From Erythrobacter sp. (GTDB taxonomy: Bacteria; Pseudomonadota; Alphaproteobacteria; Sphingomonadales; Sphingomonadaceae), in assembly GCF_030066995.1 (NCBI RefSeq), contig NZ_JASJAP010000001.1, positions 789,230 through 853,229 of the forward strand: a stretch of 64,000 bases of DNA, written 5' to 3'. Numbering within the stretch: the first letter of the stretch is position 1; each line of letters starts with the position of its first letter. A program made the position numbers and the translations under genes. The notes beneath the pieces were generated by a model. That model was not told the DNA's origin and did no database searches. It was given only the letters and a program-made list of their open reading frames with translations. Positions 1-64,000 of the stretch are shown piece by piece.

Positions 1-30
1 GCGAAACGCATAGACATATCTCCCCATAGC

Positions 31-100
31 TGTCCGGAAAGCCAAGTCTGTCCGGATATTTAAGCATTTCGTCCTTGACTTTATATTTGTCCGGACAAAT
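31..100. promoter_or_regulatory. TGTCCGGA operator cluster before the catabolic operon
   Basis: A perfect 16-bp palindrome, ATTTGTCCGGACAAAT, lies at 85-100. Two further TGTCCGGA copies in the same orientation lie at 31-38 and 49-56, 18 bp apart. A TTGACT -35-like hexamer at 75-80 places the palindrome in the promoter spacer, a typical repressor position. The same core recurs at 16788-16797. The likely ligand is the GntR/UTRA protein at 5099-5854; the pairing is inferred, the repeats are seen directly. Confidence 0.7.
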
Positions 101-130
101 TGTGAAGGTAATTTTGGAAGCCACCATCGT

Positions 131-1006
131 ATGGCTGTATCCGTTAAAGGCAAAGGCGATTTTGTGTTCTCAGCTGCGACCCTCCTGTTTGTCCCCGGCT
201 CTCGTTCGGACCGGTTCGCTAAGGCGAAGGCAGGTGGCGCAGACTTGACGGTGATCGACTTGGAAGATGCGGTTGCTGATCAGGACAAGCTAAGCGCGCG
301 TACCGCCGCATTGGCGCAGATCTCTGATGATCGATCTGGCTGGGCGATCCGCATTAATGGTGTCACCACGGCAGCAGGTGTTCGAGACCTGGCGGCTCTG
401 ATCGATGCTGAGACGCTTCCGGGGACTTTGCTCGTCCCCATGGTCGAAAGCGCCGCGGAGATTGATGTGATCAGCGGTGCCCTGGGTGACCGGTGCCCGC
501 AGCTTATTCCGCTGGTCGAGACGCCCAAAGGTCTGCGCCATGCGCTCGACATTGTCGGTCGTGACGCGGTGTCCGCACTGATGTTTGGCGGGGGGGACTT
601 CTCAGGCGAGCTGGGTGTTGAACTCGCATGGGAGCCGCTGCTGGCTGCGCGGCAGCATGTTGTCCTCGCCTGTGCGGAAGCTAAAAAGCCTGCTATCGAT
701 GTGCCCTTCATCCAGCTGGAAAACGAAGTCGGCCTCGCCGAGGAATGTGCAAAAGCGCGCGCGATCGGGTTTGCGGCAAAAGCGGCCATTCATCCTCGGC
801 AAGTGCCCGCAATCGCGTCTGCCTTTGCGCCGAGTGAGGCGGAAGTGGCCGAGGCGCGCGAGGCGCTGGATGCGTATGACGCTGGGGGCGGCAAGGCAAT
901 CCGCTTCAAGGGGCGCATGCTTGAAGCGCCGTTTGTGAAGAATTATCGGGCGGTGCTCGCACGGCATGCCGCTCTCTCGGGGAAGAAGGAAACTGCCCAT
1001 GCGTGA
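131..1006 (+). CDS. HpcH/HpaI-CitE family CoA-ester lyase (citramalyl/malyl-CoA lyase-like)
   Basis: A 291-residue protein of the CitE-like TIM-barrel family, Mg-dependent lyases that split or form beta-hydroxyacyl-CoA thioesters. The family hallmarks are visible: LLFVPGSRSDRFAKA near the N-terminus, VIDLEDAV (metal-binding acidic pair), RINGV, PMVESA, LVETPKGL and FGGGDFSGELG. Length matches CitE/CLYBL-type enzymes. It is the first gene of a co-directional run and overlaps the MaoC gene by 8 bp. With a MaoC hydratase and CoA-transferases next door, cleavage of citramalyl-CoA or a related 3-hydroxyacyl-CoA to acetyl-CoA plus a 2-oxoacid is the best guess; malyl-CoA lyase or a thioesterase variant is possible. 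GGAAG lies 10 bp before ATG. Confidence 0.85.
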   Translation: MAVSVKGKGDFVFSAATLLFVPGSRSDRFAKAKAGGADLTVIDLEDAVADQDKLSARTAALAQISDDRSGWAIRINGVTTAAGVRDLAALIDAETLPGTLLVPMVESAAEIDVISGALGDRCPQLIPLVETPKGLRHALDIVGRDAVSALMFGGGDFSGELGVELAWEPLLAARQHVVLACAEAKKPAIDVPFIQLENEVGLAEECAKARAIGFAAKAAIHPRQVPAIASAFAPSEAEVAEAREALDAYDAGGGKAIRFKGRMLEAPFVKNYRAVLARHAALSGKKETAHA

Positions 1007-1508
1007 TGGTGTTATCGAAGTCGCTCCCGGGCGCTTCCGCGAGGTGCAAGGGCGCTACTTTGAGGATTTTGTCGAAGGACACGTCTACGAGCACCGGCCT
1101 GGACGCACGATTACGGATGCGGACAATGTCTGGTTCACTCTGCTGACCATGAACACCCATCCGGCGCATTTCGACTATGAGCTCTCGAAGGACACCGAGT
1201 TTGGCAAGCCACTCGTAGTCTCACCGTTCACGATTGCTCTGATGACCGGAATGAGCGTGTCGGACACAAGCGGCAAGGCGATCGCCAATCTGGGCTGGGA
1301 CGAGGTGCGAATGACCAAGCCGCTCTTCGTCGGCGATACGCTCTATTGCGAGAGCGAAGTGCTCGAAAAACGCGAGAGCAAAAGCCGCCCCGAACAGGGC
1401 ATCGTTACCTTCAAAACCATCGCCAAAAACCAGCACGGCGACGTTGTCAGCCACTACAAGCGCACCGTACTCGTATGGAAGCGCGGCTTTGGCGGGCTCG
1501 ACGATTAA
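999..1508 (+). CDS. MaoC-family hydratase (mesaconyl/itaconyl-CoA hydratase-like)
   Basis: A 169-residue hot-dog-fold protein of the MaoC/FAS1-dehydratase type, which adds water across an enoyl-CoA double bond. Visible features are the N-terminal YFEDFVEGHVYEHRPGRTI, the hydratase segment FTLLTMNTHPAHFDYELSKDT (catalytic Asp/His region) and the late KPLFVGDTLYCESEV strand. The ATG at 999 overlaps the end of the lyase gene, so translation is probably coupled. The form resembles mesaconyl- or itaconyl-CoA hydratases, which work just upstream of a citramalyl-CoA lyase. The exact substrate cannot be read from sequence. Confidence 0.85.
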   Translation: MRDGVIEVAPGRFREVQGRYFEDFVEGHVYEHRPGRTITDADNVWFTLLTMNTHPAHFDYELSKDTEFGKPLVVSPFTIALMTGMSVSDTSGKAIANLGWDEVRMTKPLFVGDTLYCESEVLEKRESKSRPEQGIVTFKTIAKNQHGDVVSHYKRTVLVWKRGFGGLDD

Positions 1509-1542
1509 TCTATAGACAGATCACTCTAGGGACACCTGAACC

Positions 1543-2730
1543 ATGGCAACCGCAGCTATTCTCGAAAACCAGATCCGCACCATCGATCCCGATGAAGAAC
1601 GCGCCTTCATGGACGCGATCGATCGCTGGCTCGAACGTGAGGTGATCCCGGTTGTTCAGCATCACGATCACGGCGATATCTGGCCCGAGAAACTTGTGGA
1701 CCAAATGGCCGAAATGGGCCTGTTCGGGGCGACGATCGGGCAGGAGTATGGTGGGCTGGGACTGCCCGCGACAACCTATGCCAAGATCGTGATGCGCATC
1801 TCCAGCTATTGGATGGCAATCACGGGTATCTTCAACTCACATCTGATCATGGCCGCCGCTGTCGAGCGGTTCGGGACGACTGAGCAGAAGATGCGTTGGC
1901 TGCCCAAATTTGCGACGGGTGAGGTCCGGGGTGGGCTGGCGCTGACCGAACCCAATGCGGGCACCGATCTGCAGGCGATCCGCACCGTCGCGCGCAAGAA
2001 TGAGAATGGTGACTACGTGCTCAACGGTACCAAGACGTGGATCTCGAATGCGCTGAACGGTCAGGCCTTTGCCCTGCTCGCCAAGACCGATCCCGATGCC
2101 GATCCGCGTTACAAGGGCATGAGCCTATTTATTGCCGACAAGCGCGATGGGCTTTCGACCGGCAAGAAGTTTGACAAGCTTGGTTACAAGTCGATCGATT
2201 CCGCTGAGCTTGTGATGGAGGACTATGTCATCCCCGCCGATCAACTGATTGGCGGTGTGGAAGGGCAGGGCTTCTTCCAGGCGACGGGCGGTCTGGAACT
2301 GGGCCGTATCAATGTTGCCGCGCGCGGAGTTGGTCTGGCCGAAGGCTCGCTGCGGCTTGCGACGGAATATGCGCAGCAGCGTGAGACCATGGGCAAGCCC
2401 ATCGCTCAGCATCAGGCAATCCAATTGAAGCTGGGTGAAATGGTCACCCGTGCCCGCGCGGCACGCCTGCTGACACTCGATGCATCTGAAGCGTACGACA
2501 AGGGTGAGCGCTGCGACAAAGAGGCCGGTATCGCGAAGTATTTCGCTTCAGAAGCGGCCGTCGAAAACAGCCAGGAAGCGATGCGTATCTATGGCGGATA
2601 CTCCTATTCCACGGAGTACGATATCGAGCGCTATTACCGGGACTCGATGCTGATGTGCATCGGTGAGGGCACCAACGAGATGCAGCGGATCATCATCGCC
2701 AATCAGCATATCAAAGAGAACCAGATCTGA
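1543..2730 (+). CDS. Acyl-CoA dehydrogenase
   Basis: A 395-residue FAD-dependent acyl-CoA dehydrogenase of normal length. Signatures: GGLALTEPNAGTDLQAIRT (flavin/substrate loop), LNGTKTWISNALNGQ, and the C-terminal IYGGYSYSTEYDIERYYRD with CIGEGTNEMQR, where the Glu is the usual catalytic base of the short/medium-chain group. It removes two hydrogens from an acyl-CoA and passes electrons to ETF. Placed after a hydratase and lyase and before two CoA-transferases, it could oxidise a succinyl-type (for example methylsuccinyl) CoA ester; that substrate is inferred from context. Confidence 0.9.
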   Translation: MATAAILENQIRTIDPDEERAFMDAIDRWLEREVIPVVQHHDHGDIWPEKLVDQMAEMGLFGATIGQEYGGLGLPATTYAKIVMRISSYWMAITGIFNSHLIMAAAVERFGTTEQKMRWLPKFATGEVRGGLALTEPNAGTDLQAIRTVARKNENGDYVLNGTKTWISNALNGQAFALLAKTDPDADPRYKGMSLFIADKRDGLSTGKKFDKLGYKSIDSAELVMEDYVIPADQLIGGVEGQGFFQATGGLELGRINVAARGVGLAEGSLRLATEYAQQRETMGKPIAQHQAIQLKLGEMVTRARAARLLTLDASEAYDKGERCDKEAGIAKYFASEAAVENSQEAMRIYGGYSYSTEYDIERYYRDSMLMCIGEGTNEMQRIIIANQHIKENQI

Positions 2731-2744
2731 GCGCGGGCGGGCCA

Positions 2745-3962
2745 GTGCATTTCCCGCTCAAAGGCTTCCGGGTTATCAGCGCCGAGCAATATGGCGCGGG
2801 GCCCTATGGCACGATGTTCCTCGCGCAGATGGGCGCAGAGGTGATCAAGATCGAGCCTCCAGGCAAAGTGGGTGAAGACGGCAAGAGACGCGGCGGGGGC
2901 GACACCGCCCGCATGGTTGGCCCGCATTTCCTGCGCGAGAATGAGAGCGTTTATTTCAACGCGTTCAACCTTAACAAGCGCTCCCTGACGCTCGATCTGC
3001 GGACAGATGAGGGGCAGGAAGTGCTGCACAAGCTCGCCGAGAGAAGCGATGCGGTCGCCAACAATATGCGCGGTGATCTGCCTGCGAAGCTTGGGCTCGA
3101 TTACGCCTCGCTCAGCGCAATCAATCCGGCTATCGTGTGCGCGCATCTCTCCGCCTATGGCCGCGACAATGAGCGCGCCAAATGGCCAGGCTATGATTAT
3201 CTGATGCAGGCGGAGGCCGGCTATTGTCAGATGACCGGCGAGCCAGGCGGTGACCCCCAGCGCATGGGCCTTTCGATGGTCGATTTCATCACTGGCACGA
3301 TCTTCTGCATCGGCCTGCTGGGGGCGCTGGTGGATGCTCAGCGGACGGGCAAGGGGCGGGATGTAGACACCGATCTTCTTTCCGCCGCAGTCCATCAAAC
3401 GAGCTACCCCGCGCTTTGGTACATGAACAACGGTGATGAGACTGCGCGCACACCGCGCAGCGCGCATCCGACCGCCACGCCAAGCCAGATGTTCAAGGCG
3501 TCGGATGGGTGGATGTTCGTGATGTGCCAGCTGCCCAAGTTCTGGGACATCCTGACAACGCGCATGGGCCGCGAGGACCTCAAGGACGATCCCCGTTTTG
3601 CAACCAATCCGGATCGCCTCGCCAATCGCGATGCTCTGACGGTGTTGCTCGATGAAGAGTTCGCCAAACAGCCGATGGCGTATTGGCAGGATTTGCTGGC
3701 CGGACATGTGCCGGTTGCTCCAGTCTATGAGTTAGGGGCGGCGCTCGACAATCCATGGCTGCGCACAATCGGGCTGCGCGATGAGGTCGAGCATCCGGAC
3801 AAGGCGGACCTGCAGATCCTCGCGAGCCCGCTGAAATTCGATGGGCAGCGTCCCCCCAATCGCGCGGCGCCTTTGCTCGGAGCCGATAGCGACGCGATCC
3901 TTGAAGACCTGGGCTACGATCCTGACGCGATCGCGAAGATGCGCGCCAGCGGTATCGTCTGA
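2745..3962 (+). CDS. CaiB/BaiF class III CoA-transferase (first copy)
   Basis: A 405-residue family III CoA-transferase, which moves CoA between carboxylic acids through an aspartyl-CoA intermediate. GTG start. Motifs: FRVISAEQYGAGPYGTMFLAQMGAEVIKIEPP at the N-terminus, NLNKRSLTLDLRTDEG, and the active-site segment GYDYLMQAEAG with the conserved Asp. It starts 15 bp after the dehydrogenase gene stops and is followed at 25 bp by a second, divergent family member. Two different CoA-transferases side by side may form a heteromer or act on different acids. Confidence 0.9.
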   Translation: MHFPLKGFRVISAEQYGAGPYGTMFLAQMGAEVIKIEPPGKVGEDGKRRGGGDTARMVGPHFLRENESVYFNAFNLNKRSLTLDLRTDEGQEVLHKLAERSDAVANNMRGDLPAKLGLDYASLSAINPAIVCAHLSAYGRDNERAKWPGYDYLMQAEAGYCQMTGEPGGDPQRMGLSMVDFITGTIFCIGLLGALVDAQRTGKGRDVDTDLLSAAVHQTSYPALWYMNNGDETARTPRSAHPTATPSQMFKASDGWMFVMCQLPKFWDILTTRMGREDLKDDPRFATNPDRLANRDALTVLLDEEFAKQPMAYWQDLLAGHVPVAPVYELGAALDNPWLRTIGLRDEVEHPDKADLQILASPLKFDGQRPPNRAAPLLGADSDAILEDLGYDPDAIAKMRASGIV

Positions 3963-3986
3963 ACGAGAGGTTTCGGGAGGCGCTGC

Positions 3987-5081
3987 ATGGGGAAACTTTC
4001 AGGCATCACCGTTGTCGACCTGTCGCTGTTTTTGCCCGGCCCGATGATGACGGTGATGATGGCCGATCAGGGTGCCAAAGTCATCAAGGTCGAACCCCAG
4101 GCAGGTGATCCCGCGCGCGAACAGGCACCGTTTGATACGTACGGCGGGGAACAGCATTCGGTCTGGTTCGCCAATCTTAATCGCGGCAAATCCTCGGTAG
4201 TTCTCGACCTGAAAAGCGAGCAGGGGAAAGCGCAATTGCGTGAGCTGATCGCCCGCGCGGACGTATTCGTCGAAGGATTTCGGCCTGGCGTAATGAAGCG
4301 TCTCGGTTTCGATTACGACGCCGTCAAAGAGTTGAAATCCGATATCGTCTATTGCTCCATTTCCGCTTTCGGACAGGAAGGCGCGCTCGCCCATCACCCT
4401 GCGCATGATATGGCGGTGCAGGCGCTTGCGGGCTTTCTATCGGTCAATGACGGTCCAGACGGCATGCCTGTTGTACCGGGTGCTCCCAGCGCAGACTTGG
4501 CTGCCGGATTGACCGCGCTGTCATCCGTGTTGATGGCGCTGGTTGGTCGTGATCGCACGGGCGAGGGCGCCTATATAGACTGTGCGATGTTTGACAGCCT
4601 GCTGCCGTGGTGCGTGCACACCGCTGGCAGTGCGATTGCGGGCGGCGAAAGCCCTGTCAGCGCGCGCCAGAGATCACTGGGCGGGGCGGGATTTTATCAG
4701 GTTTATCAAACCAAGGATGGTCGGCATGTGGTGCTGGGCGGACGTGAGATCAAATTCGCCAAAAACCTTCTCACCGCGCTGGGACGGGAGGATTTGCTCC
4801 CCTTTGCCGAAGCACCGGCGGGAGAACAGGGAGCACTGATCGCGTTTCTGCGTGAGACATTCGGCACTCGCACGCGTGATGAATGGGTTGCCTGGTTCGC
4901 GGACAAGGATGTCGCGTTCTCGCCTGTCCTAAACTTCCGCGAGGCGTTGGACGAACCCCATATCGCCGAGCGCGGACTATGGATCGAGGCCGAGGATGGC
5001 GGGCGGCATATCGCACCAGCGGTCCGATTTAGTGGTGAGTCGTGGAGCCCGGGGAAAGTGCCGGGGTTGGGCGAGGGATGA
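3987..5081 (+). CDS. CaiB/BaiF class III CoA-transferase (second copy)
   Basis: A 364-residue family III CoA-transferase. Seen: DLSLFLPGPMMTVMMADQGAKVIKVEPQ, NLNRGKSSVVLDLKSEQGK, GFRPGVMKRLGFDYD, and PAHDMAVQALAGF containing the catalytic Asp position. It is clearly diverged from the copy just upstream (different N-terminus and linker), so it is not a recent duplicate. GGAGG lies a few bases before ATG at 3987. It is the last gene of the first operon, facing the GntR gene tail to tail with a 17-bp gap. Confidence 0.9.
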   Translation: MGKLSGITVVDLSLFLPGPMMTVMMADQGAKVIKVEPQAGDPAREQAPFDTYGGEQHSVWFANLNRGKSSVVLDLKSEQGKAQLRELIARADVFVEGFRPGVMKRLGFDYDAVKELKSDIVYCSISAFGQEGALAHHPAHDMAVQALAGFLSVNDGPDGMPVVPGAPSADLAAGLTALSSVLMALVGRDRTGEGAYIDCAMFDSLLPWCVHTAGSAIAGGESPVSARQRSLGGAGFYQVYQTKDGRHVVLGGREIKFAKNLLTALGREDLLPFAEAPAGEQGALIAFLRETFGTRTRDEWVAWFADKDVAFSPVLNFREALDEPHIAERGLWIEAEDGGRHIAPAVRFSGESWSPGKVPGLGEG

Positions 5082-5098
5082 GAGCTTCGGGGGGGACT

Positions 5099-5854
5099 TC
5101 AGCCGTCGACGTCAATATGCATGGCGTAGGCGAAGCGGTCACCGGGATGGTGGCTGACCGAAATCTCAAAGATATCGCCTTCCGGCGCGTAATAGCACCG
5201 CAGGATCCGCAAGACCGGTTCATTGGCTTCGATCTCCAACGCTTCCGCGACAGCCTCAGTTGCAGGTATCGCCTGAATGTCCTGGGTGATCCTTCCGATC
5301 CGGATGCCCGCCAATTGCTCCAGCTGACTGAAGAGCGTTCCCTTGGCGAGATCAAGTTGAGACAAGGCATCGCTCAGGCGTTCGTGAAAATAGGCGTGCG
5401 TCGCGGCGATCGGCAGAGCGTCCGCCTCGTGGCGCCGCACGCCATGGTAACACGACCACTGGCCCGGGACAGGATCGGCAATCTGTTCGGCGATTTTGGC
5501 CGGAAGTTTGCACGCGCCAAGATGGGCATAGGTGACCTTGCTCCCCGCCGCATATTGCAACAGCTCTCCGACATTGGAGAGCGGCTGATGCAACGCGCCA
5601 CCGCGCGCCGCAGCGGGTTGAACGGTGGTGCCCGACCCACGCTTACGCTGGATCAGCCCCTCGTTTTCAAGCCGGCGCAGCGCTTCGCGCACTGTGTATC
5701 GGCTCACATCGTAGTCGCGACACAGTTGCGTCTCAGTCGGAAAAGGGGAATCCTTGGTGTAGGCCCCCGCAAGGATATCCTCGCGCAATTCACCCGCCAA
5801 TTGCAGATAACGCGGAATCTTGCCGGGCTTTTTTTCAGCGGCTTTGGAAGCCAA
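5099..5854 (-). CDS. GntR-family regulator with UTRA domain (HutC type)
   Basis: A 251-residue transcription factor. Residues about 13-80 form the GntR winged helix (YLQLAGELREDILAGAY, FPTETQLCRDYDVSRYTVREALRRLENEGLIQRKRGSGT). The rest, about 95-250, matches the UTRA ligand-binding fold seen in HutC-type members, ending SHHPGDRFAYAMHIDVDG. It lies between the two catabolic operons, convergent with the first and only 41 bp from the divergent start of the second. It is the natural candidate to bind the TGTCCGGACA palindromes at 85-100 and 16788-16797. The effector is probably a pathway acid or CoA ester; this is inference. Confidence 0.9.
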   Translation of the reverse strand: MASKAAEKKPGKIPRYLQLAGELREDILAGAYTKDSPFPTETQLCRDYDVSRYTVREALRRLENEGLIQRKRGSGTTVQPAAARGGALHQPLSNVGELLQYAAGSKVTYAHLGACKLPAKIAEQIADPVPGQWSCYHGVRRHEADALPIAATHAYFHERLSDALSQLDLAKGTLFSQLEQLAGIRIGRITQDIQAIPATEAVAEALEIEANEPVLRILRCYYAPEGDIFEISVSHHPGDRFAYAMHIDVDG

Positions 5855-5895
5855 GACACGCTCCTGAAAATCTTGGGCAAATCAGGAAGACGTCC

Positions 5896-7125
5896 ATGAG
5901 CGTTCCCTTACTTGCCAGTTTGTCTGAACGATTAGCGCGCCCTGTTTCAAAAAGCGAGCGTGCCGCAGCGCGCCTTCATCTTTTGGACTGGCTTGCCTGC
6001 GTTGCGGGTGCCCGAACCAGCGAGGCGGGAGAATTGGGCGGGGCGATCTCGCTCAAGGGATGGGAGCGCGCGACCTATCTTGGCAACGTGCTGGAGATGG
6101 ACGACGTCCATCGAACTTCGCTGCTTCATCCGGGGCCGGTGATCTGGCCTGCCGCGATGAGTATGAGCAGCGCGGGAATGGATGCCCGCCTGGATGCCGC
6201 CGTGCGCGGATATGAGGCGATGATCGCGATCGGCGCGGCGTTCGATGCGCAGCACTATGCACACTGGCATCCCACCGCGACGATGGGCGTCTTCGGTGCA
6301 TGCGCCGCGTTCGGATCGCTGATCGGGTTCGCGCCGGTCGAATATGCCAACGCGCTCGGCAATGCGGGCTCGGTCGCAGGCGGGGTCTGGCACATGCGGC
6401 ACGACAGCGGGGTGCTGACCAAGCAATGGCACATCCACCACGCCGTGCGCACCGGTCGCGATGCCGCGTTGCATGTCCATTATGGCGCAACGGGGCCGCA
6501 GCGGATCCTAGAGGGACCACAAGGGCTCTTTGCCGCCATGACGTCAGAGCCGGGCGCTCTGGCAGAGAATGGAGACGGTTGGCTGATCCAGACTGTCAGC
6601 TTCAAGCCGTTCGCTGCGTGCCGCCATGCACATCCCGCGATTGATGCGGCGATGGAACTGCGCAAGGCGGGCAAGCTTGAACCACCCTTCCAGGTTGAGA
6701 CCTTCGCCGACGCTTTGACCTTTTGCGACCGGCCTGATCCAGAGACCGAGTTGGAGGCCAAATTCTCGCTCCAGCATTCGATCGCGGTGGTGGCAGATGG
6801 CCGCAAAGCGGAACCCGGAGACTTTACGACCGAAGCCATTGCAGCGCTGGCCGATCTGCGCGGGCAAGTCACCGTCGCCGAAGATCCCGAGATCACCGCC
6901 AGATATCCTGCGCATTTCGGCGCGCGGGTTAATGGCTTTGAGATTGTCGATACGCTGGGTGATCCAGAACGCCCCGTCAGCGAAGACGATATCGTTGCAA
7001 AGATGCACAGCCTCGCGCGGTGGGGCCGCATCGCTGAAGATCAGGCGGCGAGGGCGGTGACGCTGGCGCTCGAAGGGGACGATCCCGCAGCGATCGATGC
7101 GTTGCTGGAGGACTGGATCAGGTGA
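5896..7125 (+). CDS. MmgE/PrpD family protein (first copy)
   Basis: A 409-residue member of the MmgE/PrpD family, which contains 2-methylcitrate dehydratase, cis-aconitate decarboxylase and iminodisuccinate epimerase. Seen: RLHLLDWLACVAGA at the N-terminus, EMDDVHRTSLLHPGPVIWPAA (the conserved D-D-x-H/HPG block), GYEAMIAIGAAFD, HPTATMGVFGACAAFG, and SFKPFAACRHAHPAIDAA (Lys-Pro plus Cys-Arg-His lid region). These are the blocks used to assign the family. It opens the second operon, and its stop overlaps the start of a second family member, suggesting a paired function. The reaction cannot be told from sequence. Confidence 0.85.
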   Translation: MSVPLLASLSERLARPVSKSERAAARLHLLDWLACVAGARTSEAGELGGAISLKGWERATYLGNVLEMDDVHRTSLLHPGPVIWPAAMSMSSAGMDARLDAAVRGYEAMIAIGAAFDAQHYAHWHPTATMGVFGACAAFGSLIGFAPVEYANALGNAGSVAGGVWHMRHDSGVLTKQWHIHHAVRTGRDAALHVHYGATGPQRILEGPQGLFAAMTSEPGALAENGDGWLIQTVSFKPFAACRHAHPAIDAAMELRKAGKLEPPFQVETFADALTFCDRPDPETELEAKFSLQHSIAVVADGRKAEPGDFTTEAIAALADLRGQVTVAEDPEITARYPAHFGARVNGFEIVDTLGDPERPVSEDDIVAKMHSLARWGRIAEDQAARAVTLALEGDDPAAIDALLEDWIR

Positions 7126-8408
7126 CGCCGACAGAAAAGCTTCTCGCCTTTGCGCAAGCGGAACACGTTCTGCCTGGGCCTGTTCGCGCGGATGCTGAGC
7201 GCTTGCTGGGCGACACTCTGGCCGTCGGTGCAGCCGGAGTGAATGCGCCGGGTGCCGATGCGATACTCCTTGCCGCGCAGTCGATGGGGGCGGGCGAGGA
7301 TGCCCGATCTATTGGCACAACCAAGCGACTTCCCGCTCCCGCTGCGGCGTTTGTCAATGGCTACCGTATTCATTGCCTTGAATGGGATGCGGTGCACGAG
7401 CCCGCCGTGGTCCATGCGCTGAGCACTGTGGTGGCCGCGCTTGGAGCAGCGATTGATCGGCGCGGAGGATGTGAGGCGGACGAGGCTCTTATAGCATTGG
7501 CGGTTGGGGTAGACATTGCCTCTGGTCTTGGTCTCGCGGCGAGCAGTCCGTTGCGCTTTTTCAGACCCGCCACCGCTGGGGTGATCGGAGCCACAGCGGC
7601 AGTCGCTCGCATAGACGGTGCGCCGATGGATGATGCGCTGGGCCTCGCCTACTCAAGCGCTGCCGGGACGATGCAGGCGCACGTCGAGGGGCTCGCGACC
7701 CTCCCGTTTCAGATCGCCAACGCGGCTCGCGCGGCTGTAACCGCAAGCGATCTGGCGCGCGCTGGTTTTCCAGGGCCCAAAGACCCGTTGGAGGGTCAGT
7801 TCGGCTATTTCACGCTGTTCGATGAAGGCGAGCTTTCGAGCTACACTGATCGTCTCGGTGATATCTGGTGGATCAGCGAAGTGAGCGTGAAGCCGTTCCC
7901 GAGTGGCAGGGCCAGCCATGCGGCGTTGGGCAAATTACAGGATTTGGCGCTCGATCCTGCTCAGGTGGAGCGGGTTGAGCTTGCCTGCCCGCCCTTGATC
8001 CGGCGCCTTGTTGGCCGCCCATACAAGCCCGAGATGACACCCGCTTATGCGCGGCTCTGTCTCCCGTTTCTTGCCGCGCTGATGCTTACCGATGGTCGAA
8101 TAGACCCGCGCCGCTTTACACCAGATCAGATGGCTGCGCCCGATCTTGCCGAGATTGCGGGCAGGGTGGAACTGGTCGCGGATGGCAATGACGATCCCAA
8201 CGCCCTGTTTCCGCAGGAATTGCGCGTCACAATGAAGGGCGCCAAGACATCAAGCCATAGGATTGCGGCAACGCTCGGCAGTCCGGACAACCCGCTCAAC
8301 CAGGCGCAGACTAGGGCGAAACTCGATCTCGCGCATGAGCTGGCACCTGATGGCCATGACCCGCGCCTTTTCTCTGACCCGCTTGCCTATTTCACGAGGC
8401 CCCGATGA
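7122..8408 (+). CDS. MmgE/PrpD family protein (second copy)
   Basis: A 428-residue MmgE/PrpD relative starting with GTG inside a GTGA overlap with the previous gene. Blocks: RADAERLLGDTLAVGAAG, FVNGYRIHCLEWDAVHEPAVVHALSTVVAA (Asp/His block), LAVGVDIASGLGLA, FRPATAGVIGATAAVA, and VSVKPFPSGRASHAALGKL. It is strongly diverged from the first copy, so an old paralogue or a distinct subunit. The ATGA overlap with the CoA ligase downstream shows the three are translated together. Confidence 0.85.
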   Translation: MTPTEKLLAFAQAEHVLPGPVRADAERLLGDTLAVGAAGVNAPGADAILLAAQSMGAGEDARSIGTTKRLPAPAAAFVNGYRIHCLEWDAVHEPAVVHALSTVVAALGAAIDRRGGCEADEALIALAVGVDIASGLGLAASSPLRFFRPATAGVIGATAAVARIDGAPMDDALGLAYSSAAGTMQAHVEGLATLPFQIANAARAAVTASDLARAGFPGPKDPLEGQFGYFTLFDEGELSSYTDRLGDIWWISEVSVKPFPSGRASHAALGKLQDLALDPAQVERVELACPPLIRRLVGRPYKPEMTPAYARLCLPFLAALMLTDGRIDPRRFTPDQMAAPDLAEIAGRVELVADGNDDPNALFPQELRVTMKGAKTSSHRIAATLGSPDNPLNQAQTRAKLDLAHELAPDGHDPRLFSDPLAYFTRPR

Positions 8409-9772
8409 CCTATCCGACCTATTTCGAAGCGCTTGATCATGAGCAATTGCTCAAGGATTATCCCATCGGTGAGGCATTCACCGCGCGCTATACGGGTATG
8501 AGCCGGGACGAGCTCTTTGCGATCCAGGATGAACAGTTCAAGCGGTTGATGGAACGCGGGTGGCAGGTCCCCTTCTATCAGCGTCTGTGGGGCGTGAAGG
8601 GCATTGAACCGGGCGATATCAAAGGGCTTTCGGACATCACCAAGCTGCCGGTATACGATAAGTCGGACCTGATGGCGTCCATCGCCGAACACCCGCCCTA
8701 TGGCGATTTCCATGGAATGGGTGATGCAGCGACCCGCCCGCCGACGATCTTTCACACCACCTCGGGCACCACAGGCAAGCCGCAGACGCTGATGTTTGGG
8801 CCCAAGGGGCGGGAGGTCGGCAATCTGATGGTCGGCCGGATGTACCGCTGGATGGGACTTCAGCCCGACGATGTGGTCCACTCGGTCTATGGCCACGGGA
8901 TGATCAATGGCGGTCACTACATCCGCGAGGCCGTTACCCATTTCACCAACAGCGTGTTCCTATCCGCGGGTACGGGGATCGAAACCCGCAGCATCAACCA
9001 GGTGCGGCTGATGGCCGATTTCGGCGTCACCTGCATTGTCGGCTTTGTCGATTATGTCCGCAAACTGGCCGCGACGGCGGAGGCCGAGGAACTCTTCGAC
9101 AAGATCAATATCCGCATGATCATCGGCCATCTTGGCACAGAAGATCGCGCGAGCACCGAGGCCGCGTGGCACGGCGCAAAGGCCTATGACTGGTATGGTG
9201 TTGGCGATACCGGTACGATCGCGGGCGAGGGGCCGGATCGAGACGGGATGTATGTCTGGGAGGACGCGCAATATCTTGAGCTGCTGGGCGTCGAGGACGG
9301 CGCGCCCGTCGCGAAGGGCGAGACGGGGGACATGGTCGTGACCTGCCTTTACAAAGACGATATCGCGCCCTGCATTCGCTTCAACACGCACGACATTACC
9401 CATGAGCTTGATGGGCGCGGTGAGATCGCCTTTAAACGCATCGCTGGGTTCAAAGGGCGCAGCGACAACATGGTGAAGCTGCGCGGCATAAACGTGTTCC
9501 CGCATGCCATCGGCGCGATCATCGAGAACCGTGCAGACCTAACCGGTGAATATGTCTGCCACCTGCGCCGCGATGAAGCCCAGAAGGATCATATGCGGGT
9601 GACGCTTGAGAGCCGGGGTGGAACCGATGAAGGCGCGCTCGCTGAGACGTTAAAGCAGGGGCTCGGGGTCGAAGTGGAAGTGGCGCTGGTGGAACCAGGC
9701 GGCACGGCCAAAGCGACCGAGATCGATACGCGGCAAAAGCCACTGCGCCTGATTGACGAGCGGGGTGTCTGA
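8405..9772 (+). CDS. Phenylacetate-CoA ligase-like AMP-forming acyl/aryl-CoA synthetase
   Basis: A 455-residue adenylate-forming enzyme of the PaaK-like branch. It shows the phosphate loop TTSGTTGKPQTLMFG, the mid-domain YDWYGVGDTGTIAGEG, and the C-terminal hinge and core FKGRSDNMVKLRGINVFPHAI. Such enzymes activate an aromatic or other carboxylic acid with ATP and CoA. Its start overlaps the previous gene (ATGA). It would feed the enoyl-CoA hydratase and SDR farther along the operon. The substrate is unknown; an aryl or cyclic acid is plausible from family. Confidence 0.85.
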   Translation: MTYPTYFEALDHEQLLKDYPIGEAFTARYTGMSRDELFAIQDEQFKRLMERGWQVPFYQRLWGVKGIEPGDIKGLSDITKLPVYDKSDLMASIAEHPPYGDFHGMGDAATRPPTIFHTTSGTTGKPQTLMFGPKGREVGNLMVGRMYRWMGLQPDDVVHSVYGHGMINGGHYIREAVTHFTNSVFLSAGTGIETRSINQVRLMADFGVTCIVGFVDYVRKLAATAEAEELFDKINIRMIIGHLGTEDRASTEAAWHGAKAYDWYGVGDTGTIAGEGPDRDGMYVWEDAQYLELLGVEDGAPVAKGETGDMVVTCLYKDDIAPCIRFNTHDITHELDGRGEIAFKRIAGFKGRSDNMVKLRGINVFPHAIGAIIENRADLTGEYVCHLRRDEAQKDHMRVTLESRGGTDEGALAETLKQGLGVEVEVALVEPGGTAKATEIDTRQKPLRLIDERGV

Positions 9773-9791
9773 TGGAGGCGCCATACGACCT

Positions 9792-9905
9792 CCCCTCCCG
9801 TTTACGGGAGGGGCAGCGAGACTTGCGAGCTCGCTCGCTAGTCGCAGCGTGGTGGGCTCTATCGAGCTCTTGCCCACCCCCGACCCCTCCCGAGAGCGGG
9901 AGGGG
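9792..9905. repeat. Composite palindromic repeat element, intergenic
   Basis: A 114-bp element made of hairpins at both ends. The left hairpin at 9792-9813 has a 9-bp CCCCTCCCG arm and TTTA loop; the right at 9884-9905 has the same arm with AGAG loop. The middle contains a third imperfect hairpin (GTGGGCTC / GAGCTCTTGCCCAC, about 9852-9876). Its distal arm supplies AGGGGAGATAG just before the amidase GTG at 9912. It looks like a non-autonomous REP/MITE-like repeat, related in architecture to those in mutL and glyS. Confidence 0.75.
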
Positions 9906-9911
9906 AGATAG

Positions 9912-11102
9912 GTGATCGATTTTGATGATCTTGAAGCGCGCAATGCGCCGCTCAATGCCTTTACCGATTTCGATCGGAGCGCAGTTTTCGGCGATGGCCC
10001 GCTCGCTGGGCTGACCGTAGGCGTGAAGGCCAATATCGCTGTGCAAGGTATGCCGTGGCACGCGGGGCTCGAAGCTTTTGAAAGCCGCCTGGCGGAGCGC
10101 GATTCTGATGTTGTCGCCTTGCTGCGCCAAGCGGGAGCGGCGATCATCGGTGTGCTGAACATGGAAGAAGGCGCGCTGGGCGCCAAGACCAACAACCCGC
10201 ATTTCGGCCCGACCCACAACCCACACCGCCACGGCTATTCGCCCGGTGGTTCATCCGGAGGCAGCGGGGCAGCCGTTGCAGTGTCGCTCTGCGATATCGC
10301 CCTTGGCACGGATACGTTAGGATCGGTTCGCATCCCGGCGGCCCATTGCGGGGTGTATGGCTTCAAGCCCGCCACCGCTAGCATTTCCCAGAACGGGCTC
10401 GAACCGGCTGACCTCACTCTCGATGCGATTGGCCCGCTGGCGCGCGATCTCGATTTGTTGGAGCAGGTTTCACGGATCATTTCCGGCTTTGGTGATGATC
10501 CGTTGGAGGGCAGTGGCGCAGTGCTCGTCGATCATGGTGTCGAAGTCGCCCCTGATATCGCCGCCGCTCTTGATGCGGCGGTAACGGCGCTTCCAGACAC
10601 GCCCAGCGCCGTGTCGCTCGCGCACAAACAAAGCCGCATCCGCTTCGCCGGGTTTATTCAGGTCTCCAAGGAAATGGCGGCGCACCTGCGTGGGATTGCG
10701 GTCTCGGACAAGCTATCCAAGCTGCTAACCTACGGTCCGAAGCGTTCCGTCACCGAGTTTGCGGACGACTATGCGATCCTCGCCGAGACTGCGCATGCGG
10801 TGCGCAGGATTGTGCAGGATCACGGCTTTCTGATCATGCCGAGCGTGCCCAACACGGCCTTCCCTCACACCGAGCCAGAGCCCGCGGCGCAGGCCGATTT
10901 CACCTGCCTTGCCAACATTGCCGGTCTGCCAGCTATCTCCATACCCGCGGGATGGAGCGAGGACGGCTTACCGATCGGCGTGCAGATCGTCGGACCCGCG
11001 GGGGCCGAAGCGAGCCTGTTCGCGCAGGCCCGCAAGCTGGACACGAAAATGGGTGCCTATCGCCCGCCCCAATATCCGCCAGTGTCTGAACCAAACGCCT
11101 GA
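9912..11102 (+). CDS. Amidase-signature family hydrolase
   Basis: A 396-residue amidase-signature enzyme, which hydrolyses amide bonds with a Ser-cisSer-Lys triad. Seen: LTVGVKANIAVQGMP (catalytic Lys), SPGGSSGGSGAAVA (cis-Ser loop), and ALGTDTLGSVRIPAAHCGVYGFKP (nucleophile Ser in LGS). Slightly shorter than the usual 450-500 residues. GTG start at 9912, with a Shine-Dalgarno formed by the repeat just upstream. An amidase here suggests that the pathway substrate or an intermediate carries an amide or lactam; that is inference. Confidence 0.9.
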   Translation: MIDFDDLEARNAPLNAFTDFDRSAVFGDGPLAGLTVGVKANIAVQGMPWHAGLEAFESRLAERDSDVVALLRQAGAAIIGVLNMEEGALGAKTNNPHFGPTHNPHRHGYSPGGSSGGSGAAVAVSLCDIALGTDTLGSVRIPAAHCGVYGFKPATASISQNGLEPADLTLDAIGPLARDLDLLEQVSRIISGFGDDPLEGSGAVLVDHGVEVAPDIAAALDAAVTALPDTPSAVSLAHKQSRIRFAGFIQVSKEMAAHLRGIAVSDKLSKLLTYGPKRSVTEFADDYAILAETAHAVRRIVQDHGFLIMPSVPNTAFPHTEPEPAAQADFTCLANIAGLPAISIPAGWSEDGLPIGVQIVGPAGAEASLFAQARKLDTKMGAYRPPQYPPVSEPNA

Positions 11103-11118
11103 ACAAGGAGCCTGAGCC

Positions 11119-11427
11119 ATGCGCATTATCGTTCCCTTCAACCTCAAGCCCGGCACGGATATCGCCGAATACGAAGCCTGGGCGAAGGACAAGGACATTC
11201 CCACGGCCAGCGCCTTGCCATCGGTCAAGAGTTTCACAATTCATAAGGCCACAGGTCTGTTCGGCGATCCCGATACCCCGCCGCCTTATGCCTATGTCGA
11301 AGTGCTCGACATCACTGACATGGATGCTTTTGTCGCCGATGTCTCTGACCCGGAGTTCCAGGCCAAGGCCGCGCCGTTTCAGGACTATGCTGACAGCCCC
11401 CAGTTTATCCTGACCGAGGATCTTTGA
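11119..11427 (+). CDS. Small ferredoxin-fold protein (HapK/REDY-like, Dabb-type)
   Basis: A 102-residue protein beginning MRIIVPFNLKPGTDIAEYE, with YAYVEVLDITDMDAF in the middle. The spacing of beta strands and helices looks like a dimeric alpha/beta-barrel domain; I associate this form with the HapK (REDY-like) family. No catalytic residues can be named. It sits 16 bp after the amidase and 3 bp before the SDR, with AGGAG before the ATG. Such small barrel proteins often act in isomerisation or oxidation of cyclic intermediates. Confidence 0.55.
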   Translation: MRIIVPFNLKPGTDIAEYEAWAKDKDIPTASALPSVKSFTIHKATGLFGDPDTPPPYAYVEVLDITDMDAFVADVSDPEFQAKAAPFQDYADSPQFILTEDL

Positions 11428-11430
11428 GCC

Positions 11431-12231
11431 GTGGGTGACTTTGCGGGAAAGACAATTGTCGTCACCGGTTCGGGCAAGGAGAAAGGTCTGGGGCAAGGCA
11501 TACTACAAGCCTTTGCCGATCAAGGCGCAAATTGCGTGGTCAGCGATCTGGTGATCGATGCCGAAGCCGAAGGCGTCGCCGAGGAATTGCGCGGACGCGG
11601 GGCGCAAGTCGCTACAATCCCCTGCGATGTGTCCGAGGCGGATCAATGCGTTGCTTTGGTGGCGGGTGCGGTCGATGCGTTTGGCGCAGTGGATGTGTTC
11701 GTCAACAATGCCGGGATTGGCTTCAAGATGAAGCCGCTACTCGATGTCGATACAGCATCGGAGTGGGATCAAGTGATCGCGGTCAATCTCTCCGGCGCAT
11801 TTTATGGCACGCAAGCAGCCGCGCGCGCCATGGTCGAACGCGGGCAGGGCGGGCGCATCATCAATATCGCCAGCCAGGCTGCGAAGACCGGCTTCCCGCA
11901 TTTACCGGCCTATGTTAGCTCCAAGCACGGTATGGTGGGTTTGACCCGCGCGTCCGCAGTGGAGCTTGGCGCGCACGGGATCACCGTCAACGCCGTCTGT
12001 CCGAACCATGTGACCACTGGCCTTGGCGCGATGCAGAACGAGTATTTCTCGAAATTGCTCGGGTTTGAGACCGTGGAGGACTACCTCGCCAACATGTCGG
12101 CCAAGAACCCGATGGGCCGGCCGGGATTGCCCAGCGACACCGCTGCGGCCTGTCTGTGGCTTGCGAGCGATGCGGCATTCTATGTGACGGGTGAAGCGCT
12201 GAATGTGAGCGGTGGCGAGGAGATGCATTGA
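11431..12231 (+). CDS. Short-chain dehydrogenase/reductase (SDR)
   Basis: A 266-residue classical SDR. Visible: the NAD(P)-binding glycine loop VVTGSGKEKGLGQGI (with an expanded loop), NNAGIG, and the active-site series SQAAKTGFPHLPAYVSSKHG, giving Ser and YxxxK, then LASDAAFYVTGEALNVSGG. Start is GTG at 11431. It is expected to oxidise or reduce a hydroxyl/keto group, such as a 3-hydroxyacyl-CoA made by the enoyl-CoA hydratase at 13150. Cofactor preference is not clear: an acidic residue follows beta-2 in VVSDLVID, which favours NAD. Confidence 0.9.
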   Translation: MGDFAGKTIVVTGSGKEKGLGQGILQAFADQGANCVVSDLVIDAEAEGVAEELRGRGAQVATIPCDVSEADQCVALVAGAVDAFGAVDVFVNNAGIGFKMKPLLDVDTASEWDQVIAVNLSGAFYGTQAAARAMVERGQGGRIINIASQAAKTGFPHLPAYVSSKHGMVGLTRASAVELGAHGITVNAVCPNHVTTGLGAMQNEYFSKLLGFETVEDYLANMSAKNPMGRPGLPSDTAAACLWLASDAAFYVTGEALNVSGGEEMH

Positions 12232-12283
12232 TTGTAGGGGCGGAGGGAGCGGACGGCCCGGCATCGAGCGAAAGCGAGACTTA

Positions 12284-13153
12284 ATGAAACTACAAGAAGA
12301 ACGCATGGACCTTCCCCGCGGCGCCAAGATGGCCCTTTCGGTCGTCGTCAATGTCGAAGAGGGCTCGGAAATGACGATCGCACGCGGCGATCGCGGGATG
12401 GAGCCGGTCGATGAGCTCGGCGTCTTCGTCAAATCGAAGATGCGCAATTATTCCAATGAGAGCAATTATCTCTACGGCATCAAGGCAGGCGCGCCGCGCA
12501 TCGTCAAACTGCTCAAACGCTATGACATCGTGGCTAGCTGGACCGTGGCCGCGCTCGCGCTCGAAAATCATCCCGAGATTGCTGAAGCCATCGTTGAGTT
12601 GGGCCACGAGCCGGTCAGCCATGGCTGGCGCTGGGTGCACCAGTTCAAGATGGATGAGGAAGCAGAGCGTGACTTCATCCGCAAGGCGACGGCGAGTATC
12701 GAAAAGACCTGCGGCGTGCGCCCGTATGGCTGGCTCTCGCGCTATCTGCTCACCGACAACACCCGGCGGCTGTTGCAGGAGGAGGGATACACCTATCACA
12801 TGGACGATTATTCGGGCGACGTGCCGTTCTGGGATCGCGAAACCACCGGCACTCCGATGTGCATCCTCCCCTATCAGCTCGACAACAACGATATGAAGAT
12901 GTGGACCGATCCGGCGCTGACCCCACATCAATGGCTCGACTATGCCAAGGCCAATTTCGACCAGGTCTATGCCGAAGGCGAAGAGGGCAACCCAAAGATG
13001 ATGAGCCTTGGCCTGCACCTTCGGATCATCGGGCGGCCAGGGCGGATCTGGGCGCTTGAGGAGTTTTTCAAACATGTCCGCTCAAAGCCCGATGTCTGGG
13101 TCACCACGCGCAAGGCGATTGCTGACCATTTCATGGCGGAGAACCCAGCGTGA
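12284..13153 (+). CDS. Polysaccharide-deacetylase/PuuE-like family hydrolase
   Basis: A 289-residue NodB-homology-type protein. MALSVVVNVEEGSE is the PuuE-like variant of the first metal motif, followed by VASWTVAALALENHPEIAEAIVELGHEPVSHGW, typical of the family in which these enzymes hydrolyse allantoin-like or formamide substrates rather than sugars. PYGWLSRYLLTDNTRRLL is the arginine-containing loop. It starts 50 bp after the SDR and overlaps the enoyl-CoA hydratase start (GTGA). Next to an amidase it supports breakdown of an amide or cyclic ureide-type compound. Substrate not known. Confidence 0.8.
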   Translation: MKLQEERMDLPRGAKMALSVVVNVEEGSEMTIARGDRGMEPVDELGVFVKSKMRNYSNESNYLYGIKAGAPRIVKLLKRYDIVASWTVAALALENHPEIAEAIVELGHEPVSHGWRWVHQFKMDEEAERDFIRKATASIEKTCGVRPYGWLSRYLLTDNTRRLLQEEGYTYHMDDYSGDVPFWDRETTGTPMCILPYQLDNNDMKMWTDPALTPHQWLDYAKANFDQVYAEGEEGNPKMMSLGLHLRIIGRPGRIWALEEFFKHVRSKPDVWVTTRKAIADHFMAENPA

Positions 13154-13905
13154 GCCTGCGGCTTGAGAAAGACGGCGCCGTTGCGCGTCTGCTGATCGAC
13201 CGGACGGATAAGCTCAACGCCTTTAACATGGCGATGTGGGAGGCATTTCCGCCCCTTCTGGCCGATGCGGTCCAGGACCCCGCGATCCGCGTATTCGAAC
13301 TGCGCTCAGCAGAGCCGGGCACCGCCTTTTGCGCGGGCGCTGACATTAAGGAACTGCTCGCCAATAAGGATGATCCGAGCTGGCGTGCGGCCAATCAGGC
13401 GGAGATCAACCGGGTCCAGCATGAGCTTGCACGTGCCAACCTGCCGACGATCGCCTTCGTCGAAGGAGATTGCGTGGGTGGCGGCTGCGGTCTGGCCATG
13501 GCCTGCGATCTGCGTATCGCCACACCGCAAGCACGCTTCGGGATCACGCCGGCCAAGCTGGGCCTTGTCTACCCCTTGCACGATGTCAAACTGCTGGTCG
13601 ATCTTGTTGGTCCGGGGCAGGCAAAGCGGATGCTGTATACGGGCGAATTGCTCGATGCCGAGGAGGCACAGCGCATTGGCCTGATAGAATTTATCGCCGA
13701 CAGCAGCGATTTCCTGATCGATCAGCTGCTCGCGGCTTCGAGCTATTCCGCACGGCACACAAAGCGCTTCATTCGCCGCGTGCTGGATGGTCAGAGCGAG
13801 GATGATCACGAGACCCTGGGTATTTTTGGCGCGGCGTTCACCCGCGAAGACTTCGCCGAAGGGACCGCTGCCTTCGTCGAGAAGCGCAAGCCAAAGTTTG
13901 GGTAG
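13150..13905 (+). CDS. Enoyl-CoA hydratase/isomerase
   Basis: A 251-residue crotonase-fold protein. The oxyanion-hole segments are clear: TAFCAGADIKEL and IAFVEGDCVGGGCGLAMACDLRIAT, then FGITPAKLGLVYP. The usual catalytic Glu of true hydratases after GxG is not obvious (position occupied by the GITPAKLGL block), so it could be a hydratase, isomerase or C-C hydrolase. GTG start overlapping the previous stop by 4 bp. It is in line with CoA-thioester chemistry after the ligase at 8405. Confidence 0.85.
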   Translation: MSLRLEKDGAVARLLIDRTDKLNAFNMAMWEAFPPLLADAVQDPAIRVFELRSAEPGTAFCAGADIKELLANKDDPSWRAANQAEINRVQHELARANLPTIAFVEGDCVGGGCGLAMACDLRIATPQARFGITPAKLGLVYPLHDVKLLVDLVGPGQAKRMLYTGELLDAEEAQRIGLIEFIADSSDFLIDQLLAASSYSARHTKRFIRRVLDGQSEDDHETLGIFGAAFTREDFAEGTAAFVEKRKPKFG

Positions 13906-13916
13906 GGGAACGCCGC

Positions 13917-14816
13917 ATGACCATTCCCCACGGCACGATCATGGGCGGGCTTTCGACGCTTCCCGATCTGGATCAGGGCCTCAGAGCCTATCGCGATACC
14001 CTAGGGCTTGAGTTGGTCGAACAGGGGGAACTGGCCGCCGATCTCGCCGAAAGCTGGGGCACTCCGGCCAATGCGGGATCACGCTATGCTGTGCTGCGCC
14101 CCCAAAGCGGCGCTCCATGCTGGTTCCGACTGGTCGAGCAGCCGAGTCACCCTGACTTCAGACCGACGCGGACCTATGGCTGGGCAGCTTTTGAGACGAC
14201 CGTGGAGGATGTCTGGCACTGGCCAGACGCTTTGCCTGAGGACCTTTTCGAGATCGTCGGCCCGCCCAAAGTGCTCGAGAATATCGAGCCAGCCTTTATT
14301 CCCATGCAAGCGCTGGGGCCGGGGCGTGAGATGATCTACCTCAATCAGGTCTTGGGACAGATGCCAGGCACCGATTTGCCGCGCGCTGCATCCCCAGTGG
14401 ACAAGATTTTCATCGTAGTGCTGGCGACGCCTGATCGGGAGCGGTCAATTGCCTGGTATGTCGATAATCTGGGTCTGACGCGCGGCAGTGACTACACATT
14501 GCCCTATTCGATGATCAACGATGCCTTTGACATGCCGCCCGAGACGCAGACGACGATTACGATGGTGCAGCAAGAGCGGATGCCGATTGTCGAGGTTGAC
14601 GATTATCCGGAAAGGGCGACCGTCCGCGCACGGCACGAAGATCATTTGTCACCAGGCAACGCTCTGGTCACATTGGCAGTGAAAAGCATCGACGATTGCA
14701 AGCTTGATTGGATCACCCTTCCGGCCACGCGTGAGGGTGCGCTGTATGATGGGCGGCGCGCGGCGACTGCCATCGGTGATGGCGGGGAATTGGTTGAAGT
14801 GGTGGAAGTGGGCTGA
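13917..14816 (+). CDS. Two-domain VOC (glyoxalase/dioxygenase fold) protein
   Basis: A 299-residue protein with two vicinal-oxygen-chelate modules: residues about 1-130 (LSTLPDLDQGLRAYRDTLGLELVEQG) and 160-299 (DKIFIVVLATPDRERSIAWYVDNLGLTRG). This arrangement occurs in extradiol dioxygenases and in metal-dependent isomerases. The usual His-His-Glu metal set cannot be placed with confidence, and the N-terminal domain appears to lack the first His. Its stop overlaps the YciI start (TGATG). A ring-cleaving or isomerase role in the pathway is possible. Confidence 0.75.
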   Translation: MTIPHGTIMGGLSTLPDLDQGLRAYRDTLGLELVEQGELAADLAESWGTPANAGSRYAVLRPQSGAPCWFRLVEQPSHPDFRPTRTYGWAAFETTVEDVWHWPDALPEDLFEIVGPPKVLENIEPAFIPMQALGPGREMIYLNQVLGQMPGTDLPRAASPVDKIFIVVLATPDRERSIAWYVDNLGLTRGSDYTLPYSMINDAFDMPPETQTTITMVQQERMPIVEVDDYPERATVRARHEDHLSPGNALVTLAVKSIDDCKLDWITLPATREGALYDGRRAATAIGDGGELVEVVEVG

Positions 14817-15121
14817 TGGGTCTTTATGCGTTTTATTGCCGCGATGGCGAAGCCGGGCCGCAGCTGCGCGAGAAGGTTCTCCAAGACCATCTGGCCCACA
14901 TAGAAGCGCATATCGAGGACTATGCCGTCGCTGGGCCGCTGAAACAGGGTGACACAACGATCGGATCCTTGCTGGTTATCAACGCTGATGACGAGGCAGA
15001 AGCTCGTGCCAAATTCGAAGCGGATCCCTATTTCACTGCCGGTGTATGGAAATCGATCAATGCCACGGCGTTCCATGGCGTGGCTGGCGATTGGGTTGGC
15101 GGGGCGGCGTGGAAGAAGTGA
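14816..15121 (+). CDS. YciI-like small protein
   Basis: A 101-residue YCII-related protein: MGLYAFYCRDGEAG, REKVLQDHLAHIEAHIEDYAVAGPL with a His/Asp pair in the expected active-site helix, then SLLVINADDEAEARAKFEADPYF, the diagnostic YciI block. Members of this ferredoxin-like family act as small hydrolases or dehalogenases in catabolic operons. It is the last gene of the second operon and faces the AhpD-like gene tail to tail with only 4 bp between stops. Confidence 0.8.
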   Translation: MGLYAFYCRDGEAGPQLREKVLQDHLAHIEAHIEDYAVAGPLKQGDTTIGSLLVINADDEAEARAKFEADPYFTAGVWKSINATAFHGVAGDWVGGAAWKK

Positions 15122-15125
15122 GCGC

Positions 15126-15710
15126 TTAATGCTCGCCCTTGTCCCACCCAAGCGCTGACAATCGCATCTCCGCCGCCTCCAGAGGTGCAGCTTCGAGAGT
15201 GGTTGCCAGCGTATCGTTCCAGCGGTTGAGGAACCCGAACATCGCGATCACGGCCATAATCTCGACCTGCTGGCGATCCGTGAAGTGCTTACGCAACTCG
15301 TTGAAATGCGCGTCGGTCGCCGCGTTAGGAGAGGCTCCCGCAGCAAAGGCGAGCGCCAGGGCGGCACGCTCTGCGTCTGAGAAAACAGCCGCTTTCTCAA
15401 AATCATAGAGCGCGGCAAGCTTTTCCTCCGGGATACCCTGCTCGATCGCGCTGTGCCCGGTATGCGCCTGGCAATATCGGCATCCGGCGGAAAGGCTTGC
15501 GGCGTGCCCGATCAGGCGCTTGAAGCCGTTATCGAGCTGGCTTTCACCATAAACCACCGCCACAAACTGCCGGAACACATCAAGCAGTTCCGGCCAATGC
15601 GCCATCGTCAGCACCGAATTGGGAATATAGCCCATAAGGTTGCGGGCAAAGGCAGCGGCATCCTCACCGCCCAGCGCCTCGGCCGGATCCTTCGGAGCTA
15701 TTCTCGTCAT
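15126..15710 (-). CDS. AhpD/carboxymuconolactone decarboxylase-family protein
   Basis: A 194-residue all-helical AhpD-like protein. The redox motif CRYC in HAASLSAGCRYCQAHTGHSA, followed by His, matches peroxidase-type CMD members. N-terminal part FARNLMGYIPNSVLTMAHWPEL and C-terminal FFLNRWNDTLA-like segment fit the family. Its start overlaps the stop of the exported protein gene at 15707 by 4 bp (ATGA), so the two are one - strand transcript. Antioxidant or decarboxylase function cannot be separated here. Confidence 0.85.
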   Translation of the reverse strand: MTRIAPKDPAEALGGEDAAAFARNLMGYIPNSVLTMAHWPELLDVFRQFVAVVYGESQLDNGFKRLIGHAASLSAGCRYCQAHTGHSAIEQGIPEEKLAALYDFEKAAVFSDAERAALALAFAAGASPNAATDAHFNELRKHFTDRQQVEIMAVIAMFGFLNRWNDTLATTLEAAPLEAAEMRLSALGWDKGEH

Positions 15711-16750
15711 TGCGCGAAGCTATCCGGCGTCAAGTCGGGCGCGGAATTGTCCATATCGCGCCACAATTTCCAACTCGTGCCATCCCATTTGTAAACGAGG
15801 AAGGACCGCCCGACGACGGTCTGCGTCTCGCGACCGGGAAAGTCGATATCCATCCGATAGCGCGCCGTGACAAAGCCTTGCGATCCTTCGGCGACGACCT
15901 CCTCATTCTCGAATGCAAATTGCGCTGTTCCACCAGCCTTCGCGAGCCGCTGAAGATAGGTGATGATCGCCGCAGCGCCTTCGATCTTGGCCTGCCCCTG
16001 TGTCATCAAGACCGCATCGTCGGCGTAGAGTTGGCGGAGCGCTTCCCAGTTCTGAGCTTCATACAGCGCACGCCACCGCGCACCTTGCTCGGCCAACTGC
16101 GCCTCGCGATCAGCGGCACTGATGTTCTCGGCCCGCGAGCAACTCCCTTGCACCCAGCGCAGATTCACCCCGACCAGCGACGCATCTGGTGACGCCCAGC
16201 TATAGCTTTCCGCCCTCTCAGGATCGTCCTTATGCACGTAGAGGACGAGCGAAGGTTTGTTGCGGCTGCCCGTTGCCCAGGTCACATTACGCATGCGGAT
16301 GGTGACGTCCGGCGCTTCGCCATTGCCCGGTACGAACACGCGGCCCCCTTGATCGAACATCGAGAGCCTGTTGGCAAAGGTCCAGGCGGAGGAACCATCG
16401 GGCTTGCCAGCGAATTTCCGCGCCGAGACCCAGCAGCTAAAGCGCCGCGCCTTGCGCAGTTCGCTGGCGCCGTACTGCCAGCCAGACGCACCATTTCTCC
16501 GATTGAGCTCAGGGATAGGGCCGGCGCTGTACTCGGTCAGGGGCTCGCCAAAGGCGTCGATCCTGCGCCACGCTCCGTCCTCGGCAACCTCCAAGGCAAC
16601 CCAATCGGCCTTCTCGCGTCCTTCTTCTTTCGCGAAGTGGGTGTCCTCCGTGTTGGTCCAGATGCCCGGTGAGAGACGATCTTCGGCAAGCGTCGGCGCG
16701 CTTGCGGCCAAGGCGAATGAAACAGTGATTGTGCGGGTGAGTGTGCTCAT
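15707..16750 (-). CDS. Exported protein with C-terminal SnoaL/DUF4440-like domain
   Basis: A 347-residue protein read from ATG at 16750. The first about 22 residues form a signal peptide (TITVSFALAASAPTLAED). The middle, to about residue 210, is unassigned and rich in beta-type sequence. The C-terminal about 130 residues (REAQLAEQGARWRALYEAQNWEALRQLYADDAVLMTQGQ ... SWKLWRDMDN, split here by a gap) look like a SnoaL/DUF4440 NTF2-like domain. It is divergent to the exported protein at 16818, and the TGTCCGGACA palindrome lies between them. Function unknown. Confidence 0.7.
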   Translation of the reverse strand: MSTLTRTITVSFALAASAPTLAEDRLSPGIWTNTEDTHFAKEEGREKADWVALEVAEDGAWRRIDAFGEPLTEYSAGPIPELNRRNGASGWQYGASELRKARRFSCWVSARKFAGKPDGSSAWTFANRLSMFDQGGRVFVPGNGEAPDVTIRMRNVTWATGSRNKPSLVLYVHKDDPERAESYSWASPDASLVGVNLRWVQGSCSRAENISAADREAQLAEQGARWRALYEAQNWEALRQLYADDAVLMTQGQAKIEGAAAIITYLQRLAKAGGTAQFAFENEEVVAEGSQGFVTARYRMDIDFPGRETQTVVGRSFLVYKWDGTSWKLWRDMDNSAPDLTPDSFAQ

Positions 16751-16787
16751 CTGCCTTGCGTAACCGACGATCCGATGGTTGAAAAGC

Positions 16788-16797
16788 TGTCCGGACA
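16788..16797. promoter_or_regulatory. TGTCCGGACA operator, second site
   Basis: A perfect 10-bp palindrome in the 67-bp gap between two divergent genes (starts at 16750 on - and 16818 on +). With flanks it reads GCTGTCCGGACAAATG, close to the palindrome at 85-100. Its position would let one bound protein control both directions. Assigned to the GntR regulator at 5099 by inference. Confidence 0.65.
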
Positions 16798-16817
16798 AAT
16801 GCGCGGAGGCAGATGCT

Positions 16818-17591
16818 ATGATTTCAAGGGTGATCGGATCAGCCCTGCTGGCACTCGCCGCTGCCCTCTCCACCGCCGCAGCCGCTAACGAACCTCTGAC
16901 CGCGCGCGCTGTGATCGAGCGAGGGATCGCAGCGCACGGGGGAGAGCTCTTTCGCAACCCAAGCAGCCTCAAGCTTAGCGGGACTGCCACGTTCTATGAT
17001 GCGCAGACAGGTAAGGCCGGCAGCACGGCTGACGATTACCGGATGTGGCGGACGTTCGATGAGGCTCGCACGAGCGCGCACGGCGCTTCCGGAAAGGTGC
17101 GCATCACAGCGAGAGCGGGCGAGCGCACACTGTTTGATATCGGCTATGATGGGAAAACGACGTGGACCGAGCGCGGGATCATGCCCAAGGCGAAGGCGGA
17201 CGCCTACTGGGCGAGCAATTTCGGGTTCGGCATTGTCCGCCGCGCGCTAGATGAAGGCTTCACTTTATCCCTCGCACCGCCGCGGAACATCGGTGGGAGA
17301 GAGACCCACATCGTTCGCATTACCGACCCCCAGGGCGCGCACACACTGTTCGGGTTCGACGTTGAAAGCGGTTTCATCACCTACATGGCATTCGACGCGC
17401 CACGCGGCTTTCATGAGCGGCTCTATGGCGATTTCATCAGGCTGGATAATGGCTGGGTGCAGGCGCGCAGTGTCACCCTCTTGTATGGTGGTGTGATGAG
17501 CAACACCGTGTTCTGGAGCAGCGCTGCAGTCGGCGAAGCTGTGGAAGACAGCCGCTTTCAACCGCCTGCTGGAATGGGGATGGCCGACTAA
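16818..17591 (+). CDS. Exported protein, LolA-like fold suspected
   Basis: A 257-residue protein with a clear signal peptide (GSALLALAAALSTAAAANEP). Mature protein begins LTARAVIERGIAAHGGELFRNPSSLKLSGTATFYDA, the pattern of periplasmic outer-membrane-lipoprotein-sorting-like proteins, with YDGKTTWTERG and FGFDVESGFITYM further on. GGAGG lies 10 bp before the chosen ATG at 16818; the operator lies 21 bp upstream. It probably works with the divergent exported protein. Function unknown. Confidence 0.65.
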   Translation: MISRVIGSALLALAAALSTAAAANEPLTARAVIERGIAAHGGELFRNPSSLKLSGTATFYDAQTGKAGSTADDYRMWRTFDEARTSAHGASGKVRITARAGERTLFDIGYDGKTTWTERGIMPKAKADAYWASNFGFGIVRRALDEGFTLSLAPPRNIGGRETHIVRITDPQGAHTLFGFDVESGFITYMAFDAPRGFHERLYGDFIRLDNGWVQARSVTLLYGGVMSNTVFWSSAAVGEAVEDSRFQPPAGMGMAD

Positions 17592-17602
17592 GGCGGTGAG
17601 CG

Positions 17603-17649
17603 ATGGTGGACGCACTAGGGTTCGAACCTAGGACCCGCTGATTAAGAGT
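17603..17649 (-). repeat. attL: duplicated 3' part of tRNA-Lys
   Basis: 47 bp identical to 30083-30129. Read on the - strand it covers the anticodon loop through the T arm, acceptor strand and CCA, but the 5' half of the tRNA is missing, so this copy cannot be a working tRNA. The match stops exactly at the anticodon loop. Confidence 0.9.
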
Positions 17650-17770
17650 GTGCAGCCTTCTTTGTCCCCATTGGACCACATAGGTCCCGGTAAGTCCTCA
17701 AGGCACTGATTTTAGTCGTTTTTTGATTTGTCGAGCGTTACCGTAGGTCCTCACAGGTCCGTCTTAGCAT

Positions 17771-17787
17771 CTTACAATGCTCTTACA
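17771..17787. promoter_or_regulatory. Candidate integrase arm-type sites, left end
   Basis: Two CTTACA copies start at 17771 and 17782, 11 bp apart, that is one helical turn. The same pair with the same spacing and orientation occurs at 30001-30017 at the other island end. They overlap the upstream ATG (17777) of the integrase reading frame, so binding here would also block integrase expression. Confidence 0.55.
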
Positions 17788-17797
17788 GGAAACGCTC

Positions 17798-19108
17798 ATG
17801 CCCAAGCTCAAGCTCACCAAGACCAATATCGACCGGGTACGCAAGACCGGGGCAAAGACCGAATTCTATTGGGACACAGAGACCAAGGGTTTCGGCCTCC
17901 GAGTAACGGCTTCGGGCGCTGCCAGCTTCATCGTGCAAGGTGTGGTCAGGGGTATGGGCAAAGAGGTGCGCATGACCATCGGCACCTATGGCGCTTGGAC
18001 CGTCGATCAGGCCCGCCGCAAAGCAGAGCAGTACAAGCATCAATTTGAGGACGGCATAAATCCGCGTGAAGCAGCGAAAGCCGATGCCGCCATGCGGGTA
18101 ACGCTTCGGGAGGTGCTGGAGGCTTATGTCACGCGACCGGGCAAGCTGAAAACTGGCACCGCTGCCGAATACACGCGATTGGTGGAGCAGGCCCTGAGTG
18201 CATGGCTAGATAAGCCGATTGCTGCCATTACGCGAGACATGGTGCAGGCGCGGCACCGGGAGCTTGTCGAGGGCGGATTAAGTGGCCAGCGCGGCGCACC
18301 AGCCAGCGCAAACTCGGTGATGGTCACGCTGCGCATCCTTATCAACTTCGCCAACCGCCAATACCGCCGCCTAGATGGCAGTCCGCTGATGACGCACAAT
18401 CCGGTTGAGGTGCTGAAAGACCATTGGGCACCAATTGGATCGCGCACCGACCGCTATATTGAGCGCAACAAGGTCGGCGAGGTTTGGAACGCGCTTCATG
18501 CGGCACGCGAGACGGCTCGGACGCGCGATCAGGTTGCAGGCTTCGATCTGACTTTGTTCGCCATGCTGACCGGAGCAAGGCGCAGCGAGATGACCACACT
18601 GACATGGGATCGGGTCACTATCGACGATGAGAACCCTCGCAATTGCTGCTGGTATCTGGATGACCGCAAGCGTGGGGACCCTATCTGGCTTCCGCTGTCT
18701 TCGCAGGCGGTCGCCCTGCTCAAATCGCGTCAGGTTAACAATAACGGGGAAGGCGAGGGCAGTCCCTATGTGTTTCCGACTTGGAGCAAGACAGGCCATA
18801 TCACCGATGCGCGTGCTCCGATGGAGCTAGTCAGCGAATTGGTTGGAAAACATCTAAGCCTGCACGACCTCCGACGCACCTTTACCAACATAGCGATGCG
18901 CGATTGCCTGATTGAGAAGTTCCGGACTGACCTGCTCACAGGGCACAAGCCCGCTCAAGAAGACGTCACATCGCGCAACTACCTTGACCTTGCGCGTTTG
19001 GATTGGCTTCAGCCTGAGGTGCAAAAGATTGGTGGCTGGATTGAAAGCGAGGGCAAGATAGCTGCAGCCAAGGCAAGCGGGGCAAATGTGGTGGTGCTGC
19101 GCGGGTGA
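17798..19108 (+). CDS. P4-type tyrosine recombinase/integrase
   Basis: A 436-residue phage-type integrase from ATG 17798 (an in-frame ATG at 17777 is also possible but overlaps the repeat sites). N-terminal arm-binding domain of the DUF4102 type: TKTNIDRVRKTGAKTEFYWDTETKGFGLRV. Core-binding domain about 100-200. Catalytic residues: Arg in LTGARRSEMTTLTW, HxxR in LSLHDLRRTF, His in LLTGHKP and Tyr in SRNYLDLARL. It integrates the island into the tRNA-Lys 3' end. It lies next to the truncated tRNA copy and points into the element. Confidence 0.95.
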   Translation: MPKLKLTKTNIDRVRKTGAKTEFYWDTETKGFGLRVTASGAASFIVQGVVRGMGKEVRMTIGTYGAWTVDQARRKAEQYKHQFEDGINPREAAKADAAMRVTLREVLEAYVTRPGKLKTGTAAEYTRLVEQALSAWLDKPIAAITRDMVQARHRELVEGGLSGQRGAPASANSVMVTLRILINFANRQYRRLDGSPLMTHNPVEVLKDHWAPIGSRTDRYIERNKVGEVWNALHAARETARTRDQVAGFDLTLFAMLTGARRSEMTTLTWDRVTIDDENPRNCCWYLDDRKRGDPIWLPLSSQAVALLKSRQVNNNGEGEGSPYVFPTWSKTGHITDARAPMELVSELVGKHLSLHDLRRTFTNIAMRDCLIEKFRTDLLTGHKPAQEDVTSRNYLDLARLDWLQPEVQKIGGWIESEGKIAAAKASGANVVVLRG

Positions 19109-19229
19109 CAGCGGCCCACAGGGGGCGCACAAGCGTGAAAGTGCATGGGGGTGCCAGTGTACCGGCTCTGCTGCTGGAAAACGCGCTAAAGCGGCCCCCA
19201 GCTGAAAGGCAACGGTTTCCAAACCCCAC

Positions 19230-19271
19230 GATCACTTTTTTGAATCATCCCCGAGATCGCTTTTTTGAATC
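19230..19271. repeat. Tandem 17-bp repeat, 25-bp period
   Basis: GATCACTTTTTTGAATC at 19230-19246 and GATCGCTTTTTTGAATC at 19255-19271 differ at one base. They lie between the integrase and the next gene. They may be binding sites for an island protein or a remnant duplication. Confidence 0.55.
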
Positions 19272-19316
19272 GCATGGCGGCTGCCCTAAACTGGTTGCGA
19301 TTGGAGATAGAGAGAT

Positions 19317-19691
19317 ATGACTACCTTGAGTGGCGATGCAAAAGAGGTGATTTATCGAAATCAACTCGTCTCGATTGCATTGAAGCAGGGCTACAACGCA
19401 TATTTGCCGGTCTACGACAGCGGTGTAGACCTTATACTGCATCGGGAAGAGGATCGCGATACGAAGCTTGTTCAGCAAAAGGCACGCTGGACGATCGACA
19501 AGAAGTATATAGGTCGGGACATATGGATCGCATTTCCCGATGGGGAACAGTGGTACTTGGTGCCCCACGATGAACTGCTGATACTCGGAAAACGCCACAC
19601 CAAAACGCAAAGCTGGGACAAAGGCCTATATAGCAAGTCGCCACTGAGCAAGCAGGACAAGGAGCAGCTAGCTCAATATCTGTTTGGATGA
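19317..19691 (+). CDS. Small PD-(D/E)XK-nuclease-like protein
   Basis: A 124-residue protein. The order LVSIALKQGYNAYLPVYDSGVDLILHREEDRDTKLVQQKAR (shown here only as a segment pattern: helix, Asp in GVDLIL, strand, then Q-x-K in VQQKA) matches the D...(E/Q)xK core of PD-(D/E)XK folds, with the length of Hjc- or group I-intron-type nucleases. The C-terminal half (DIWIAFPDGEQWYLVPHDELL) fits the extra strands of that fold. Orphan gene between integrase and excisionase. A nuclease role is a structural guess from motif order. Confidence 0.5.
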   Translation: MTTLSGDAKEVIYRNQLVSIALKQGYNAYLPVYDSGVDLILHREEDRDTKLVQQKARWTIDKKYIGRDIWIAFPDGEQWYLVPHDELLILGKRHTKTQSWDKGLYSKSPLSKQDKEQLAQYLFG

Positions 19692-19837
19692 CGTCCTCGC
19701 TCTAAAAAACGGCTAAATCTTCTTTCAATTTTTTGTTACTTTATGTAGTCTCATCCAAGCCTTAGGTACATAACCAGAGGCGCCTATCGAGCTTCGTTAT
19801 TGAAGCCTTTCACCCCAAGAACCTGCTCTGGGTAAAC

Positions 19838-19856
19838 CGCAGGCTTATCGCCTGCG
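19838..19856. other. Hairpin upstream of excisionase gene
   Basis: CGCAGGC and GCCTGCG arms (7 bp) around a TTATC loop, ending about 40 bp before the excisionase ATG. No T-tract follows, so not a clear terminator; it may be an operator or leader structure. Confidence 0.35.
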
Positions 19857-19894
19857 TGACCCCCTGTGGCGTGCAGGCACAGTTGGGTGCTCCA

Positions 19895-20248
19895 ATGGAC
19901 AAATTACTCACTACCAAAGAAGCTGCGCGCATCTTAGGGATCGCGCCGAAAACTCTCCGAATGTGGCGACTAGCCGGCAAAGGGCCATGTTATTTGAAGC
20001 TTGGCGCGACGCCCCAAGCATCTGTGCGATATGACCACACAGCCCTACGAGCTTGGCTTGCAGAGCGACAGTTTTCGAGCACTTCAGCCGTTTCAGTCGG
20101 TACTTCACCCAAGCCAAGAGAGCGGCAATTGACTGGACTGAATGCCCCGAAAACTCGCCCGGCAAAATCGTGCTGCGGGATTGACGGGCCAGATGGAGTG
20201 CAGAAGCCGAGATCCGGGGTGTGCCCGAGGGAGATACGGCGTGGTTGA
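19895..20248 (+). CDS. AlpA/MerR-fold excisionase-like DNA-binding protein
   Basis: A 117-residue protein. MDKLLTTKEAARILGIAPKTLRMWRLAGKGPCYLKLG is a standard winged helix-turn-helix of the AlpA/Xis type, with SVRYDHTALRAWLAER completing the wing. The C-terminal 50 residues are basic and low in structure. ATG at 19895 was chosen because the homology begins there. The end overlaps the GTG start of the next gene by 8 bp. It likely helps excision or represses the integrase. Confidence 0.8.
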   Translation: MDKLLTTKEAARILGIAPKTLRMWRLAGKGPCYLKLGATPQASVRYDHTALRAWLAERQFSSTSAVSVGTSPKPRERQLTGLNAPKTRPAKSCCGIDGPDGVQKPRSGVCPREIRRG

Positions 20249-21722
20249 TCTGCGATTCCTCCATGAGAAGACACCAGCTGAGATCGCTGCAGAAGTTCAA
20301 CAAGAGGAGGCAAAATTGGTGCGGGCGGCGCTTGCGCAGCAGTCTTCCACCCAAAAAGCCCATGCAACCGGAAACCCTCTCAATGCTGATTGCCAGCTTG
20401 CATTCCCCCCAGGTTTCACTGGGCTGATTGCACGCTTTGTCTATGACCAAGCACCTCGTCCGGTGGCCGAGGTAGCAATTGTTGCGGCTCTGGGCGCGAT
20501 GGCTGGGATTGCAGGAAGATCATGGTGCATATCGGATACTGGGCTGAATCTCTTTGTTATCCTTGTCGCGCGCTCGGCGATAGGGAAGGAAGCGATGCAT
20601 AGCGGCATAACGATGCTGGTCCGCGCAGCTTCCTCACAATACCCCCAGGTCGCTAACGCCTTCGATTTTAGCGATTATGCCTCCGGACCTGCGCTTGTGA
20701 AAGCCTGTGCTCAAAGGCCCTGCTTTGTGAATGTGTCGAGTGAAATTGGACACAAATTCTTGGCTATGGCGAAGGATCGCGAACAAGCGGTGCGTAGCTA
20801 TCGGAAGGCGTTGACCGATCTATATTCGAAATCGGGACCACACAGCATCGCGGGCGGGATAACCTATAGCAACAGGGATGAGAACGCTGCTTCGGTGCAT
20901 GGCGTGGCGTTCAGCCTAATAGGAGAGACGACGCCAACTAATTTCTACGAGTCGATCACATCGGCCATGATGGGCGATGGCTTTATGTCCCGGTTCTGCG
21001 TCATTGATTACACCGGCGAGCGCCCTGAGGAGAACCGAGAACGCCTAAAGGAGCCCCACCCTGAATTAGTCGCTCACTTTGTTGAAATAGCGAGGCAGGC
21101 CGACTTGCTCAGCTCTAAAGAGAACTTCATGCAAGTCATCGTCGATACGAATGCGCAAACCCTACTGGATCAATTCTCGCTCGAATGTGACCAACATATT
21201 AGGGCTGCAGGCGATGATGAGGGGAGAAGGCAACTCTGGAACAGAGCCCATCTCAAGGTCCTTCGTGTCTCTGCCTTACTAGCGGTGAGCGACTACCCAG
21301 CGGCACCGACAGTCAATTTGAAACAAGTTGAATGGGCGATCACGCTAATCAGACACGGCATTTCGGCCTTCGAACATCGCATTCGTGCTGGCGATGTTGG
21401 TGAGGGCACGGATGGTGGGCGTGAGCAGAAGGTGCTGGATCTTTGCAAAGAGTTTCTGTTCTTACCTGCCGGCAAGATTCCAGGTTGGCTCAAGCACGCA
21501 GGCAAAATGCAGCAAGCGGCCATCATCCCACGCAAGTACCTTCAGCAGCGAACGCAGCGTCTTGCCGCGTTTGAAAAGCACAGACTTGGTCATACCGCCG
21601 CTCTCAACTTGGCTATTAAGACTGCGATCACGAACGGCAATCTAATGGAAGTCAACAAAAGCAAAGCGGCTGAGTTGTATGGCTATTCCGGGCAGGCCTA
21701 TAGGCTGCTGAGTTCCAACTGA
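20241..21722 (+). CDS. DUF3987-like protein (replication/primase-helicase type suspected)
   Basis: About 493 residues from GTG 20241, which has GAGGGAGAT at good distance; an in-frame ATG at 20142 would overlap the excisionase gene by over 100 bp. The centre reads FVYDQAPRPVAEVAIVAALGAMAGIAGR, then a Walker-A-like SAIGKEAMHSGI, GETTPTNFYESI and GFMSRFCVIDYTG, the layout of DUF3987 proteins found in satellites and islands. The glycine loop is imperfect, so ATPase activity is uncertain. Coupled translation with the excisionase supports a role in island maintenance or replication. Confidence 0.6.
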   Translation: MVDLRFLHEKTPAEIAAEVQQEEAKLVRAALAQQSSTQKAHATGNPLNADCQLAFPPGFTGLIARFVYDQAPRPVAEVAIVAALGAMAGIAGRSWCISDTGLNLFVILVARSAIGKEAMHSGITMLVRAASSQYPQVANAFDFSDYASGPALVKACAQRPCFVNVSSEIGHKFLAMAKDREQAVRSYRKALTDLYSKSGPHSIAGGITYSNRDENAASVHGVAFSLIGETTPTNFYESITSAMMGDGFMSRFCVIDYTGERPEENRERLKEPHPELVAHFVEIARQADLLSSKENFMQVIVDTNAQTLLDQFSLECDQHIRAAGDDEGRRQLWNRAHLKVLRVSALLAVSDYPAAPTVNLKQVEWAITLIRHGISAFEHRIRAGDVGEGTDGGREQKVLDLCKEFLFLPAGKIPGWLKHAGKMQQAAIIPRKYLQQRTQRLAAFEKHRLGHTAALNLAIKTAITNGNLMEVNKSKAAELYGYSGQAYRLLSSN

Positions 21723-21985
21723 GTTATGACATGGCGGGGCTACCAGTGTGACTTAGCTAGCCACGCAAGCCCCGCCAGTTCACAATTTACAGATGAATGT
21801 AGCCACAATTAGCGTTGGGGTGGCTAGCGCTGCAAACTGCAGAAAATCAACATACTTAGTACTGCAAGTAAGGAAAGTTAGCGCGTTAGTCTGGGCTGCC
21901 TAGGAGGAATTGTGTCGGGCTCGAATGCGCGCGCTTTGCTGGGCTGCATAGTGAACGGGGCTAACTGCTAACATGCTTACTTGGT

Positions 21986-22684
21986 CTAAGCGCTATTGGG
22001 CTTTGTTCTTTCGAGGTCGGCATCATTGGCTTCGACCCATTCTTCTAATTTTACAATTAGTTCAGACCAAACTGTGTTGTACTCATGGTAGAAGGTCTCG
22101 ATGCAAAACATCATCTCGTCCAGATGTCGTCCCCCGAGGTTCTCCATCCAAAGATTTGAGAAAGTGGTCTCGTACTCATCATAGTCAGTTTTTGAGTAAC
22201 CACACATTAGCCCCTCGTAGTTTGGATGGGTGCTCTCTGACAGGCCCGTGTATAGCTTCATGATGCCGGGGTATCGCTTGTCGCATTTCCCTAATACGGT
22301 CAGAATATTGATTGCTACGGGCATCGCATCGTTGTTGCGCGACCCCAGCAAAAGCACGGCAGTCTTTTCTGAGAAAGTATGGAAGTCTACCTTTCCATCG
22401 AGCACATCTTGCATCAGCATATTTAGGAAGGTGAGCGTCGCGAGTGTTTCAAGCCCACTTCTCAGTAGTGTTCGGGCACCAAGTCCATGGCCCTGCTTGT
22501 AAAGTGCATACGATTGGACCAGCACATCATGCTCGCGCCATAGGGTGAGTTCCCTTAGCATCCATACCCGATAAAGGGATTTCCATTTATATGCGATTGC
22601 GTTCCGGGAAATGAGCCCGGCGAGAGGAATACTCTGAAATAGTGATCCACCCCAGTTGGCTAGATTTTCTTCAACTACGTCCAT
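21986..22684 (-). CDS. DUF5677-like hypothetical protein
   Basis: A 232-residue helical protein on the strand opposite to its neighbours. ALYKQGHGLGARTLLRSGLETLATLTFL and MKLYTGLSESTHPNYEG recall the DUF5677 family, whose helical-bundle form has been compared with HEPN proteins. No HEPN R-x4-6-H motif is evident. Flanked by noncoding stretches of about 260 and 245 bp in which I see no further gene. Codon use is AT-richer than the chromosome. Function unknown. Confidence 0.5.
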   Translation of the reverse strand: MDVVEENLANWGGSLFQSIPLAGLISRNAIAYKWKSLYRVWMLRELTLWREHDVLVQSYALYKQGHGLGARTLLRSGLETLATLTFLNMLMQDVLDGKVDFHTFSEKTAVLLLGSRNNDAMPVAINILTVLGKCDKRYPGIMKLYTGLSESTHPNYEGLMCGYSKTDYDEYETTFSNLWMENLGGRHLDEMMFCIETFYHEYNTVWSELIVKLEEWVEANDADLERTKPNSA

Positions 22685-22930
22685 CAGTGCTCACAAATAG
22701 ACCTATGCAATTGTGGTCATCAAGACGCGATTGAGCCGACCAACAAATATCGAATTAGTGGGTCATTGCGCCTTACTCAGACCTAATGCGCTGATATATT
22801 TGATTTCTGTTGCGGACCTTCTGGCGACTTTCTTATGCGGTAAGGCATGTGTATCCCCCGTCACTGAAAGTCAGCGTTCAATGCAGCAAGAATTTGATCT
22901 GTGTCTCTTGTTTCAAACGGACGCCGGGTC

Positions 22931-23422
22931 ATGACGGTGCAAAGCGCTCCGCCGTGGCAAACTGGCAAGGTGACCGTTGAACGGGCTTCAACGGAGACGA
23001 AGCGGCCGGCAGGAAATCCTAACTGGTACCCCGGTATGAGGAGTCCGAACCCGGCAGGTCGCCCAAAGGGCTCCAGCGCCCGAACAAAGCTAGTCGAGCG
23101 TATGCTTGAGGATGCGGACGGGGTTATTGATGCTGTTGTGGCTAAGGCGCTTGAGGGTGATGTGGGTGCGGCGGCCCTCATCCTGGGGCGTATTGCGCCA
23201 GCGATTAAGGCACAAATGGAAAGGGTGGAGTTTGCCCTCGACCCAGATGCATCCACCGGTGACCAGCTTGCACAGGTGCTCGCTGCCGTGGCCGGAGGCG
23301 TGCTCGCACCCGATGCGGGGCGTCAGATCATCGAGAGTGTGAAGGTCCTGTCGGACGTGCGCGTGGCAGAAGAGTTAGAAGCTAGAATAGAGGCTCTTGA
23401 GAGTTGCCATGCTCTTAGGTGA
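22931..23422 (+). CDS. DUF5681 domain protein
   Basis: A 163-residue protein; ATG 22931 chosen over a GTG at 22901. GNPNWYPGMRSPNPAGRPKGSSARTKLVERML is the DUF5681 signature (NPAGRPKGS), a domain also found in phage small-terminase-like proteins. The remainder is helical and acidic. No terminase large subunit is nearby, so packaging is unlikely; DNA binding is plausible from the basic N-terminus. Confidence 0.6.
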   Translation: MTVQSAPPWQTGKVTVERASTETKRPAGNPNWYPGMRSPNPAGRPKGSSARTKLVERMLEDADGVIDAVVAKALEGDVGAAALILGRIAPAIKAQMERVEFALDPDASTGDQLAQVLAAVAGGVLAPDAGRQIIESVKVLSDVRVAEELEARIEALESCHALR

Positions 23423-23498
23423 TCGCTCGTCGGATAGGAGATGCTCGGCCTTTGGCGAAAGAGACCTGAGTGGCTTCTTGGCATCGTGTGTGCGTTGA

Positions 23499-23702
23499 AT
23501 GCAGACGCGAGCTTTGAAAAGACGATTACGACGCTTAGAGGCGGCCACTTCGCCGACACCATCCCCCATTGTTTCTTGGTGCGGTTCGATGGACACATGG
23601 ATTGATGCCTACATAGTCCCGAGCATCAAAGCGGGAAAAGTTTGTCCCAGAGAGATGGCTGATGTTGTGGGCGCAGTAAGGTCTTGGGAGAAGTTCATGT
23701 AG
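23499..23702 (+). CDS. Small hypothetical protein
   Basis: A 67-residue reading frame with a basic start (MQTRALKRRLRRLEAAT) and a tryptophan-containing middle (VSWCGSMDTWIDAYIV). No family recognised. Its position 76 bp after the DUF5681 gene and same orientation suggest one transcript. Could be spurious. Confidence 0.4.
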   Translation: MQTRALKRRLRRLEAATSPTPSPIVSWCGSMDTWIDAYIVPSIKAGKVCPREMADVVGAVRSWEKFM

Positions 23703-23784
23703 GTGCCTGTCCAAAAGTCAGGTTTGTGCGCTATTCTTGGGACTGAAACCTAATTCGAACACTCAATCCTGTCTGAGGTAGTCA

Positions 23785-24837
23785 ATGGATATTCTTCTTT
23801 CGTCCAACAGTCGTGGAGGATATTCTCAGAGCCTCGTCGATCTTCTCGCCAAGCCCGTTGGCTTCAGTCACCAGTTTCGATACGCGCTCGATTGGATCGA
23901 CGGTGGGATCAAGAACCGCATAGGAGAAGCGACATACCACGATGCTCAAGAAGCACTCATACTATTTGTCGATCAGAAGGATACGACACTAACTCCTGTT
24001 CTCTTTCCTATTCGTTTTGCCAAAATTGTGGGTGTCCACGAACTGGGGTCAACCGTCACTTTAACTCTCGAGCTAGGTGAATTCTGCAAGACCGATGGGC
24101 TTTCAGCTTTCAACTCGGCAATTCGGGCGCTTCCGTTGGCACTGCCGGACTACAACGACCAGCACATCATCGAAGGTAGATACTGGCTGTTTGGTGGGGT
24201 TGGAGCTTCGAGTTTAGTTGAGGAGGGGGGAAGCCTCGGTGCTTGGGAGGGCGTAATCAATGGGCTTAGCGAGACACCCAACTTCAACGATGAAGTTCCA
24301 TTCTATCGTTTCACCGAGCTAAGGGACTCGAAGACTGCAGAGCCAGTTTCTCCAATGGTCGCCGATGGCCGTCTGAGCTTCGAATTGCGGGCAGGACGAA
24401 AGTACGAAATCGAGGTGTACCATTTTCACCCTAGGAAGGACTTTCCAGACTGCACACTAAGGTTGGCAGATGAGGATGATGGCATCCGCTTTCTGAATGG
24501 GAGCAATCGGGTGCTAGACACACGTTATGATCGGATTGTGTTTCGCTTCAAGACGATCAGAAAGATACTGGGCACATCGACTGATCTGTCTTTTCAACGC
24601 GTCGAAACTGGAACTGACAAACTGGTGTGGCAAGACTTCCAAATGGGAATCGAGATCAAACCGTCATGGGGTTGGGTCATCGCTTACATAGCAATCGTGG
24701 CAATCGGTTTTGCAGCGCCGTTTATTGTCAGGAGTTACAGCGACCCAAATAACAATGTGCCTGTAATCATCGCTGCGGCCATTGCTGGCCTGATCGTGGG
24801 CTTGGTCACGATCGCAAAAGAAAAACTGAGTTTATAG
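23785..24837 (+). CDS. Hypothetical membrane-anchored protein
   Basis: A 350-residue protein of unknown family. The first about 290 residues are soluble with mixed alpha/beta content. Two hydrophobic helices close the protein (WGWVIAYIAIVAIGFAAPF and VPVIIAAAIAGLIVGLVTIA), so it is anchored by its C-terminus with a short periplasmic or cytoplasmic loop. This large-domain-plus-tail layout is common in island cargo, including effectors, but no effector motif is visible. Convergent with the small gene ending at 24844. Confidence 0.6.
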   Translation: MDILLSSNSRGGYSQSLVDLLAKPVGFSHQFRYALDWIDGGIKNRIGEATYHDAQEALILFVDQKDTTLTPVLFPIRFAKIVGVHELGSTVTLTLELGEFCKTDGLSAFNSAIRALPLALPDYNDQHIIEGRYWLFGGVGASSLVEEGGSLGAWEGVINGLSETPNFNDEVPFYRFTELRDSKTAEPVSPMVADGRLSFELRAGRKYEIEVYHFHPRKDFPDCTLRLADEDDGIRFLNGSNRVLDTRYDRIVFRFKTIRKILGTSTDLSFQRVETGTDKLVWQDFQMGIEIKPSWGWVIAYIAIVAIGFAAPFIVRSYSDPNNNVPVIIAAAIAGLIVGLVTIAKEKLSL

Positions 24838-24843
24838 AGTTAC

Positions 24844-25089
24844 TCAAGTAACGAAATGGGGCTCCCCGTCGCCAGCTTCCCACTTCAAGTGGACCCAACC
24901 TAAAGGCACGTAGTGAGAAACACCGGATGCATCAAAGATACGATGACCGTTATCGCTGACGTGGAGTTTTAGTGGGTTCTCAATTCGCACGGTCTGCCCG
25001 TCCGGGAACCTGTATTCGCGCCATCGCTCACTTGAGATGTCTTCAAAACTCAAGCTCGATGAGTTCCGAAATTGTATGACTTCTGCCAT
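24844..25089 (-). CDS. Small hypothetical protein paired with GIY-YIG gene
   Basis: An 81-residue protein beginning MAEVIQFRNSSSLSFEDIS and ending EAGDGEPHFVT; mostly beta-type sequence (WREYRFPDGQTVRIENPLKL). No family recognised. Start at 25089 has AGGA just upstream; an in-frame ATG at 25173 would overlap the GIY-YIG stop (TGATG) and would give a 109-residue form. Either way the two genes form one - strand unit. Confidence 0.55.
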   Translation of the reverse strand: MAEVIQFRNSSSLSFEDISSERWREYRFPDGQTVRIENPLKLHVSDNGHRIFDASGVSHYVPLGWVHLKWEAGDGEPHFVT

Positions 25090-25172
25090 CGATCCTGCAC
25101 CTTTGTTCACGCTGCGTTCCACAATTGAGCAGGTATTGATTGTTGTCAACAGCTTGCGGCCAATAGTCCGCA

Positions 25173-25541
25173 TCAATCTTCCGCTTGCGTTTCGCCCTTC
25201 AGAAGCACGCGAATGTCTTCATGAATGCCTTGCCCAATCTCAGTGGTCGTTCGGTTCAGATCGGCTGGTGGCTTCACATTGAGCAATCCGCCAAACTGCT
25301 GGTTCCAATAACCTTCATACATATCTAGGTCGGCAGGGATTATATCGTCCTGTAGCACATGGTAGCGGACCTCACTGTCGTTGCGCCATTCCTCGCGGAC
25401 CCATTCGAAAAGAGCCCCCGGTTCCTTGTCGAGTGCTTTAGTGACCGTCAAATCGAGGCGCTTCTGTGCTGAATATTCGGTTTGACCGACATACTGGATA
25501 TGTCCCTTTCTCGTAGAATAGAGGCCGTAGATTTCGCCCAT
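25173..25541 (-). CDS. GIY-YIG-fold nuclease-like protein
   Basis: A 122-residue protein. The N-terminus IYGLYSTRKGHIQYVGQTEYSAQKRL is the GIY-YIG core (GLY and YVG signature strands, conserved Arg after it), and DMYEGYWNQQFGGLLNVKPP carries the expected late Glu and the Asn-containing end. The fold occurs in UvrC, homing and restriction nucleases. It is transcribed away from the ATPase/DruA operon, sharing a 204-bp divergent region with it. Target unknown. Confidence 0.75.
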   Translation of the reverse strand: MGEIYGLYSTRKGHIQYVGQTEYSAQKRLDLTVTKALDKEPGALFEWVREEWRNDSEVRYHVLQDDIIPADLDMYEGYWNQQFGGLLNVKPPADLNRTTTEIGQGIHEDIRVLLKGETQAED

Positions 25542-25677
25542 TTCTAATCCTTGGTGTGCGTTCCCTCCAACTATGGTGAAGGGGGGGTTAACAATCAGAC
25601 TTCAAGAGCATACACTGATAGTCAAGGAGGTTCGCTCTGGGGGTTAAATACTCCTGGCAAAACAGGCGGACTGGATC

Positions 25678-25694
25678 CAACGTTCGAAACGTTG
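25678..25694. promoter_or_regulatory. Palindrome before the HTH-ATPase-DruA operon
   Basis: CAACGTTCGAAACGTTG: 7-bp arms around CGA. A second, imperfect inverted repeat (AGGCCTCT ... AGAGCCT, one bulge) follows at 25699-25716. Both lie within 70 bp upstream of the sigma-like gene, in the divergent control region. Likely operator or leader structure. Confidence 0.5.
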
Positions 25695-25745
25695 ACTTAG
25701 GCCTCTTGCAGAGCCTCCTCGAACACTAGTCGAAGGAGACCTGCC

Positions 25746-26105
25746 ATGGCTAACCCCCTGGACAGCCATATCTACTGCTCGCCTTATTTGAGCGTAACGT
25801 CGCTCGATCAACTTCTGGACGTGCCCGGCGAGGATGGACGTCCTTTCCAAATCCCTGATTATGCTCCTACACCTGATATTCAGGTGGCCAAGGATGCTGC
25901 CGGGGAAGAAGTGAATACTGCCGTCGAAAACCTTCCTCCTCGTCAGCGTGAGGTGATCCGGTCAATCTTCTTTTCGGACCATACCGTCACCCAGACGGCC
26001 AAGGCGCTCGAGATCAGCGCATCTGCGGTCGTTAAGCTGCGCAAGAAAGCCCTCAAGCGCTTGGCTACGATCCTCATCCCTCAACGTGACGCCCTTTTGG
26101 CGTGA
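25746..26105 (+). CDS. Sigma-70 region-4-like HTH protein
   Basis: A 119-residue protein. The last about 55 residues, VENLPPRQREVIRSIFFSDHTVTQTAKALEISASAVVKLRKKALKRL (split by the eye into helix, turn, recognition helix), match region 4 of ECF-type sigma factors. The first 60 residues lack a region 2, so it cannot act as a complete sigma factor; it may be a repressor, adaptor or operon activator. AAGGAGACC precedes ATG. Its stop overlaps a possible GTG start of the ATPase gene (GTGA). Confidence 0.75.
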   Translation: MANPLDSHIYCSPYLSVTSLDQLLDVPGEDGRPFQIPDYAPTPDIQVAKDAAGEEVNTAVENLPPRQREVIRSIFFSDHTVTQTAKALEISASAVVKLRKKALKRLATILIPQRDALLA

Positions 26106-26134
26106 TAAGCAAATTTCAGATTCGGAGAACAAAC

Positions 26135-27907
26135 ATGACTACCTCTGCACTTCAGCAACAAAGGAAGTACGTCGAAGAACTCAAGCGCAAGAAGTTCAAT
26201 TTTGGTCTTACCGTGGGAGATGCATTCGTCCGCGGTATCCGTGATATTGGATACAAGCACACGGGAACTGCGCTCGACGAGCAGATCGATAATGGTTACC
26301 AGGCCGGCGCAGACCAAATCCATGTGATTTTTGGATATGGCGGCAGCACATCCCAGAAGAAGCCGACTGAAATCGCGGTGCTAGACAATGGCCACGGCAT
26401 GGAACCTGAGATGGTTCGCGCTGCGGTTACTTGGGGCGGTACTCACAGAGAGGGCGACCGAACTGGCTTTGGTCGCTACGGGTATGGCCTGCCGAGTTCG
26501 GCTATTAGCCAAGGTACGAAATACACCGTATTCTCAAAGACGAGCGATGGTGAACTCAACGCTGTAACAATCGACGTCGAGGATATTTCCGAAGGACGTA
26601 ACACCAACAAGGATGGTCTGATCGTCGTGCCTGAAGCGCGCAAGGCCAAACTCCCGGCCTTTGTGAGTAAATACATCGACGAGCAACTCGGTGGTGATTG
26701 GGACCACGGAACTATCGTAGTCATGGAAAAACTGGACCGCATCGAGCGGACCACCACCAGTGGGTTGCATAAGTTTCTTATGGAACACTTTGGAGTAACT
26801 TACCACAAGCTGCGGGGTGACTTCGACATTGTGGTCAACGGAGAGCTTGTTCAACCTATCGATCCGTTGTTCATTACGCCGGGATATCGATACTATGACT
26901 TGGATGAGCAACGCGCAGAAGCGTTGGAGCCGATTGTAATCGATGTGAAAGACCCAAAGACCAAGGCGGTGAAGGGCAAGATCACCGTCCGAATGTCATA
27001 CATGCGTCCAGATTTCGCTTCTTTAGACAAGATGAAGAAGGCAACCGCGAATAATGCGAATGATCGCTTTTCTATCCTTCGGAAATTCAACGGTTTTATC
27101 TTCTCTCGAAATGGACGGATAATTGATGTCGTCACGCGAAATCCATTAACGTCTTTCCAGACGAATGATCGCTACATCAAGGTGGAAATCGATTTCCCAG
27201 CTGAGCTCGATGAGCATTTCAATATCTCGACTTCGAAGCAACGCGTTGATGTGTCCGAGCAAATCTGGGATAGGCTTCGCGAGGCTGGACTAAGTAAGGC
27301 AATTGATCATCTTCGCGCGAAATTCAAAGAGAAGAATGCAGAGCTCAAAAATATTCGGGAGCAGGATAAGAACAAGAAAAGAGCTTCTGAGGAAGCTATG
27401 GAGCGCGCGGCAGAACTCGCTGATCCACGCCCGAACAAGGACGATGCAGAGCGTCGAGAGAAGCGAGGTGAAGAAGGCCTAGAGCGTGAAGCAGCGCGGC
27501 GTTCTAGCGAGACTGGTGTCGACCCTGACACGACGAGGCGGCAACTCGAACTCGAAATAAAAGATCGAGGGTACAAGGTAGCTTTCGACAATTCGGCTGG
27601 AGCGCCTATCTTTCGGGTTGAACAAATCGGTGGAGCCAAAGCTCTTTTTATCAACAAAGCATCCCGTTTCTTCCAGGAAGTACATTCTGGTCCCAAGAGT
27701 ACGCCTGATGTTCGGGCGGCATTGGAACTGCTTCTATTCTCGATTGGTGACCGGATTCTGGACACAAAGGACACGCAAAGAGACTGGTATCAATTTGAAA
27801 TTGGAGAATGGTCCCGTAAACTGGAGCTTTCATTGGGCCAGTTGCAATTGCAGGTCACCAGCAATGAAGAAGAAAATGATGAGGAAGACACGAAGGCAGC
27901 CGCTTAG
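26135..27907 (+). CDS. GHKL (Hsp90/MutL/MORC-type) ATPase
   Basis: A 590-residue protein. The Bergerat ATP fold is at the N-terminus: N box ALDEQIDNGYQAG (about 46-58, catalytic Glu and Asn), DNGHGM (about 84-89), and the lid GFGRYGYGLPSSA (about 111-123). The middle resembles the MutL/MORC transducer domain; about 385-460 is highly charged and probably coiled coil. This looks closer to bacterial MORC-like ATPases than to HtpG. ATG 26135 has GGAG 8 bp upstream; GTG 26102 overlaps the previous stop and is an alternative. ATP-driven dimer closure on DNA or a partner is the family behaviour. Confidence 0.85.
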   Translation: MTTSALQQQRKYVEELKRKKFNFGLTVGDAFVRGIRDIGYKHTGTALDEQIDNGYQAGADQIHVIFGYGGSTSQKKPTEIAVLDNGHGMEPEMVRAAVTWGGTHREGDRTGFGRYGYGLPSSAISQGTKYTVFSKTSDGELNAVTIDVEDISEGRNTNKDGLIVVPEARKAKLPAFVSKYIDEQLGGDWDHGTIVVMEKLDRIERTTTSGLHKFLMEHFGVTYHKLRGDFDIVVNGELVQPIDPLFITPGYRYYDLDEQRAEALEPIVIDVKDPKTKAVKGKITVRMSYMRPDFASLDKMKKATANNANDRFSILRKFNGFIFSRNGRIIDVVTRNPLTSFQTNDRYIKVEIDFPAELDEHFNISTSKQRVDVSEQIWDRLREAGLSKAIDHLRAKFKEKNAELKNIREQDKNKKRASEEAMERAAELADPRPNKDDAERREKRGEEGLEREAARRSSETGVDPDTTRRQLELEIKDRGYKVAFDNSAGAPIFRVEQIGGAKALFINKASRFFQEVHSGPKSTPDVRAALELLLFSIGDRILDTKDTQRDWYQFEIGEWSRKLELSLGQLQLQVTSNEEENDEEDTKAAA

Positions 27908-27935
27908 ATTCGTAGCCACAATCGTGCAATAACAA

Positions 27936-27961
27936 CCGGGCCCCCCTAACGGGGGGCCCGG
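27936..27961. terminator. Strong hairpin between ATPase and DruA genes
   Basis: Perfect 11-bp GC-only stem (CCGGGCCCCCC and complement) with a TAAC loop, 28 bp after the ATPase stop. Followed by ATTTGATT rather than a T-run, so it may be a partial terminator, RNA processing site or mRNA stabiliser that sets the ATPase:DruA ratio. It lies 35 bp before the DruA ATG. Confidence 0.6.
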
Positions 27962-27996
27962 ATTTGATTCTGGCAACGAAAAAAGGGGACCGATCG

Positions 27997-29982
27997 ATGG
28001 CTTCAGAGGTGCGCAAAGTGACGCCCTATTTGCCGCCGGCGATCATGTCCAAGCTATGTGCATATATCCGCACCAAGCAGGAGCAAGGTGAATCGTTGCG
28101 AGCGTCATTAAGAAGCTTGGACGTGACATGGCGGAATGAGCCTTGGAGCCTGCAACTGAGAGCAACGGCCTTGGTGCTTGCAGATTTGCTTGATCAGGGA
28201 TGGAGCATTTCTGCTTTGACCCGATCGATTGAACTTGTTCCTCCTGGTCTTAAGACCGGCACCGAGACAGCCGAGGATGCGAAGCTCAGACTGAGGCATG
28301 CATTGCAAGTTGGTCGAAAGCGTCAGTTGCAAGACCCGAGTGTGCAGAAGTTCTTGGATCGTGTGATGGCAAAGCGCTGGCGTGGAGGCGTAAAGTCTTC
28401 AGTGCTCGATCTTGTTGACGATGGCGCTGAATTGGCGGCTTTGCTCCGCACAACTCGCGACAAGCCGTTTGAAGCTACTTTGAAGGACCTGCGTAAAATT
28501 GTGCGCCCATCCCTTGAAGTGGTCGAAGAAGGAGCGAGGTGTGCGACCACCGGGCTTCGGCTGATGGATATCTGGCGGTTCTTTAGGCACACCTGGTCCC
28601 TCGAGTATCGCTCGATTCCAGGGAGGCAGTTGCCGATTTTGATCCGGAATGACGCTAGACCAAATCGACCGGTGATAGGAATTGCTCAGCTCGCAAGCCC
28701 GATCCTAAGAACCAAGCCACGTGACAATTGGCTTCAATGGACGCCAGAGCCCTTCATTGACGCACTTCAGAGAGGCGTGTGGCCTATTGATGATACTCTT
28801 GCCGCTCTGGCGGATAGGGTCGGTCAAAGCGCTAGTGAGATCCGCTTCGATGACCTGGCTGACATTGACGAGATAGCGAACCCCACAGAGAACCTGATCT
28901 TTAGGCTAGAGCAAAAAGCTGCAGGGGCAGCTGCCAAACGTGAGAACCAGTTGAAAGCGGCTTACGCTGCGTCGAAAGGGCAAGTCCAATCCCAGAAAGA
29001 TGCCGCACATCAGGGCTGGTCCGAAGCTGATTGGCATAAAGCGTCGGGGGAGGTGCTTTATGTTCGCAAGCGCGCGGAAACGCTTGCTAAGCTAATGAAG
29101 GCAAAAATTACCTTTGAGAGTCTCGACCGAAAGCTTCGTGGCGATGATCTGTTAGACCATTTTCTGGCTGAGAGGCAGGGCGCCCAAGCCATCTCAGTAG
29201 CGCTTCAGGAGTTCAGAAAGGCAGGATTGGCTAGCCAGATTGCTGACTTGTCGGTCTGCGGAGCGGTTGCGCCTTACAACGCTCTCTTAGGTGGAAAACT
29301 TGTGGCCCTCTTAGCGGCCTCGCGCGAGGCACATGAGGCTTGGAGATCGAAGTACCAAGACCAGGTAAGCATTATCAGCTCGCAAATGGCTGGTAGGCCG
29401 ATCAGTCGTCCGGCGGATTTGAAGGTGCTGACGACAACCTCGTTGTACGGACGTGGTTCGAGCCAATACAATCGACTGAGACTGCAAGCCGGAACATTCC
29501 GCGGCTTGAAGGACGGATTGGAATGGGAGAAGCTTGAGGAGACCACGGCGGGATACGGTACCGTTCACATGGGTGCTGAAACCGTACAAAGGCTAAGACA
29601 ATTCTCAGAAGACTCATACGGCGCGCGCAGGATTAACAATCGGTTTGGTGAAGGCACCAGCCCACGGTTGCGCCAAGTTCGTGAAGGTCTGGATGCACTA
29701 GGCATCGAAAGCGATGACGTACTGAACCACGCTACGCCAAGGCTTTTCTATGCTTGCGCGTTGAACGAACAAGCAAAAGACCAACTGATTGGGTTGTCTT
29801 CGCGAAAACCAGCCAAGCAAGCAAGTGTCGATCTGATAGCCGATGCTTGGCGTAGACGCTGGCTCGCTTCACGTATCCAATCTGATGATGTTTTGATGCA
29901 AGTCGAGTCAAGAAATGCACAGAATGTCAGAAGCGACCTCCTCCCAGCAGAAGATGATGGTCAGTTCATAATGCCACTCTGA
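27997..29982 (+). CDS. DruA-family (DUF4338) protein
   Basis: A 661-residue protein, longer than typical DUF4338 proteins (about 300-450). Family blocks in order: WRFFRHTWSLEYRSI, GRQLPILI (209-216), RPVIGIAQLASP, RDNWLQW (242-248), then after a charged, probably coiled-coil insert (about 290-370) CGAVAPYNALLGGKLVALL (421-439), TTTSLYGRGSSQYNRLRL (479-496) and GYGTVHM (519-525). DUF4338 is the DruA component of Druantia type I defence, but no DruB-E are here. ATG 27997 with GGGGAC upstream chosen over TTG 27964. Partner is inferred to be the ATPase just upstream. Confidence 0.75.
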   Translation: MASEVRKVTPYLPPAIMSKLCAYIRTKQEQGESLRASLRSLDVTWRNEPWSLQLRATALVLADLLDQGWSISALTRSIELVPPGLKTGTETAEDAKLRLRHALQVGRKRQLQDPSVQKFLDRVMAKRWRGGVKSSVLDLVDDGAELAALLRTTRDKPFEATLKDLRKIVRPSLEVVEEGARCATTGLRLMDIWRFFRHTWSLEYRSIPGRQLPILIRNDARPNRPVIGIAQLASPILRTKPRDNWLQWTPEPFIDALQRGVWPIDDTLAALADRVGQSASEIRFDDLADIDEIANPTENLIFRLEQKAAGAAAKRENQLKAAYAASKGQVQSQKDAAHQGWSEADWHKASGEVLYVRKRAETLAKLMKAKITFESLDRKLRGDDLLDHFLAERQGAQAISVALQEFRKAGLASQIADLSVCGAVAPYNALLGGKLVALLAASREAHEAWRSKYQDQVSIISSQMAGRPISRPADLKVLTTTSLYGRGSSQYNRLRLQAGTFRGLKDGLEWEKLEETTAGYGTVHMGAETVQRLRQFSEDSYGARRINNRFGEGTSPRLRQVREGLDALGIESDDVLNHATPRLFYACALNEQAKDQLIGLSSRKPAKQASVDLIADAWRRRWLASRIQSDDVLMQVESRNAQNVRSDLLPAEDDGQFIMPL

Positions 29983-30000
29983 AGGTCACTGGGGATAGGA

Positions 30001-30017
30001 CTTACACCAGGCTTACA
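30001..30017. promoter_or_regulatory. Candidate integrase arm-type sites, right end
   Basis: CTTACA at 30001 and 30012, period 11 bp, identical in spacing and orientation to the pair at 17771-17787. Located between the DruA stop and the attR repeat. Confidence 0.55.
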
Positions 30018-30082
30018 CGAGTATCGCGTGGTGGGCTCTAGGGGATGTTGGAGCGAACAACTGGCTGAGCATATTGAGAAAA

Positions 30083-30159
<77 letters not shown>

Positions 30160-30653
30160 ACACCGAACAGGCTGCGAGCCCATGATCCGGGTGCGCGGGT
30201 CGAGAGGCCATGGGGCCGGTCTCGAATCGCGAGAGGCGTTGCATTTAGCGATCCGCCGCCGCAGATCAAGGCATTCCTTGTTGGAAATCCAATCGCGGTC
30301 GGTTTGGGCAAGAAAGCTTTGGTAGGAGCGGGCGTGTCCGTTCCGTCATGTCCGGTTGCTGCGATCTCGATTTGCTCGATGTCGAAAGCGATGCGCAGGG
30401 CAACGGGTCGCGGAGTCTCCAGGCGGGTGCGGCTTGCCTGGCTTACGGTATCGGTTGCCTGACGGCAGGGATCATTGTGGGGGAACCCCACCGCCAGGAC
30501 TTTCATCGAGCGTCCAACACTTTGGCCTGCGGCGCGATGCTCCGCAGACGGCGACCCGAACGCCCGAGCCTCAAGAGGCCTGGACCCTCTTTACTGTGCC
30601 TTACGTCAACGGAAAGTCGCCCAAATGGGTGACATAAGGTATAAAGCCGTATC
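30160..30653. other. 494-bp stretch without a clear gene
   Basis: Contains only short competing reading frames with no recognisable family, one of which runs into the tRNA. A TATAAA at about 30640-30645 could be the -10 of the LuxR gene, and CGCCCAAATGGGTG around 30617-30630 is a near-palindrome in its promoter region. Otherwise I see nothing. Confidence 0.5.
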
Positions 30654-31364
30654 ATGCAGCGGCATTTCGAAACGATCGAGGGCCTCAGCGATATCGGGGA
30701 AATCCTGCTCTATTCGAGCCAGCTGTGCCGGGATCAGGGCGTGATCCGGCAGAGTTATCATCTCACACAGCCTTTCGACGCGCAGAACTCAGCTCACGCT
30801 TTGGTCTACGCCGACGGCTTTAGGGAGGAGTGGCTGGCTCGCTACGAGGACGAGGAATTTCGCAAGAGCGATCCGATCCCGGAGCGGACGATGCAGCGCG
30901 GCGCCATACTGAGCTGGATGGATGCGCGCAGCGCAGCGCCCAACACGGCGGCAAACGAAGCTTATTTCGCGGCGATGGATAAGGAGGGGCTGCGTTATGG
31001 CTTTGGCTTACCCTTGTTTGGTCCGCGCGGGCGCAACGCCTACGCCTCGTTCGATTTCGGCAAGCCGATTTGCGAGATTGCGCCCAAAACACTCGGCTTT
31101 GTGCGCGCGGTGCCCCAAGCCGCGCACCAGAGGATCTGCGTCCTGCTCGATGCGATGGACGCCACTCCCGAATTGTCGGAACGCGAGCGGCAAGTCCTGC
31201 AATGGGTGGTGCGCGGCAAATCCTTTGCCGCCATCGCGCAAATCCTCGGTATCGCACCCGACACAGTGAAGACTTACGCGCGACGCATCTACGCCAAGCT
31301 CGACGTCTCGGATCGCGTTGGTGCAACCGTCGCGGCGCTCAAGCTTGGGCTTGTCACGGTTTAG
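30654..31364 (+). CDS. LuxR-family regulator with autoinducer-binding domain (solo)
   Basis: A 236-residue protein. Residues about 20-165 look like the autoinducer-binding domain (YADGFREEWLARYEDEEFRKSDPI, GLRYGFGLPLFGPRG), though the canonical W-x-x-x-Y-x-x-x-Y set is only partly kept. Residues 170-236 are the LuxR HTH: LSERERQVLQWVVRGKSFAAIAQILG, DTVKTYARRIYAKL. No luxI-type synthase is in the window, so it is a solo. It ends convergent with rodA, overlapping by 4 bp. Confidence 0.85.
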   Translation: MQRHFETIEGLSDIGEILLYSSQLCRDQGVIRQSYHLTQPFDAQNSAHALVYADGFREEWLARYEDEEFRKSDPIPERTMQRGAILSWMDARSAAPNTAANEAYFAAMDKEGLRYGFGLPLFGPRGRNAYASFDFGKPICEIAPKTLGFVRAVPQAAHQRICVLLDAMDATPELSERERQVLQWVVRGKSFAAIAQILGIAPDTVKTYARRIYAKLDVSDRVGATVAALKLGLVTV

Positions 31365-32494
31365 GTGCCCGAAAGCCCCCCTTTGGGTGCGTTCTGGTTC
31401 CAGCGGCGGACCATCATCAAGGCCCCGATGCAGATCATGTTCGTAAGCATCGAAGACCCGCCATGGCTCATGAAGGGTAGGGGAATACCGACAACCGGAG
31501 CCATTCCCATCACCATCATCAGATTGACAGCTATGTAGAAGAAGATCGTTGCGCTCATGCCGGCGGCGATCAGACTGGCGAACCGATCACGGCTTGCGCG
31601 CGCCACTCCCATGCCCCAGCGCAGGATGACGCTGAACACGGCAATCACGAACAGGCCGCCGACAAGGCCCCACTCCTCTGCCATCGTCGCGAAGACGAAA
31701 TCGGTGTGCGGTTCGGGCAGGTATTGCAGGTGGCTTTGCGATCCGTTGTTGAAGCCCTTGCCGAAGATCCCGCCCGAGCCGATGGCTATCTTGGACTGGG
31801 TAATGTGATAGCCCGCTCCCAGCGCGTCCTCTTCGGGATTGAACATCGTCATGACGCGGCGCTGCTGATACTCCTTCAGGCCGAAGAGGAAGACGAGCGG
31901 AGCCAGAGCGGCGGCGGCGGCGCCCGCTCCTATGAACCACCGCATCGGAAGCCCAGCCAAGAGCATCACGACGCCGCCGCCGAAAGCGATGGCCAGGCTT
32001 GTGCCCAGATCGGGCTGCATCAGCACGAGCCCGACCGGCATAACGATCATCGCCCCGGGCACAAACAGGGCGCGCCAATTGGTGACCATGCTGTTGGGTA
32101 GCGAGGAGTAGAACAGGGCAAGCGTGACCACGATGACAGGCTTCATCAATTCGGACGGCTGCAGCACCATGGGCCCCAGCTGCAACCAGCGCTGGCTCCC
32201 TCCGCGCAGCGCGCCCATCGCTTCCACGGCAACGAGCATCAGGAGCACGACCACATAGGCGGGGTAGGTCATCAGCCGCACGAAGTCGCGCGGGAGCGCC
32301 GATATCACCAGGGCTATGACAAGGGCGACGCCAAAACGCAGAACGTGCGAACTGGCGTAGGGCTGCATGGAGCCACCGGCCGCAGAGTAGAGGACAGCCG
32401 CGCCAAAGGCCACCAGGGCAAACAGAGGAATAAGCATTCCCCAGGGCTGGCGAGCTATGGGGTAGGGGATGATACCGGATCTTTGGGCGCTCAC
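31361..32494 (-). CDS. rodA: Rod-shape peptidoglycan glycosyltransferase RodA
   Basis: A 377-residue SEDS-family membrane protein with about ten hydrophobic segments. Signatures: DFVRLMTYPAYVV, LQPSELMKPVIVV, LMQPDLGTSLAIAFGGG (the PDxGT block) and the C-terminal GIPLPFMSHGGSSML. It polymerises lipid II in the elongasome together with PBP2, whose gene overlaps by 4 bp upstream. Last gene of the mre cluster. Confidence 0.95.
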   Translation of the reverse strand: MSAQRSGIIPYPIARQPWGMLIPLFALVAFGAAVLYSAAGGSMQPYASSHVLRFGVALVIALVISALPRDFVRLMTYPAYVVVLLMLVAVEAMGALRGGSQRWLQLGPMVLQPSELMKPVIVVTLALFYSSLPNSMVTNWRALFVPGAMIVMPVGLVLMQPDLGTSLAIAFGGGVVMLLAGLPMRWFIGAGAAAAALAPLVFLFGLKEYQQRRVMTMFNPEEDALGAGYHITQSKIAIGSGGIFGKGFNNGSQSHLQYLPEPHTDFVFATMAEEWGLVGGLFVIAVFSVILRWGMGVARASRDRFASLIAAGMSATIFFYIAVNLMMVMGMAPVVGIPLPFMSHGGSSMLTNMICIGALMMVRRWNQNAPKGGLSGT

Positions 32495-34590
32495 CGTCTC
32501 GCTCCCACTATGCCCGGAATGGCCGTCGCATCGGGAGGCGGTGAGCCCGAGGCGGTCTGGTCCTCTCGCGGGACGATCACGTCATCGGCGATCGCCTCGG
32601 ACTGCTGCGCGGCGAGCCGGGCCTCAGCTTCGACCTGATCGAAGATATCCTCATCGCGGCGTGGGGGCGGTGTGACCGTCGCCCCGCGCTCGGCCGCGTA
32701 GGCCGCGTAGCGTTTCTCGAGCCGTTCCTGCGCTGTCCCGCCCCACTGCTTTTCGAGTTCGCGCAAAGCGTCGAGCCCCTTTTGCGGATCGAAAAGGAAG
32801 GTCATGACGTCACGCGCAATGGGATAGGCAGAGCCTGAACCCCCTCCGTGTTCGATCACGACCGCGCCCGCATATTTAGGCTTGTCGAAAGGGGCGAAGA
32901 AAACGAACAAGCCGTGGTCGCGATACTTCCACGGGCCGCTTCGTCCGTCGGAGACGCTCAGCGAGACAACCTGCGCTGTGCCCGTCTTTCCCGCCAATTC
33001 GACGCCCTCGATCGGCAGCCGCGCCCGTCTGGCGGTCCCGGCGCCGTTGACCACATCGCTCATTGCCTGGCGGATATACGCGATCTCCTGAGCGCCGAAA
33101 TTGTAGCTCGGGGGCTTGCTGACCGTATCGTCCATGATGAGGCGTGGGTTGATAATGTTTCCCGTCGCAAGCCGCGCGCTTTGGACCGCCAGTTGCAGCG
33201 GGCTGGCGAGGTAGTATCCCTGACCGATCGAGGCGTTTACGGTATCATACGGCTCCCACTTGCGGCCGAACTTTTCCTCCTTCCAGGACGGGTTGGGGAC
33301 TGTCCCGTAGAACTGGCTCCCGACTGGAAGGGGAAACTGCTGCCCCATCCCAAAGCGTGTGGCCATGTCCGCGACCCGATCGAAGCCGACCTGCTGTGCG
33401 AAGTGGTAGAAATAGCTGTCGCAACTTTGGGCGATGGCTTTGTTCATATCCACGCGGCCATGGTTGGAGTGGCAGCGGAAGAAGCGGTTCCCGATCCGCC
33501 GGCCACCACCGCATATGATCGACTCCTCGGGATCGATGCCGGCCTCAAGGAAGGACATGCAATGCATGGGCTTGATGGTCGAACCCGGCGGGTAAAGGCC
33601 TTGCAGCACCTTGTTGCGCAGGGGCACGCGTTCGTCTTCGCGCAGCATGGCGTATTCGACGCTGCCAATGCCGTCGGAAAAGCTGTTGGGATCAAAGCTT
33701 GGCATGGATGCCATGCAAAGCAGATCGCCGGTGTCGCAATCCATCACGACCACCGAGCCGCTTTCAAGCCCGATCCGGCGCGAGGCGTAGTCCTGCAAGG
33801 GACCGTCTATCGTGAGCTGGATCGGATCTCCCTGGATGTCCTCACGGGTTTCGAGATCACGGATGATACGTCCGCTCGCCGTGACTTCGACGCGCCGCGC
33901 TCCGGGCGTGCCTCGCAATTCCTTCTCGAACTGCTTCTCAAGACCGTCCTTGCCGATCTTGTAGCCCGGCGTGACCAGCAAGGGGTTTCGATCCTCCTCC
34001 GCGTATTCTTCGGCGTTTGCCGGACCCACATAGCCGATCAGATGACCAACGCTTGGCCCGATCGGGTAAAAACGTGAAAAGCCGCGTTGCGGCACTACGC
34101 CTTGCATGTCGGGCAGGCGCACGCTGAGCGCGGCAAACTGTTCGTAATTCAGGCGACTGGCGACTTCGACCGGCTGATAGCCGCTGGAGACCGCCACTTC
34201 CTGTTTGATATCGGCGATCCTGTCCGGCTCCAGCTTGAGCAGCGATCCGATCTGCTCGATCATCGCGTCGGGTTCGGAAAGGCGTTCGGGGATCACATCG
34301 ACGCGAAAATCGGCACGGTTCGAGGCAAGGGGGGAGCCGTTGCGATCAAGGATCCACCCGCGGCGCGGCGGGATAAGCGTCAGGTTGACCCGGTTGCTTT
34401 CGGATTCGAGCCGATATCTCTCGTTTTCGGCGATGGCGAGGTACCCCATGCGCACCGCAAGCAGCGCCGCGACGCCGCCCTGCACGCTGCCGATGAGAAC
34501 ACTGCGGCGATCAAAAGTGTTCTTGAGAGTAACCGCGTTGACAACCTGAGAGCGCTTGGTCAGCCCGCCGCTCGAAAACCAGCTCTTCAC
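32491..34590 (-). CDS. mrdA: Penicillin-binding protein 2 (transpeptidase)
   Basis: A 699-residue class B PBP. One N-terminal membrane segment (about 27-50), pedestal domain with IPPRRGWILDRNGSPLA, and transpeptidase domain carrying SxxK (YPPGSTIKPMH), the second motif SCD, and KTG (ELAGKTGTAQVVS). It cross-links peptidoglycan for rod elongation with RodA. The C-terminus has an extra about 60 acidic/proline-rich residues (VTPPPRRDEDIFDQVEAEARLAAQ). ATGA overlaps on both sides show tight coupling to mreD and rodA. Confidence 0.95.
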   Translation of the reverse strand: MKSWFSSGGLTKRSQVVNAVTLKNTFDRRSVLIGSVQGGVAALLAVRMGYLAIAENERYRLESESNRVNLTLIPPRRGWILDRNGSPLASNRADFRVDVIPERLSEPDAMIEQIGSLLKLEPDRIADIKQEVAVSSGYQPVEVASRLNYEQFAALSVRLPDMQGVVPQRGFSRFYPIGPSVGHLIGYVGPANAEEYAEEDRNPLLVTPGYKIGKDGLEKQFEKELRGTPGARRVEVTASGRIIRDLETREDIQGDPIQLTIDGPLQDYASRRIGLESGSVVVMDCDTGDLLCMASMPSFDPNSFSDGIGSVEYAMLREDERVPLRNKVLQGLYPPGSTIKPMHCMSFLEAGIDPEESIICGGGRRIGNRFFRCHSNHGRVDMNKAIAQSCDSYFYHFAQQVGFDRVADMATRFGMGQQFPLPVGSQFYGTVPNPSWKEEKFGRKWEPYDTVNASIGQGYYLASPLQLAVQSARLATGNIINPRLIMDDTVSKPPSYNFGAQEIAYIRQAMSDVVNGAGTARRARLPIEGVELAGKTGTAQVVSLSVSDGRSGPWKYRDHGLFVFFAPFDKPKYAGAVVIEHGGGSGSAYPIARDVMTFLFDPQKGLDALRELEKQWGGTAQERLEKRYAAYAAERGATVTPPPRRDEDIFDQVEAEARLAAQQSEAIADDVIVPREDQTASGSPPPDATAIPGIVGARR

Positions 34591-35144
34591 CCGATCCTCC
34601 GCGAGCGAGACAGGCGGAAGCGGTCGAGCCCTGCGATCAATTGCGCAAGGAAAGGATACAAGAGAATAGCGAGCGCAATCTGAGGAAGCGCTGCAAGGCC
34701 CATCGCAGCCGTGGGCTCAGTTCCGGAAACCAGCATGGCAGCCAGAATATAGAGGGTCGTCCCTAGACCGGCTGTGAACCAGTCCGGCCAGAAGCCGCGC
34801 CAGGGGAAGCGGCTCTCAATCAACTCGATTATGATCATGGTGATGGACCATAGCAGGATGGCGCTACCAAAGGGCTGGCCGCTGAACAGATCGTCAAAGA
34901 CGCCCAAGGGCACACCGGCCCAAAGAGGAAGGAGGCCGGGACGCATGATCCGCCAACCTATAAACATCAGAAAGCCGAGCGGGGGCGCGATCGGCATGAC
35001 GTCGGCGAGCAAAACGAAGGGCAGGAGAGATGCGAGCATTATCGTGAGGTAAGGGACGCTCAGAGCGCGCCAGGGGGACTGGTCGCGATTGATGCGACTG
35101 CCATAGCGGTCGGAGCGCGCGGCGGGGGCAAGGCGCTCCATCAT
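34587..35144 (-). CDS. mreD: Rod-shape-determining protein MreD
   Basis: A 185-residue membrane protein with five or six hydrophobic helices (YLTIMLASLLPFVLLADVMP, LLPLWAGVPLGVFDDLFSGQ, GSAILLWSITMIIIELIES). GVFDDLFSGQPFG is the conserved MreD block. It links MreC and MreB to the elongasome. Sits between mreC and mrdA with 4-bp overlaps. Confidence 0.92.
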   Translation of the reverse strand: MMERLAPAARSDRYGSRINRDQSPWRALSVPYLTIMLASLLPFVLLADVMPIAPPLGFLMFIGWRIMRPGLLPLWAGVPLGVFDDLFSGQPFGSAILLWSITMIIIELIESRFPWRGFWPDWFTAGLGTTLYILAAMLVSGTEPTAAMGLAALPQIALAILLYPFLAQLIAGLDRFRLSRSRRIG

Positions 35145-36067
35145 TCAATCGCCTGCGTGCCGGGGGATACGGCCGTGTCATCATCGATCCGCACTTCCGA
35201 CGCGGTGCTCGCGGTGGACACGGCGGCCTCATCGAAAACCGGCTCGACGCTGACAAAGTCGGTCGCCGACGGATCCGCGATGAGACGAGCGATACCGCCA
35301 TCAGACGCCAGGTTCGTCAACACCGCCACGGCGACGCCGGGCCGATAATATCCACCAGCGCCGCTGGTCACAAAGATGTCGCCCTCTGCCAGAGGGTTGA
35401 GGCCAAGATTGATCAGGCGGATGCGCAGCAGCCCATCGCCGCGCCCTTCCGCGAACGCGACCGTGTCATCGGACGCTCGGCGGACGGGGAGAACGCTCTC
35501 GCTGTCGGTCAACAGAAGCACGCGCGAGGAGTTGCGCGCCACTTCAAGAATGCGCCCGACGACACCGCGCGCGGAGCGCACCGGCATTCCCGGCTCGATA
35601 CCATCGGTTCGGCCCACGCCAACATAGGCGAAACGGCGGCTGCTGGTCGAACTCGAGCCGATCAGGCGGGTGGTTGCGACCGGTTCGATTTCGCCCTGGG
35701 CAAGGGCCAGCAACGCTTTGAGCCGCGCATTCTCCGCAGCCACGGCTTCAGCCTCTGCCAACCGAATGCGCGCAATTTCGACCTCTTCGCGAAGCGCGGC
35801 GTTCTGCGAGCCCGCGCGCCAATAGGCCGCGATTGTGTCCACGACGCCGCCGGAACCCGAACGGACCGCGGCCGTTGCCTCTCCCGCCGGCGAAACGGCG
35901 TCCTGCGCCGCACCGCGCAAAGGCGCAAACGTCGAGGGCTGCCACAAGGACAGCGCCAGCAATCCAAGACCAATCAGAGCGCCAAGAGTCGCCAGAAGGT
36001 ACCCGGTAAAGACCGAGTACTGCGCTTTCTTCGAAAAGCCCGATAGGCGCGAGGCTGACGGCGCCAT
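35141..36067 (-). CDS. mreC: Rod-shape-determining protein MreC
   Basis: A 308-residue bitopic protein from ATG 36067: basic cytoplasmic start, one membrane helix (VFTGYLLATLGALIGLGLLAL), coiled coil about 95-130 (REEVEIARIRLAEAEAVAAENARLKALL) and the periplasmic double beta-barrel (ARGVVGRILEVARNSSRVLLLTD, GDIFVTSGAGG). A longer frame to 36121 exists but lacks homology. C-terminal tail of about 30 residues is Thr/Ala/Asp-rich. Confidence 0.93.
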   Translation of the reverse strand: MAPSASRLSGFSKKAQYSVFTGYLLATLGALIGLGLLALSLWQPSTFAPLRGAAQDAVSPAGEATAAVRSGSGGVVDTIAAYWRAGSQNAALREEVEIARIRLAEAEAVAAENARLKALLALAQGEIEPVATTRLIGSSSTSSRRFAYVGVGRTDGIEPGMPVRSARGVVGRILEVARNSSRVLLLTDSESVLPVRRASDDTVAFAEGRGDGLLRIRLINLGLNPLAEGDIFVTSGAGGYYRPGVAVAVLTNLASDGGIARLIADPSATDFVSVEPVFDEAAVSTASTASEVRIDDDTAVSPGTQAIE

Positions 36068-36121
36068 GGCTCCAAGTCCCTTCTCAGCAGCCCCCTCTTG
36101 ACACAGGGGGTCCGACCGCAC

Positions 36122-37201
<1,080 letters not shown>

Positions 37202-37340
37202 TCAAAGATTGATGGGCCCCGCTCAACAATCCGGTAATTAAGACGCTGTGCGCGATGACCCGACCGGCCGATGTCCCATGCCATGGACGCCTAGCGAAAC
37301 CTTGCCAAAAAGGCCAAAAATTTTGTTAATTGATTTGGTA

Positions 37341-37346
37341 ATTATA
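37341..37346 (-). promoter_or_regulatory. Possible -10 element for the mre operon
   Basis: TATAAT on the - strand, about 175 bp before the mreB ATG, in the 228-bp mreB-mutL divergent gap. No good -35 hexamer is seen at 16-18 bp. The nearby AT-rich tract (37310-37346) is unusual for this GC-rich region and marks a promoter area. Confidence 0.3.
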
Positions 37347-37393
37347 CACGGTGGCCCTCGAAATTGCGGTCGCTGACAGGTAGCTTGCGACAA

Positions 37394-39274
37394 ATGCCCT
37401 TTCCGCCGCCCCAGAAGCCTTCGCGCATTCGCCGATTACCGGACGATCTTGTCAACCGTATCGCGGCGGGCGAGGTCGTTGAGCGCCCTGCGGCGGCGCT
37501 AAAGGAACTCGTCGAGAACGCCATCGATGCCGGTGCGTCGCGAATCGCGGTCGAACTAACCGAGGGCGGATTGAGCCGCTTGCAGGTAACCGATGACGGT
37601 TGCGGGATGAGCGCTGAGGATATCGAGCTGGCGTTGGAGCGCCACGCAACCTCCAAACTTCCCGATGAAGCGATTGAGCTTGTCTCGACCCTGGGTTTTC
37701 GGGGCGAAGCTTTGCCGTCTATCGCCAGTGTTGCGCGCCTCACCATTGAAAGCCGCGTGCAGGGCGCGGCTGACGGGTGGCGCGTCGTGGTCGATCATGG
37801 CCAACGGATCGAGGCCGGGCCCGCTGCGGTGCCGGTCGGCACCCGCGTGCGGGTCGAGGAGCTGTTCGCCAAGGTCCCGGCCCGGCGCAAATTCCTGCGC
37901 ACCGCGCGCAGCGAATACATCGCGTGCATGGATGTCGTGCGCCGGCTTGCGATGGCGCGGCCCGATATCGCCTTTGCGCTGGAGAACGGAGCCGAGGGGA
38001 AGACGCGCAAAGCGCTCAGTACGCAGAGCGATGAAGATCTCGCCACCCGTGTCGCGCAGATTGTCGCGCGCGAACTCAAGGATAACGCGGTCGCGATCGA
38101 CTTTGAGCGCGATGGGCCAAGCGGGGCGATCCGGCTGACGGGGCTGGCCGGGCTGCCAACCTATAATCGCGGGGTCGCGGATCATCAGTATCTGTTCGTC
38201 AACGGGCGCCCGGTGAAGGACAAGCTTCTGACCGGAGCGGTGCGCGGGGCCTATTCGGATATGCTGGCGCGCGATCGACACGCGGTCTTGGCGCTGTTTC
38301 TCGAAATCCCTCCTCAAGATGTCGATGTGAATGTCCATCCGGCCAAGACCGAGGTGCGTTTTCGCGACGCTTCGGGGGTGCGCGGCTTTATCGTGTCGGG
38401 CCTCAGGCAAGCGCTCGCGACCGGTGATCGGCGCAGCGTACAAGGCCCGGACCGCGCCGCGATGGAGCGTTGGCAGGCGGAGCCCACTTCTTCTCCCTTC
38501 CCCGCGGGGGGAAGGCCGGGGATGGGGGGGCTGCCCTATCCTTCGGAGCGCTCTGCACCTATCCCCAACCCCTTCCCTCAAGGGAAGGAACTCATGTTGC
38601 ACGACGATCGGACAGAGTTTGCCAGCTTGCAGGGTCGAGCCGAGGAGGCTGCACCCATTCCCGCTGACGCCGCAGACTACCCGCTCGGTATAGCGCGCGG
38701 CCAGGTCGCCAACACCTATATCATCGCCGAGAGCGCCGACGGTCTGATCCTCGTCGACCAGCACGCCGCGCATGAACGGCTTGTGCTCGAGCGATTGAAG
38801 CGTGCGGGCGCGGACGCCGCCGCCAAGCGCTCGCAGGCTCTACTTGTGCCCGATGTGGTCGAGCTTGACGAAGCCGATTGCGACCGGCTCGAAGCGGCAG
38901 CCGATGGCCTCGCGCGGTATGGACTGGCGGTTGAGCGTTTCGGTCCCGGTGCCATGCTGGTGCGCGCGGTTCCCGCTGCCATCGCGAAGGCCGACACGAC
39001 AAAGCTTCTGACCGATCTGGCGGACGACATCGCGAAGCACGGCACCGAAGACGAAAGCGGGTCGCTTCTGCTGGCCGAGAAGCTCGAATACACACTCGCC
39101 ACCATGGCGTGCCACGGGTCGGTCAGGGCAGGGCGGGTGCTCTCGGTCGCCGAGATGAACGCGCTGCTGCGCGAGATGGAAGCCACCCCGCGCTCTGGCC
39201 AGTGCAACCATGGCCGCCCGACCTGGGTGAAGCTCTCGATGGACGATGTCGAGAAGCTGTTCGGAAGACATTGA
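37394..39274 (+). CDS. mutL: DNA mismatch repair protein MutL
   Basis: A 626-residue MutL. ATPase motifs: NRIAAGEVVERPAAALKELVENAIDAGA is the N box region (split pattern), DDGCGM, RHATSKL, TLGFRGEALPSIASV and GTRVRVEELFAKVPARRKF. The C-terminal domain has the endonuclease motif DQHAAHERLVLE and CNHGRPTWV, so it is a nicking MutL, expected where MutH is absent. The linker at about residues 367-399 is encoded by a palindromic repeat (38493-38590). ATG 37394 chosen because an upstream TTG adds nothing conserved. Confidence 0.96.
   Translation: MPFPPPQKPSRIRRLPDDLVNRIAAGEVVERPAAALKELVENAIDAGASRIAVELTEGGLSRLQVTDDGCGMSAEDIELALERHATSKLPDEAIELVSTLGFRGEALPSIASVARLTIESRVQGAADGWRVVVDHGQRIEAGPAAVPVGTRVRVEELFAKVPARRKFLRTARSEYIACMDVVRRLAMARPDIAFALENGAEGKTRKALSTQSDEDLATRVAQIVARELKDNAVAIDFERDGPSGAIRLTGLAGLPTYNRGVADHQYLFVNGRPVKDKLLTGAVRGAYSDMLARDRHAVLALFLEIPPQDVDVNVHPAKTEVRFRDASGVRGFIVSGLRQALATGDRRSVQGPDRAAMERWQAEPTSSPFPAGGRPGMGGLPYPSERSAPIPNPFPQGKELMLHDDRTEFASLQGRAEEAAPIPADAADYPLGIARGQVANTYIIAESADGLILVDQHAAHERLVLERLKRAGADAAAKRSQALLVPDVVELDEADCDRLEAAADGLARYGLAVERFGPGAMLVRAVPAAIAKADTTKLLTDLADDIAKHGTEDESGSLLLAEKLEYTLATMACHGSVRAGRVLSVAEMNALLREMEATPRSGQCNHGRPTWVKLSMDDVEKLFGRH
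38493..38590. repeat. Palindromic repeat inserted in frame in mutL
   Basis: Hairpins at both ends: CTTCCCC/GGGGGGAAG at about 38497-38514 and CCTTCCCT CA AGGGAAGG near 38571-38589, with complementary GGGGATGGGG and ATCCCCAACCCC in between. ATCCCCAACCCCTTCCCT is shared exactly with the element in glyS (48647-48664 area). It encodes a Pro/Gly-rich stretch in the MutL linker. Confidence 0.8.
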
Positions 39275-39309
39275 GCGACGGGCAGAGCGCTCATCGAAGG
39301 AGACAGACA

Positions 39310-39525
39310 ATGCGCGTAATTTGGGCTTCGCTGGCAGTCCTGGGATTGGCCGCGTGCGGCAGTGAGTCGGATAACAGCGGCTTCATCGACCCCGCCGACT
39401 ACGAGGAAAGCCGGGCGGAAGACAAAAGCCATGACCACGATCATGATGGGGACGGCGTCCAGGATCACGACCATGACGACCACGACCACGACCACGATCA
39501 CGAGGATCACGACCATCGGCGCTAG
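39310..39525 (+). CDS. Small His/Asp-rich lipoprotein
   Basis: A 71-residue protein. Lipoprotein signal with lipobox LAAC (Cys16), then an acidic segment and a C-terminal run of His-Asp repeats (about residues 41-70, HDHDHDGDGVQDHDHDDH and more). This composition suggests binding of divalent metal such as zinc or nickel at the cell envelope. Good Shine-Dalgarno (AAGGAGA) before ATG 39310. Located 35 bp after mutL. No homologue family recognised. Confidence 0.75.
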   Translation: MRVIWASLAVLGLAACGSESDNSGFIDPADYEESRAEDKSHDHDHDGDGVQDHDHDDHDHDHDHEDHDHRR

Positions 39526-39600
39526 CATCCAGGTGAAGGGCGATCGGAGCCACGCCCGTTGGTTCCATCGCCCGCTTTGCCCTCGGCAGGATCGACCGGC

Positions 39601-40701
39601 TCAGACGTTGAATTTGAACAGCATCACATCGCCGTCCTGAACAAGGTAATCCTTGCCTTCCTGGCGCAGCTTTCCCGCCTCGCGCGCCGGGCCTTCGCCG
39701 CCGAGCGTCACGTAGTCCTCGTAAGCGATGGTTTCGGCGCGGATGAAGCCACGTTCGAAATCGGTGTGGATCTCTCCGGCTGCCTGCGGGGCCTTGGCTC
39801 CAGCGGGGAAAGTCCAGGCGCGCGATTCCTTGGGGCCGGCGGTGAAGAAGGTCTGCAGGCCCAGCAGCCTGTATCCCGCGCGGATCACGCGGGCGAGGCC
39901 GCTTTCGTTGAGGCCGAGCTCAGCGAGGTATTCCGCGCGGTCCTCCGGCGGCATCGCGACCAGTTCGGCCTCGATCGCGGCGGAGACAACCACCGCTTGC
40001 GCGCCCTCGGCCTCGGCCTTGGCAAAGACAGCCTGGGATAGCGCGTTGCCCTCAGCCGCCTCCTCTTCGGCAACGTTACAGACATAAAGCACCGGTTTGG
40101 CCGTCAGAAGCTGGGCCTGACGCAGCGCCTTGGCCTCTTCCTCGTCCTTGGGCTCGGTCAGCCGCGCGGGCTTTCCCTCGCGCAGCAGGCCGAGAGCCTG
40201 CCCCAGCACGCTGGCGAGAATCTTTGCCTCCTTGTCGCCCGCCGTCGCACGCTTTTCCGCATTGGAGACCCGCTTTTCCAGGCTTTCAAGGTCGGCCAGC
40301 ATCAACTCGGTCTCGACAATTTCGGCGTCGGCTATCGGATCGACCTTGTTGGAGACGTGCTGGATGTCGTCGTCCTCGAAACAGCGCAGGACGTGGACGA
40401 TGGCGTCGACCTCGCGAATGTTGCCCAGGAACTGGTTGCCCAGACCCTCACCAGCGCTTGCGCCTTTGACGAGCCCTGCAATGTCGACGAAGCTGAGCTG
40501 GGTGGCGATGACCTTGGCGCTCTTGGCGATAGCGGCGATTTTATCCAAGCGCTCATCGGGCACGGCAACCTGGCCCACATTCGGCTCGATTGTGCAGAAA
40601 GGGTAGTTTGCGGCCTGCGCAGCCTGCGTCTCGGTCAGCGCGTTGAACAAGGTGGACTTGCCGACATTCGGCAGGCCCACAATACCGCATTTAAAACCCA
40701 T
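39601..40701 (-). CDS. ychF: Redox-regulated ATPase YchF (Obg family)
   Basis: A 366-residue P-loop protein. G1 GLPNVGKSTLFNAL, switch FCTIEPNVGQVAVPD, G3 VDIAGLVKGASAGEGLGN and a C-terminal TGS-type domain (FFTAGPKESRAWTF, AGEIHTDFERGFIRAETI). The Asn/Met in the G4 position (VLYVCNVAEEE) explains ATP preference in the family. It associates with ribosomes. Start at 40701, where homology begins. Confidence 0.96.
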   Translation of the reverse strand: MGFKCGIVGLPNVGKSTLFNALTETQAAQAANYPFCTIEPNVGQVAVPDERLDKIAAIAKSAKVIATQLSFVDIAGLVKGASAGEGLGNQFLGNIREVDAIVHVLRCFEDDDIQHVSNKVDPIADAEIVETELMLADLESLEKRVSNAEKRATAGDKEAKILASVLGQALGLLREGKPARLTEPKDEEEAKALRQAQLLTAKPVLYVCNVAEEEAAEGNALSQAVFAKAEAEGAQAVVVSAAIEAELVAMPPEDRAEYLAELGLNESGLARVIRAGYRLLGLQTFFTAGPKESRAWTFPAGAKAPQAAGEIHTDFERGFIRAETIAYEDYVTLGGEGPAREAGKLRQEGKDYLVQDGDVMLFKFNV

Positions 40702-40705
40702 CGAA

Positions 40706-41104
40706 CTATTCCCTGGCGTCGTGTGTGCGAGCCCCGTCAACGCGCCAAGGAGGGAACCGCCGGTTTTCGCCGCCCCAGAACAGGCAGATTTCGTTACCGG
40801 CCGGATCTTGCAGGCGCGCCTCGCGCCAGCCCCAGCTCTGATCGACGGGATCACAAGTGAATGTCAGGCCCGCCCCTTTGAGCGCCTCGACCGTTTCGTC
40901 AAGCGTCTCGGTCTCAAAATAGACGACCGTCGTGGACGACGAGACCTCGTTCACCTCATGCACCGAAAACGTTTCGCCTGTCGCGGTTTCGAAGCGGGCA
41001 TAGCGCGGCGGCGCGTCAACAATCAGCCGCAGTCCCAGCGCTTGATAGAAGGCAACAGAAGCGGCGTAGTCGAGGCAGCCGACCGTAACCTGATTGAGCC
41101 GCAT
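40706..41104 (-). CDS. VOC family protein
   Basis: A 132-residue single-unit glyoxalase-fold protein: MRLNQVTVGCLDYAASVAFYQALGLRLIVDAPP and DPAGNEICLF. The usual metal His at residue 8 is replaced (VTVGC), so its chemistry may be non-canonical, but the late Glu of NEICLF is present. It overlaps the upstream SDR gene by 1 bp. Confidence 0.8.
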   Translation of the reverse strand: MRLNQVTVGCLDYAASVAFYQALGLRLIVDAPPRYARFETATGETFSVHEVNEVSSSTTVVYFETETLDETVEALKGAGLTFTCDPVDQSWGWREARLQDPAGNEICLFWGGENRRFPPWRVDGARTHDARE

Positions 41105-42096
41105 TACGCGTTATGCACCGCCTTGATCCAGGGGCCATAGGGCGACGCGCCCAGCCAGTCGGTCTGCACTTTCGCGGCGAGTTCGTTAAGCGGCAGTTGT
41201 GGCTTGTTTCCGGGATGCACCGCGCGGCGCAGCGGGCGGGTGCCAGCGGGCATGGCGATCACGTCAGCCATCGCGCGCGGTACGTCCATCGGATCGGTCG
41301 TCCCGCCGCCGGTACGCTGACCAAGCTGCGCGATCAGCTGCGTGTAGCCGCTCGTGTGCCTTTCATCCGCGCGTTCCAGCAGGCGCTGGGTGTTCTCATT
41401 GGCGTTCTTCCAGATTTCGGTCGGGTAGCCGCCGGGCTGGATGACGGTCACGTCGATGCCATGTGGAACGAGTTCGTAAGCCATGGCCTCGCTCATCGCC
41501 TCAAGCGCGAACTTCGTCGGCGAATATTGGCCATAGGCGGGCACGATCACCTTCCCGAGCTGAGACGAGACGTTGATGATCAGTCCGCTCTTGGCCTCGC
41601 GCATCGCCGGAAGCGCCGCGCGCGCCATTCGCTGGGGGCCAAAAACGTTGGTTTCGAACATGTGGCGCGTTGCGTCCATGTCCTGAATCTCGACCGGTCC
41701 GCCGTAGGAAATGCCGGCGTTGTTGATCAGGACATCGAGTTTTCCGCCCGCGGCTAGGACCGCCTGTTTCACCCCGTCCTCGACTTGTTTGTCGGAGGTC
41801 ACATCGATTTCGAGCACCTGAAGGTCGAGCTTTTCATTGAGCGCAAGAATGCGCAGCTCTTCGGCCTCTTTGCGCGGCATGCGGCGCATCGAAGCAAAAA
41901 CCTTCGCGCCCTGACGGGCAAAATCCTCCGCGGCGAGGCGGCCAAACCCGCTTGAGCAGCCGGTGATAAGGATACTCTTGCCCGAAAGGTTCGGGTTCGC
42001 CTTGATCTTGTCGCTTTGCGCCATCGACGCGGTTGCGGCGAGCACGCCGGTGGCAGCGGCTCCGGCCAGAAGCGTGCGGCGATTGATCTGGGTCAC
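41104..42096 (-). CDS. SDR-family oxidoreductase with Tat signal
   Basis: A 330-residue SDR preceded by a twin-arginine leader (MTQINRRTLLAGAAATGVLA). SDR motifs: ILITGCSSGFGRLAA, NNAGISYGG, Ser in INVSSQLG and YSPTKFALEAMSEA. Export through Tat is unusual for an NAD(P)-dependent SDR because the cofactor must be bound before transport. C-terminal segment resembles ketoreductase-like SDRs. Overlaps the CPBP gene by 4 bp. Confidence 0.85.
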   Translation of the reverse strand: MTQINRRTLLAGAAATGVLAATASMAQSDKIKANPNLSGKSILITGCSSGFGRLAAEDFARQGAKVFASMRRMPRKEAEELRILALNEKLDLQVLEIDVTSDKQVEDGVKQAVLAAGGKLDVLINNAGISYGGPVEIQDMDATRHMFETNVFGPQRMARAALPAMREAKSGLIINVSSQLGKVIVPAYGQYSPTKFALEAMSEAMAYELVPHGIDVTVIQPGGYPTEIWKNANENTQRLLERADERHTSGYTQLIAQLGQRTGGGTTDPMDVPRAMADVIAMPAGTRPLRRAVHPGNKPQLPLNELAAKVQTDWLGASPYGPWIKAVHNA

Positions 42097-42794
42097 GGTG
42101 ACTCTCCCTTGGTGTCTTCTCTAATCTCCAGCGTCTCACGCGGGGCGTGCGCAGGCAAGTGCGTTGGCGATTTGTCTTCTTCGAACACGCCCAGTTTATG
42201 CAAGGCTTCTTGCAGCGCCCAAAGCGCGTAAATGTCGTAGACCGCGTGCCCGATCATGACGGTGAGCAGACTGCCGGTGCGCCAATAGACCAGGCCAAAC
42301 AGGCATCCGATCACGAAGATCAACGCGCTGTTGAGCGGCTTTGCAAAGTGGATGGCCGCAAACAGCGCTGATGCGAGGGTAAGGGCCACCGGCATGGGGA
42401 GCCAGTCTCCAAGGACGGTTTGAAGCCCGCCGCGAAACAGAGCCTCCTCGCCAATGCCAGCGCATAAAGAGATGAACACTATCGCGCCGATCGAGATACG
42501 GTGTCGCAGGAAGCCGTAATTGCGCGCTTGTGTGCGGATTAGCCATTCGGCGTATCGCGGGAACGCCTTGGCCAGGACGACGCTGATAGCGATCAGGACC
42601 GCTGCCAGGACCAGGCCGCTGAGCGCTTCCGCACCGCTGAGCGTCACAAAGTCGAGGCGCTTTCGGTCCGCAAGCACCCACAGGGCCAGACCGATTGCAG
42701 TGAAGGAAAGCGCTTGCAGGCCGATATAGCCCAGCGCTTTGGGCACCGACATATCCGCAAAAGGATCAGGCCTTTCGTGGTCCTGCGTGCTCAT
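42093..42794 (-). CDS. CPBP (Rce1-like) intramembrane metalloprotease family protein
   Basis: A 233-residue membrane protein with about six hydrophobic helices. The CPBP motif 1 EEALFRGGLQ (Glu-Glu-x3-Arg) is clear, followed by FAAIHFAKP (motif 2 His) and GLVYWRTGSLLTVMIGHAVYD (motif 3 His). Such proteins cleave membrane substrates or act in bacteriocin-immunity-like roles. ATGA overlap with pth downstream of it in the same transcript. Confidence 0.85.
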   Translation of the reverse strand: MSTQDHERPDPFADMSVPKALGYIGLQALSFTAIGLALWVLADRKRLDFVTLSGAEALSGLVLAAVLIAISVVLAKAFPRYAEWLIRTQARNYGFLRHRISIGAIVFISLCAGIGEEALFRGGLQTVLGDWLPMPVALTLASALFAAIHFAKPLNSALIFVIGCLFGLVYWRTGSLLTVMIGHAVYDIYALWALQEALHKLGVFEEDKSPTHLPAHAPRETLEIREDTKGESP

Positions 42795-43357
42795 TGCATT
42801 CTCAACGCGACATCGTTCATGAAACGCACGCCATCACCACAGGCCAGCCACTGCGCTTCGGCCGCCATCGCCCCGATCATGTCCGCGAGAAGATCGATCT
42901 CCGCCTTGGCGTAATTGCCCAGGACATACCCGCTCACGCGGTCCTTGTGCCCGGGATGCCCGATGCCAACGCGCACGCGGCGGAAATCACTGCCAAGGTG
43001 CCTGTCGATCGAACGCAGGCCGTTATGTCCGGCGGTTCCGCCGCCTTGTTTCACCTTGACCTTGAAAGGGGCAAGGTCGAGTTCGTCATGGAACACGGTG
43101 AGATCGCTCAGATCGAGTTTGTAAAACCGCATCGCCTCGCCCACGCTGCGCCCGCTTTCGTTCATGAATGTGGCCGGTTTAAGCAGCAGGATTTTCTCGG
43201 TCCCGATCCGCCCTTCGCGCACCGATCCGGCGAACTTTTTCTGTTCCGGCCCGAAGCCATGGACTTCGGCGATCGCGTCCACGACCATGAACCCGACATT
43301 ATGCCGGTTAAGCGCATACTTCGCGCCCGGATTTCCAAGGCCTACCCAAATCTGCAT
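42791..43357 (-). CDS. pth: Peptidyl-tRNA hydrolase
   Basis: A 188-residue Pth from ATG 43357. MQIWVGLGNPGAKYALNRHNVGFMVVD holds the catalytic His and Asn; KPATFMNESGRSV and GGGTAGHNGLRSI are further hallmark blocks. It recycles peptidyl-tRNA. Lies downstream of rplY, a common pairing, but a terminator separates them. Confidence 0.96.
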   Translation of the reverse strand: MQIWVGLGNPGAKYALNRHNVGFMVVDAIAEVHGFGPEQKKFAGSVREGRIGTEKILLLKPATFMNESGRSVGEAMRFYKLDLSDLTVFHDELDLAPFKVKVKQGGGTAGHNGLRSIDRHLGSDFRRVRVGIGHPGHKDRVSGYVLGNYAKAEIDLLADMIGAMAAEAQWLACGDGVRFMNDVALRMQ

Positions 43358-43383
43358 GCGCTCGCCCTTAAGGCGGCTGTGGC

Positions 43384-43419
43384 CAAAAGAAAACGCCGGA
43401 CTGGTCTCCCAGCCCGGCG
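43384..43419 (-). terminator. Rho-independent terminator of rplY
   Basis: On the - strand a CGCCGGGCTGGG / CCAGTCCGGCG hairpin (43394-43419) is followed by TTTTCTTTT. It lies 36 bp after the rplY stop and 27 bp before pth starts, so pth needs its own promoter or readthrough. Confidence 0.8.
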
Positions 43420-43454
43420 CCTTGGTGATAGCGGTTGAAATGCCCGCAGGCCGC

Positions 43455-44132
43455 TTACTCGCTGCCTTCTTCCGATTGCTCGTCGTCGCCTTTCTGAGCG
43501 GTGGCTTCGACCTCGTCGGCAGCAACCTCGGTATCCTCGGCCTCTTCCTCTTCGCTCTTCTTGAGCGCGGATGGAGCCACGAGGGTAGCGATGGTGAAGT
43601 CGCGATCCGTGATCGCGCTGGTGCTGCCTTGCGGAAGCGTTACTTCGCTGATGTGGATCGAATCGCCCACTTCCTTGCCCTCGACCGAAATCTCGATTTC
43701 GCCGGGGATTTTGTCCGCTTCACAAACCAGCTCAAGTTCGTGGCGCACAACGTTGAGCACGCCGCCCTTTTTGAGGCCGGGCGAGGCTTCTTCATTGGTG
43801 AAGACAACCGGAATGGAGACATCGACCTTGGCGTCCTTCGACAAGCGCAGGAAATCCGCGTGGGTCGGACGGTCGGTGACGGGATGGAGCGCAACGTCCT
43901 TGGGCAGGGTGCGCTCGGTCTTGCCGTCAACTTCGATCTGGACAATCGAGTTCATGAAGTGACCGGTCATCAACTGCTTGACCAGTTCCTTCTCCTCAAC
44001 GTGGATCGGTGTGGGTTCTTCCTTGCCGCCGTAGATGACAGCGGGGATCCGACCTTCGCGGCGAAGTGCTCGGGAGGCTCCCTTGCCAGCCCGTTCGCGG
44101 CGTTCGGCCGGCAGTGTAAGCGAATCGCTCAT
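43455..44132 (-). CDS. rplY: 50S ribosomal protein L25 (CTC type)
   Basis: A 225-residue L25/CTC protein that binds 5S rRNA. Seen: [27 protein letters not shown] (RNA-binding L25 domain), [19 protein letters not shown] and a C-terminal TL5 domain ([19 protein letters not shown]), ending in an acidic tail of about 40 residues. ATG 44132 preferred over TTG 44138. Confidence 0.95.
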
Positions 44133-44323
44133 GGACAATGCCTTTCGAATGCATGGTTACATGTGTTCTCCGCGCTCCGCCTCCAGGGATGACCAGAGCG
44201 CCGAAGTGCGGCCCGTTAGAGCGAATGCGCGACCAAAGCAAGCCGTTTGCGCGGATCGATCGGGGCGTGGTCCGACCCGATTGGTACGCGCAAGGGACCT
44301 GTCGCACGCGCTTGAGGCGGGTT

Positions 44324-45232
44324 CTAACGCACCCTTTGCACTTCGATCTCGCGCTTGGCGAGTTGGTCCTGAACGCTCTTGTTCCCGGCGAGGTGGCCCG
44401 CTCCGACCGCGACAAACACGGTGCCTGGCGCGTCGAGCCTGGTCACGATCCATTCGGCCCAGTTCGCGTTGCGGTCGTAGAGCAAGGCTTCGGCGATCTC
44501 CGGATCGTCCAGCCCTTCGTTCATGAGCTCGGCAAGCGCGTCCGCGTCGCCTTCGACCCATTCAGCGATCATTGCGTCGAGCGTTTCCTTGGCCTCGTCC
44601 ATCCCCTCGACCGCCTCCATCAGAAACGCGACCTGCTTATCCTGCGGGAGGGTGTCGAAGATGTTGAGCTGAAATTCAGCGGTTTCAAGCGCGTCTTGAG
44701 GCTTGTCGCCCGCTTTGCGCAACAGCACCTTTTCGACGCCGGTATCCGGCGAAATGCCCTCTTTCATGAGAGGCAGCATCGTGAGCGTGAGGCCTGCCAT
44801 CCATGGTTCGAAGCGATCGAACGCGACCGGCGGCAGGCTGAGTTCGGCGAGCGCGCTTTCATACGCTGCGGTCTGCTCCGGGTTGAGCAGCGAGCGCAGT
44901 GTGGTGCCTTGCGGCAGGACCGATTTCTCCATCGCCGCCTGCTGCATCTCGCGCTCGCTTGCGCTGTCCATCCGGATTTCGGTCACCAGCGTGTCCGATG
45001 CCGCAAGCGCAGCCGCGATCTCTTCATCGTACCATTCGATATCGGCGGGAAGGGCGTGCACGGTCCCGAACAGATAGATCGTGGTGTCTTCGTCAGCGAC
45101 CTTCCAAAGCGCCGGACCATTGCTCTGGGCCTCGGCCTTGGGGGAGTCCTCCTGCGCCTCAGCCAGAGCGGGGGGAGAGGCCAGCAGGGCCAGGGCGAGG
45201 GCTGTCGCGGTGCAAACGGTGGAGAATTTCAT
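44324..45232 (-). CDS. TraB/GumN-family exported protein
   Basis: A 302-residue protein with signal peptide (FSTVCTATALALALLASPPALAEA). TraB/GumN blocks: LWKVADEDTTIYLFGTVHALP (GTxH motif), LVTEIRMD, and FVAVGAGHLAGNKSVQDQL (GxxH motif). The family resembles Tiki-type metalloproteases. Start 45232 has AAGGA upstream. Function in the envelope is unproven. Confidence 0.88.
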   Translation of the reverse strand: MKFSTVCTATALALALLASPPALAEAQEDSPKAEAQSNGPALWKVADEDTTIYLFGTVHALPADIEWYDEEIAAALAASDTLVTEIRMDSASEREMQQAAMEKSVLPQGTTLRSLLNPEQTAAYESALAELSLPPVAFDRFEPWMAGLTLTMLPLMKEGISPDTGVEKVLLRKAGDKPQDALETAEFQLNIFDTLPQDKQVAFLMEAVEGMDEAKETLDAMIAEWVEGDADALAELMNEGLDDPEIAEALLYDRNANWAEWIVTRLDAPGTVFVAVGAGHLAGNKSVQDQLAKREIEVQRVR

Positions 45233-45452
45233 TGATGGCGATCCTTTCCTTGTGAAGGGAGATAAACAAGAAATTCGATGCGGCAAGCGGCTTTGACTGG
45301 CGGGTCGTTATTTGAGCCCGCACGCCTTGCGCACGATGAGCTCGTCCACAGCTGCGCTAAATCACAAAGCGCGGCTGAGAACGGCGACGGGCGATGCAGC
45401 ACTAAGCCGCCCCATTGACCGCGATGGGGCCATGCGCCATGGGCCACGCGCC

Positions 45453-46406
45453 ATGAACGCCTCTGTTTCTGACGACGCAAACCCTGCCGCTCTTTCCAGC
45501 GGCGCGGCGGGACGCGATCCACGCTCCTCCTTTCAGGACATGATCCTGACGCTGCACGATTTCTGGAGCGCAAATGGCTGCGTGATCCTCCAGCCTTACG
45601 ATATGCGTATGGGGGCGGGCACCTTTCACACCGCAACGACCCTGCGCGCGCTTGGTCCCGAGCCGTGGAACGCCGCCTTTGTGCAACCCTGCCGCAGGCC
45701 CACCGATGGGCGATATGGCGAGAATCCCAATCGCTTGCAGCACTATTATCAGTATCAGGTGATCCTCAAACCCAGCCCGGCGGACATTCAGGACCTTTAT
45801 CTGAGCAGCTTGCGCGCAATCGGGATCGATCCGCTCAAGCATGATATCCGTTTCGTGGAAGACGACTGGGAAAGCCCGACGCTGGGCGCGTGGGGGCTGG
45901 GCTGGGAGGTCTGGTGCGACGGAATGGAAGTCACCCAGTTTACCTATTTCCAGCAGATGGGCGGCTTTGACTGCAAGCCGGTTGCGGGCGAATTGACCTA
46001 CGGCCTTGAACGTCTCGCCATGTACATTCAGGGCGTCGACAACGTCTACGATCTCGATTTCAACGGTCAGGGCGTGAGCTACGGCAACGTCTTCCTCGAA
46101 AACGAAAAGCAGATGTCCAAGTGGAACTTCGAAGTCGCTGACACCGATGGGCTCTTCGACCTGTTCAACAAGGCTGAAGCCGAATGCCGCAACGCTCTGA
46201 ATGGGGGCGTGCCCATTGCGGCCTACGAACAGGCGATCGAGGCGAGCCACGTTTTCAACCTGTTGCAGGCGCGCGGCGTGATCAGCGTGCAGGAGCGCGC
46301 GAGCTATATGGGCCGGGTGCGCGATCTGGCGCGCTCGTCCTGCGAAGCCTACGCGCAGAAGATGGCGCCCGACTGGGAAGCGAAGTTTCCGGGGTGGTCG
46401 TTGTGA
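45453..46406 (+). CDS. glyQ: Glycyl-tRNA synthetase alpha subunit
   Basis: A 317-residue class II synthetase subunit. [43 protein letters not shown] is the N-terminal conserved run (pattern only: [22 protein letters not shown]-like with Thr for Pro/Ala). [30 protein letters not shown] and [14 protein letters not shown] follow. An in-frame frame reaches back to 45312, but homology starts near 45530; 45453 is chosen as a compromise. Confidence 0.93.
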
Positions 46407-46427
46407 ACTTGGTCGGAGTTTTGTGCG

Positions 46428-46480
46428 CTCCTGCGGACGCAGGAGCCCAGTACGCTTCTGGACTCCTGCATTCGCAGGAG
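46428..46480. repeat. Palindromic repeat between glyQ and glyS
   Basis: CTCCTGC-GGAC-GCAGGAG at 46428-46445 and CTCCTGC-ATTC-GCAGGAG at 46463-46480: two identical-arm hairpins with different loops. Same two-hairpin plan as the elements inside glyS. Confidence 0.8.
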
Positions 46481-46502
46481 ATCAACTGCGGGGGTATGGG
46501 GC

Positions 46503-49052
46503 GTGGCTGACTTCCTGCTCGAACTGCTTGGCGAAGAGATTCCGGCGCGCATGCAGAAGGGCGCGCGGGCCGAGTTGGAAAGGCTCCTTCGCCGGGAACT
46601 TGACGCCGCTGGCGTTGGCGCGGACACGATCACCGTCTGGTCCACGCCGCGCCGTCTCGCGCTGATTGCGCGCGGCCTTCCGCTTGAGACCGAGGCGGTG
46701 CGTGAGGAGGCCAAGGGGCCTCCGGTGGGCGCGCCCGATCAGGCGGTGGACGGGTTTTGCCGCAAGAACGGCGTGACGCGCGATCAGCTTGAGGAGCGCC
46801 AGGTCAAGGGACGCGCGACCTATTTCGCGGTCATCGAGAGGCCGGGTCAGGCCGTCAGCGATCTGCTCGCCGCCGCGATCCCCGCAATCATTCGCGATTT
46901 CTCCTGGCCCAAATCGATGCGCTGGGGCGAGGCCTCGATCAGCACAGAGAGCCTTAAATGGGTGCGCCCGCTCACCGGGATTGTCGCGCTGCTTGATGGC
47001 GAGCTTGTCCCCGTTGTCATGGAAGGCATTGCCAGCGGTCGCGAGACCATGGGGCACCGGTTCCATTCCAGCGGGCCAGTGACGATCAGGGACGCAGACG
47101 ATTACGCCAACGCGCTGGAGGCCGCGCATGTGATCGTCGACCATGAAAAGCGCGAGGGCCTGATACGCGACGGCGCGCGCCGCGCGGCGCAAGCGGCGGG
47201 GCTGACGCTGGTCGAGGATGAAGGCTTGGTGGTCGAGAACGCCGGGCTGACCGAATGGCCGGTACCCTTGCTGGGGCGCTTCGACGAAGAATTCCTCGAA
47301 GTTCCGCCCGAAGTCATCCAGCTCACCGCGCGGGTCAACCAGAAGTATTTCGTGTGTACGCGAGCCCCCGCGAAGGCGGGGGCCTCAGGCGATGGCGCGC
47401 AACCTAAAGAGGTCCCCGCCTTCGCGGGGACTCACACGTTGGCCAACGCGTTCATCTGCACCGCCAACATCGTCGCGAGCGATCCGGCCGTCGTGGTCGA
47501 TGGCAACCGCAAGGTGCTGGCTGCGAGGCTCGCGGATGCGCGCTTCTTCTGGGAGCTGGATCAGAAGACTTCGCTTGAGGAACACGCCAAAAAGCTTGAG
47601 CGCATCACCTTCCACGAAAAGCTGGGCACCGTCGCGGACAAGGTCGAGCGCGTGGCGAAGCTCGCGCGCTGGCTTTGCGAAGAGGGGATTGTTGGCCCAG
47701 AGCGAGTCCCAGCGAAGGCTGGGACCTCCATCGACGAAGCGCAAGATGCGGGGAGGTCCCAGCCTTCGCTGGGACTCACGCGTGAAGAACTCGCCGACCT
47801 CGCCGAACAGGCCGCGCGTCTGTGCAAGGCGGACCTGGTTACCGAGATGGTTGGCGAGTTTCCGGAGCTGCAAGGACTGATGGGCGGGTACTACGCTGAG
47901 AAAGAGGGCCTGCCGCAAGAGGTGTCCGACGCCATCCGCGACCATTATAAGCCCGTGGGGCAGGGCGATGAGGTGCCGACCGCGCCGGTTACGGTGGCGG
48001 TGTCACTGGCGGATAAGTTGGATAGCCTCTTTGCATTCTTCGCAATAAGCGAAAGACCGTCCGGCTCTAAGGACCCATTCGCTTTGCGGCGGTCTGCCCT
48101 TTCAGCGCTTCGGCTAATTGTCGAGAACAACCTCAGATTTTCGTTCATTGAGTCGATGATGTTTGGAATACCCCCCATTGGGGGATCCATCGCCCGCGCA
48201 ATAAGCAAGACCCAAGTCACCGAAATTGAGAGCTTTTTTGCTTCAGAAGCAATTCGGCTGACGGATGCAGAGCTTACATTTCCAAAAGGCAGCTTAGACT
48301 GGGAGGGGAACGAATTCCTGGCAGACCTTAAGGCTTCGGTTTTAGCATCTCCTCAGCTCCTGGCTGATTTCATGACCGACCGCCTCAAAGTCCAACAACG
48401 CGAAGCAGGCGTACGCCACGACCTCATCGACGCTGTGTTCGCGCTGGGCGGGGAGGATGATCTTGTCCGGCTGCTCGCCCGCGTGAAGGCGCTGCAGAGC
48501 TTTATCGAGACCGACAACGGCGCCAACCTCCTCGCCGGCTACAAGCGCGCGGCGAATATCCTCAAGAAAGAGGGTTATGATACTCCCCTCCCCGTTGGGG
48601 AGGGATCGGGGGTGGGGGGTGCCGCGCCGGCTAGGTCGAACACCCATCCCCAACCCCTTCCCTTGAGGGAAGGGGCATCTGACGATCCCTTAGAGCAAAC
48701 CGGCGAAGAAGACCCGCTTGCGCTCGCGGGCAAGCCCGACTTCGATGATGCGCTGCGCGCTGCACAGTCCCCACCCGGAACCGGTCTTTCCTACACGCCC
48801 GAACCGAGCGAAAAGGCGCTGATCGACGCGCTTGACGCCGCCGAGCCCAAGGCCGCCGCCGCTATCGAAGCCGAAGACTTCGAAGGCGCGATGGCGGCGC
48901 TGGCAAGCCTGCGCGAGCCGATCGACCGGTTCTTTGACAATGTGATCGTGAACGCCCCGGAAGCGGACAAACGCAACGCGCGCCTTGCGCTGCTCGCGCG
49001 GTTCCGCAATGCGGTGCATCGGGTTGCCGATTTCAGCCGGATCGAAGGGTGA
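46503..49052 (+). CDS. glyS: Glycyl-tRNA synthetase beta subunit with in-frame repeat inserts
   Basis: An 849-residue beta subunit; the usual length is about 690. Recognisable core: ADFLLELLGEEIPARMQ, RRLALIARGLP, FSWPKSMRW, VNQKYFV, DARFFWELDQKTSLEEH, MGGYYAEKEGLP, DKLDSLFAFFAI, KDPFALRR and the C-terminal FFDNVIVNAPEADKRNARLALL anticodon-binding domain. Three palindromic repeats (47364-47431, 47706-47775, 48583-48677) add about 25-35 residues each, and an AT-richer stretch at about 48005-48360 adds more. GTG start. Forms the alpha2beta2 enzyme with GlyQ. Confidence 0.93.
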   Translation: MADFLLELLGEEIPARMQKGARAELERLLRRELDAAGVGADTITVWSTPRRLALIARGLPLETEAVREEAKGPPVGAPDQAVDGFCRKNGVTRDQLEERQVKGRATYFAVIERPGQAVSDLLAAAIPAIIRDFSWPKSMRWGEASISTESLKWVRPLTGIVALLDGELVPVVMEGIASGRETMGHRFHSSGPVTIRDADDYANALEAAHVIVDHEKREGLIRDGARRAAQAAGLTLVEDEGLVVENAGLTEWPVPLLGRFDEEFLEVPPEVIQLTARVNQKYFVCTRAPAKAGASGDGAQPKEVPAFAGTHTLANAFICTANIVASDPAVVVDGNRKVLAARLADARFFWELDQKTSLEEHAKKLERITFHEKLGTVADKVERVAKLARWLCEEGIVGPERVPAKAGTSIDEAQDAGRSQPSLGLTREELADLAEQAARLCKADLVTEMVGEFPELQGLMGGYYAEKEGLPQEVSDAIRDHYKPVGQGDEVPTAPVTVAVSLADKLDSLFAFFAISERPSGSKDPFALRRSALSALRLIVENNLRFSFIESMMFGIPPIGGSIARAISKTQVTEIESFFASEAIRLTDAELTFPKGSLDWEGNEFLADLKASVLASPQLLADFMTDRLKVQQREAGVRHDLIDAVFALGGEDDLVRLLARVKALQSFIETDNGANLLAGYKRAANILKKEGYDTPLPVGEGSGVGGAAPARSNTHPQPLPLREGASDDPLEQTGEEDPLALAGKPDFDDALRAAQSPPGTGLSYTPEPSEKALIDALDAAEPKAAAAIEAEDFEGAMAALASLREPIDRFFDNVIVNAPEADKRNARLALLARFRNAVHRVADFSRIEG
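47364..47431. repeat. In-frame palindromic repeat 1 in glyS
   Basis: GCCCCCGC-GAAG-GCGGGGGC at 47364-47383 and GTCCCCGC-CTTC-GCGGGGAC at 47412-47431. Encodes APAKAGASGDGAQPKEVPAF. The frame is kept. Confidence 0.85.
47706..47775. repeat. In-frame palindromic repeat 2 in glyS
   Basis: GTCCCAGC-GAAG-GCTGGGAC at 47706-47725 and GTCCCAGC-CTTC-GCTGGGAC at 47756-47775. Encodes VPAKAGTSIDEAQDAGRSQP. Same plan as repeat 1 but with different arm sequence. Confidence 0.85.
48583..48677. repeat. In-frame palindromic repeat 3 in glyS
   Basis: Left hairpin about 48583-48604 (CCCTCCCC GTT GGGGAGGG), right hairpin 48656-48677 (CCCCTTCCCT TG AGGGAAGGGG). Shares ATCCCCAACCCCTTCCCT with the mutL element. Confidence 0.82.
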
Positions 49053-49103
49053 GGCTTTCTTGCCCAAGACCGTGTTCCATGTGTTCCATCCTGTAGGACT
49101 TCA

Positions 49104-51773
49104 ATGATGCAAACGGTCTACACCTTCGGCGGAGACGCCCCGCACGATGACCCACGCCAGGGCGACAAGAGGGTCACGGGCGGGAAGGGTGCAAACCTCG
49201 CCGAAATGGCGAGTATCGGCCTGCCCGTGCCGCCGGGCTTCACGATCACGACCGAGGAATGCGTGCGCTACCTTCAGGAAGGCGAGGCGTTTCGCGAGGA
49301 CCTGCGCGCTGAGGTTATGGCGGCGCTGGCGCATATCGAAGGCGCGGTGGGCAAGCGCTTTGGCGATGCCGGTGATCCGCTCTTGGTCTCGGTCCGCTCG
49401 GGCGCGCGGGTCTCGATGCCGGGCATGATGGACACCGTGCTCAACCTTGGCCTCAACGATGCAACGGTCGAAGGGCTGGCGGCCACCAGCGGCGACGATC
49501 GCTTCGCCTGGGACAGCTATCGCCGCTTCGTCCAGATGTACTCCGATGTGGTGCTGGGCCTCGATCACGGCCTGTTCGAAGAAGCGCTGGAAATCGCCAA
49601 GGAGGATAACGGCTACTACGCCGACACCGAGCTTTCCGCCGACGACTGGCGCGCGCTGGTCACTGAGTTCAAGGGGATCGTCGAGACCGAGCAGGGCAAG
49701 CCGTTTCCGCAGGATGTCAACGAGCAGCTGTGGGGCGCGATTGCGGCGGTGTTCGACAGCTGGGATTCGGACCGCGCCAAGGTCTATCGCCGCCTCAACG
49801 ACATCCCCGCCGATTGGGGCACAGCGGTGAACGTGCAGGCGATGGTGTTCGGCAATATGGGCGAGACGAGCGCCACCGGCGTTGCCTTCACCCGCGATCC
49901 GGCGACGGGCAACCGCGCCTATTTCGGCGAATACCTCATCAACGCACAAGGCGAGGACGTGGTCGCAGGGATACGCACCCCGCAATATTTGACCAAGGCC
50001 GCGCGCGAGGCAGCAGGCGCCAAGCCGCTGTCGATGGAAGAGACGCTACCGGAGGCTTACGGTGAGCTGGCTCGCGTCTTCGACCTGCTCGAGGCGCACT
50101 ACCGCGATATGCAGGACATCGAATTCACGGTGGAACGCGGCAAGCTGTGGATGCTCCAGACCCGCTCGGGCAAGCGCACGGCCAAGGCCGCGCTCAAGAT
50201 GGCGGTCGATATGGTCGGCGAAGCGCTGATCACGCGCGAAGAGGCCGTCGCGCGGATCGATCCGATGGCGCTGGATCAGCTGCTCCACCCGACGCTCGAT
50301 CCCGAGGCCGAGCGCACTGTTCTCACAGCGGGGCTTCCGGCATCGCCCGGCGCGGCTGCGGGCAAGATCGTGCTCGACGCCGACACGGCCGAGCAATGGG
50401 CCAATCGCGGCGAAAAGGTGATCCTGGTGCGGGTCGAGACCTCGCCCGAAGACATCCATGGAATGCACGCCGCGCAAGGCATCCTCACCGCGCGCGGCGG
50501 CATGACCAGCCACGCAGCAGTCGTGGCGCGCGGGATGGGGCGTCCGTGCGTCTCAGGCGCCAGCGCGGTCTCGATCGACCGCCAGACGAGGACGCTGCGG
50601 ATCGGCGCGCAGGAGTTGAAAGAGGGCGACGAGATCACGCTCGACGGCGCGAACGGCCAGGTGATGCTCGGTATCGTGCCGACCGTGGAGCCAGAGCTGG
50701 CGGGCGATTTCGGCACGCTGATGGATTGGGCCGATGAAAGCCGCCGGATGCGTGTGCGCACCAACGCAGAGACGCCGGCGGACTGCAAGATGGCGCGCCA
50801 GTTCGGGGCTGAGGGCATCGGGCTTTGCCGCTCCGAGCACATGTTCTTCGACGCCTCGCGCATCAGCGCCGTGCGCCAGATGATCCTCGCTGAAGACGAG
50901 GCGGGTCGGCGCAAGGCGCTCGACCAGCTCCTGCCCGAACAGCGAAGCGATTTCACCGCGATCTTCGAAGTGATGACGGGCCTGCCGTGCACGATCCGCC
51001 TGCTCGATCCTCCGCTGCACGAATTCCTGCCCCATGGCGATGCGGAGTTTGCCGAACTGTCGGATGCGACCGGCTTGGGTGTCGATCATCTCAAACGCCG
51101 GGCGGGCGAACTGCATGAATTCAATCCGATGCTGGGCCATCGGGGATGCCGCCTCGGGATCACCTTCCCGGAAATCTACGAAATGCAGGCGCGAGCGATC
51201 TTCGAAGCGGCGTGCGCGGTGCAGAAGGAAAGCGGCGAAGCGCCTCTGCCGGAGATCATGATCCCGCTGGTCGCCACGCAAAAGGAGCTCGCCATCCTGC
51301 GCGCTCTGGTCGACCGGGTGGCGCAAGAGGTGTTCGCCGAACAGGGCGCGAGCGTTGCGTATCTGGTCGGTACGATGATCGAGCTTCCCCGCGCGGCTCT
51401 GATGGCCGGGGAGATCGCCGAGGAGGGCGAGTTCTTCAGTTTTGGCACCAACGACCTCACGCAGACAACTCTGGGCGTGAGCCGCGATGATTCGGCCAAG
51501 TTCCTCGCGCCCTATGTCGACAAGGGCATCTTCGCGCGCGACCCCTTCGTCAGCATTGACGTCGATGGCGTTGGCCAGCTTGTCGAGATGGCGGCGGAAA
51601 GCGGGCGCACCACGCGGCCCGCCATCAAGCTCGGCATTTGCGGGGAACACGGCGGTGACCCGGCGAGTATCGCGTTTTGCGAGCGAGTGGGGCTCGACTA
51701 CGTCAGCGCCTCGCCGTACCGCGTCCCGATCGCGCGCCTGGCCGCTGCGCAGGCGGCTTTGGCGAAAGGCTAG
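49104..51773 (+). CDS. ppdK: Pyruvate, phosphate dikinase
   Basis: An 889-residue PPDK interconverting pyruvate, ATP and phosphate with PEP, AMP and pyrophosphate. Nucleotide-binding domain: GGKGANLAEMASIGLPVPPGFTI, SVRSGARVSMPGMMDTVLNLG. Phosphohistidine domain: LTARGGMTSHAAVVARGMG with the catalytic His. PEP/pyruvate barrel: GIGLCRSEHMFF, LGHRGCRLGI, FSFGTNDLTQTTLG and GICGEHGGDP. Tandem GTGTTCCAT copies (49072-49089) precede it. Convergent with the methyltransferase gene (4-bp overlap). Confidence 0.97.
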   Translation: MMQTVYTFGGDAPHDDPRQGDKRVTGGKGANLAEMASIGLPVPPGFTITTEECVRYLQEGEAFREDLRAEVMAALAHIEGAVGKRFGDAGDPLLVSVRSGARVSMPGMMDTVLNLGLNDATVEGLAATSGDDRFAWDSYRRFVQMYSDVVLGLDHGLFEEALEIAKEDNGYYADTELSADDWRALVTEFKGIVETEQGKPFPQDVNEQLWGAIAAVFDSWDSDRAKVYRRLNDIPADWGTAVNVQAMVFGNMGETSATGVAFTRDPATGNRAYFGEYLINAQGEDVVAGIRTPQYLTKAAREAAGAKPLSMEETLPEAYGELARVFDLLEAHYRDMQDIEFTVERGKLWMLQTRSGKRTAKAALKMAVDMVGEALITREEAVARIDPMALDQLLHPTLDPEAERTVLTAGLPASPGAAAGKIVLDADTAEQWANRGEKVILVRVETSPEDIHGMHAAQGILTARGGMTSHAAVVARGMGRPCVSGASAVSIDRQTRTLRIGAQELKEGDEITLDGANGQVMLGIVPTVEPELAGDFGTLMDWADESRRMRVRTNAETPADCKMARQFGAEGIGLCRSEHMFFDASRISAVRQMILAEDEAGRRKALDQLLPEQRSDFTAIFEVMTGLPCTIRLLDPPLHEFLPHGDAEFAELSDATGLGVDHLKRRAGELHEFNPMLGHRGCRLGITFPEIYEMQARAIFEAACAVQKESGEAPLPEIMIPLVATQKELAILRALVDRVAQEVFAEQGASVAYLVGTMIELPRAALMAGEIAEEGEFFSFGTNDLTQTTLGVSRDDSAKFLAPYVDKGIFARDPFVSIDVDGVGQLVEMAAESGRTTRPAIKLGICGEHGGDPASIAFCERVGLDYVSASPYRVPIARLAAAQAALAKG

Positions 51774-52516
51774 GTTCCGCCGAGCGAGCGGCGCCCCGTG
51801 AGCGTGAGGATCTCGAACGTCTCGGTGACTTTCCCGTCCTCGTCCGCGCCCCTTAGAAACGCGGCGCGCGCGCGGTGGAGCGCGGCGCGGTTCAGCGGAG
51901 GCGCCTGATCCGCCAGCGCGCTGCCCAATCCCTGATCGCGCAGATCGTGCACCAGGCGGTCGAGCGAAGAATACCGCACCTTGAGCGCGTGCGTGTCGAC
52001 CACCGGATCCTTCCAGCCTGCTCGCTGCAATAGGCCAGGGGCAGCGCGCGGATCGACCAAGGGATGCATGCGGGCTGCCGGGCGATCGGGCTCGGCCGCC
52101 ATCATGGCGGCGCGCAGGCGCGGGAGGCTTGCCCCGCCGATGAAGCTCACGATCGCAAGCCCGCCGGGCACAAGCGCAGCCCGAATATGGATCAGCGCGC
52201 CGGGCAGGTCGTTTACCGCGTCGAACTGCCCAAGGGCGCCTATGAAGTCGTAGCCGCTCTCGGGGTAGGGCGCTTCGGGTTCGACGCAGACCGCCCGCGC
52301 TTTGAGGCGCTCGGCAAGCCAGGGTTGCACGGCCCCGGTCAGGAGCGCGCGCTCGGGTTTGTGACGCACAAAGCCGAGGCGCTCGATCACGTCTTCAGCC
52401 ATCTCCTGCCACACGAAGCGCGCACGGTCCCCGCGCCCTTCGCGCTGCACCGCCCGGTCGAGACGGCGATCCCGGCGCAGGGGATTGAAAATCGTGGGGA
52501 CGCTTGGGGTCGTCAT
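51770..52516 (-). CDS. SAM-dependent methyltransferase (BioC/NDUFAF5-like)
   Basis: A 248-residue class I methyltransferase. IFNPLRRDRRLDRAVQREG is the NDUFAF5/BioC-like start; YDFIGALGQFDAVNDLPGALIHIRAALVPGGLAIVSFIGG gives the post-II and post-III strands. The glycine-rich motif I is degenerate (ALLTGAVQPWLAERL), so SAM binding may be atypical. Family members methylate or hydroxylate a complex I subunit or act on malonyl-ACP. Divergent from comF with 66 bp between. Confidence 0.75.
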   Translation of the reverse strand: MTTPSVPTIFNPLRRDRRLDRAVQREGRGDRARFVWQEMAEDVIERLGFVRHKPERALLTGAVQPWLAERLKARAVCVEPEAPYPESGYDFIGALGQFDAVNDLPGALIHIRAALVPGGLAIVSFIGGASLPRLRAAMMAAEPDRPAARMHPLVDPRAAPGLLQRAGWKDPVVDTHALKVRYSSLDRLVHDLRDQGLGSALADQAPPLNRAALHRARAAFLRGADEDGKVTETFEILTLTGRRSLGGT

Positions 52517-52582
52517 CGCCCCCGCGCTCTGGCGCGCTTGCGTGTCGAGCGCAAGGCGTGCGACATAGTGAGGGTGAACATT

Positions 52583-53245
52583 GTGTCCGACATCAAGGCA
52601 GGCCTTCGTCCTATCGTGGACCTGATCTATCCGCCGCGCTGCCCCGTGTGCGGCGTGGCGATCGCCGCGCAGGGCGGCTTGTGCGTTGATTGTTGGAGCA
52701 AACTTGAGGCGTCACATGCCCTATCGTGCGATGAGGACAATGCGATCAGCGCGCCTTGGATCTACAACGACACATCACGCCAACTGGTGCTGAACCTAAA
52801 GCATGGCGGGAAGATCGCGCTCGCGAAGCTTATGGCCCAAATGATGGCGACGCGGTTGCCGAATGCCGACCCAGAAAATCCGCCTCTTCTTGTGCCTGTG
52901 CCCCTGCATCGGCTTCGTCTGTTGGAGCGCGGCTACAATCAGGCTGCATTGTTAGCCGGCGAGCTGGCGAAGGCGGGAAAGGGCGAGGCGTGCCTTGATG
53001 CGCTCAGCCGACGCAAGCGGACACCCAGCTTGGGGGGATTGGACAAGAAGCAGCGCCGGGAAACGCTGAAGGGAGCGATCGAGGTCGCCGGTTCGATGCA
53101 AGCGGTGGTGACGGAGCGCGATGTGATCCTTGTTGATGACGTTTACACCAGCGGCGCGACCAGTTCGGCGTGCATCGAGGCCCTGCGCGATTGCCAGGTG
53201 CGCAGCGTCAAGACCGTGTGTTTCGCAGAAGTCGAGAACACGTGA
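52583..53245 (+). CDS. comF: ComF-family phosphoribosyltransferase-like protein
   Basis: A 220-residue ComF/GntX-like protein. N-terminal zinc finger RCPVCGVAIAAQGGLCVDCW, then the PRTase domain with PVPLHRLRLLERGYNQAALLA and the PRPP loop VILVDDVYTSGATSSAC. In transformable bacteria ComF aids uptake of single-stranded DNA. GTG 52583 chosen because GAGG lies 9 bp upstream; GTG 52574 is possible. Confidence 0.9.
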   Translation: MSDIKAGLRPIVDLIYPPRCPVCGVAIAAQGGLCVDCWSKLEASHALSCDEDNAISAPWIYNDTSRQLVLNLKHGGKIALAKLMAQMMATRLPNADPENPPLLVPVPLHRLRLLERGYNQAALLAGELAKAGKGEACLDALSRRKRTPSLGGLDKKQRRETLKGAIEVAGSMQAVVTERDVILVDDVYTSGATSSACIEALRDCQVRSVKTVCFAEVENT

Positions 53246-53711
53246 ACGGTTTCGGCCGCTTCCGCCGAAAGCAGCTTCGCCCCACCGACCTTGAAAGCGA
53301 AACGCCCGAGGCCGTAAAGACCCCGGGCGCCACGTGACGAAACGATTTTGATCCGCTCTCGAGAGCTCAGATGGCGACCCCCTAACTTCGCCATCAGGAT
53401 CTAATCCCTCATCGTTCGATCCACCAGTCCAACACCCCGCTGTTGGCTTGCGGCAGATCACCCCCTGAACCTAAATGCGAACCCGCATCTTTGTTCGGAA
53501 GGACAAGCTTGCGAAAAGCTCGTGAAGCTTATGTTCCATTCTGATTACCGATCGGGAAGCCCCTTATGATGCTCGAACCGATTTTCGGGGGCATCTGTTG
53601 TGAAGATGCAACAAACCTTGGCCGCATAGGCTAGCTATCTTGTTTCCTTCCGACAGGCTAAGTCACAGCGCCGCCCGCGAAGGAGATTGCGGCGATTCCG
53701 GGGAGTAGGTG
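53246..53711. other. 466-bp gap with possible structured transcript
   Basis: No convincing gene. Several inverted repeats are present: ATGGCGA / TCGCCAT around 53370-53396, CTCTCGAGAG around 53357-53366 and the terminator-like hairpin at 53303-53329. The arrangement suggests a - strand transcript ending near 53295, perhaps a small RNA. Confidence 0.4.
53293..53329 (-). terminator. Terminator-like hairpin, - strand
   Basis: CGCCCG (53303-53308) pairs with CGGGCG (53324-53329), with inner GG/CC pairs. On the - strand it is followed by TTTCGCTTTC. No annotated - strand gene lies upstream within the gap. Confidence 0.4.
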
Positions 53712-54122
53712 ATGAAATCCGCTGACAATTTGACCCAGCAAGAGCACGAACACGGAACGGTCTTCGCCCCGAAGTTCGGTCCCGACGGGTTGGTGTCGGG
53801 TGTCGTGCTGGATTCAGAATCGGGCGAGGTCCTCGTCGTCGCGTTCATGAACGCCGATTCCATCGAGGCGACCCGCAAGAGTGGCAATGTCACTTTCTGG
53901 TCGCGATCGCGCCAAAGACTCTGGATGAAAGGTGAAACGAGTGGAAACGTGCTGAGGGTTGAACGCATTCTGGTCGATTGCGATCAGGACGCGCTTGTCA
54001 TCTATGCGACACCCGTCGGGCCAACCTGCCACACGGGCGCGCGGTCGTGTTTCTATCGTGAGTTGGACCTTGATGCCGATGATGCGCTTGCCCTGAAGCC
54101 GTTGGACGCCAACTCTCCTTAA
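53712..54122 (+). CDS. hisI: Phosphoribosyl-AMP cyclohydrolase
   Basis: A 136-residue HisI (third step of histidine synthesis). Hallmarks: VLVVAFMNADSIEATRKSGNVTFWSRSRQRLWMKGETSGN is the conserved run (pattern: MN, WSRSR, WxKGExSGN), VDCDQDALV and GPTCHTGARSCFYR with zinc-binding Cys residues. Not fused to hisE. ATG 53712 follows GGGAGTAGGTG. Monocistronic or with the MerR gene 45 bp downstream. Confidence 0.96.
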   Translation: MKSADNLTQQEHEHGTVFAPKFGPDGLVSGVVLDSESGEVLVVAFMNADSIEATRKSGNVTFWSRSRQRLWMKGETSGNVLRVERILVDCDQDALVIYATPVGPTCHTGARSCFYRELDLDADDALALKPLDANSP

Positions 54123-54167
54123 GGTCAAGACTTGACGCTCACGTAAAGGGAAGGTAGACATCCGCGC

Positions 54168-54629
54168 ATGGCTACCGCAACCGCTGACCCAAAGGCCACA
54201 GAGGCCGAGACCGACCAGCGCCACAACGGCGCGCACATCGACACGCCGGACAAGCTGGAACGAGAGCAATTCTCGATTTCCGACTTGACCTCGGAATTCG
54301 GATGCACGGCGCGTGCCCTTCGTTTCTACGAGGATGAGGGGTTGATCGCGCCTGCGCGCGTTGGCCTCACTCGCGTTTACTCAAAGCGCGACCGGGCGCG
54401 GCTTGCCTGGATCATGCGCGCCAAGAATGTCGGCTTCAGCCTCACTGAAATCCGTGAGATGATCGATCTTTACGATCTGGACGACGGTCGTGTCGAACAG
54501 CGCCGTGTCACGGTGGAAAAATGCCGCGCGCATATCGCGAAACTCAAGGCGCAGCGCGCTGATATCGATAGCTCCATCAAGGAACTGACCGAGTTTGTCG
54601 CCGAGATCGAGAAGCTCGAGCTCGGCTGA
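54168..54629 (+). CDS. MerR-family regulator (LiuR-like)
   Basis: A 153-residue MerR protein: after a 35-residue unstructured leader comes FSISDLTSEFGCTARALRFYEDEGLIAP (HTH) and ARLAWIMRAKNVGFSLTEIREMIDLY, then a coiled coil. It has no C-terminal Cys metal site, so it is of the type that senses organic ligands, such as LiuR of acyl-CoA catabolism. It sits 60 bp before a large acyl-CoA dehydrogenase gene, its likely target. Confidence 0.9.
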   Translation: MATATADPKATEAETDQRHNGAHIDTPDKLEREQFSISDLTSEFGCTARALRFYEDEGLIAPARVGLTRVYSKRDRARLAWIMRAKNVGFSLTEIREMIDLYDLDDGRVEQRRVTVEKCRAHIAKLKAQRADIDSSIKELTEFVAEIEKLELG

Positions 54630-54689
54630 CACACGCAGCTCAGGACCCACCAAACAAGCAAACAACGCACACTATAAAGGGATCAAGTG

Positions 54690-56495
54690 ATGCCAACTTA
54701 CACCGCCCCGACACGCGACACGCGCTTCGTCATCAACGAAATGCTCGATCTTGCCAGCTACGGCAACCTGCCGGGCTTTGAGAATGCGACGCCCGACATG
54801 ATCGAGGCGATCGTCAACGAAGCGGGCAAGTTCGCCTCCGAAGTGCTCGCTCCGATCAACCAGATCGGCGACGAGCAGGGCTGCACGCGCCATGAAGACG
54901 GGTCGGTGACAACTCCAGACGGGTTCAAGGAAGCCTATCAAGCCTATGTCGAGGGCGGTTGGGGCACGCTTGCCAAGCCGGAAGAGTATGGCGGTCAGGG
55001 CCTGCCGCACGTGCTTGGCTTCATGGTGGAAGAGTTCACCGCCACCGCCAACCAGGCGTTCGGCATGTATCCCGGGCTGACCAGCGGCGCCGCGGCTGCG
55101 CTTGAGGCGGCGGGCAGCGAAGAACAAAAGGCCATGTATCTGCCCAAGATGATCTCGGGCGAATGGTCGGGCACCATGAACCTGACCGAACCGCACTGCG
55201 GCACCGATCTCGGCATGATCCGTACCAAGGCCGAGCCTCAAGGCGACGGGTCGTATTCGATCACCGGCACCAAGATCTTCATCTCGGCCGGCGAACACGA
55301 CCTTACCAGCAACATCATCCATCTCGTTCTGGCAAAGACGCCGGGCGCGCCCGACAGCGCAAAGGGCATTTCGCTGTTCATCGTTCCCAAGTTCATCCTC
55401 GACGAGAACGGCGAACCCGGAGAGCGCAACGGCGTCTCGTGCGGGTCGATCGAGAAGAAGATGGGCATTCACGGCAACGCGACCTGCGTTCTCAACTATG
55501 ACGGCGCCAAAGGCTGGCTGGTCGGCGAGGAGAACAAGGGTCTTGCCGCCATGTTCGTGATGATGAACGCGGCGCGCCTTGGCGTGGGTATCCAGGGGCT
55601 GGCACAGGCCGAAGTCGCCTATCAAAATGCGGTGACTTACGCGCTCGATCGTCGACAGGGACGCGCGCTCACCGGCCCGGCTGAGCCCGAAGCCAAGGCC
55701 GATCCGATCTTCGTCCACCCCGACGTGCGGCGTATGCTGATGGACGCGAAGGTCTTCAACGAAGGCATGCGCGCGCTGTGCCTGTGGGGCGCGCTTCAGG
55801 TGGACCTGACCCATAAGGCCCAGACCGATGAAGAGCGCCAGCTTGCCGATGACCTGATCGGTCTCATGACCCCGGTCATCAAGGGTTACGGCACCGACAA
55901 GGGCTACGACATCGCGAACAACATGCAACAGGTCTATGGCGGGCACGGCTACGTGAAGGAATGGGGCATGGAACAGTTCGTGCGCGATAGCCGCATCGCC
56001 ATGATCTATGAGGGCACTAACGGCGTGCAGGCGATGGACCTGTGCGGTCGCAAACTGGCCAGCAAGGGTGGCCGCGCGGTGCAGGCCTTCTTCGCCGCTG
56101 TCGAAGAGGAAATCGCTTCGACCAAGGCCGTCGATGGTCTCGCAGAGATTGCCGAGAAGATGGAAAAGGCGCTGGGCGAGCAGAAGGCGGCGACCATGTG
56201 GTTCATGCAGAATGCCATGGCGAACCCGAACCACCTGGGCGCAGGCGCGCACCACTACATGCACATCATGGGCATCGTGACGCTGGGCTTCATGTGGCTC
56301 AAGCAAGCGCAGGTGGCGAAAGCCGCTCTTGAACGCAATCCCGACGACGCCGCCTTCTATCAAGCCAAGCTGACCTCGGCGGCGTATTACGCGGAGCGCT
56401 TCCTGCCCGACGCGGGCGCGCTGCGCCGCAAGCTTGAGGCCGGCAGCGAGAACATGATGAAGCTGCCCGAAGAGGCGTTTGCCACCGCAGCCTGA
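54690..56495 (+). CDS. Large acyl-CoA dehydrogenase (DmdC/FadE-like)
   Basis: A 601-residue acyl-CoA dehydrogenase with the extra C-terminal domain of the DmdC-like group. Motifs: [22 protein letters not shown] (pattern), [35 protein letters not shown] and [14 protein letters not shown] with catalytic Glu. C-terminal [22 protein letters not shown] is typical of this group. Likely fatty or methylthio-acyl-CoA oxidation under the MerR gene upstream. A terminator follows at 56534. Confidence 0.92.
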
Positions 56496-56533
56496 TCAGA
56501 TAGGGGCCTGATCACACAGTTTCGTCACGCAAT

Positions 56534-56563
56534 GGGGGCTCGGTCTGGCAGGGCTGAGCCCCC
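56534..56563 (+). terminator. Terminator after the acyl-CoA dehydrogenase
   Basis: GGGGGCTC (56534-56541) pairs with GAGCCCCC (56556-56563), followed by TTATT. It abuts the stop of the convergent flavoprotein gene. Confidence 0.7.
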
Positions 56564-57715
56564 TTATTCGTAGGCGCGGCGGACGGTCGCCAGAGCCCGA
56601 TCGGTCTCGGCTGCGTCCACGCTTTCGCTTGCGTTCGCGTAGCCAAAGTCATCGTTGGGACCGGTGTATTGGATGATGACGCCGTCCCGCCGCGAGATCG
56701 CGCTGACGCCGTCATAGAAAAACCCGTAGCGAGCCCGCGGTTGCGGCACGAGCCAATTGATCTGGCCCCTCACGGGAACGAGGGTTTCATCGCCCCAGAG
56801 CGACTTTGCGCCATAGCCCATGCAATTGAGGATCACGGGCTCGGGCAGGGCCAGAGCCTCGCTGCGTTCGGCGAAGGCCCGGCGGACCATCCTCCCGCCG
56901 CGCCGCTCGAATTGGCGCGCCAATCGGTCGAAATAGCCCGTCACGTTGAAGATCATCGACTGGCCCTTCCGGCGCGCCTTGCCCGGAAACGGGTCACGCT
57001 CGGGATCGGTGTCGGTCCAGGGCGGGTTGAGGTTGCGCAGCCCTCGACCAAGCTCAAGGAAATCCCGGCTTGCCGGCGTGCGCTCCATCACGCCGCCGCG
57101 AAGGTAGTATTGGGTCTGATACTCGATAGGCGCATCGTCCAGCCCGACCATCTGAAGGTGCCTCGCGTGCGAATAGCGCGTCCACTCTTCCCAGCGCTGC
57201 GCAAATCCCGGCGGCACCTCGCTCGCAAGGCCGATCCGGCTGCTCGGGGACCAAACGCCGGTCGCGCGGGCTGAGCGCGTTTCGGCGGGAAAATCCTCGG
57301 CGTAAATCGTCACGCGCGCGCCGCTTTCCAGAAGACGAAGCGCGGTGGTCAGGCCGATCACGCCCGCGCCCAGTACCGCGAATTCGCTGTGCCCCTGCGA
57401 TCGCGCCAGCGCCGCTGCTTGCGCCGCGCAGCCCCAGCTCAAAGACCAGCCCGATCCGCCGTGGCCATAATTGTGCACCACCGTCTTCTCGCCAAACCGC
57501 TCGATCTCGAGGCGCGGTCCCGCAGGACGGAAGGGGCGCGTGCAAACGGTAACCTTCATAAGGTGTTCGCGATCCGCCCGAAACGGCTCGCGACGCGGGG
57601 CCTGGGGAGGGGGAGGGGGAGAGGGCGCTGGGCCGGTTGCACGCATCGTCGGCGCGCAGGACGCGGCGAGCGCGGCGGCTCCACCCGCCAGGAAAACACG
57701 TCGGTTCGACTGCAT
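56564..57715 (-). CDS. D-amino-acid-oxidase-like flavoprotein, apparently circularly permuted
   Basis: A 383-residue protein with a Tat-type or lipoprotein-like leader (NRRVFLAGGAAALAASC). Residues about 60-64 RPFRP and 81-90 HNYGHGGSGW match the C-terminal end of D-amino-acid oxidases, but here they come before the FAD Rossmann loop VLGAGVIGLTTA (about 114-125). The rest follows normal DAO order and stops at about the point where the moved segment would begin. ATG 57715 chosen; 57736 also possible. Expected to oxidise an amino or imino acid in the periplasm. Confidence 0.8.
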   Translation of the reverse strand: MQSNRRVFLAGGAAALAASCAPTMRATGPAPSPPPPPQAPRREPFRADREHLMKVTVCTRPFRPAGPRLEIERFGEKTVVHNYGHGGSGWSLSWGCAAQAAALARSQGHSEFAVLGAGVIGLTTALRLLESGARVTIYAEDFPAETRSARATGVWSPSSRIGLASEVPPGFAQRWEEWTRYSHARHLQMVGLDDAPIEYQTQYYLRGGVMERTPASRDFLELGRGLRNLNPPWTDTDPERDPFPGKARRKGQSMIFNVTGYFDRLARQFERRGGRMVRRAFAERSEALALPEPVILNCMGYGAKSLWGDETLVPVRGQINWLVPQPRARYGFFYDGVSAISRRDGVIIQYTGPNDDFGYANASESVDAAETDRALATVRRAYE

Positions 57716-58071
57716 ACCCTCTCGATCCGTTCGCATCGCCTTACCCCCATGGAACGGAAAGCGCGAGTTCATTGCCGACCTGCCTGCCTCAATCCCGAAC
57801 CGGATCACCTCCGGCGACTTTGCCCGAGTCGCGGCGAGTTAGTTGATGAAGTACATCCGAGGAAGGGGGTATGAACGCGCTTTCGCGCCAAAAGGCACGG
57901 CGAATCGGTGTAAAAGACCCCGCGGCGAAGCTAACAAGCCGCGTACAAGTAGGAAAACCGTCCGCTCACGCCTGCGCTTGTCTTCGCTCGAACGCTCTTT
58001 TAGCGTTGCGGCCCAGGCAACACGACACAAGTCAGACGACACAGACGAGACGGACCGAGGGGAGAGACACG

Positions 58072-60339
58072 ATGCGCCATTGGGCTTTGGGCCTTGCGGC
58101 ACTTGCGGCGAGCGCCGCTGGCACCGCCGCCACCGCGCAGACCACCTACGAAGCGACGATCACCCGCACCACCTATGGGATCCCGCATATCAGCGCGGAC
58201 ACGTGGCAAGGGGTGGGGTACGGCGTGGGCTACGCCTACGCGCAGGACAATATCTGCATGCTGGCCGAAGAGTTCGTGACCGTCGGCGGCGAACGCTCGC
58301 TGTATTTCGGGCCGGAGGGCAAGACCGTTCTGGGTTTCAGCCAAACCGACAACGTGACCTCCGACCTGTTCTTTCGCAGTCAGTTCGACATTGCGCAGCT
58401 GCGCGCAAACATGGTGGCGCATCAGCATCTTGAAACGATCCAGGTGTTGGCCGGTTACGTCGCGGGATACAATCGCTATCTGCGCGACACACCGCGCGAA
58501 GACCTGCCCGAGGCGTGCCGGGACAAGGCGTGGGTGCGGCCAATCACCATCGACGATGCGCTGCGGCTGACGGAAAAGCAGATGCTTCTGGCCAGTTCGC
58601 TCGCGCTGGCGCCCGGCATTGCCGGCGCGGCGCCTCCGGGGGAGACGAGCACGGCTGTCGATTTCACGCTGCCCGACCCGGACGAGCCGAGGCTTGGCAG
58701 CAACGGTTGGGCGTTCGGGGGCGAGGCCACCGCCAACGCTCGCGGGCTGCTGATCGGCAACCCGCATTTCCCCTGGGAAGGGCCCTCGCGTTTCTGGCAG
58801 ATGCATGTGCGCGGCCCCGATGGCTACGATGTGATGGGCGTCGGGATCGCCGGAACACCGCTTCCCACCCTGGGCTTCAACAAGGATGTGGCCTGGACCC
58901 ACACCGTTACCGCCGCGCGCCACTTCACCGTTTACGCCCTCACGCTGTCGCCCGACGATCCCACGGTTTACATGGTCGATGGTGAGCCGGTGAAGATGGA
59001 GGCGCGCGAAGTCACGGTCCCCATGCCCGAAGGGACTGATCCGGTGGTCCGCACCTTCTATTCCACACGGTTCGGGCGCATTGCGACGGTCCCGGGAACG
59101 CCGTTCCAGTGGTCGAACGGCACCGCCTTCGCCATTCGCGACGCCAATACGGGCAATCAGCGGGCGCTCGAAGCGTGGCTTGGCATTGGCCGCGCGGCAT
59201 CGGTGGCCGAGATCGAGACCGCGATCAGCGAGACTTTGGGGATTCCCTGGGTCAACACGATTGCCGCAGATCGAGAGGGCAACGCCCTGCACGCCGACAT
59301 CACCGCGGTTCCCAACGTGACCAAATCGCTGGTCGAGCTGTGCGCAACGCCGTTCACCGCTCTGGTTGCGGACCGGGTGACTTTGCTCGATGGCACGCGT
59401 TCCGAATGCGACTGGAAGACGCGCGAGACGACCGCGCCCTTTCCCGGTCTGTTGCCCGCAAACCAGCAGGCCTCGCGCACGAGGGCCGATTATGTAACCA
59501 ATTCCAACGACAGCTACTGGATCAGCAACGCATCACGCCGTTACGAGGAGCTCGCGCCGATCCTTGGCCCGCACTCCAACCCGTTGAGCCTGCGCACGCG
59601 TTCCAATTTCAAGGAGACCGAAGCGTTTCTGGCGCAGGGCAAGATGGACCACGCGCGCGCCAAGGCGCTGACCTTCGGAAACAAGAGCCTGGCTGCCGAG
59701 ATGGTGGTCGAACCGCTGATTGGCTTGTGCGAGAATGCTCAGGGTCTCGACAAGGCGTGCGCGGCGCTTTCGGGTTGGGACCGTCTGTTCGAAAACGACA
59801 GCAAGGGCGCGTATCTGTTCGTCAAATTCTGGAACAAGATCCGCGGCCGCAACGACCTGTGGAGCGTCCCTTTCGATGCGGACAAACCGCTGACCACGCC
59901 TCGCACCCTCGTGACCGAGGGCGAGGCTGCCGAGGCGATGCTCACGGCGCTGGGCGAAGCGGCGGCAGAGATCGAAGCGGAGGGCCTTGCTCTTGATGCG
60001 GTATGGGGCGAGGTTCAGACCCGCGCCGATGGGCAGGAGAGGATCGCGATCCACGGCGGACCCGGAACGCTGGGCGTCCTCAACTTCCAGCGCAGCCGCG
60101 TGGTCGAGGGCGGTCTCACGCCCGTGCACGGCTCCAGCTACATCCAGATCGTCGGCTTTGACGAGGACGGCCCGGTGGCGGACGCGATCCTGAGCTATTC
60201 GCAATCGACCAATCCAGCCTCGCCTCACTACTCTGATCAGACGCGCAACTACTCGGCCAAACAATGGCACCGCCTGCCATTCAGCGACGCCGAGATCGAG
60301 GCAGCGCAGATCGGGGAGAGGCTGACGCTGAGCGAGTGA
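58072..60339 (+). CDS. Penicillin-acylase family Ntn hydrolase (AHL acylase-like)
   Basis: A 755-residue exported precursor: signal peptide to about residue 22 (TAATAQ), alpha-chain segment, spacer and the autoprocessing site GSNGWAFGG with nucleophile Ser210. Beta-chain blocks: GNPHFPWEGPSRFWQMHV (pattern), THTVTAARHFTVY and NDSYWISNASRRYEEL. Close in layout to PvdQ/QuiP-type acylases, which cleave long-chain amides such as acyl-homoserine lactones. GGGGAGAG lies before ATG 58072. Substrate is inferred. Confidence 0.88.
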   Translation: MRHWALGLAALAASAAGTAATAQTTYEATITRTTYGIPHISADTWQGVGYGVGYAYAQDNICMLAEEFVTVGGERSLYFGPEGKTVLGFSQTDNVTSDLFFRSQFDIAQLRANMVAHQHLETIQVLAGYVAGYNRYLRDTPREDLPEACRDKAWVRPITIDDALRLTEKQMLLASSLALAPGIAGAAPPGETSTAVDFTLPDPDEPRLGSNGWAFGGEATANARGLLIGNPHFPWEGPSRFWQMHVRGPDGYDVMGVGIAGTPLPTLGFNKDVAWTHTVTAARHFTVYALTLSPDDPTVYMVDGEPVKMEAREVTVPMPEGTDPVVRTFYSTRFGRIATVPGTPFQWSNGTAFAIRDANTGNQRALEAWLGIGRAASVAEIETAISETLGIPWVNTIAADREGNALHADITAVPNVTKSLVELCATPFTALVADRVTLLDGTRSECDWKTRETTAPFPGLLPANQQASRTRADYVTNSNDSYWISNASRRYEELAPILGPHSNPLSLRTRSNFKETEAFLAQGKMDHARAKALTFGNKSLAAEMVVEPLIGLCENAQGLDKACAALSGWDRLFENDSKGAYLFVKFWNKIRGRNDLWSVPFDADKPLTTPRTLVTEGEAAEAMLTALGEAAAEIEAEGLALDAVWGEVQTRADGQERIAIHGGPGTLGVLNFQRSRVVEGGLTPVHGSSYIQIVGFDEDGPVADAILSYSQSTNPASPHYSDQTRNYSAKQWHRLPFSDAEIEAAQIGERLTLSE

Positions 60340-60373
60340 GCGCTGGGTTCGTCGGTCTCGGGCAGATCACCGC

Positions 60374-60502
60374 TCATCGCAGCGCCTTGTCAAAGAAAGC
60401 CATCATCGCCTGACAGCTGTGATGGTCGGCGCAGGCGTCGTGGGCGGGGTTAGGGGAGCCATCGAAGGCGCGCGGATTGACGAAGCCGTGTTGGACCAGC
60501 GC
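60374..60502 (-). pseudogene. Possible C-terminal remnant of a lost gene
   Basis: Directly after the OmpA-like stop and in the same frame, the - strand encodes ALVQHGFVNPRAFDGSPNPA followed by HDACADHHSCQAMMAFFDKALR and a stop. The composition looks like real coding sequence with no start of its own. It may be the tail of an exported hydrolase whose front was deleted, or a former extension of the upstream gene. Family not recognised. Confidence 0.35.
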
Positions 60503-61861
60503 TCAGCACATCGGCTCGACTTCCACTCGGCGGTTGGACGCCTTGCCGGCTGACGTTTCGTTATCGGCGATGGGTTCCGCTTCGCCTTTGCCGACGGGCG
60601 TCAGTTTCGCAGCCGTCGCCCCCTTGTCGATCAGCCAGGTCACAACTGCCGAAGCCCGGCGCGAGGACAGGGCGAGATTGTATTCATCGGATGCATCGGA
60701 ATCGGTGTGCCCCTCGATCGTCACCGCGCTGTCCGGGCGCGCGACCAGAGCGTCCAGAATCTGTTGAAGCGCGGGGATGGCGTCCTCGCGGATGGCGTCG
60801 GAATCGACATCGAAATTGATCCCGTAGACAACCGCCACCCGGCATTGATCGATGGCTTGCCCCACCGGATTGGGTGGCGGCTCCTCGCCCGGCGTGCACG
60901 GCGTGGGCGCGCCGCCCGGTTCGCCAATGGTTCGGGTGAAAGACCGGCCGATCAGCGCCCCGGAAAACTGGTCTTCGGAATTGATCACCGCCACGCGCGG
61001 GATCGTGTCGCTGTCGATCACGTATTTCAGCAGGCCGTTCTCGATACCGCCCGAGACCGTGTAGTTCGAGCCACCCGAGATGCCGCATCCCGTCACCAGG
61101 GCGCCATCCTGTATCAGCTCCATCCGGTTGCCCTCAGGCCCGCCGCCTCCACCGCCGGTCAACCAGCGGCCTGTGAAGCGGTCCTTTTCGGGCGTGATGG
61201 GATCCTGAACGCCATAGCCGAAAAGCTCGGTGAAAGCCGTCCCGCGATAATCCTCCGGGTCGGGGACCTGGCGCCCTTCCAGCGTCACGCGAACCCATCG
61301 CACGGGCGTTTTCTGGCTGGCGGGAAAACGCTGGCTCTCTTTGTATGTGTCAGCCGCAATATCAAACCGCGCGAGCGTTTCGAAATCGCCTTCGGGCGAC
61401 GTCGCGGACCCTTCGAGGGTGACGGTCGCGATATGCGCGTCCTTGCAGCACCCGAACCGCGACTGCGGCGGAACGCCGAACGCAGCGAAGGTCGTCATGG
61501 CGGGCAATTCGATGAGCAGCGCGATCGGCTCTTCGGGCCCGGTGGGGCTGCGCGTCACATTGACGTAACCCAGCCTTCCATCGAGCACAGCCGTGGCGGC
61601 AGTGCCTTGCGCGTCCTCGTCAAACCGAATGGGGAAGGCGCCCGCGCCGTAGGTGAGAAAATCAATGGGCTCGCCCTCGGCGTCGAGCGCTATTGCGTCT
61701 GACGCGCCTGCGCTCTGCGATCCAGTCGCCAAGGGCGATCCTGCGCCAGCGCGCCCGCTATCCGAAGCAGTGATGTCCGATGTGGCGCTGATCTCCTCTC
61801 CGCAGGCCGCCAGAGCCAGCGCGCTGAAAACCAACGCCAATCCCGAATGAAGCCGTCGCAT
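60503..61861 (-). CDS. OmpA-domain lipoprotein
   Basis: A 452-residue lipoprotein with lipobox LAAC (Cys20). Residues about 50-330 are an unassigned extracytoplasmic region with a Cys-Cys pair (FGCCKDAHIA) and a glycine run (TGGGGGGPEGNRMEL). Residues about 345-450 form an OmpA-like peptidoglycan-binding domain: INFDVDSDAIREDAIPALQQIL (pattern) and IEGHTDSDASDEYNLALSSRRA. It ties the outer membrane to the wall. Confidence 0.85.
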   Translation of the reverse strand: MRRLHSGLALVFSALALAACGEEISATSDITASDSGRAGAGSPLATGSQSAGASDAIALDAEGEPIDFLTYGAGAFPIRFDEDAQGTAATAVLDGRLGYVNVTRSPTGPEEPIALLIELPAMTTFAAFGVPPQSRFGCCKDAHIATVTLEGSATSPEGDFETLARFDIAADTYKESQRFPASQKTPVRWVRVTLEGRQVPDPEDYRGTAFTELFGYGVQDPITPEKDRFTGRWLTGGGGGGPEGNRMELIQDGALVTGCGISGGSNYTVSGGIENGLLKYVIDSDTIPRVAVINSEDQFSGALIGRSFTRTIGEPGGAPTPCTPGEEPPPNPVGQAIDQCRVAVVYGINFDVDSDAIREDAIPALQQILDALVARPDSAVTIEGHTDSDASDEYNLALSSRRASAVVTWLIDKGATAAKLTPVGKGEAEPIADNETSAGKASNRRVEVEPMC

Positions 61862-61895
61862 GTCCGTTCCCCCCCAAACTTCCCCGGAGACAAGC

Positions 61896-62816
61896 TTACT
61901 CCATCGGCAGGAATTCGGGAACCGACAAATACCGCTCCCCGGTGTCGTAATTGAAGCCCAACACGCGCGATCCGCTTTCGAGTTCGGGCAGCTTCTTGGC
62001 GATGGCGGCCAGCGTCGCGCCCGATGAAATACCGATCAGCATGCCTTCCTCACGCGCGGCGCGGCGCGCCATTTCCTTGGCCTCGTCAGCCTCGACGGTG
62101 ATCGCGCCATCAATCGAATCGGTGTGGAGGTTGCCGGGAATGAAGCCCGCGCCAATGCCCTGGATCGGGTGCGGGCCGGGTTGGCCGCCATTGATGACCG
62201 GGGAGAGCGCGGGCTCCACGCCATAGGCCTTCAATTGCGGCCAGACGCGCTTCATTTCCTCCGCGCAGCCGGTCAGGTGGCCGCCGGTGCCAACGCCGGT
62301 GATCATGACGTCAATCGGTTCATCGGCGAAGTCTTGCAGGATTTCCTGCGCAGTCGTGCGAGCGTGCACAGCGACATTGGCGGGGTTCTCGAACTGCGAG
62401 GGCATCCAGGCGCCTTCGGTCGTCTCCACGATCTCGGTCGCGCGTTCGATGGCGCCCTTCATGCCCTTTTCCTTCGGCGTCAGATCGAAGGTCGCGCCGT
62501 AAGCCAGCATCAGCCGACGCCGCTCGATCGACATCGATTCGGGCATGACCAAGACGAGCGTGTAACCCTTGACCGCCGCAACCATGGCAAGGCCGATGCC
62601 GGTGTTGCCGCTGGTGGGCTCCACAATCGTGCCGCCCGGTTTGAGCTTGCCCGAAGCCTCCGCGTCCTCGACCATGGCGAGCGCGATGCGGTCCTTGATC
62701 GAACCGCCCGGATTGGCGCGTTCCGACTTCAGCCAGACCTCGTGATCCGGGAACAGGCGCGCCAGTCGAATATGCGGGGTGTTACCGATGGTCTCGAGAA
62801 TATTGCCAGCTCGCAT
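61896..62816 (-). CDS. cysK: Cysteine synthase A
   Basis: A 306-residue fold-type II PLP enzyme forming cysteine from O-acetylserine and sulfide. [13 protein letters not shown] contains the PLP Lys (Lys41); [12 protein letters not shown] is the substrate loop, [16 protein letters not shown] the phosphate-binding loop and GISSGA the pyridine-N segment. The usual C-terminal extension is intact. Shares the strand with the MFS gene 34 bp upstream. Confidence 0.95.
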
Positions 62817-62850
62817 GGTCCCTCTCCTTAAGGCTGGTGATCACTGGTTC

Positions 62851-64000
62851 TTAGCCTGTCGACCCTTCTAGCAGGTCTTCGGGCGGATCGAAGGTTTTCG
62901 TCGTTCGCAGCACCGGAAAGATCCGCGACCAAACGGCGACGGTGACGACCGCGCCGATCCCCCCGGCTACCAAGGCAGCAATCGGCCCGATCAAGAACGC
63001 AAGAGCGCCGGAAAACGCGTCGCCGCCCTCATTCGACGCGCCGATGGCCAGCATGCTGACCGACGAGACTCGTCCGCGCTTGTCATTGGGTGTGTGCAAC
63101 TGCACCAGCGACTGGCGCACATAGACGCTGAGCATGTCCGCGCTGCCGATTACGAACAGCATCGCCAGGCTCAGCGTCATGCTGCGCGAGAACGCAAAGA
63201 CGATGGTGGCGACCCCGAAGATCAGCACCGAAATCAGCATCTTGGGCCCGACATTGTTCTTAAGGGGACGCCAGGAGAACCACGCCGCTGTCGTCAGCGC
63301 ACCGACGCCTGGCGCCATGGCGAGCTGCGCCAGCCCCTGCTCACCCACTTGCAGAATATCGCGCGCAAACACCGGCAGCAACGCGTTTGCCCCCGCCAGA
63401 AAGACGGCAAGAAGATCAAGCGTGATCGAGCCCAGCACCATCTTGTTACGAACCACATAGCGCAGGCCATCGACGATCTGCCCGAGCGGGCGCCTGTCCT
63501 TGCGCAGTGGGGGTTGGGGCACCTTGCCAATGGTGCTAAGCGAAACGATGGCCAGCGCGAACAACCCGCTGGCGACCGCGTAGGGCAGGACGGGCGCGAT
63601 GGCGTACAGATACCCCCCCAGCGCCGCGCCCATGATCACGCCCACCTGCCACGCTATTGTTGAAATCGCGATGGCGGTCGGGAGCAGGGCCTTGGGGACA
63701 AGATTAGGGGAGAGCGCAGAGAAGGCGGGCCCTGCAAACGCGCGCGCAACACCAAGCGCCACGGCAACGCCATACAGCACCGCCGCGCTCACGGCTTCGA
63801 CGTAAGTGGCCCACGCTAGCGCGCCGGCGCACAGGAATTGCAAAAGCACGGTCAGGCGCGCGATGGCGCGACGATCGAACCGGTCGGCGGCAAGGCCCGT
63901 AATGGGGGCGAGGGCGAACAGCGGGAGAAATTGCAGAAGACCGATCAGCCCGAGCTGTCCGGAGGCCTCGGCGATAGTGGCCCCTGCGTCGCGCGCCAGA
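62851..64000 (-). CDS. MFS transporter (EntS-like), N-terminus outside window
   Basis: At least 383 residues; the frame stays open to the window edge, so the first helices are missing. LLQFLPLFALAPITGLAADRFDRRAIARL (pattern) gives the MFS A-motif between helices 2 and 3. About ten further helices follow, including GAALGGYLYAIAPVLPYAVA and LLAVFLAGANALLPVFARDI. This resembles the EntS/MFS_3 group of exporters. Substrate unknown. Confidence 0.88.
   Translation of the reverse strand, partial: LARDAGATIAEASGQLGLIGLLQFLPLFALAPITGLAADRFDRRAIARLTVLLQFLCAGALAWATYVEAVSAAVLYGVAVALGVARAFAGPAFSALSPNLVPKALLPTAIAISTIAWQVGVIMGAALGGYLYAIAPVLPYAVASGLFALAIVSLSTIGKVPQPPLRKDRRPLGQIVDGLRYVVRNKMVLGSITLDLLAVFLAGANALLPVFARDILQVGEQGLAQLAMAPGVGALTTAAWFSWRPLKNNVGPKMLISVLIFGVATIVFAFSRSMTLSLAMLFVIGSADMLSVYVRQSLVQLHTPNDKRGRVSSVSMLAIGASNEGGDAFSGALAFLIGPIAALVAGGIGAVVTVAVWSRIFPVLRTTKTFDPPEDLLEGSTG

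What the first reader, a model, noticed from the sequence alone, without database searches (positions are those of the whole stretch)
25746..29982. Three-gene HTH / GHKL ATPase / DruA module at the end of a tRNA island: candidate defence system
Seen: a sigma-region-4-like protein without region 2, a MORC-type ATPase with an intact Bergerat fold and a DUF4338 (DruA) protein, in one + strand run. Known: DruA belongs to Druantia type I, where it works with DruB-D and the DruE helicase; MORC-like GHKL ATPases occur in bacterial conflict systems. No DruE is present in the island. Inference: this is a compact DruA system in which a GHKL ATPase replaces the helicase, controlled by the small HTH protein.
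Basis: partly seen in the sequence, partly recalled or inferred. Interest (0 to 1): 0.85.

Follow-up and report, generated by a model that had tools for sequence, protein, structure and literature searches.

The report
MORC ATPase–DruA defence module
A small mobile element inserted in a tRNA gene carries a regulator-like gene, a DNA-clamp-type ATPase related to animal MORC proteins, and the defence protein DruA; the last two travel together across distant bacteria, so they are probably an overlooked core of a family of virus-defence systems.

Summary
The three genes are there as described, at the end of a 12.5-kb integrative element bounded by exact 47-bp repeats, one in tRNA-Lys. The ATPase has a MORC-type GHKL+S5 fold. 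The long DruA is most like GNAT acyltransferases, as published for its DUF4338 domain.

The ATPase-DruA pair is a real unit: DruA is the next gene in 33 of 40 loci found with the ATPase alone. In draws of 396 and 385 genomes the five genomes with a long DruA are the five with a strong ATPase match. A sigma-factor-like gene lies in the cluster in 14 of 38 pair loci.

"The ATPase replaces the helicase" fails: 19 of 31 pair loci also have DruE in the genome, and one viral contig has ATPase-DruA-c3-DruD-DruE in one direction. In 12 loci, the window and a 99%-complete relative no DruE was found.

Best reading: a MORC-GNAT module that stands alone or is built into Druantia-type-I-like systems; PADLOC's Druantia models do not match the ATPase. 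Defence is likely but untested; the mechanism is inferred.

The parts
17603..17649 (.). attL: 47-bp copy of the 3' half of tRNA-Lys
   Evidence: exact repeat of 30083-30129
17777..19108 (+). tyrosine integrase of the element
   Evidence: Pfam Phage_integrase 5.3e-8, Arm-DNA-bind_3 8.3e-16
25746..26105 (+). sigma-region-4-like HTH protein, 119 aa, no region 2
   Evidence: Pfam Sigma70_r4 1.1e-9; iterated search links it to sigma-like genes beside the ATPase in L014, L015, L037
26135..27907 (+). MORC-type GHKL ATPase, 590 aa (ORF open from 26102)
27936..27961 (.). perfect 11-bp all-GC inverted repeat (hairpin) in the ATPase-DruA spacer
   Evidence: stem length reached in 0 of 300 shuffles, MFE z -6.2
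27997..29982 (+). long DruA, 661 aa (ORF open from 27964): N-terminal part, GNAT-like core within about 167-607, interrupted by a long helical stretch (about 240-405)
30083..30129 (.). attR inside tRNA-Lys
30084..30159 (-). tRNA-Lys (CTT), integration site
   Evidence: ARAGORN

Best explanation
The locus is a compact MORC-DruA module, carried as cargo by a tRNA-Lys-integrated element: a MORC-type GHKL ATPase and a long DruA with a GNAT-like core, plus a sigma-region-4-like gene that is most likely an autoregulator. Shown by computation: the pair is a co-inherited unit, the ATPase motifs are intact, DruA has a GNAT-like fold, and the pair is found both alone and inside Druantia-type-I-like clusters. 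Inferred: it protects the host, and so the element, against phages or rival elements. Proposed working: ATP closes a MORC dimer round invading DNA, as MORC and MutL are thought to do; this recruits or activates DruA on that DNA; the GNAT-like part is either the effector (transfer of an acyl group to a protein or nucleic acid) or a recognition scaffold. DruE, where present, would add unwinding or degradation but is not needed for the core.
For: DruA is the next gene downstream of the ATPase in 33 of 40 loci found with the ATPase alone (31 long, 2 short). Random draws: 5 of 5 genomes with long DruA have a strong ATPase match and 5 of 5 the reverse (396 + 385 genomes). Identity distances of the two proteins correlate at r 0.95 over 38 loci, 0 of 2000 permutations as high (relatedness is not removed). 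Invariant ATPase residues, MORC/SMCHD1 fold, GNAT-like fold. Defence neighbours in relatives: DruE, DruD, TIR-APAZ plus short Argonaute beside L036, SspF/G/H-like genes after long DruA in haloarchaeal L082. Prior work: MORC/paraMORC ATPases mostly sit with helicases and nucleases in restriction systems (PMC2292703, sections 4-6).
Confidence: 0.68

Rival explanations
1. One reading: a compact Druantia in which the GHKL ATPase has taken the place of the DruE helicase.
For: No DruE found in the window's genome, in G233, or for 12 of 31 pair loci.
Against: DruE is in the genome for 19 of 31 pair loci, in several gene orders; MORC-type ATPases are held to be clamps, not translocases (established knowledge, recalled).
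Confidence: 0.08
2. A remnant: the window lost DruE and the other Druantia genes and is decaying or only regulatory.
For: The sister clade of the window's clade holds 18 of 21 rows with DruE; DruE presence changes at least 5 times on the tree (quick method, long branches).
Against: All three genes are intact; close DruA homologues at 68-81% identity are nearly all of full length, as are most ATPases; loci without DruE recur in distant lineages (Calidithermus, Parvularcula, Pelagibacteraceae, Cyclobacteriaceae; some of these assemblies are incomplete).
Confidence: 0.1
3. A tool of the mobile element itself: superinfection exclusion or maintenance, using a MORC clamp and a GNAT-like partner, not host immunity in general.
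For: Sits in an integrative element; pair also on plasmids and on IMG/VR contigs (7 DruA loci; ATPase beside DruA in 4 of 7); the same tRNA site holds another element in G163.
Against: The pair also lies with known defence genes. How often integrases lie near it was not counted, and the two functions overlap in practice.
Confidence: 0.14

Closest known systems
Druantia type I (DruABCDE)
   Same: DruA family (PDLC00001, 723.6 bits); in relatives DruD and DruE1 stand near the pair
   Different: No DruB, C or D among the 7 window proteins scanned, no DruE in the genome; DruA is the long form and is paired with a MORC-type ATPase that PADLOC-DB 2.0.0 matches to no Druantia model
Prokaryotic MORC / paraMORC restriction-associated ATPases (Iyer 2008, PMC2292703, sections 4-6 read)
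   Same: GHKL motifs, S5 domain with invariant lysine, life beside defence genes
   Different: Strict MORC motif fails at one position in the window (Ser); partner here is DruA, not a helicase or nuclease; DruA or DUF4338 is not named in the sections read
DndF fused to DUF4338 GNAT (Iyer 2024, PMC10853773, passages)
   Same: Same DUF4338 domain in a counter-invader system; L100 and L101 carry DruA-like proteins of 1190 and 1198 aa followed by genes of about 495 and 1580 aa, an order like that of DruA-SspF-SspG-SspH in L082
   Different: Window DruA is separate and its partner is a MORC-type ATPase, not DndF
MZA system (MzaB ATPase)
   Same: Related GHKL domain (MzaB 57.9 bits)
   Different: Far under the curated cut-off of 850; no other Mza protein among the 7 scanned

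Membership tests
Druantia type I | DruA present | tested here: met
   723.6 bits, nearly full model
Druantia type I | DruE helicase in the locus | tested here: not met
   none in island or genome
Druantia type I | DruB, DruC, DruD in the locus | tested here: not met
   none among 7 window proteins scanned (21986-29982); other element ORFs and the rest of the genome not searched for them
Prokaryotic MORC | GHKL ATP-binding motifs and S5 domain with basic residue | tested here: met
Prokaryotic MORC | GhXhhpXXRhl motif in S5 (Iyer 2008) | tested here: not met
   window GFIFSRNGRII, position 5 is Ser; strict pattern in 13 of 63 rows (one of them, P0237, elsewhere in the protein), relaxed at position 5 in 43 of 63
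GNAT superfamily (DruA core) | GNAT fold | tested here: met
GNAT superfamily (DruA core) | binds and transfers an acyl group from acyl-CoA | not testable with these tools
   needs biochemistry; P426, Y427, G433 and K434 are invariant in 70 diverse DruA rows
Sigma-70 factor | region 4 | tested here: met
Sigma-70 factor | region 2 | tested here: not met
   no region-2 match at E<=1; region 2 is matched in the sigma-like genes of L002 and L036
MZA system | MzaB above curated cut-off | tested here: not met
   57.9 against 850
IS-borne DUF4338 protein | multi-copy, transposase-like spread | tested here: not met
   one copy in the genome; one match in each hit genome (L036 and L040 show two copies in one draft genome)

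The most novel reading that the evidence does not exclude
A MORC-type clamp ATPase is the obligate partner of bacterial long DruA and forms, with a GNAT-like DruA and a sigma-like regulator, a helicase-free immune system of its own. Larger Druantia-like systems are this core plus interchangeable helicase sets, and the MORC proteins that silence transposons and viruses in animals and plants share ancestry with this class of bacterial DNA clamps.
Probability: 0.4. Interest if true: 0.78.

Novelty: new variant of a known kind. Interest (0 to 1): 0.6.

Why it matters
As far as I know (recalled) DruA has no settled function. Tying it to a MORC-type ATPase, with a GNAT-like fold, gives two testable enzymatic steps and a much smaller system (two or three genes) than five-gene Druantia I in which to test them. 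It also suggests that a widely used detection library (PADLOC-DB 2.0.0) misses a conserved component next to DruA, and gives a bacterial setting in which the DNA clamping proposed for MORC proteins may act directly against invaders.

Tried and rejected
IS/transposase reading of DruA: rejected, single copy, GNAT-like fold. Mza membership: rejected by cut-off. DruE elsewhere in the genome acting in trans: not found. Phage records: no DruA match, two weak ATPase matches. ATPase alignment in viral contigs: no confirmed relative, though the DruA scan found 7 loci, 4 of them with the ATPase beside DruA, so the patterns were too narrow. Phylum draw of 388 genomes with the single ATPase sequence at E<=1e-80: only the window. 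The window's left flank had no match in the five same-genus loci fetched, so no empty site was shown; G163 has a second 47-bp copy 17.5 kb away with other cargo. c3 (about 950-1040 aa) matched nothing in PADLOC (5 copies tried) or Pfam (one copy). Promoter scan: 3 found, 3.3 expected; terminators 6 found, 5.1 expected: uninformative as counts. Papers: no paper holds both DruA and 'GHKL ATPase'; none of the 15 papers listed holds both MORC and Druantia (34 held two of its three terms; 19 were not listed); the listings (20 of 47 shown) show no title or abstract start on DruA with a MORC ATPase. Most listed papers were not opened (PMC8011034 on paraMORC, for one). The library is open-licence PMC only.

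Full report
WHAT IS THERE. By homologues and ribosome-site-like sequence the ATPase starts at 26135 and DruA at 27997. The island is an integrative element of about 12.5 kb: a 47-bp stretch of tRNA-Lys is repeated exactly at 17603 and 30083, with a tyrosine integrase just inside the left repeat. G+C is about 0.58-0.64 before it and 0.49-0.59 inside, 0.49-0.56 from 19 kb on. The same tRNA in one of five same-genus genomes looked at (G163) has a second exact 47-bp copy 17.5 kb away, with no match there to the window's integrase, ATPase or DruA: the site is used by other elements too.

CO-OCCURRENCE. The ATPase alignment found 40 loci in the species genomes. DruA is the next gene in 33 of 40: 31 long (L028 cut by the contig end; L035 with a small overlapping ORF between) and 2 short (L009, L010); one more is cut off before the place (L037); six have another gene next (L005, L012, L013, L023, L030, L031). 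L030's genome has a long DruA with an ATPase on another contig. In 396 genomes of the order and 385 of the class, drawn without regard to either gene, five have a long DruA and the same five a strong ATPase match (E below 1e-100). Against that: G164, G362, G532 and G604 have weaker ATPase relatives (1e-42 to 1e-31) without a long DruA, and five genomes have a short DruA (about 376-415 aa) without a strong ATPase match. Distances of the two proteins correlate at 0.95 over 38 loci, none of 2000 permutations as high; near-copies are among them.

SIGMA-LIKE GENE. Pfam finds region 4 in the gene upstream of the ATPase in L014 and L015, region 2 (and weak region 4) in L036, region 2 in L002. Iterated searches link the window gene with L014, L015 and L037, and a second group (L003, L004, L007, L032, L038, L070, L050, L051, L002) that also reaches L015; L004's member has no Pfam match of its own and L050's only a weak HTH match. 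Counting L040, the near-copy of L036, 14 of 38 pair loci have one in the cluster: upstream of the ATPase, or after DruA (L050, L051 on the other strand; L002 behind a second ATPase). A 278-aa gene after DruA in L039 (3.9e-17, window seed only) and the marginal L033 (2.8e-4) are not counted. The large protein search found only two relatives of the window gene: it evolves fast.

HELICASE. DruE1 (1528 and 2072 bits) lies in or near many pair loci: 19 of 31 genome loci have it in the genome. In 13 it is inside the fetched locus (L008 as a fragment); for L006, L007, L014, L022 and L038 the genome search places it 12-25 kb from the pair (the contig was checked by its length for L006 and L014, and inferred from coordinates for the rest); L032 has only fragments in a draft genome. 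Orders differ: convergent c6-DruE, co-directional DruE-NERD helicase, c3-DruD-DruE (L004, L011), DruE-NERD-c5-Snf2-c3. Viral contig L099 has ATPase-DruA-c3-DruD-DruE in one direction. Short-DruA loci L075 and L077 are DruA-c3-DruD-DruE without the ATPase. No DruE was found for L002, L003, L015, L016, L028, L033-L036, L039-L041 (12 loci, 11 genomes, several of them incomplete single-cell or metagenome assemblies), the window, or G233 (one contig, 99% complete). On a DruA tree (quick method, long branches present) the window's clade of 11 is sister to a clade of 21, 18 of them with DruE; DruE presence changes at least 5 times. Hence the ATPase is not a stand-in for DruE: the pair is the constant part and the helicase the variable part.

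OTHER PARTNERS. Five haloarchaeal plasmids (L082-L084, L086, L088; DruA in two ORFs in L086) have long DruA and no ATPase hit; in L082 the following genes match SspF, SspG and SspH, L083 and L084 have the same order with DruE divergent, L088 the same sizes downstream. Viral contigs L100 and L101 have DruA-like proteins of 1190 and 1198 aa before genes of about 495 and 1580 aa; that these are DruA-SspF fusions is my inference from length and order. A distant ATPase relative in Treponema plasmid L054 lies with a DUF4007 gene, an aminotransferase class V gene, a helicase and a phospholipase D gene; the link to phosphorothioate systems is recalled. In L036 the pair is followed by TIR-APAZ and short Argonaute genes.

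MECHANISM. Iyer et al. 2008 (PMC2292703, sections 4-6 read) propose that prokaryotic MORCs loop DNA between recognition and cleavage sites. I extend that: ATP-driven clamping marks invading DNA and DruA acts as partner, effector or scaffold. The sigma-like gene lacks region 2, so it is unlikely to start transcription by itself; a repressor or autoregulator is the simplest reading. A GC hairpin in the ATPase-DruA spacer (27936-27961) is far beyond chance here (0 of 300 shuffles, z -6.2); in 10 of 33 loci the 80 bases after an ATPase stop hold a stem with p<0.05, but in L036 that is the first of two ATPases and in L015, L033 and L041 the stem overlaps the DruA frame. It may set the ratio of the two proteins.

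NOVELTY. PADLOC knows the long DruA but matches its ATPase partner only to MzaB. Eight literature searches listed no report of the pair; the library lacks most subscription papers, and most listed papers were not opened, so this is not proof. Papers seen as passages only: PMC8565338, PMC12458937, PMC7251935, PMC12137116, PMC10853773.

Noticed in passing
window 27936-27961: Perfect 11-bp all-GC hairpin between ATPase and DruA; stems with p<0.05 after the ATPase stop in 10 of 33 loci, not in L017-L019, L021, L024-L026, L029.
   Followed up: partly
L113 2385-2431 and 19909-19955 (G163): Two exact 47-bp att copies 17.5 kb apart at the same tRNA-Lys of a same-genus genome: a different element in the same site.
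   Followed up: partly
window 19317-25541: Rest of the element: HTH_17 gene, DUF3987 gene, DUF5677 match below cut-off, DUF5681 gene, and several proteins without a Pfam family; resembles small satellite-like elements (recalled).
   Followed up: no
L036 and L040: Pair with a second GHKL gene on two contigs of one Cyclobacteriaceae draft genome; in L036 followed by TIR-APAZ and short Argonaute genes.
   Followed up: partly
L004, L006, L007, L011, L016, L032, L038, L050, L051, L070: A second, longer GHKL ATPase (about 640-670 aa) lies upstream of the pair.
   Followed up: no
L022 4822-7728, L075 9633-12497 and kin (c3): Family of about 950-1040 aa beside DruA, DruD or DruE with no PADLOC match in 5 copies tried; the Pfam scan of the L022 copy was empty.
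   Followed up: partly
L082 10035-17707: Haloarchaeal long DruA followed by SspF/G/H-like genes, with DruE divergent upstream.
   Followed up: partly
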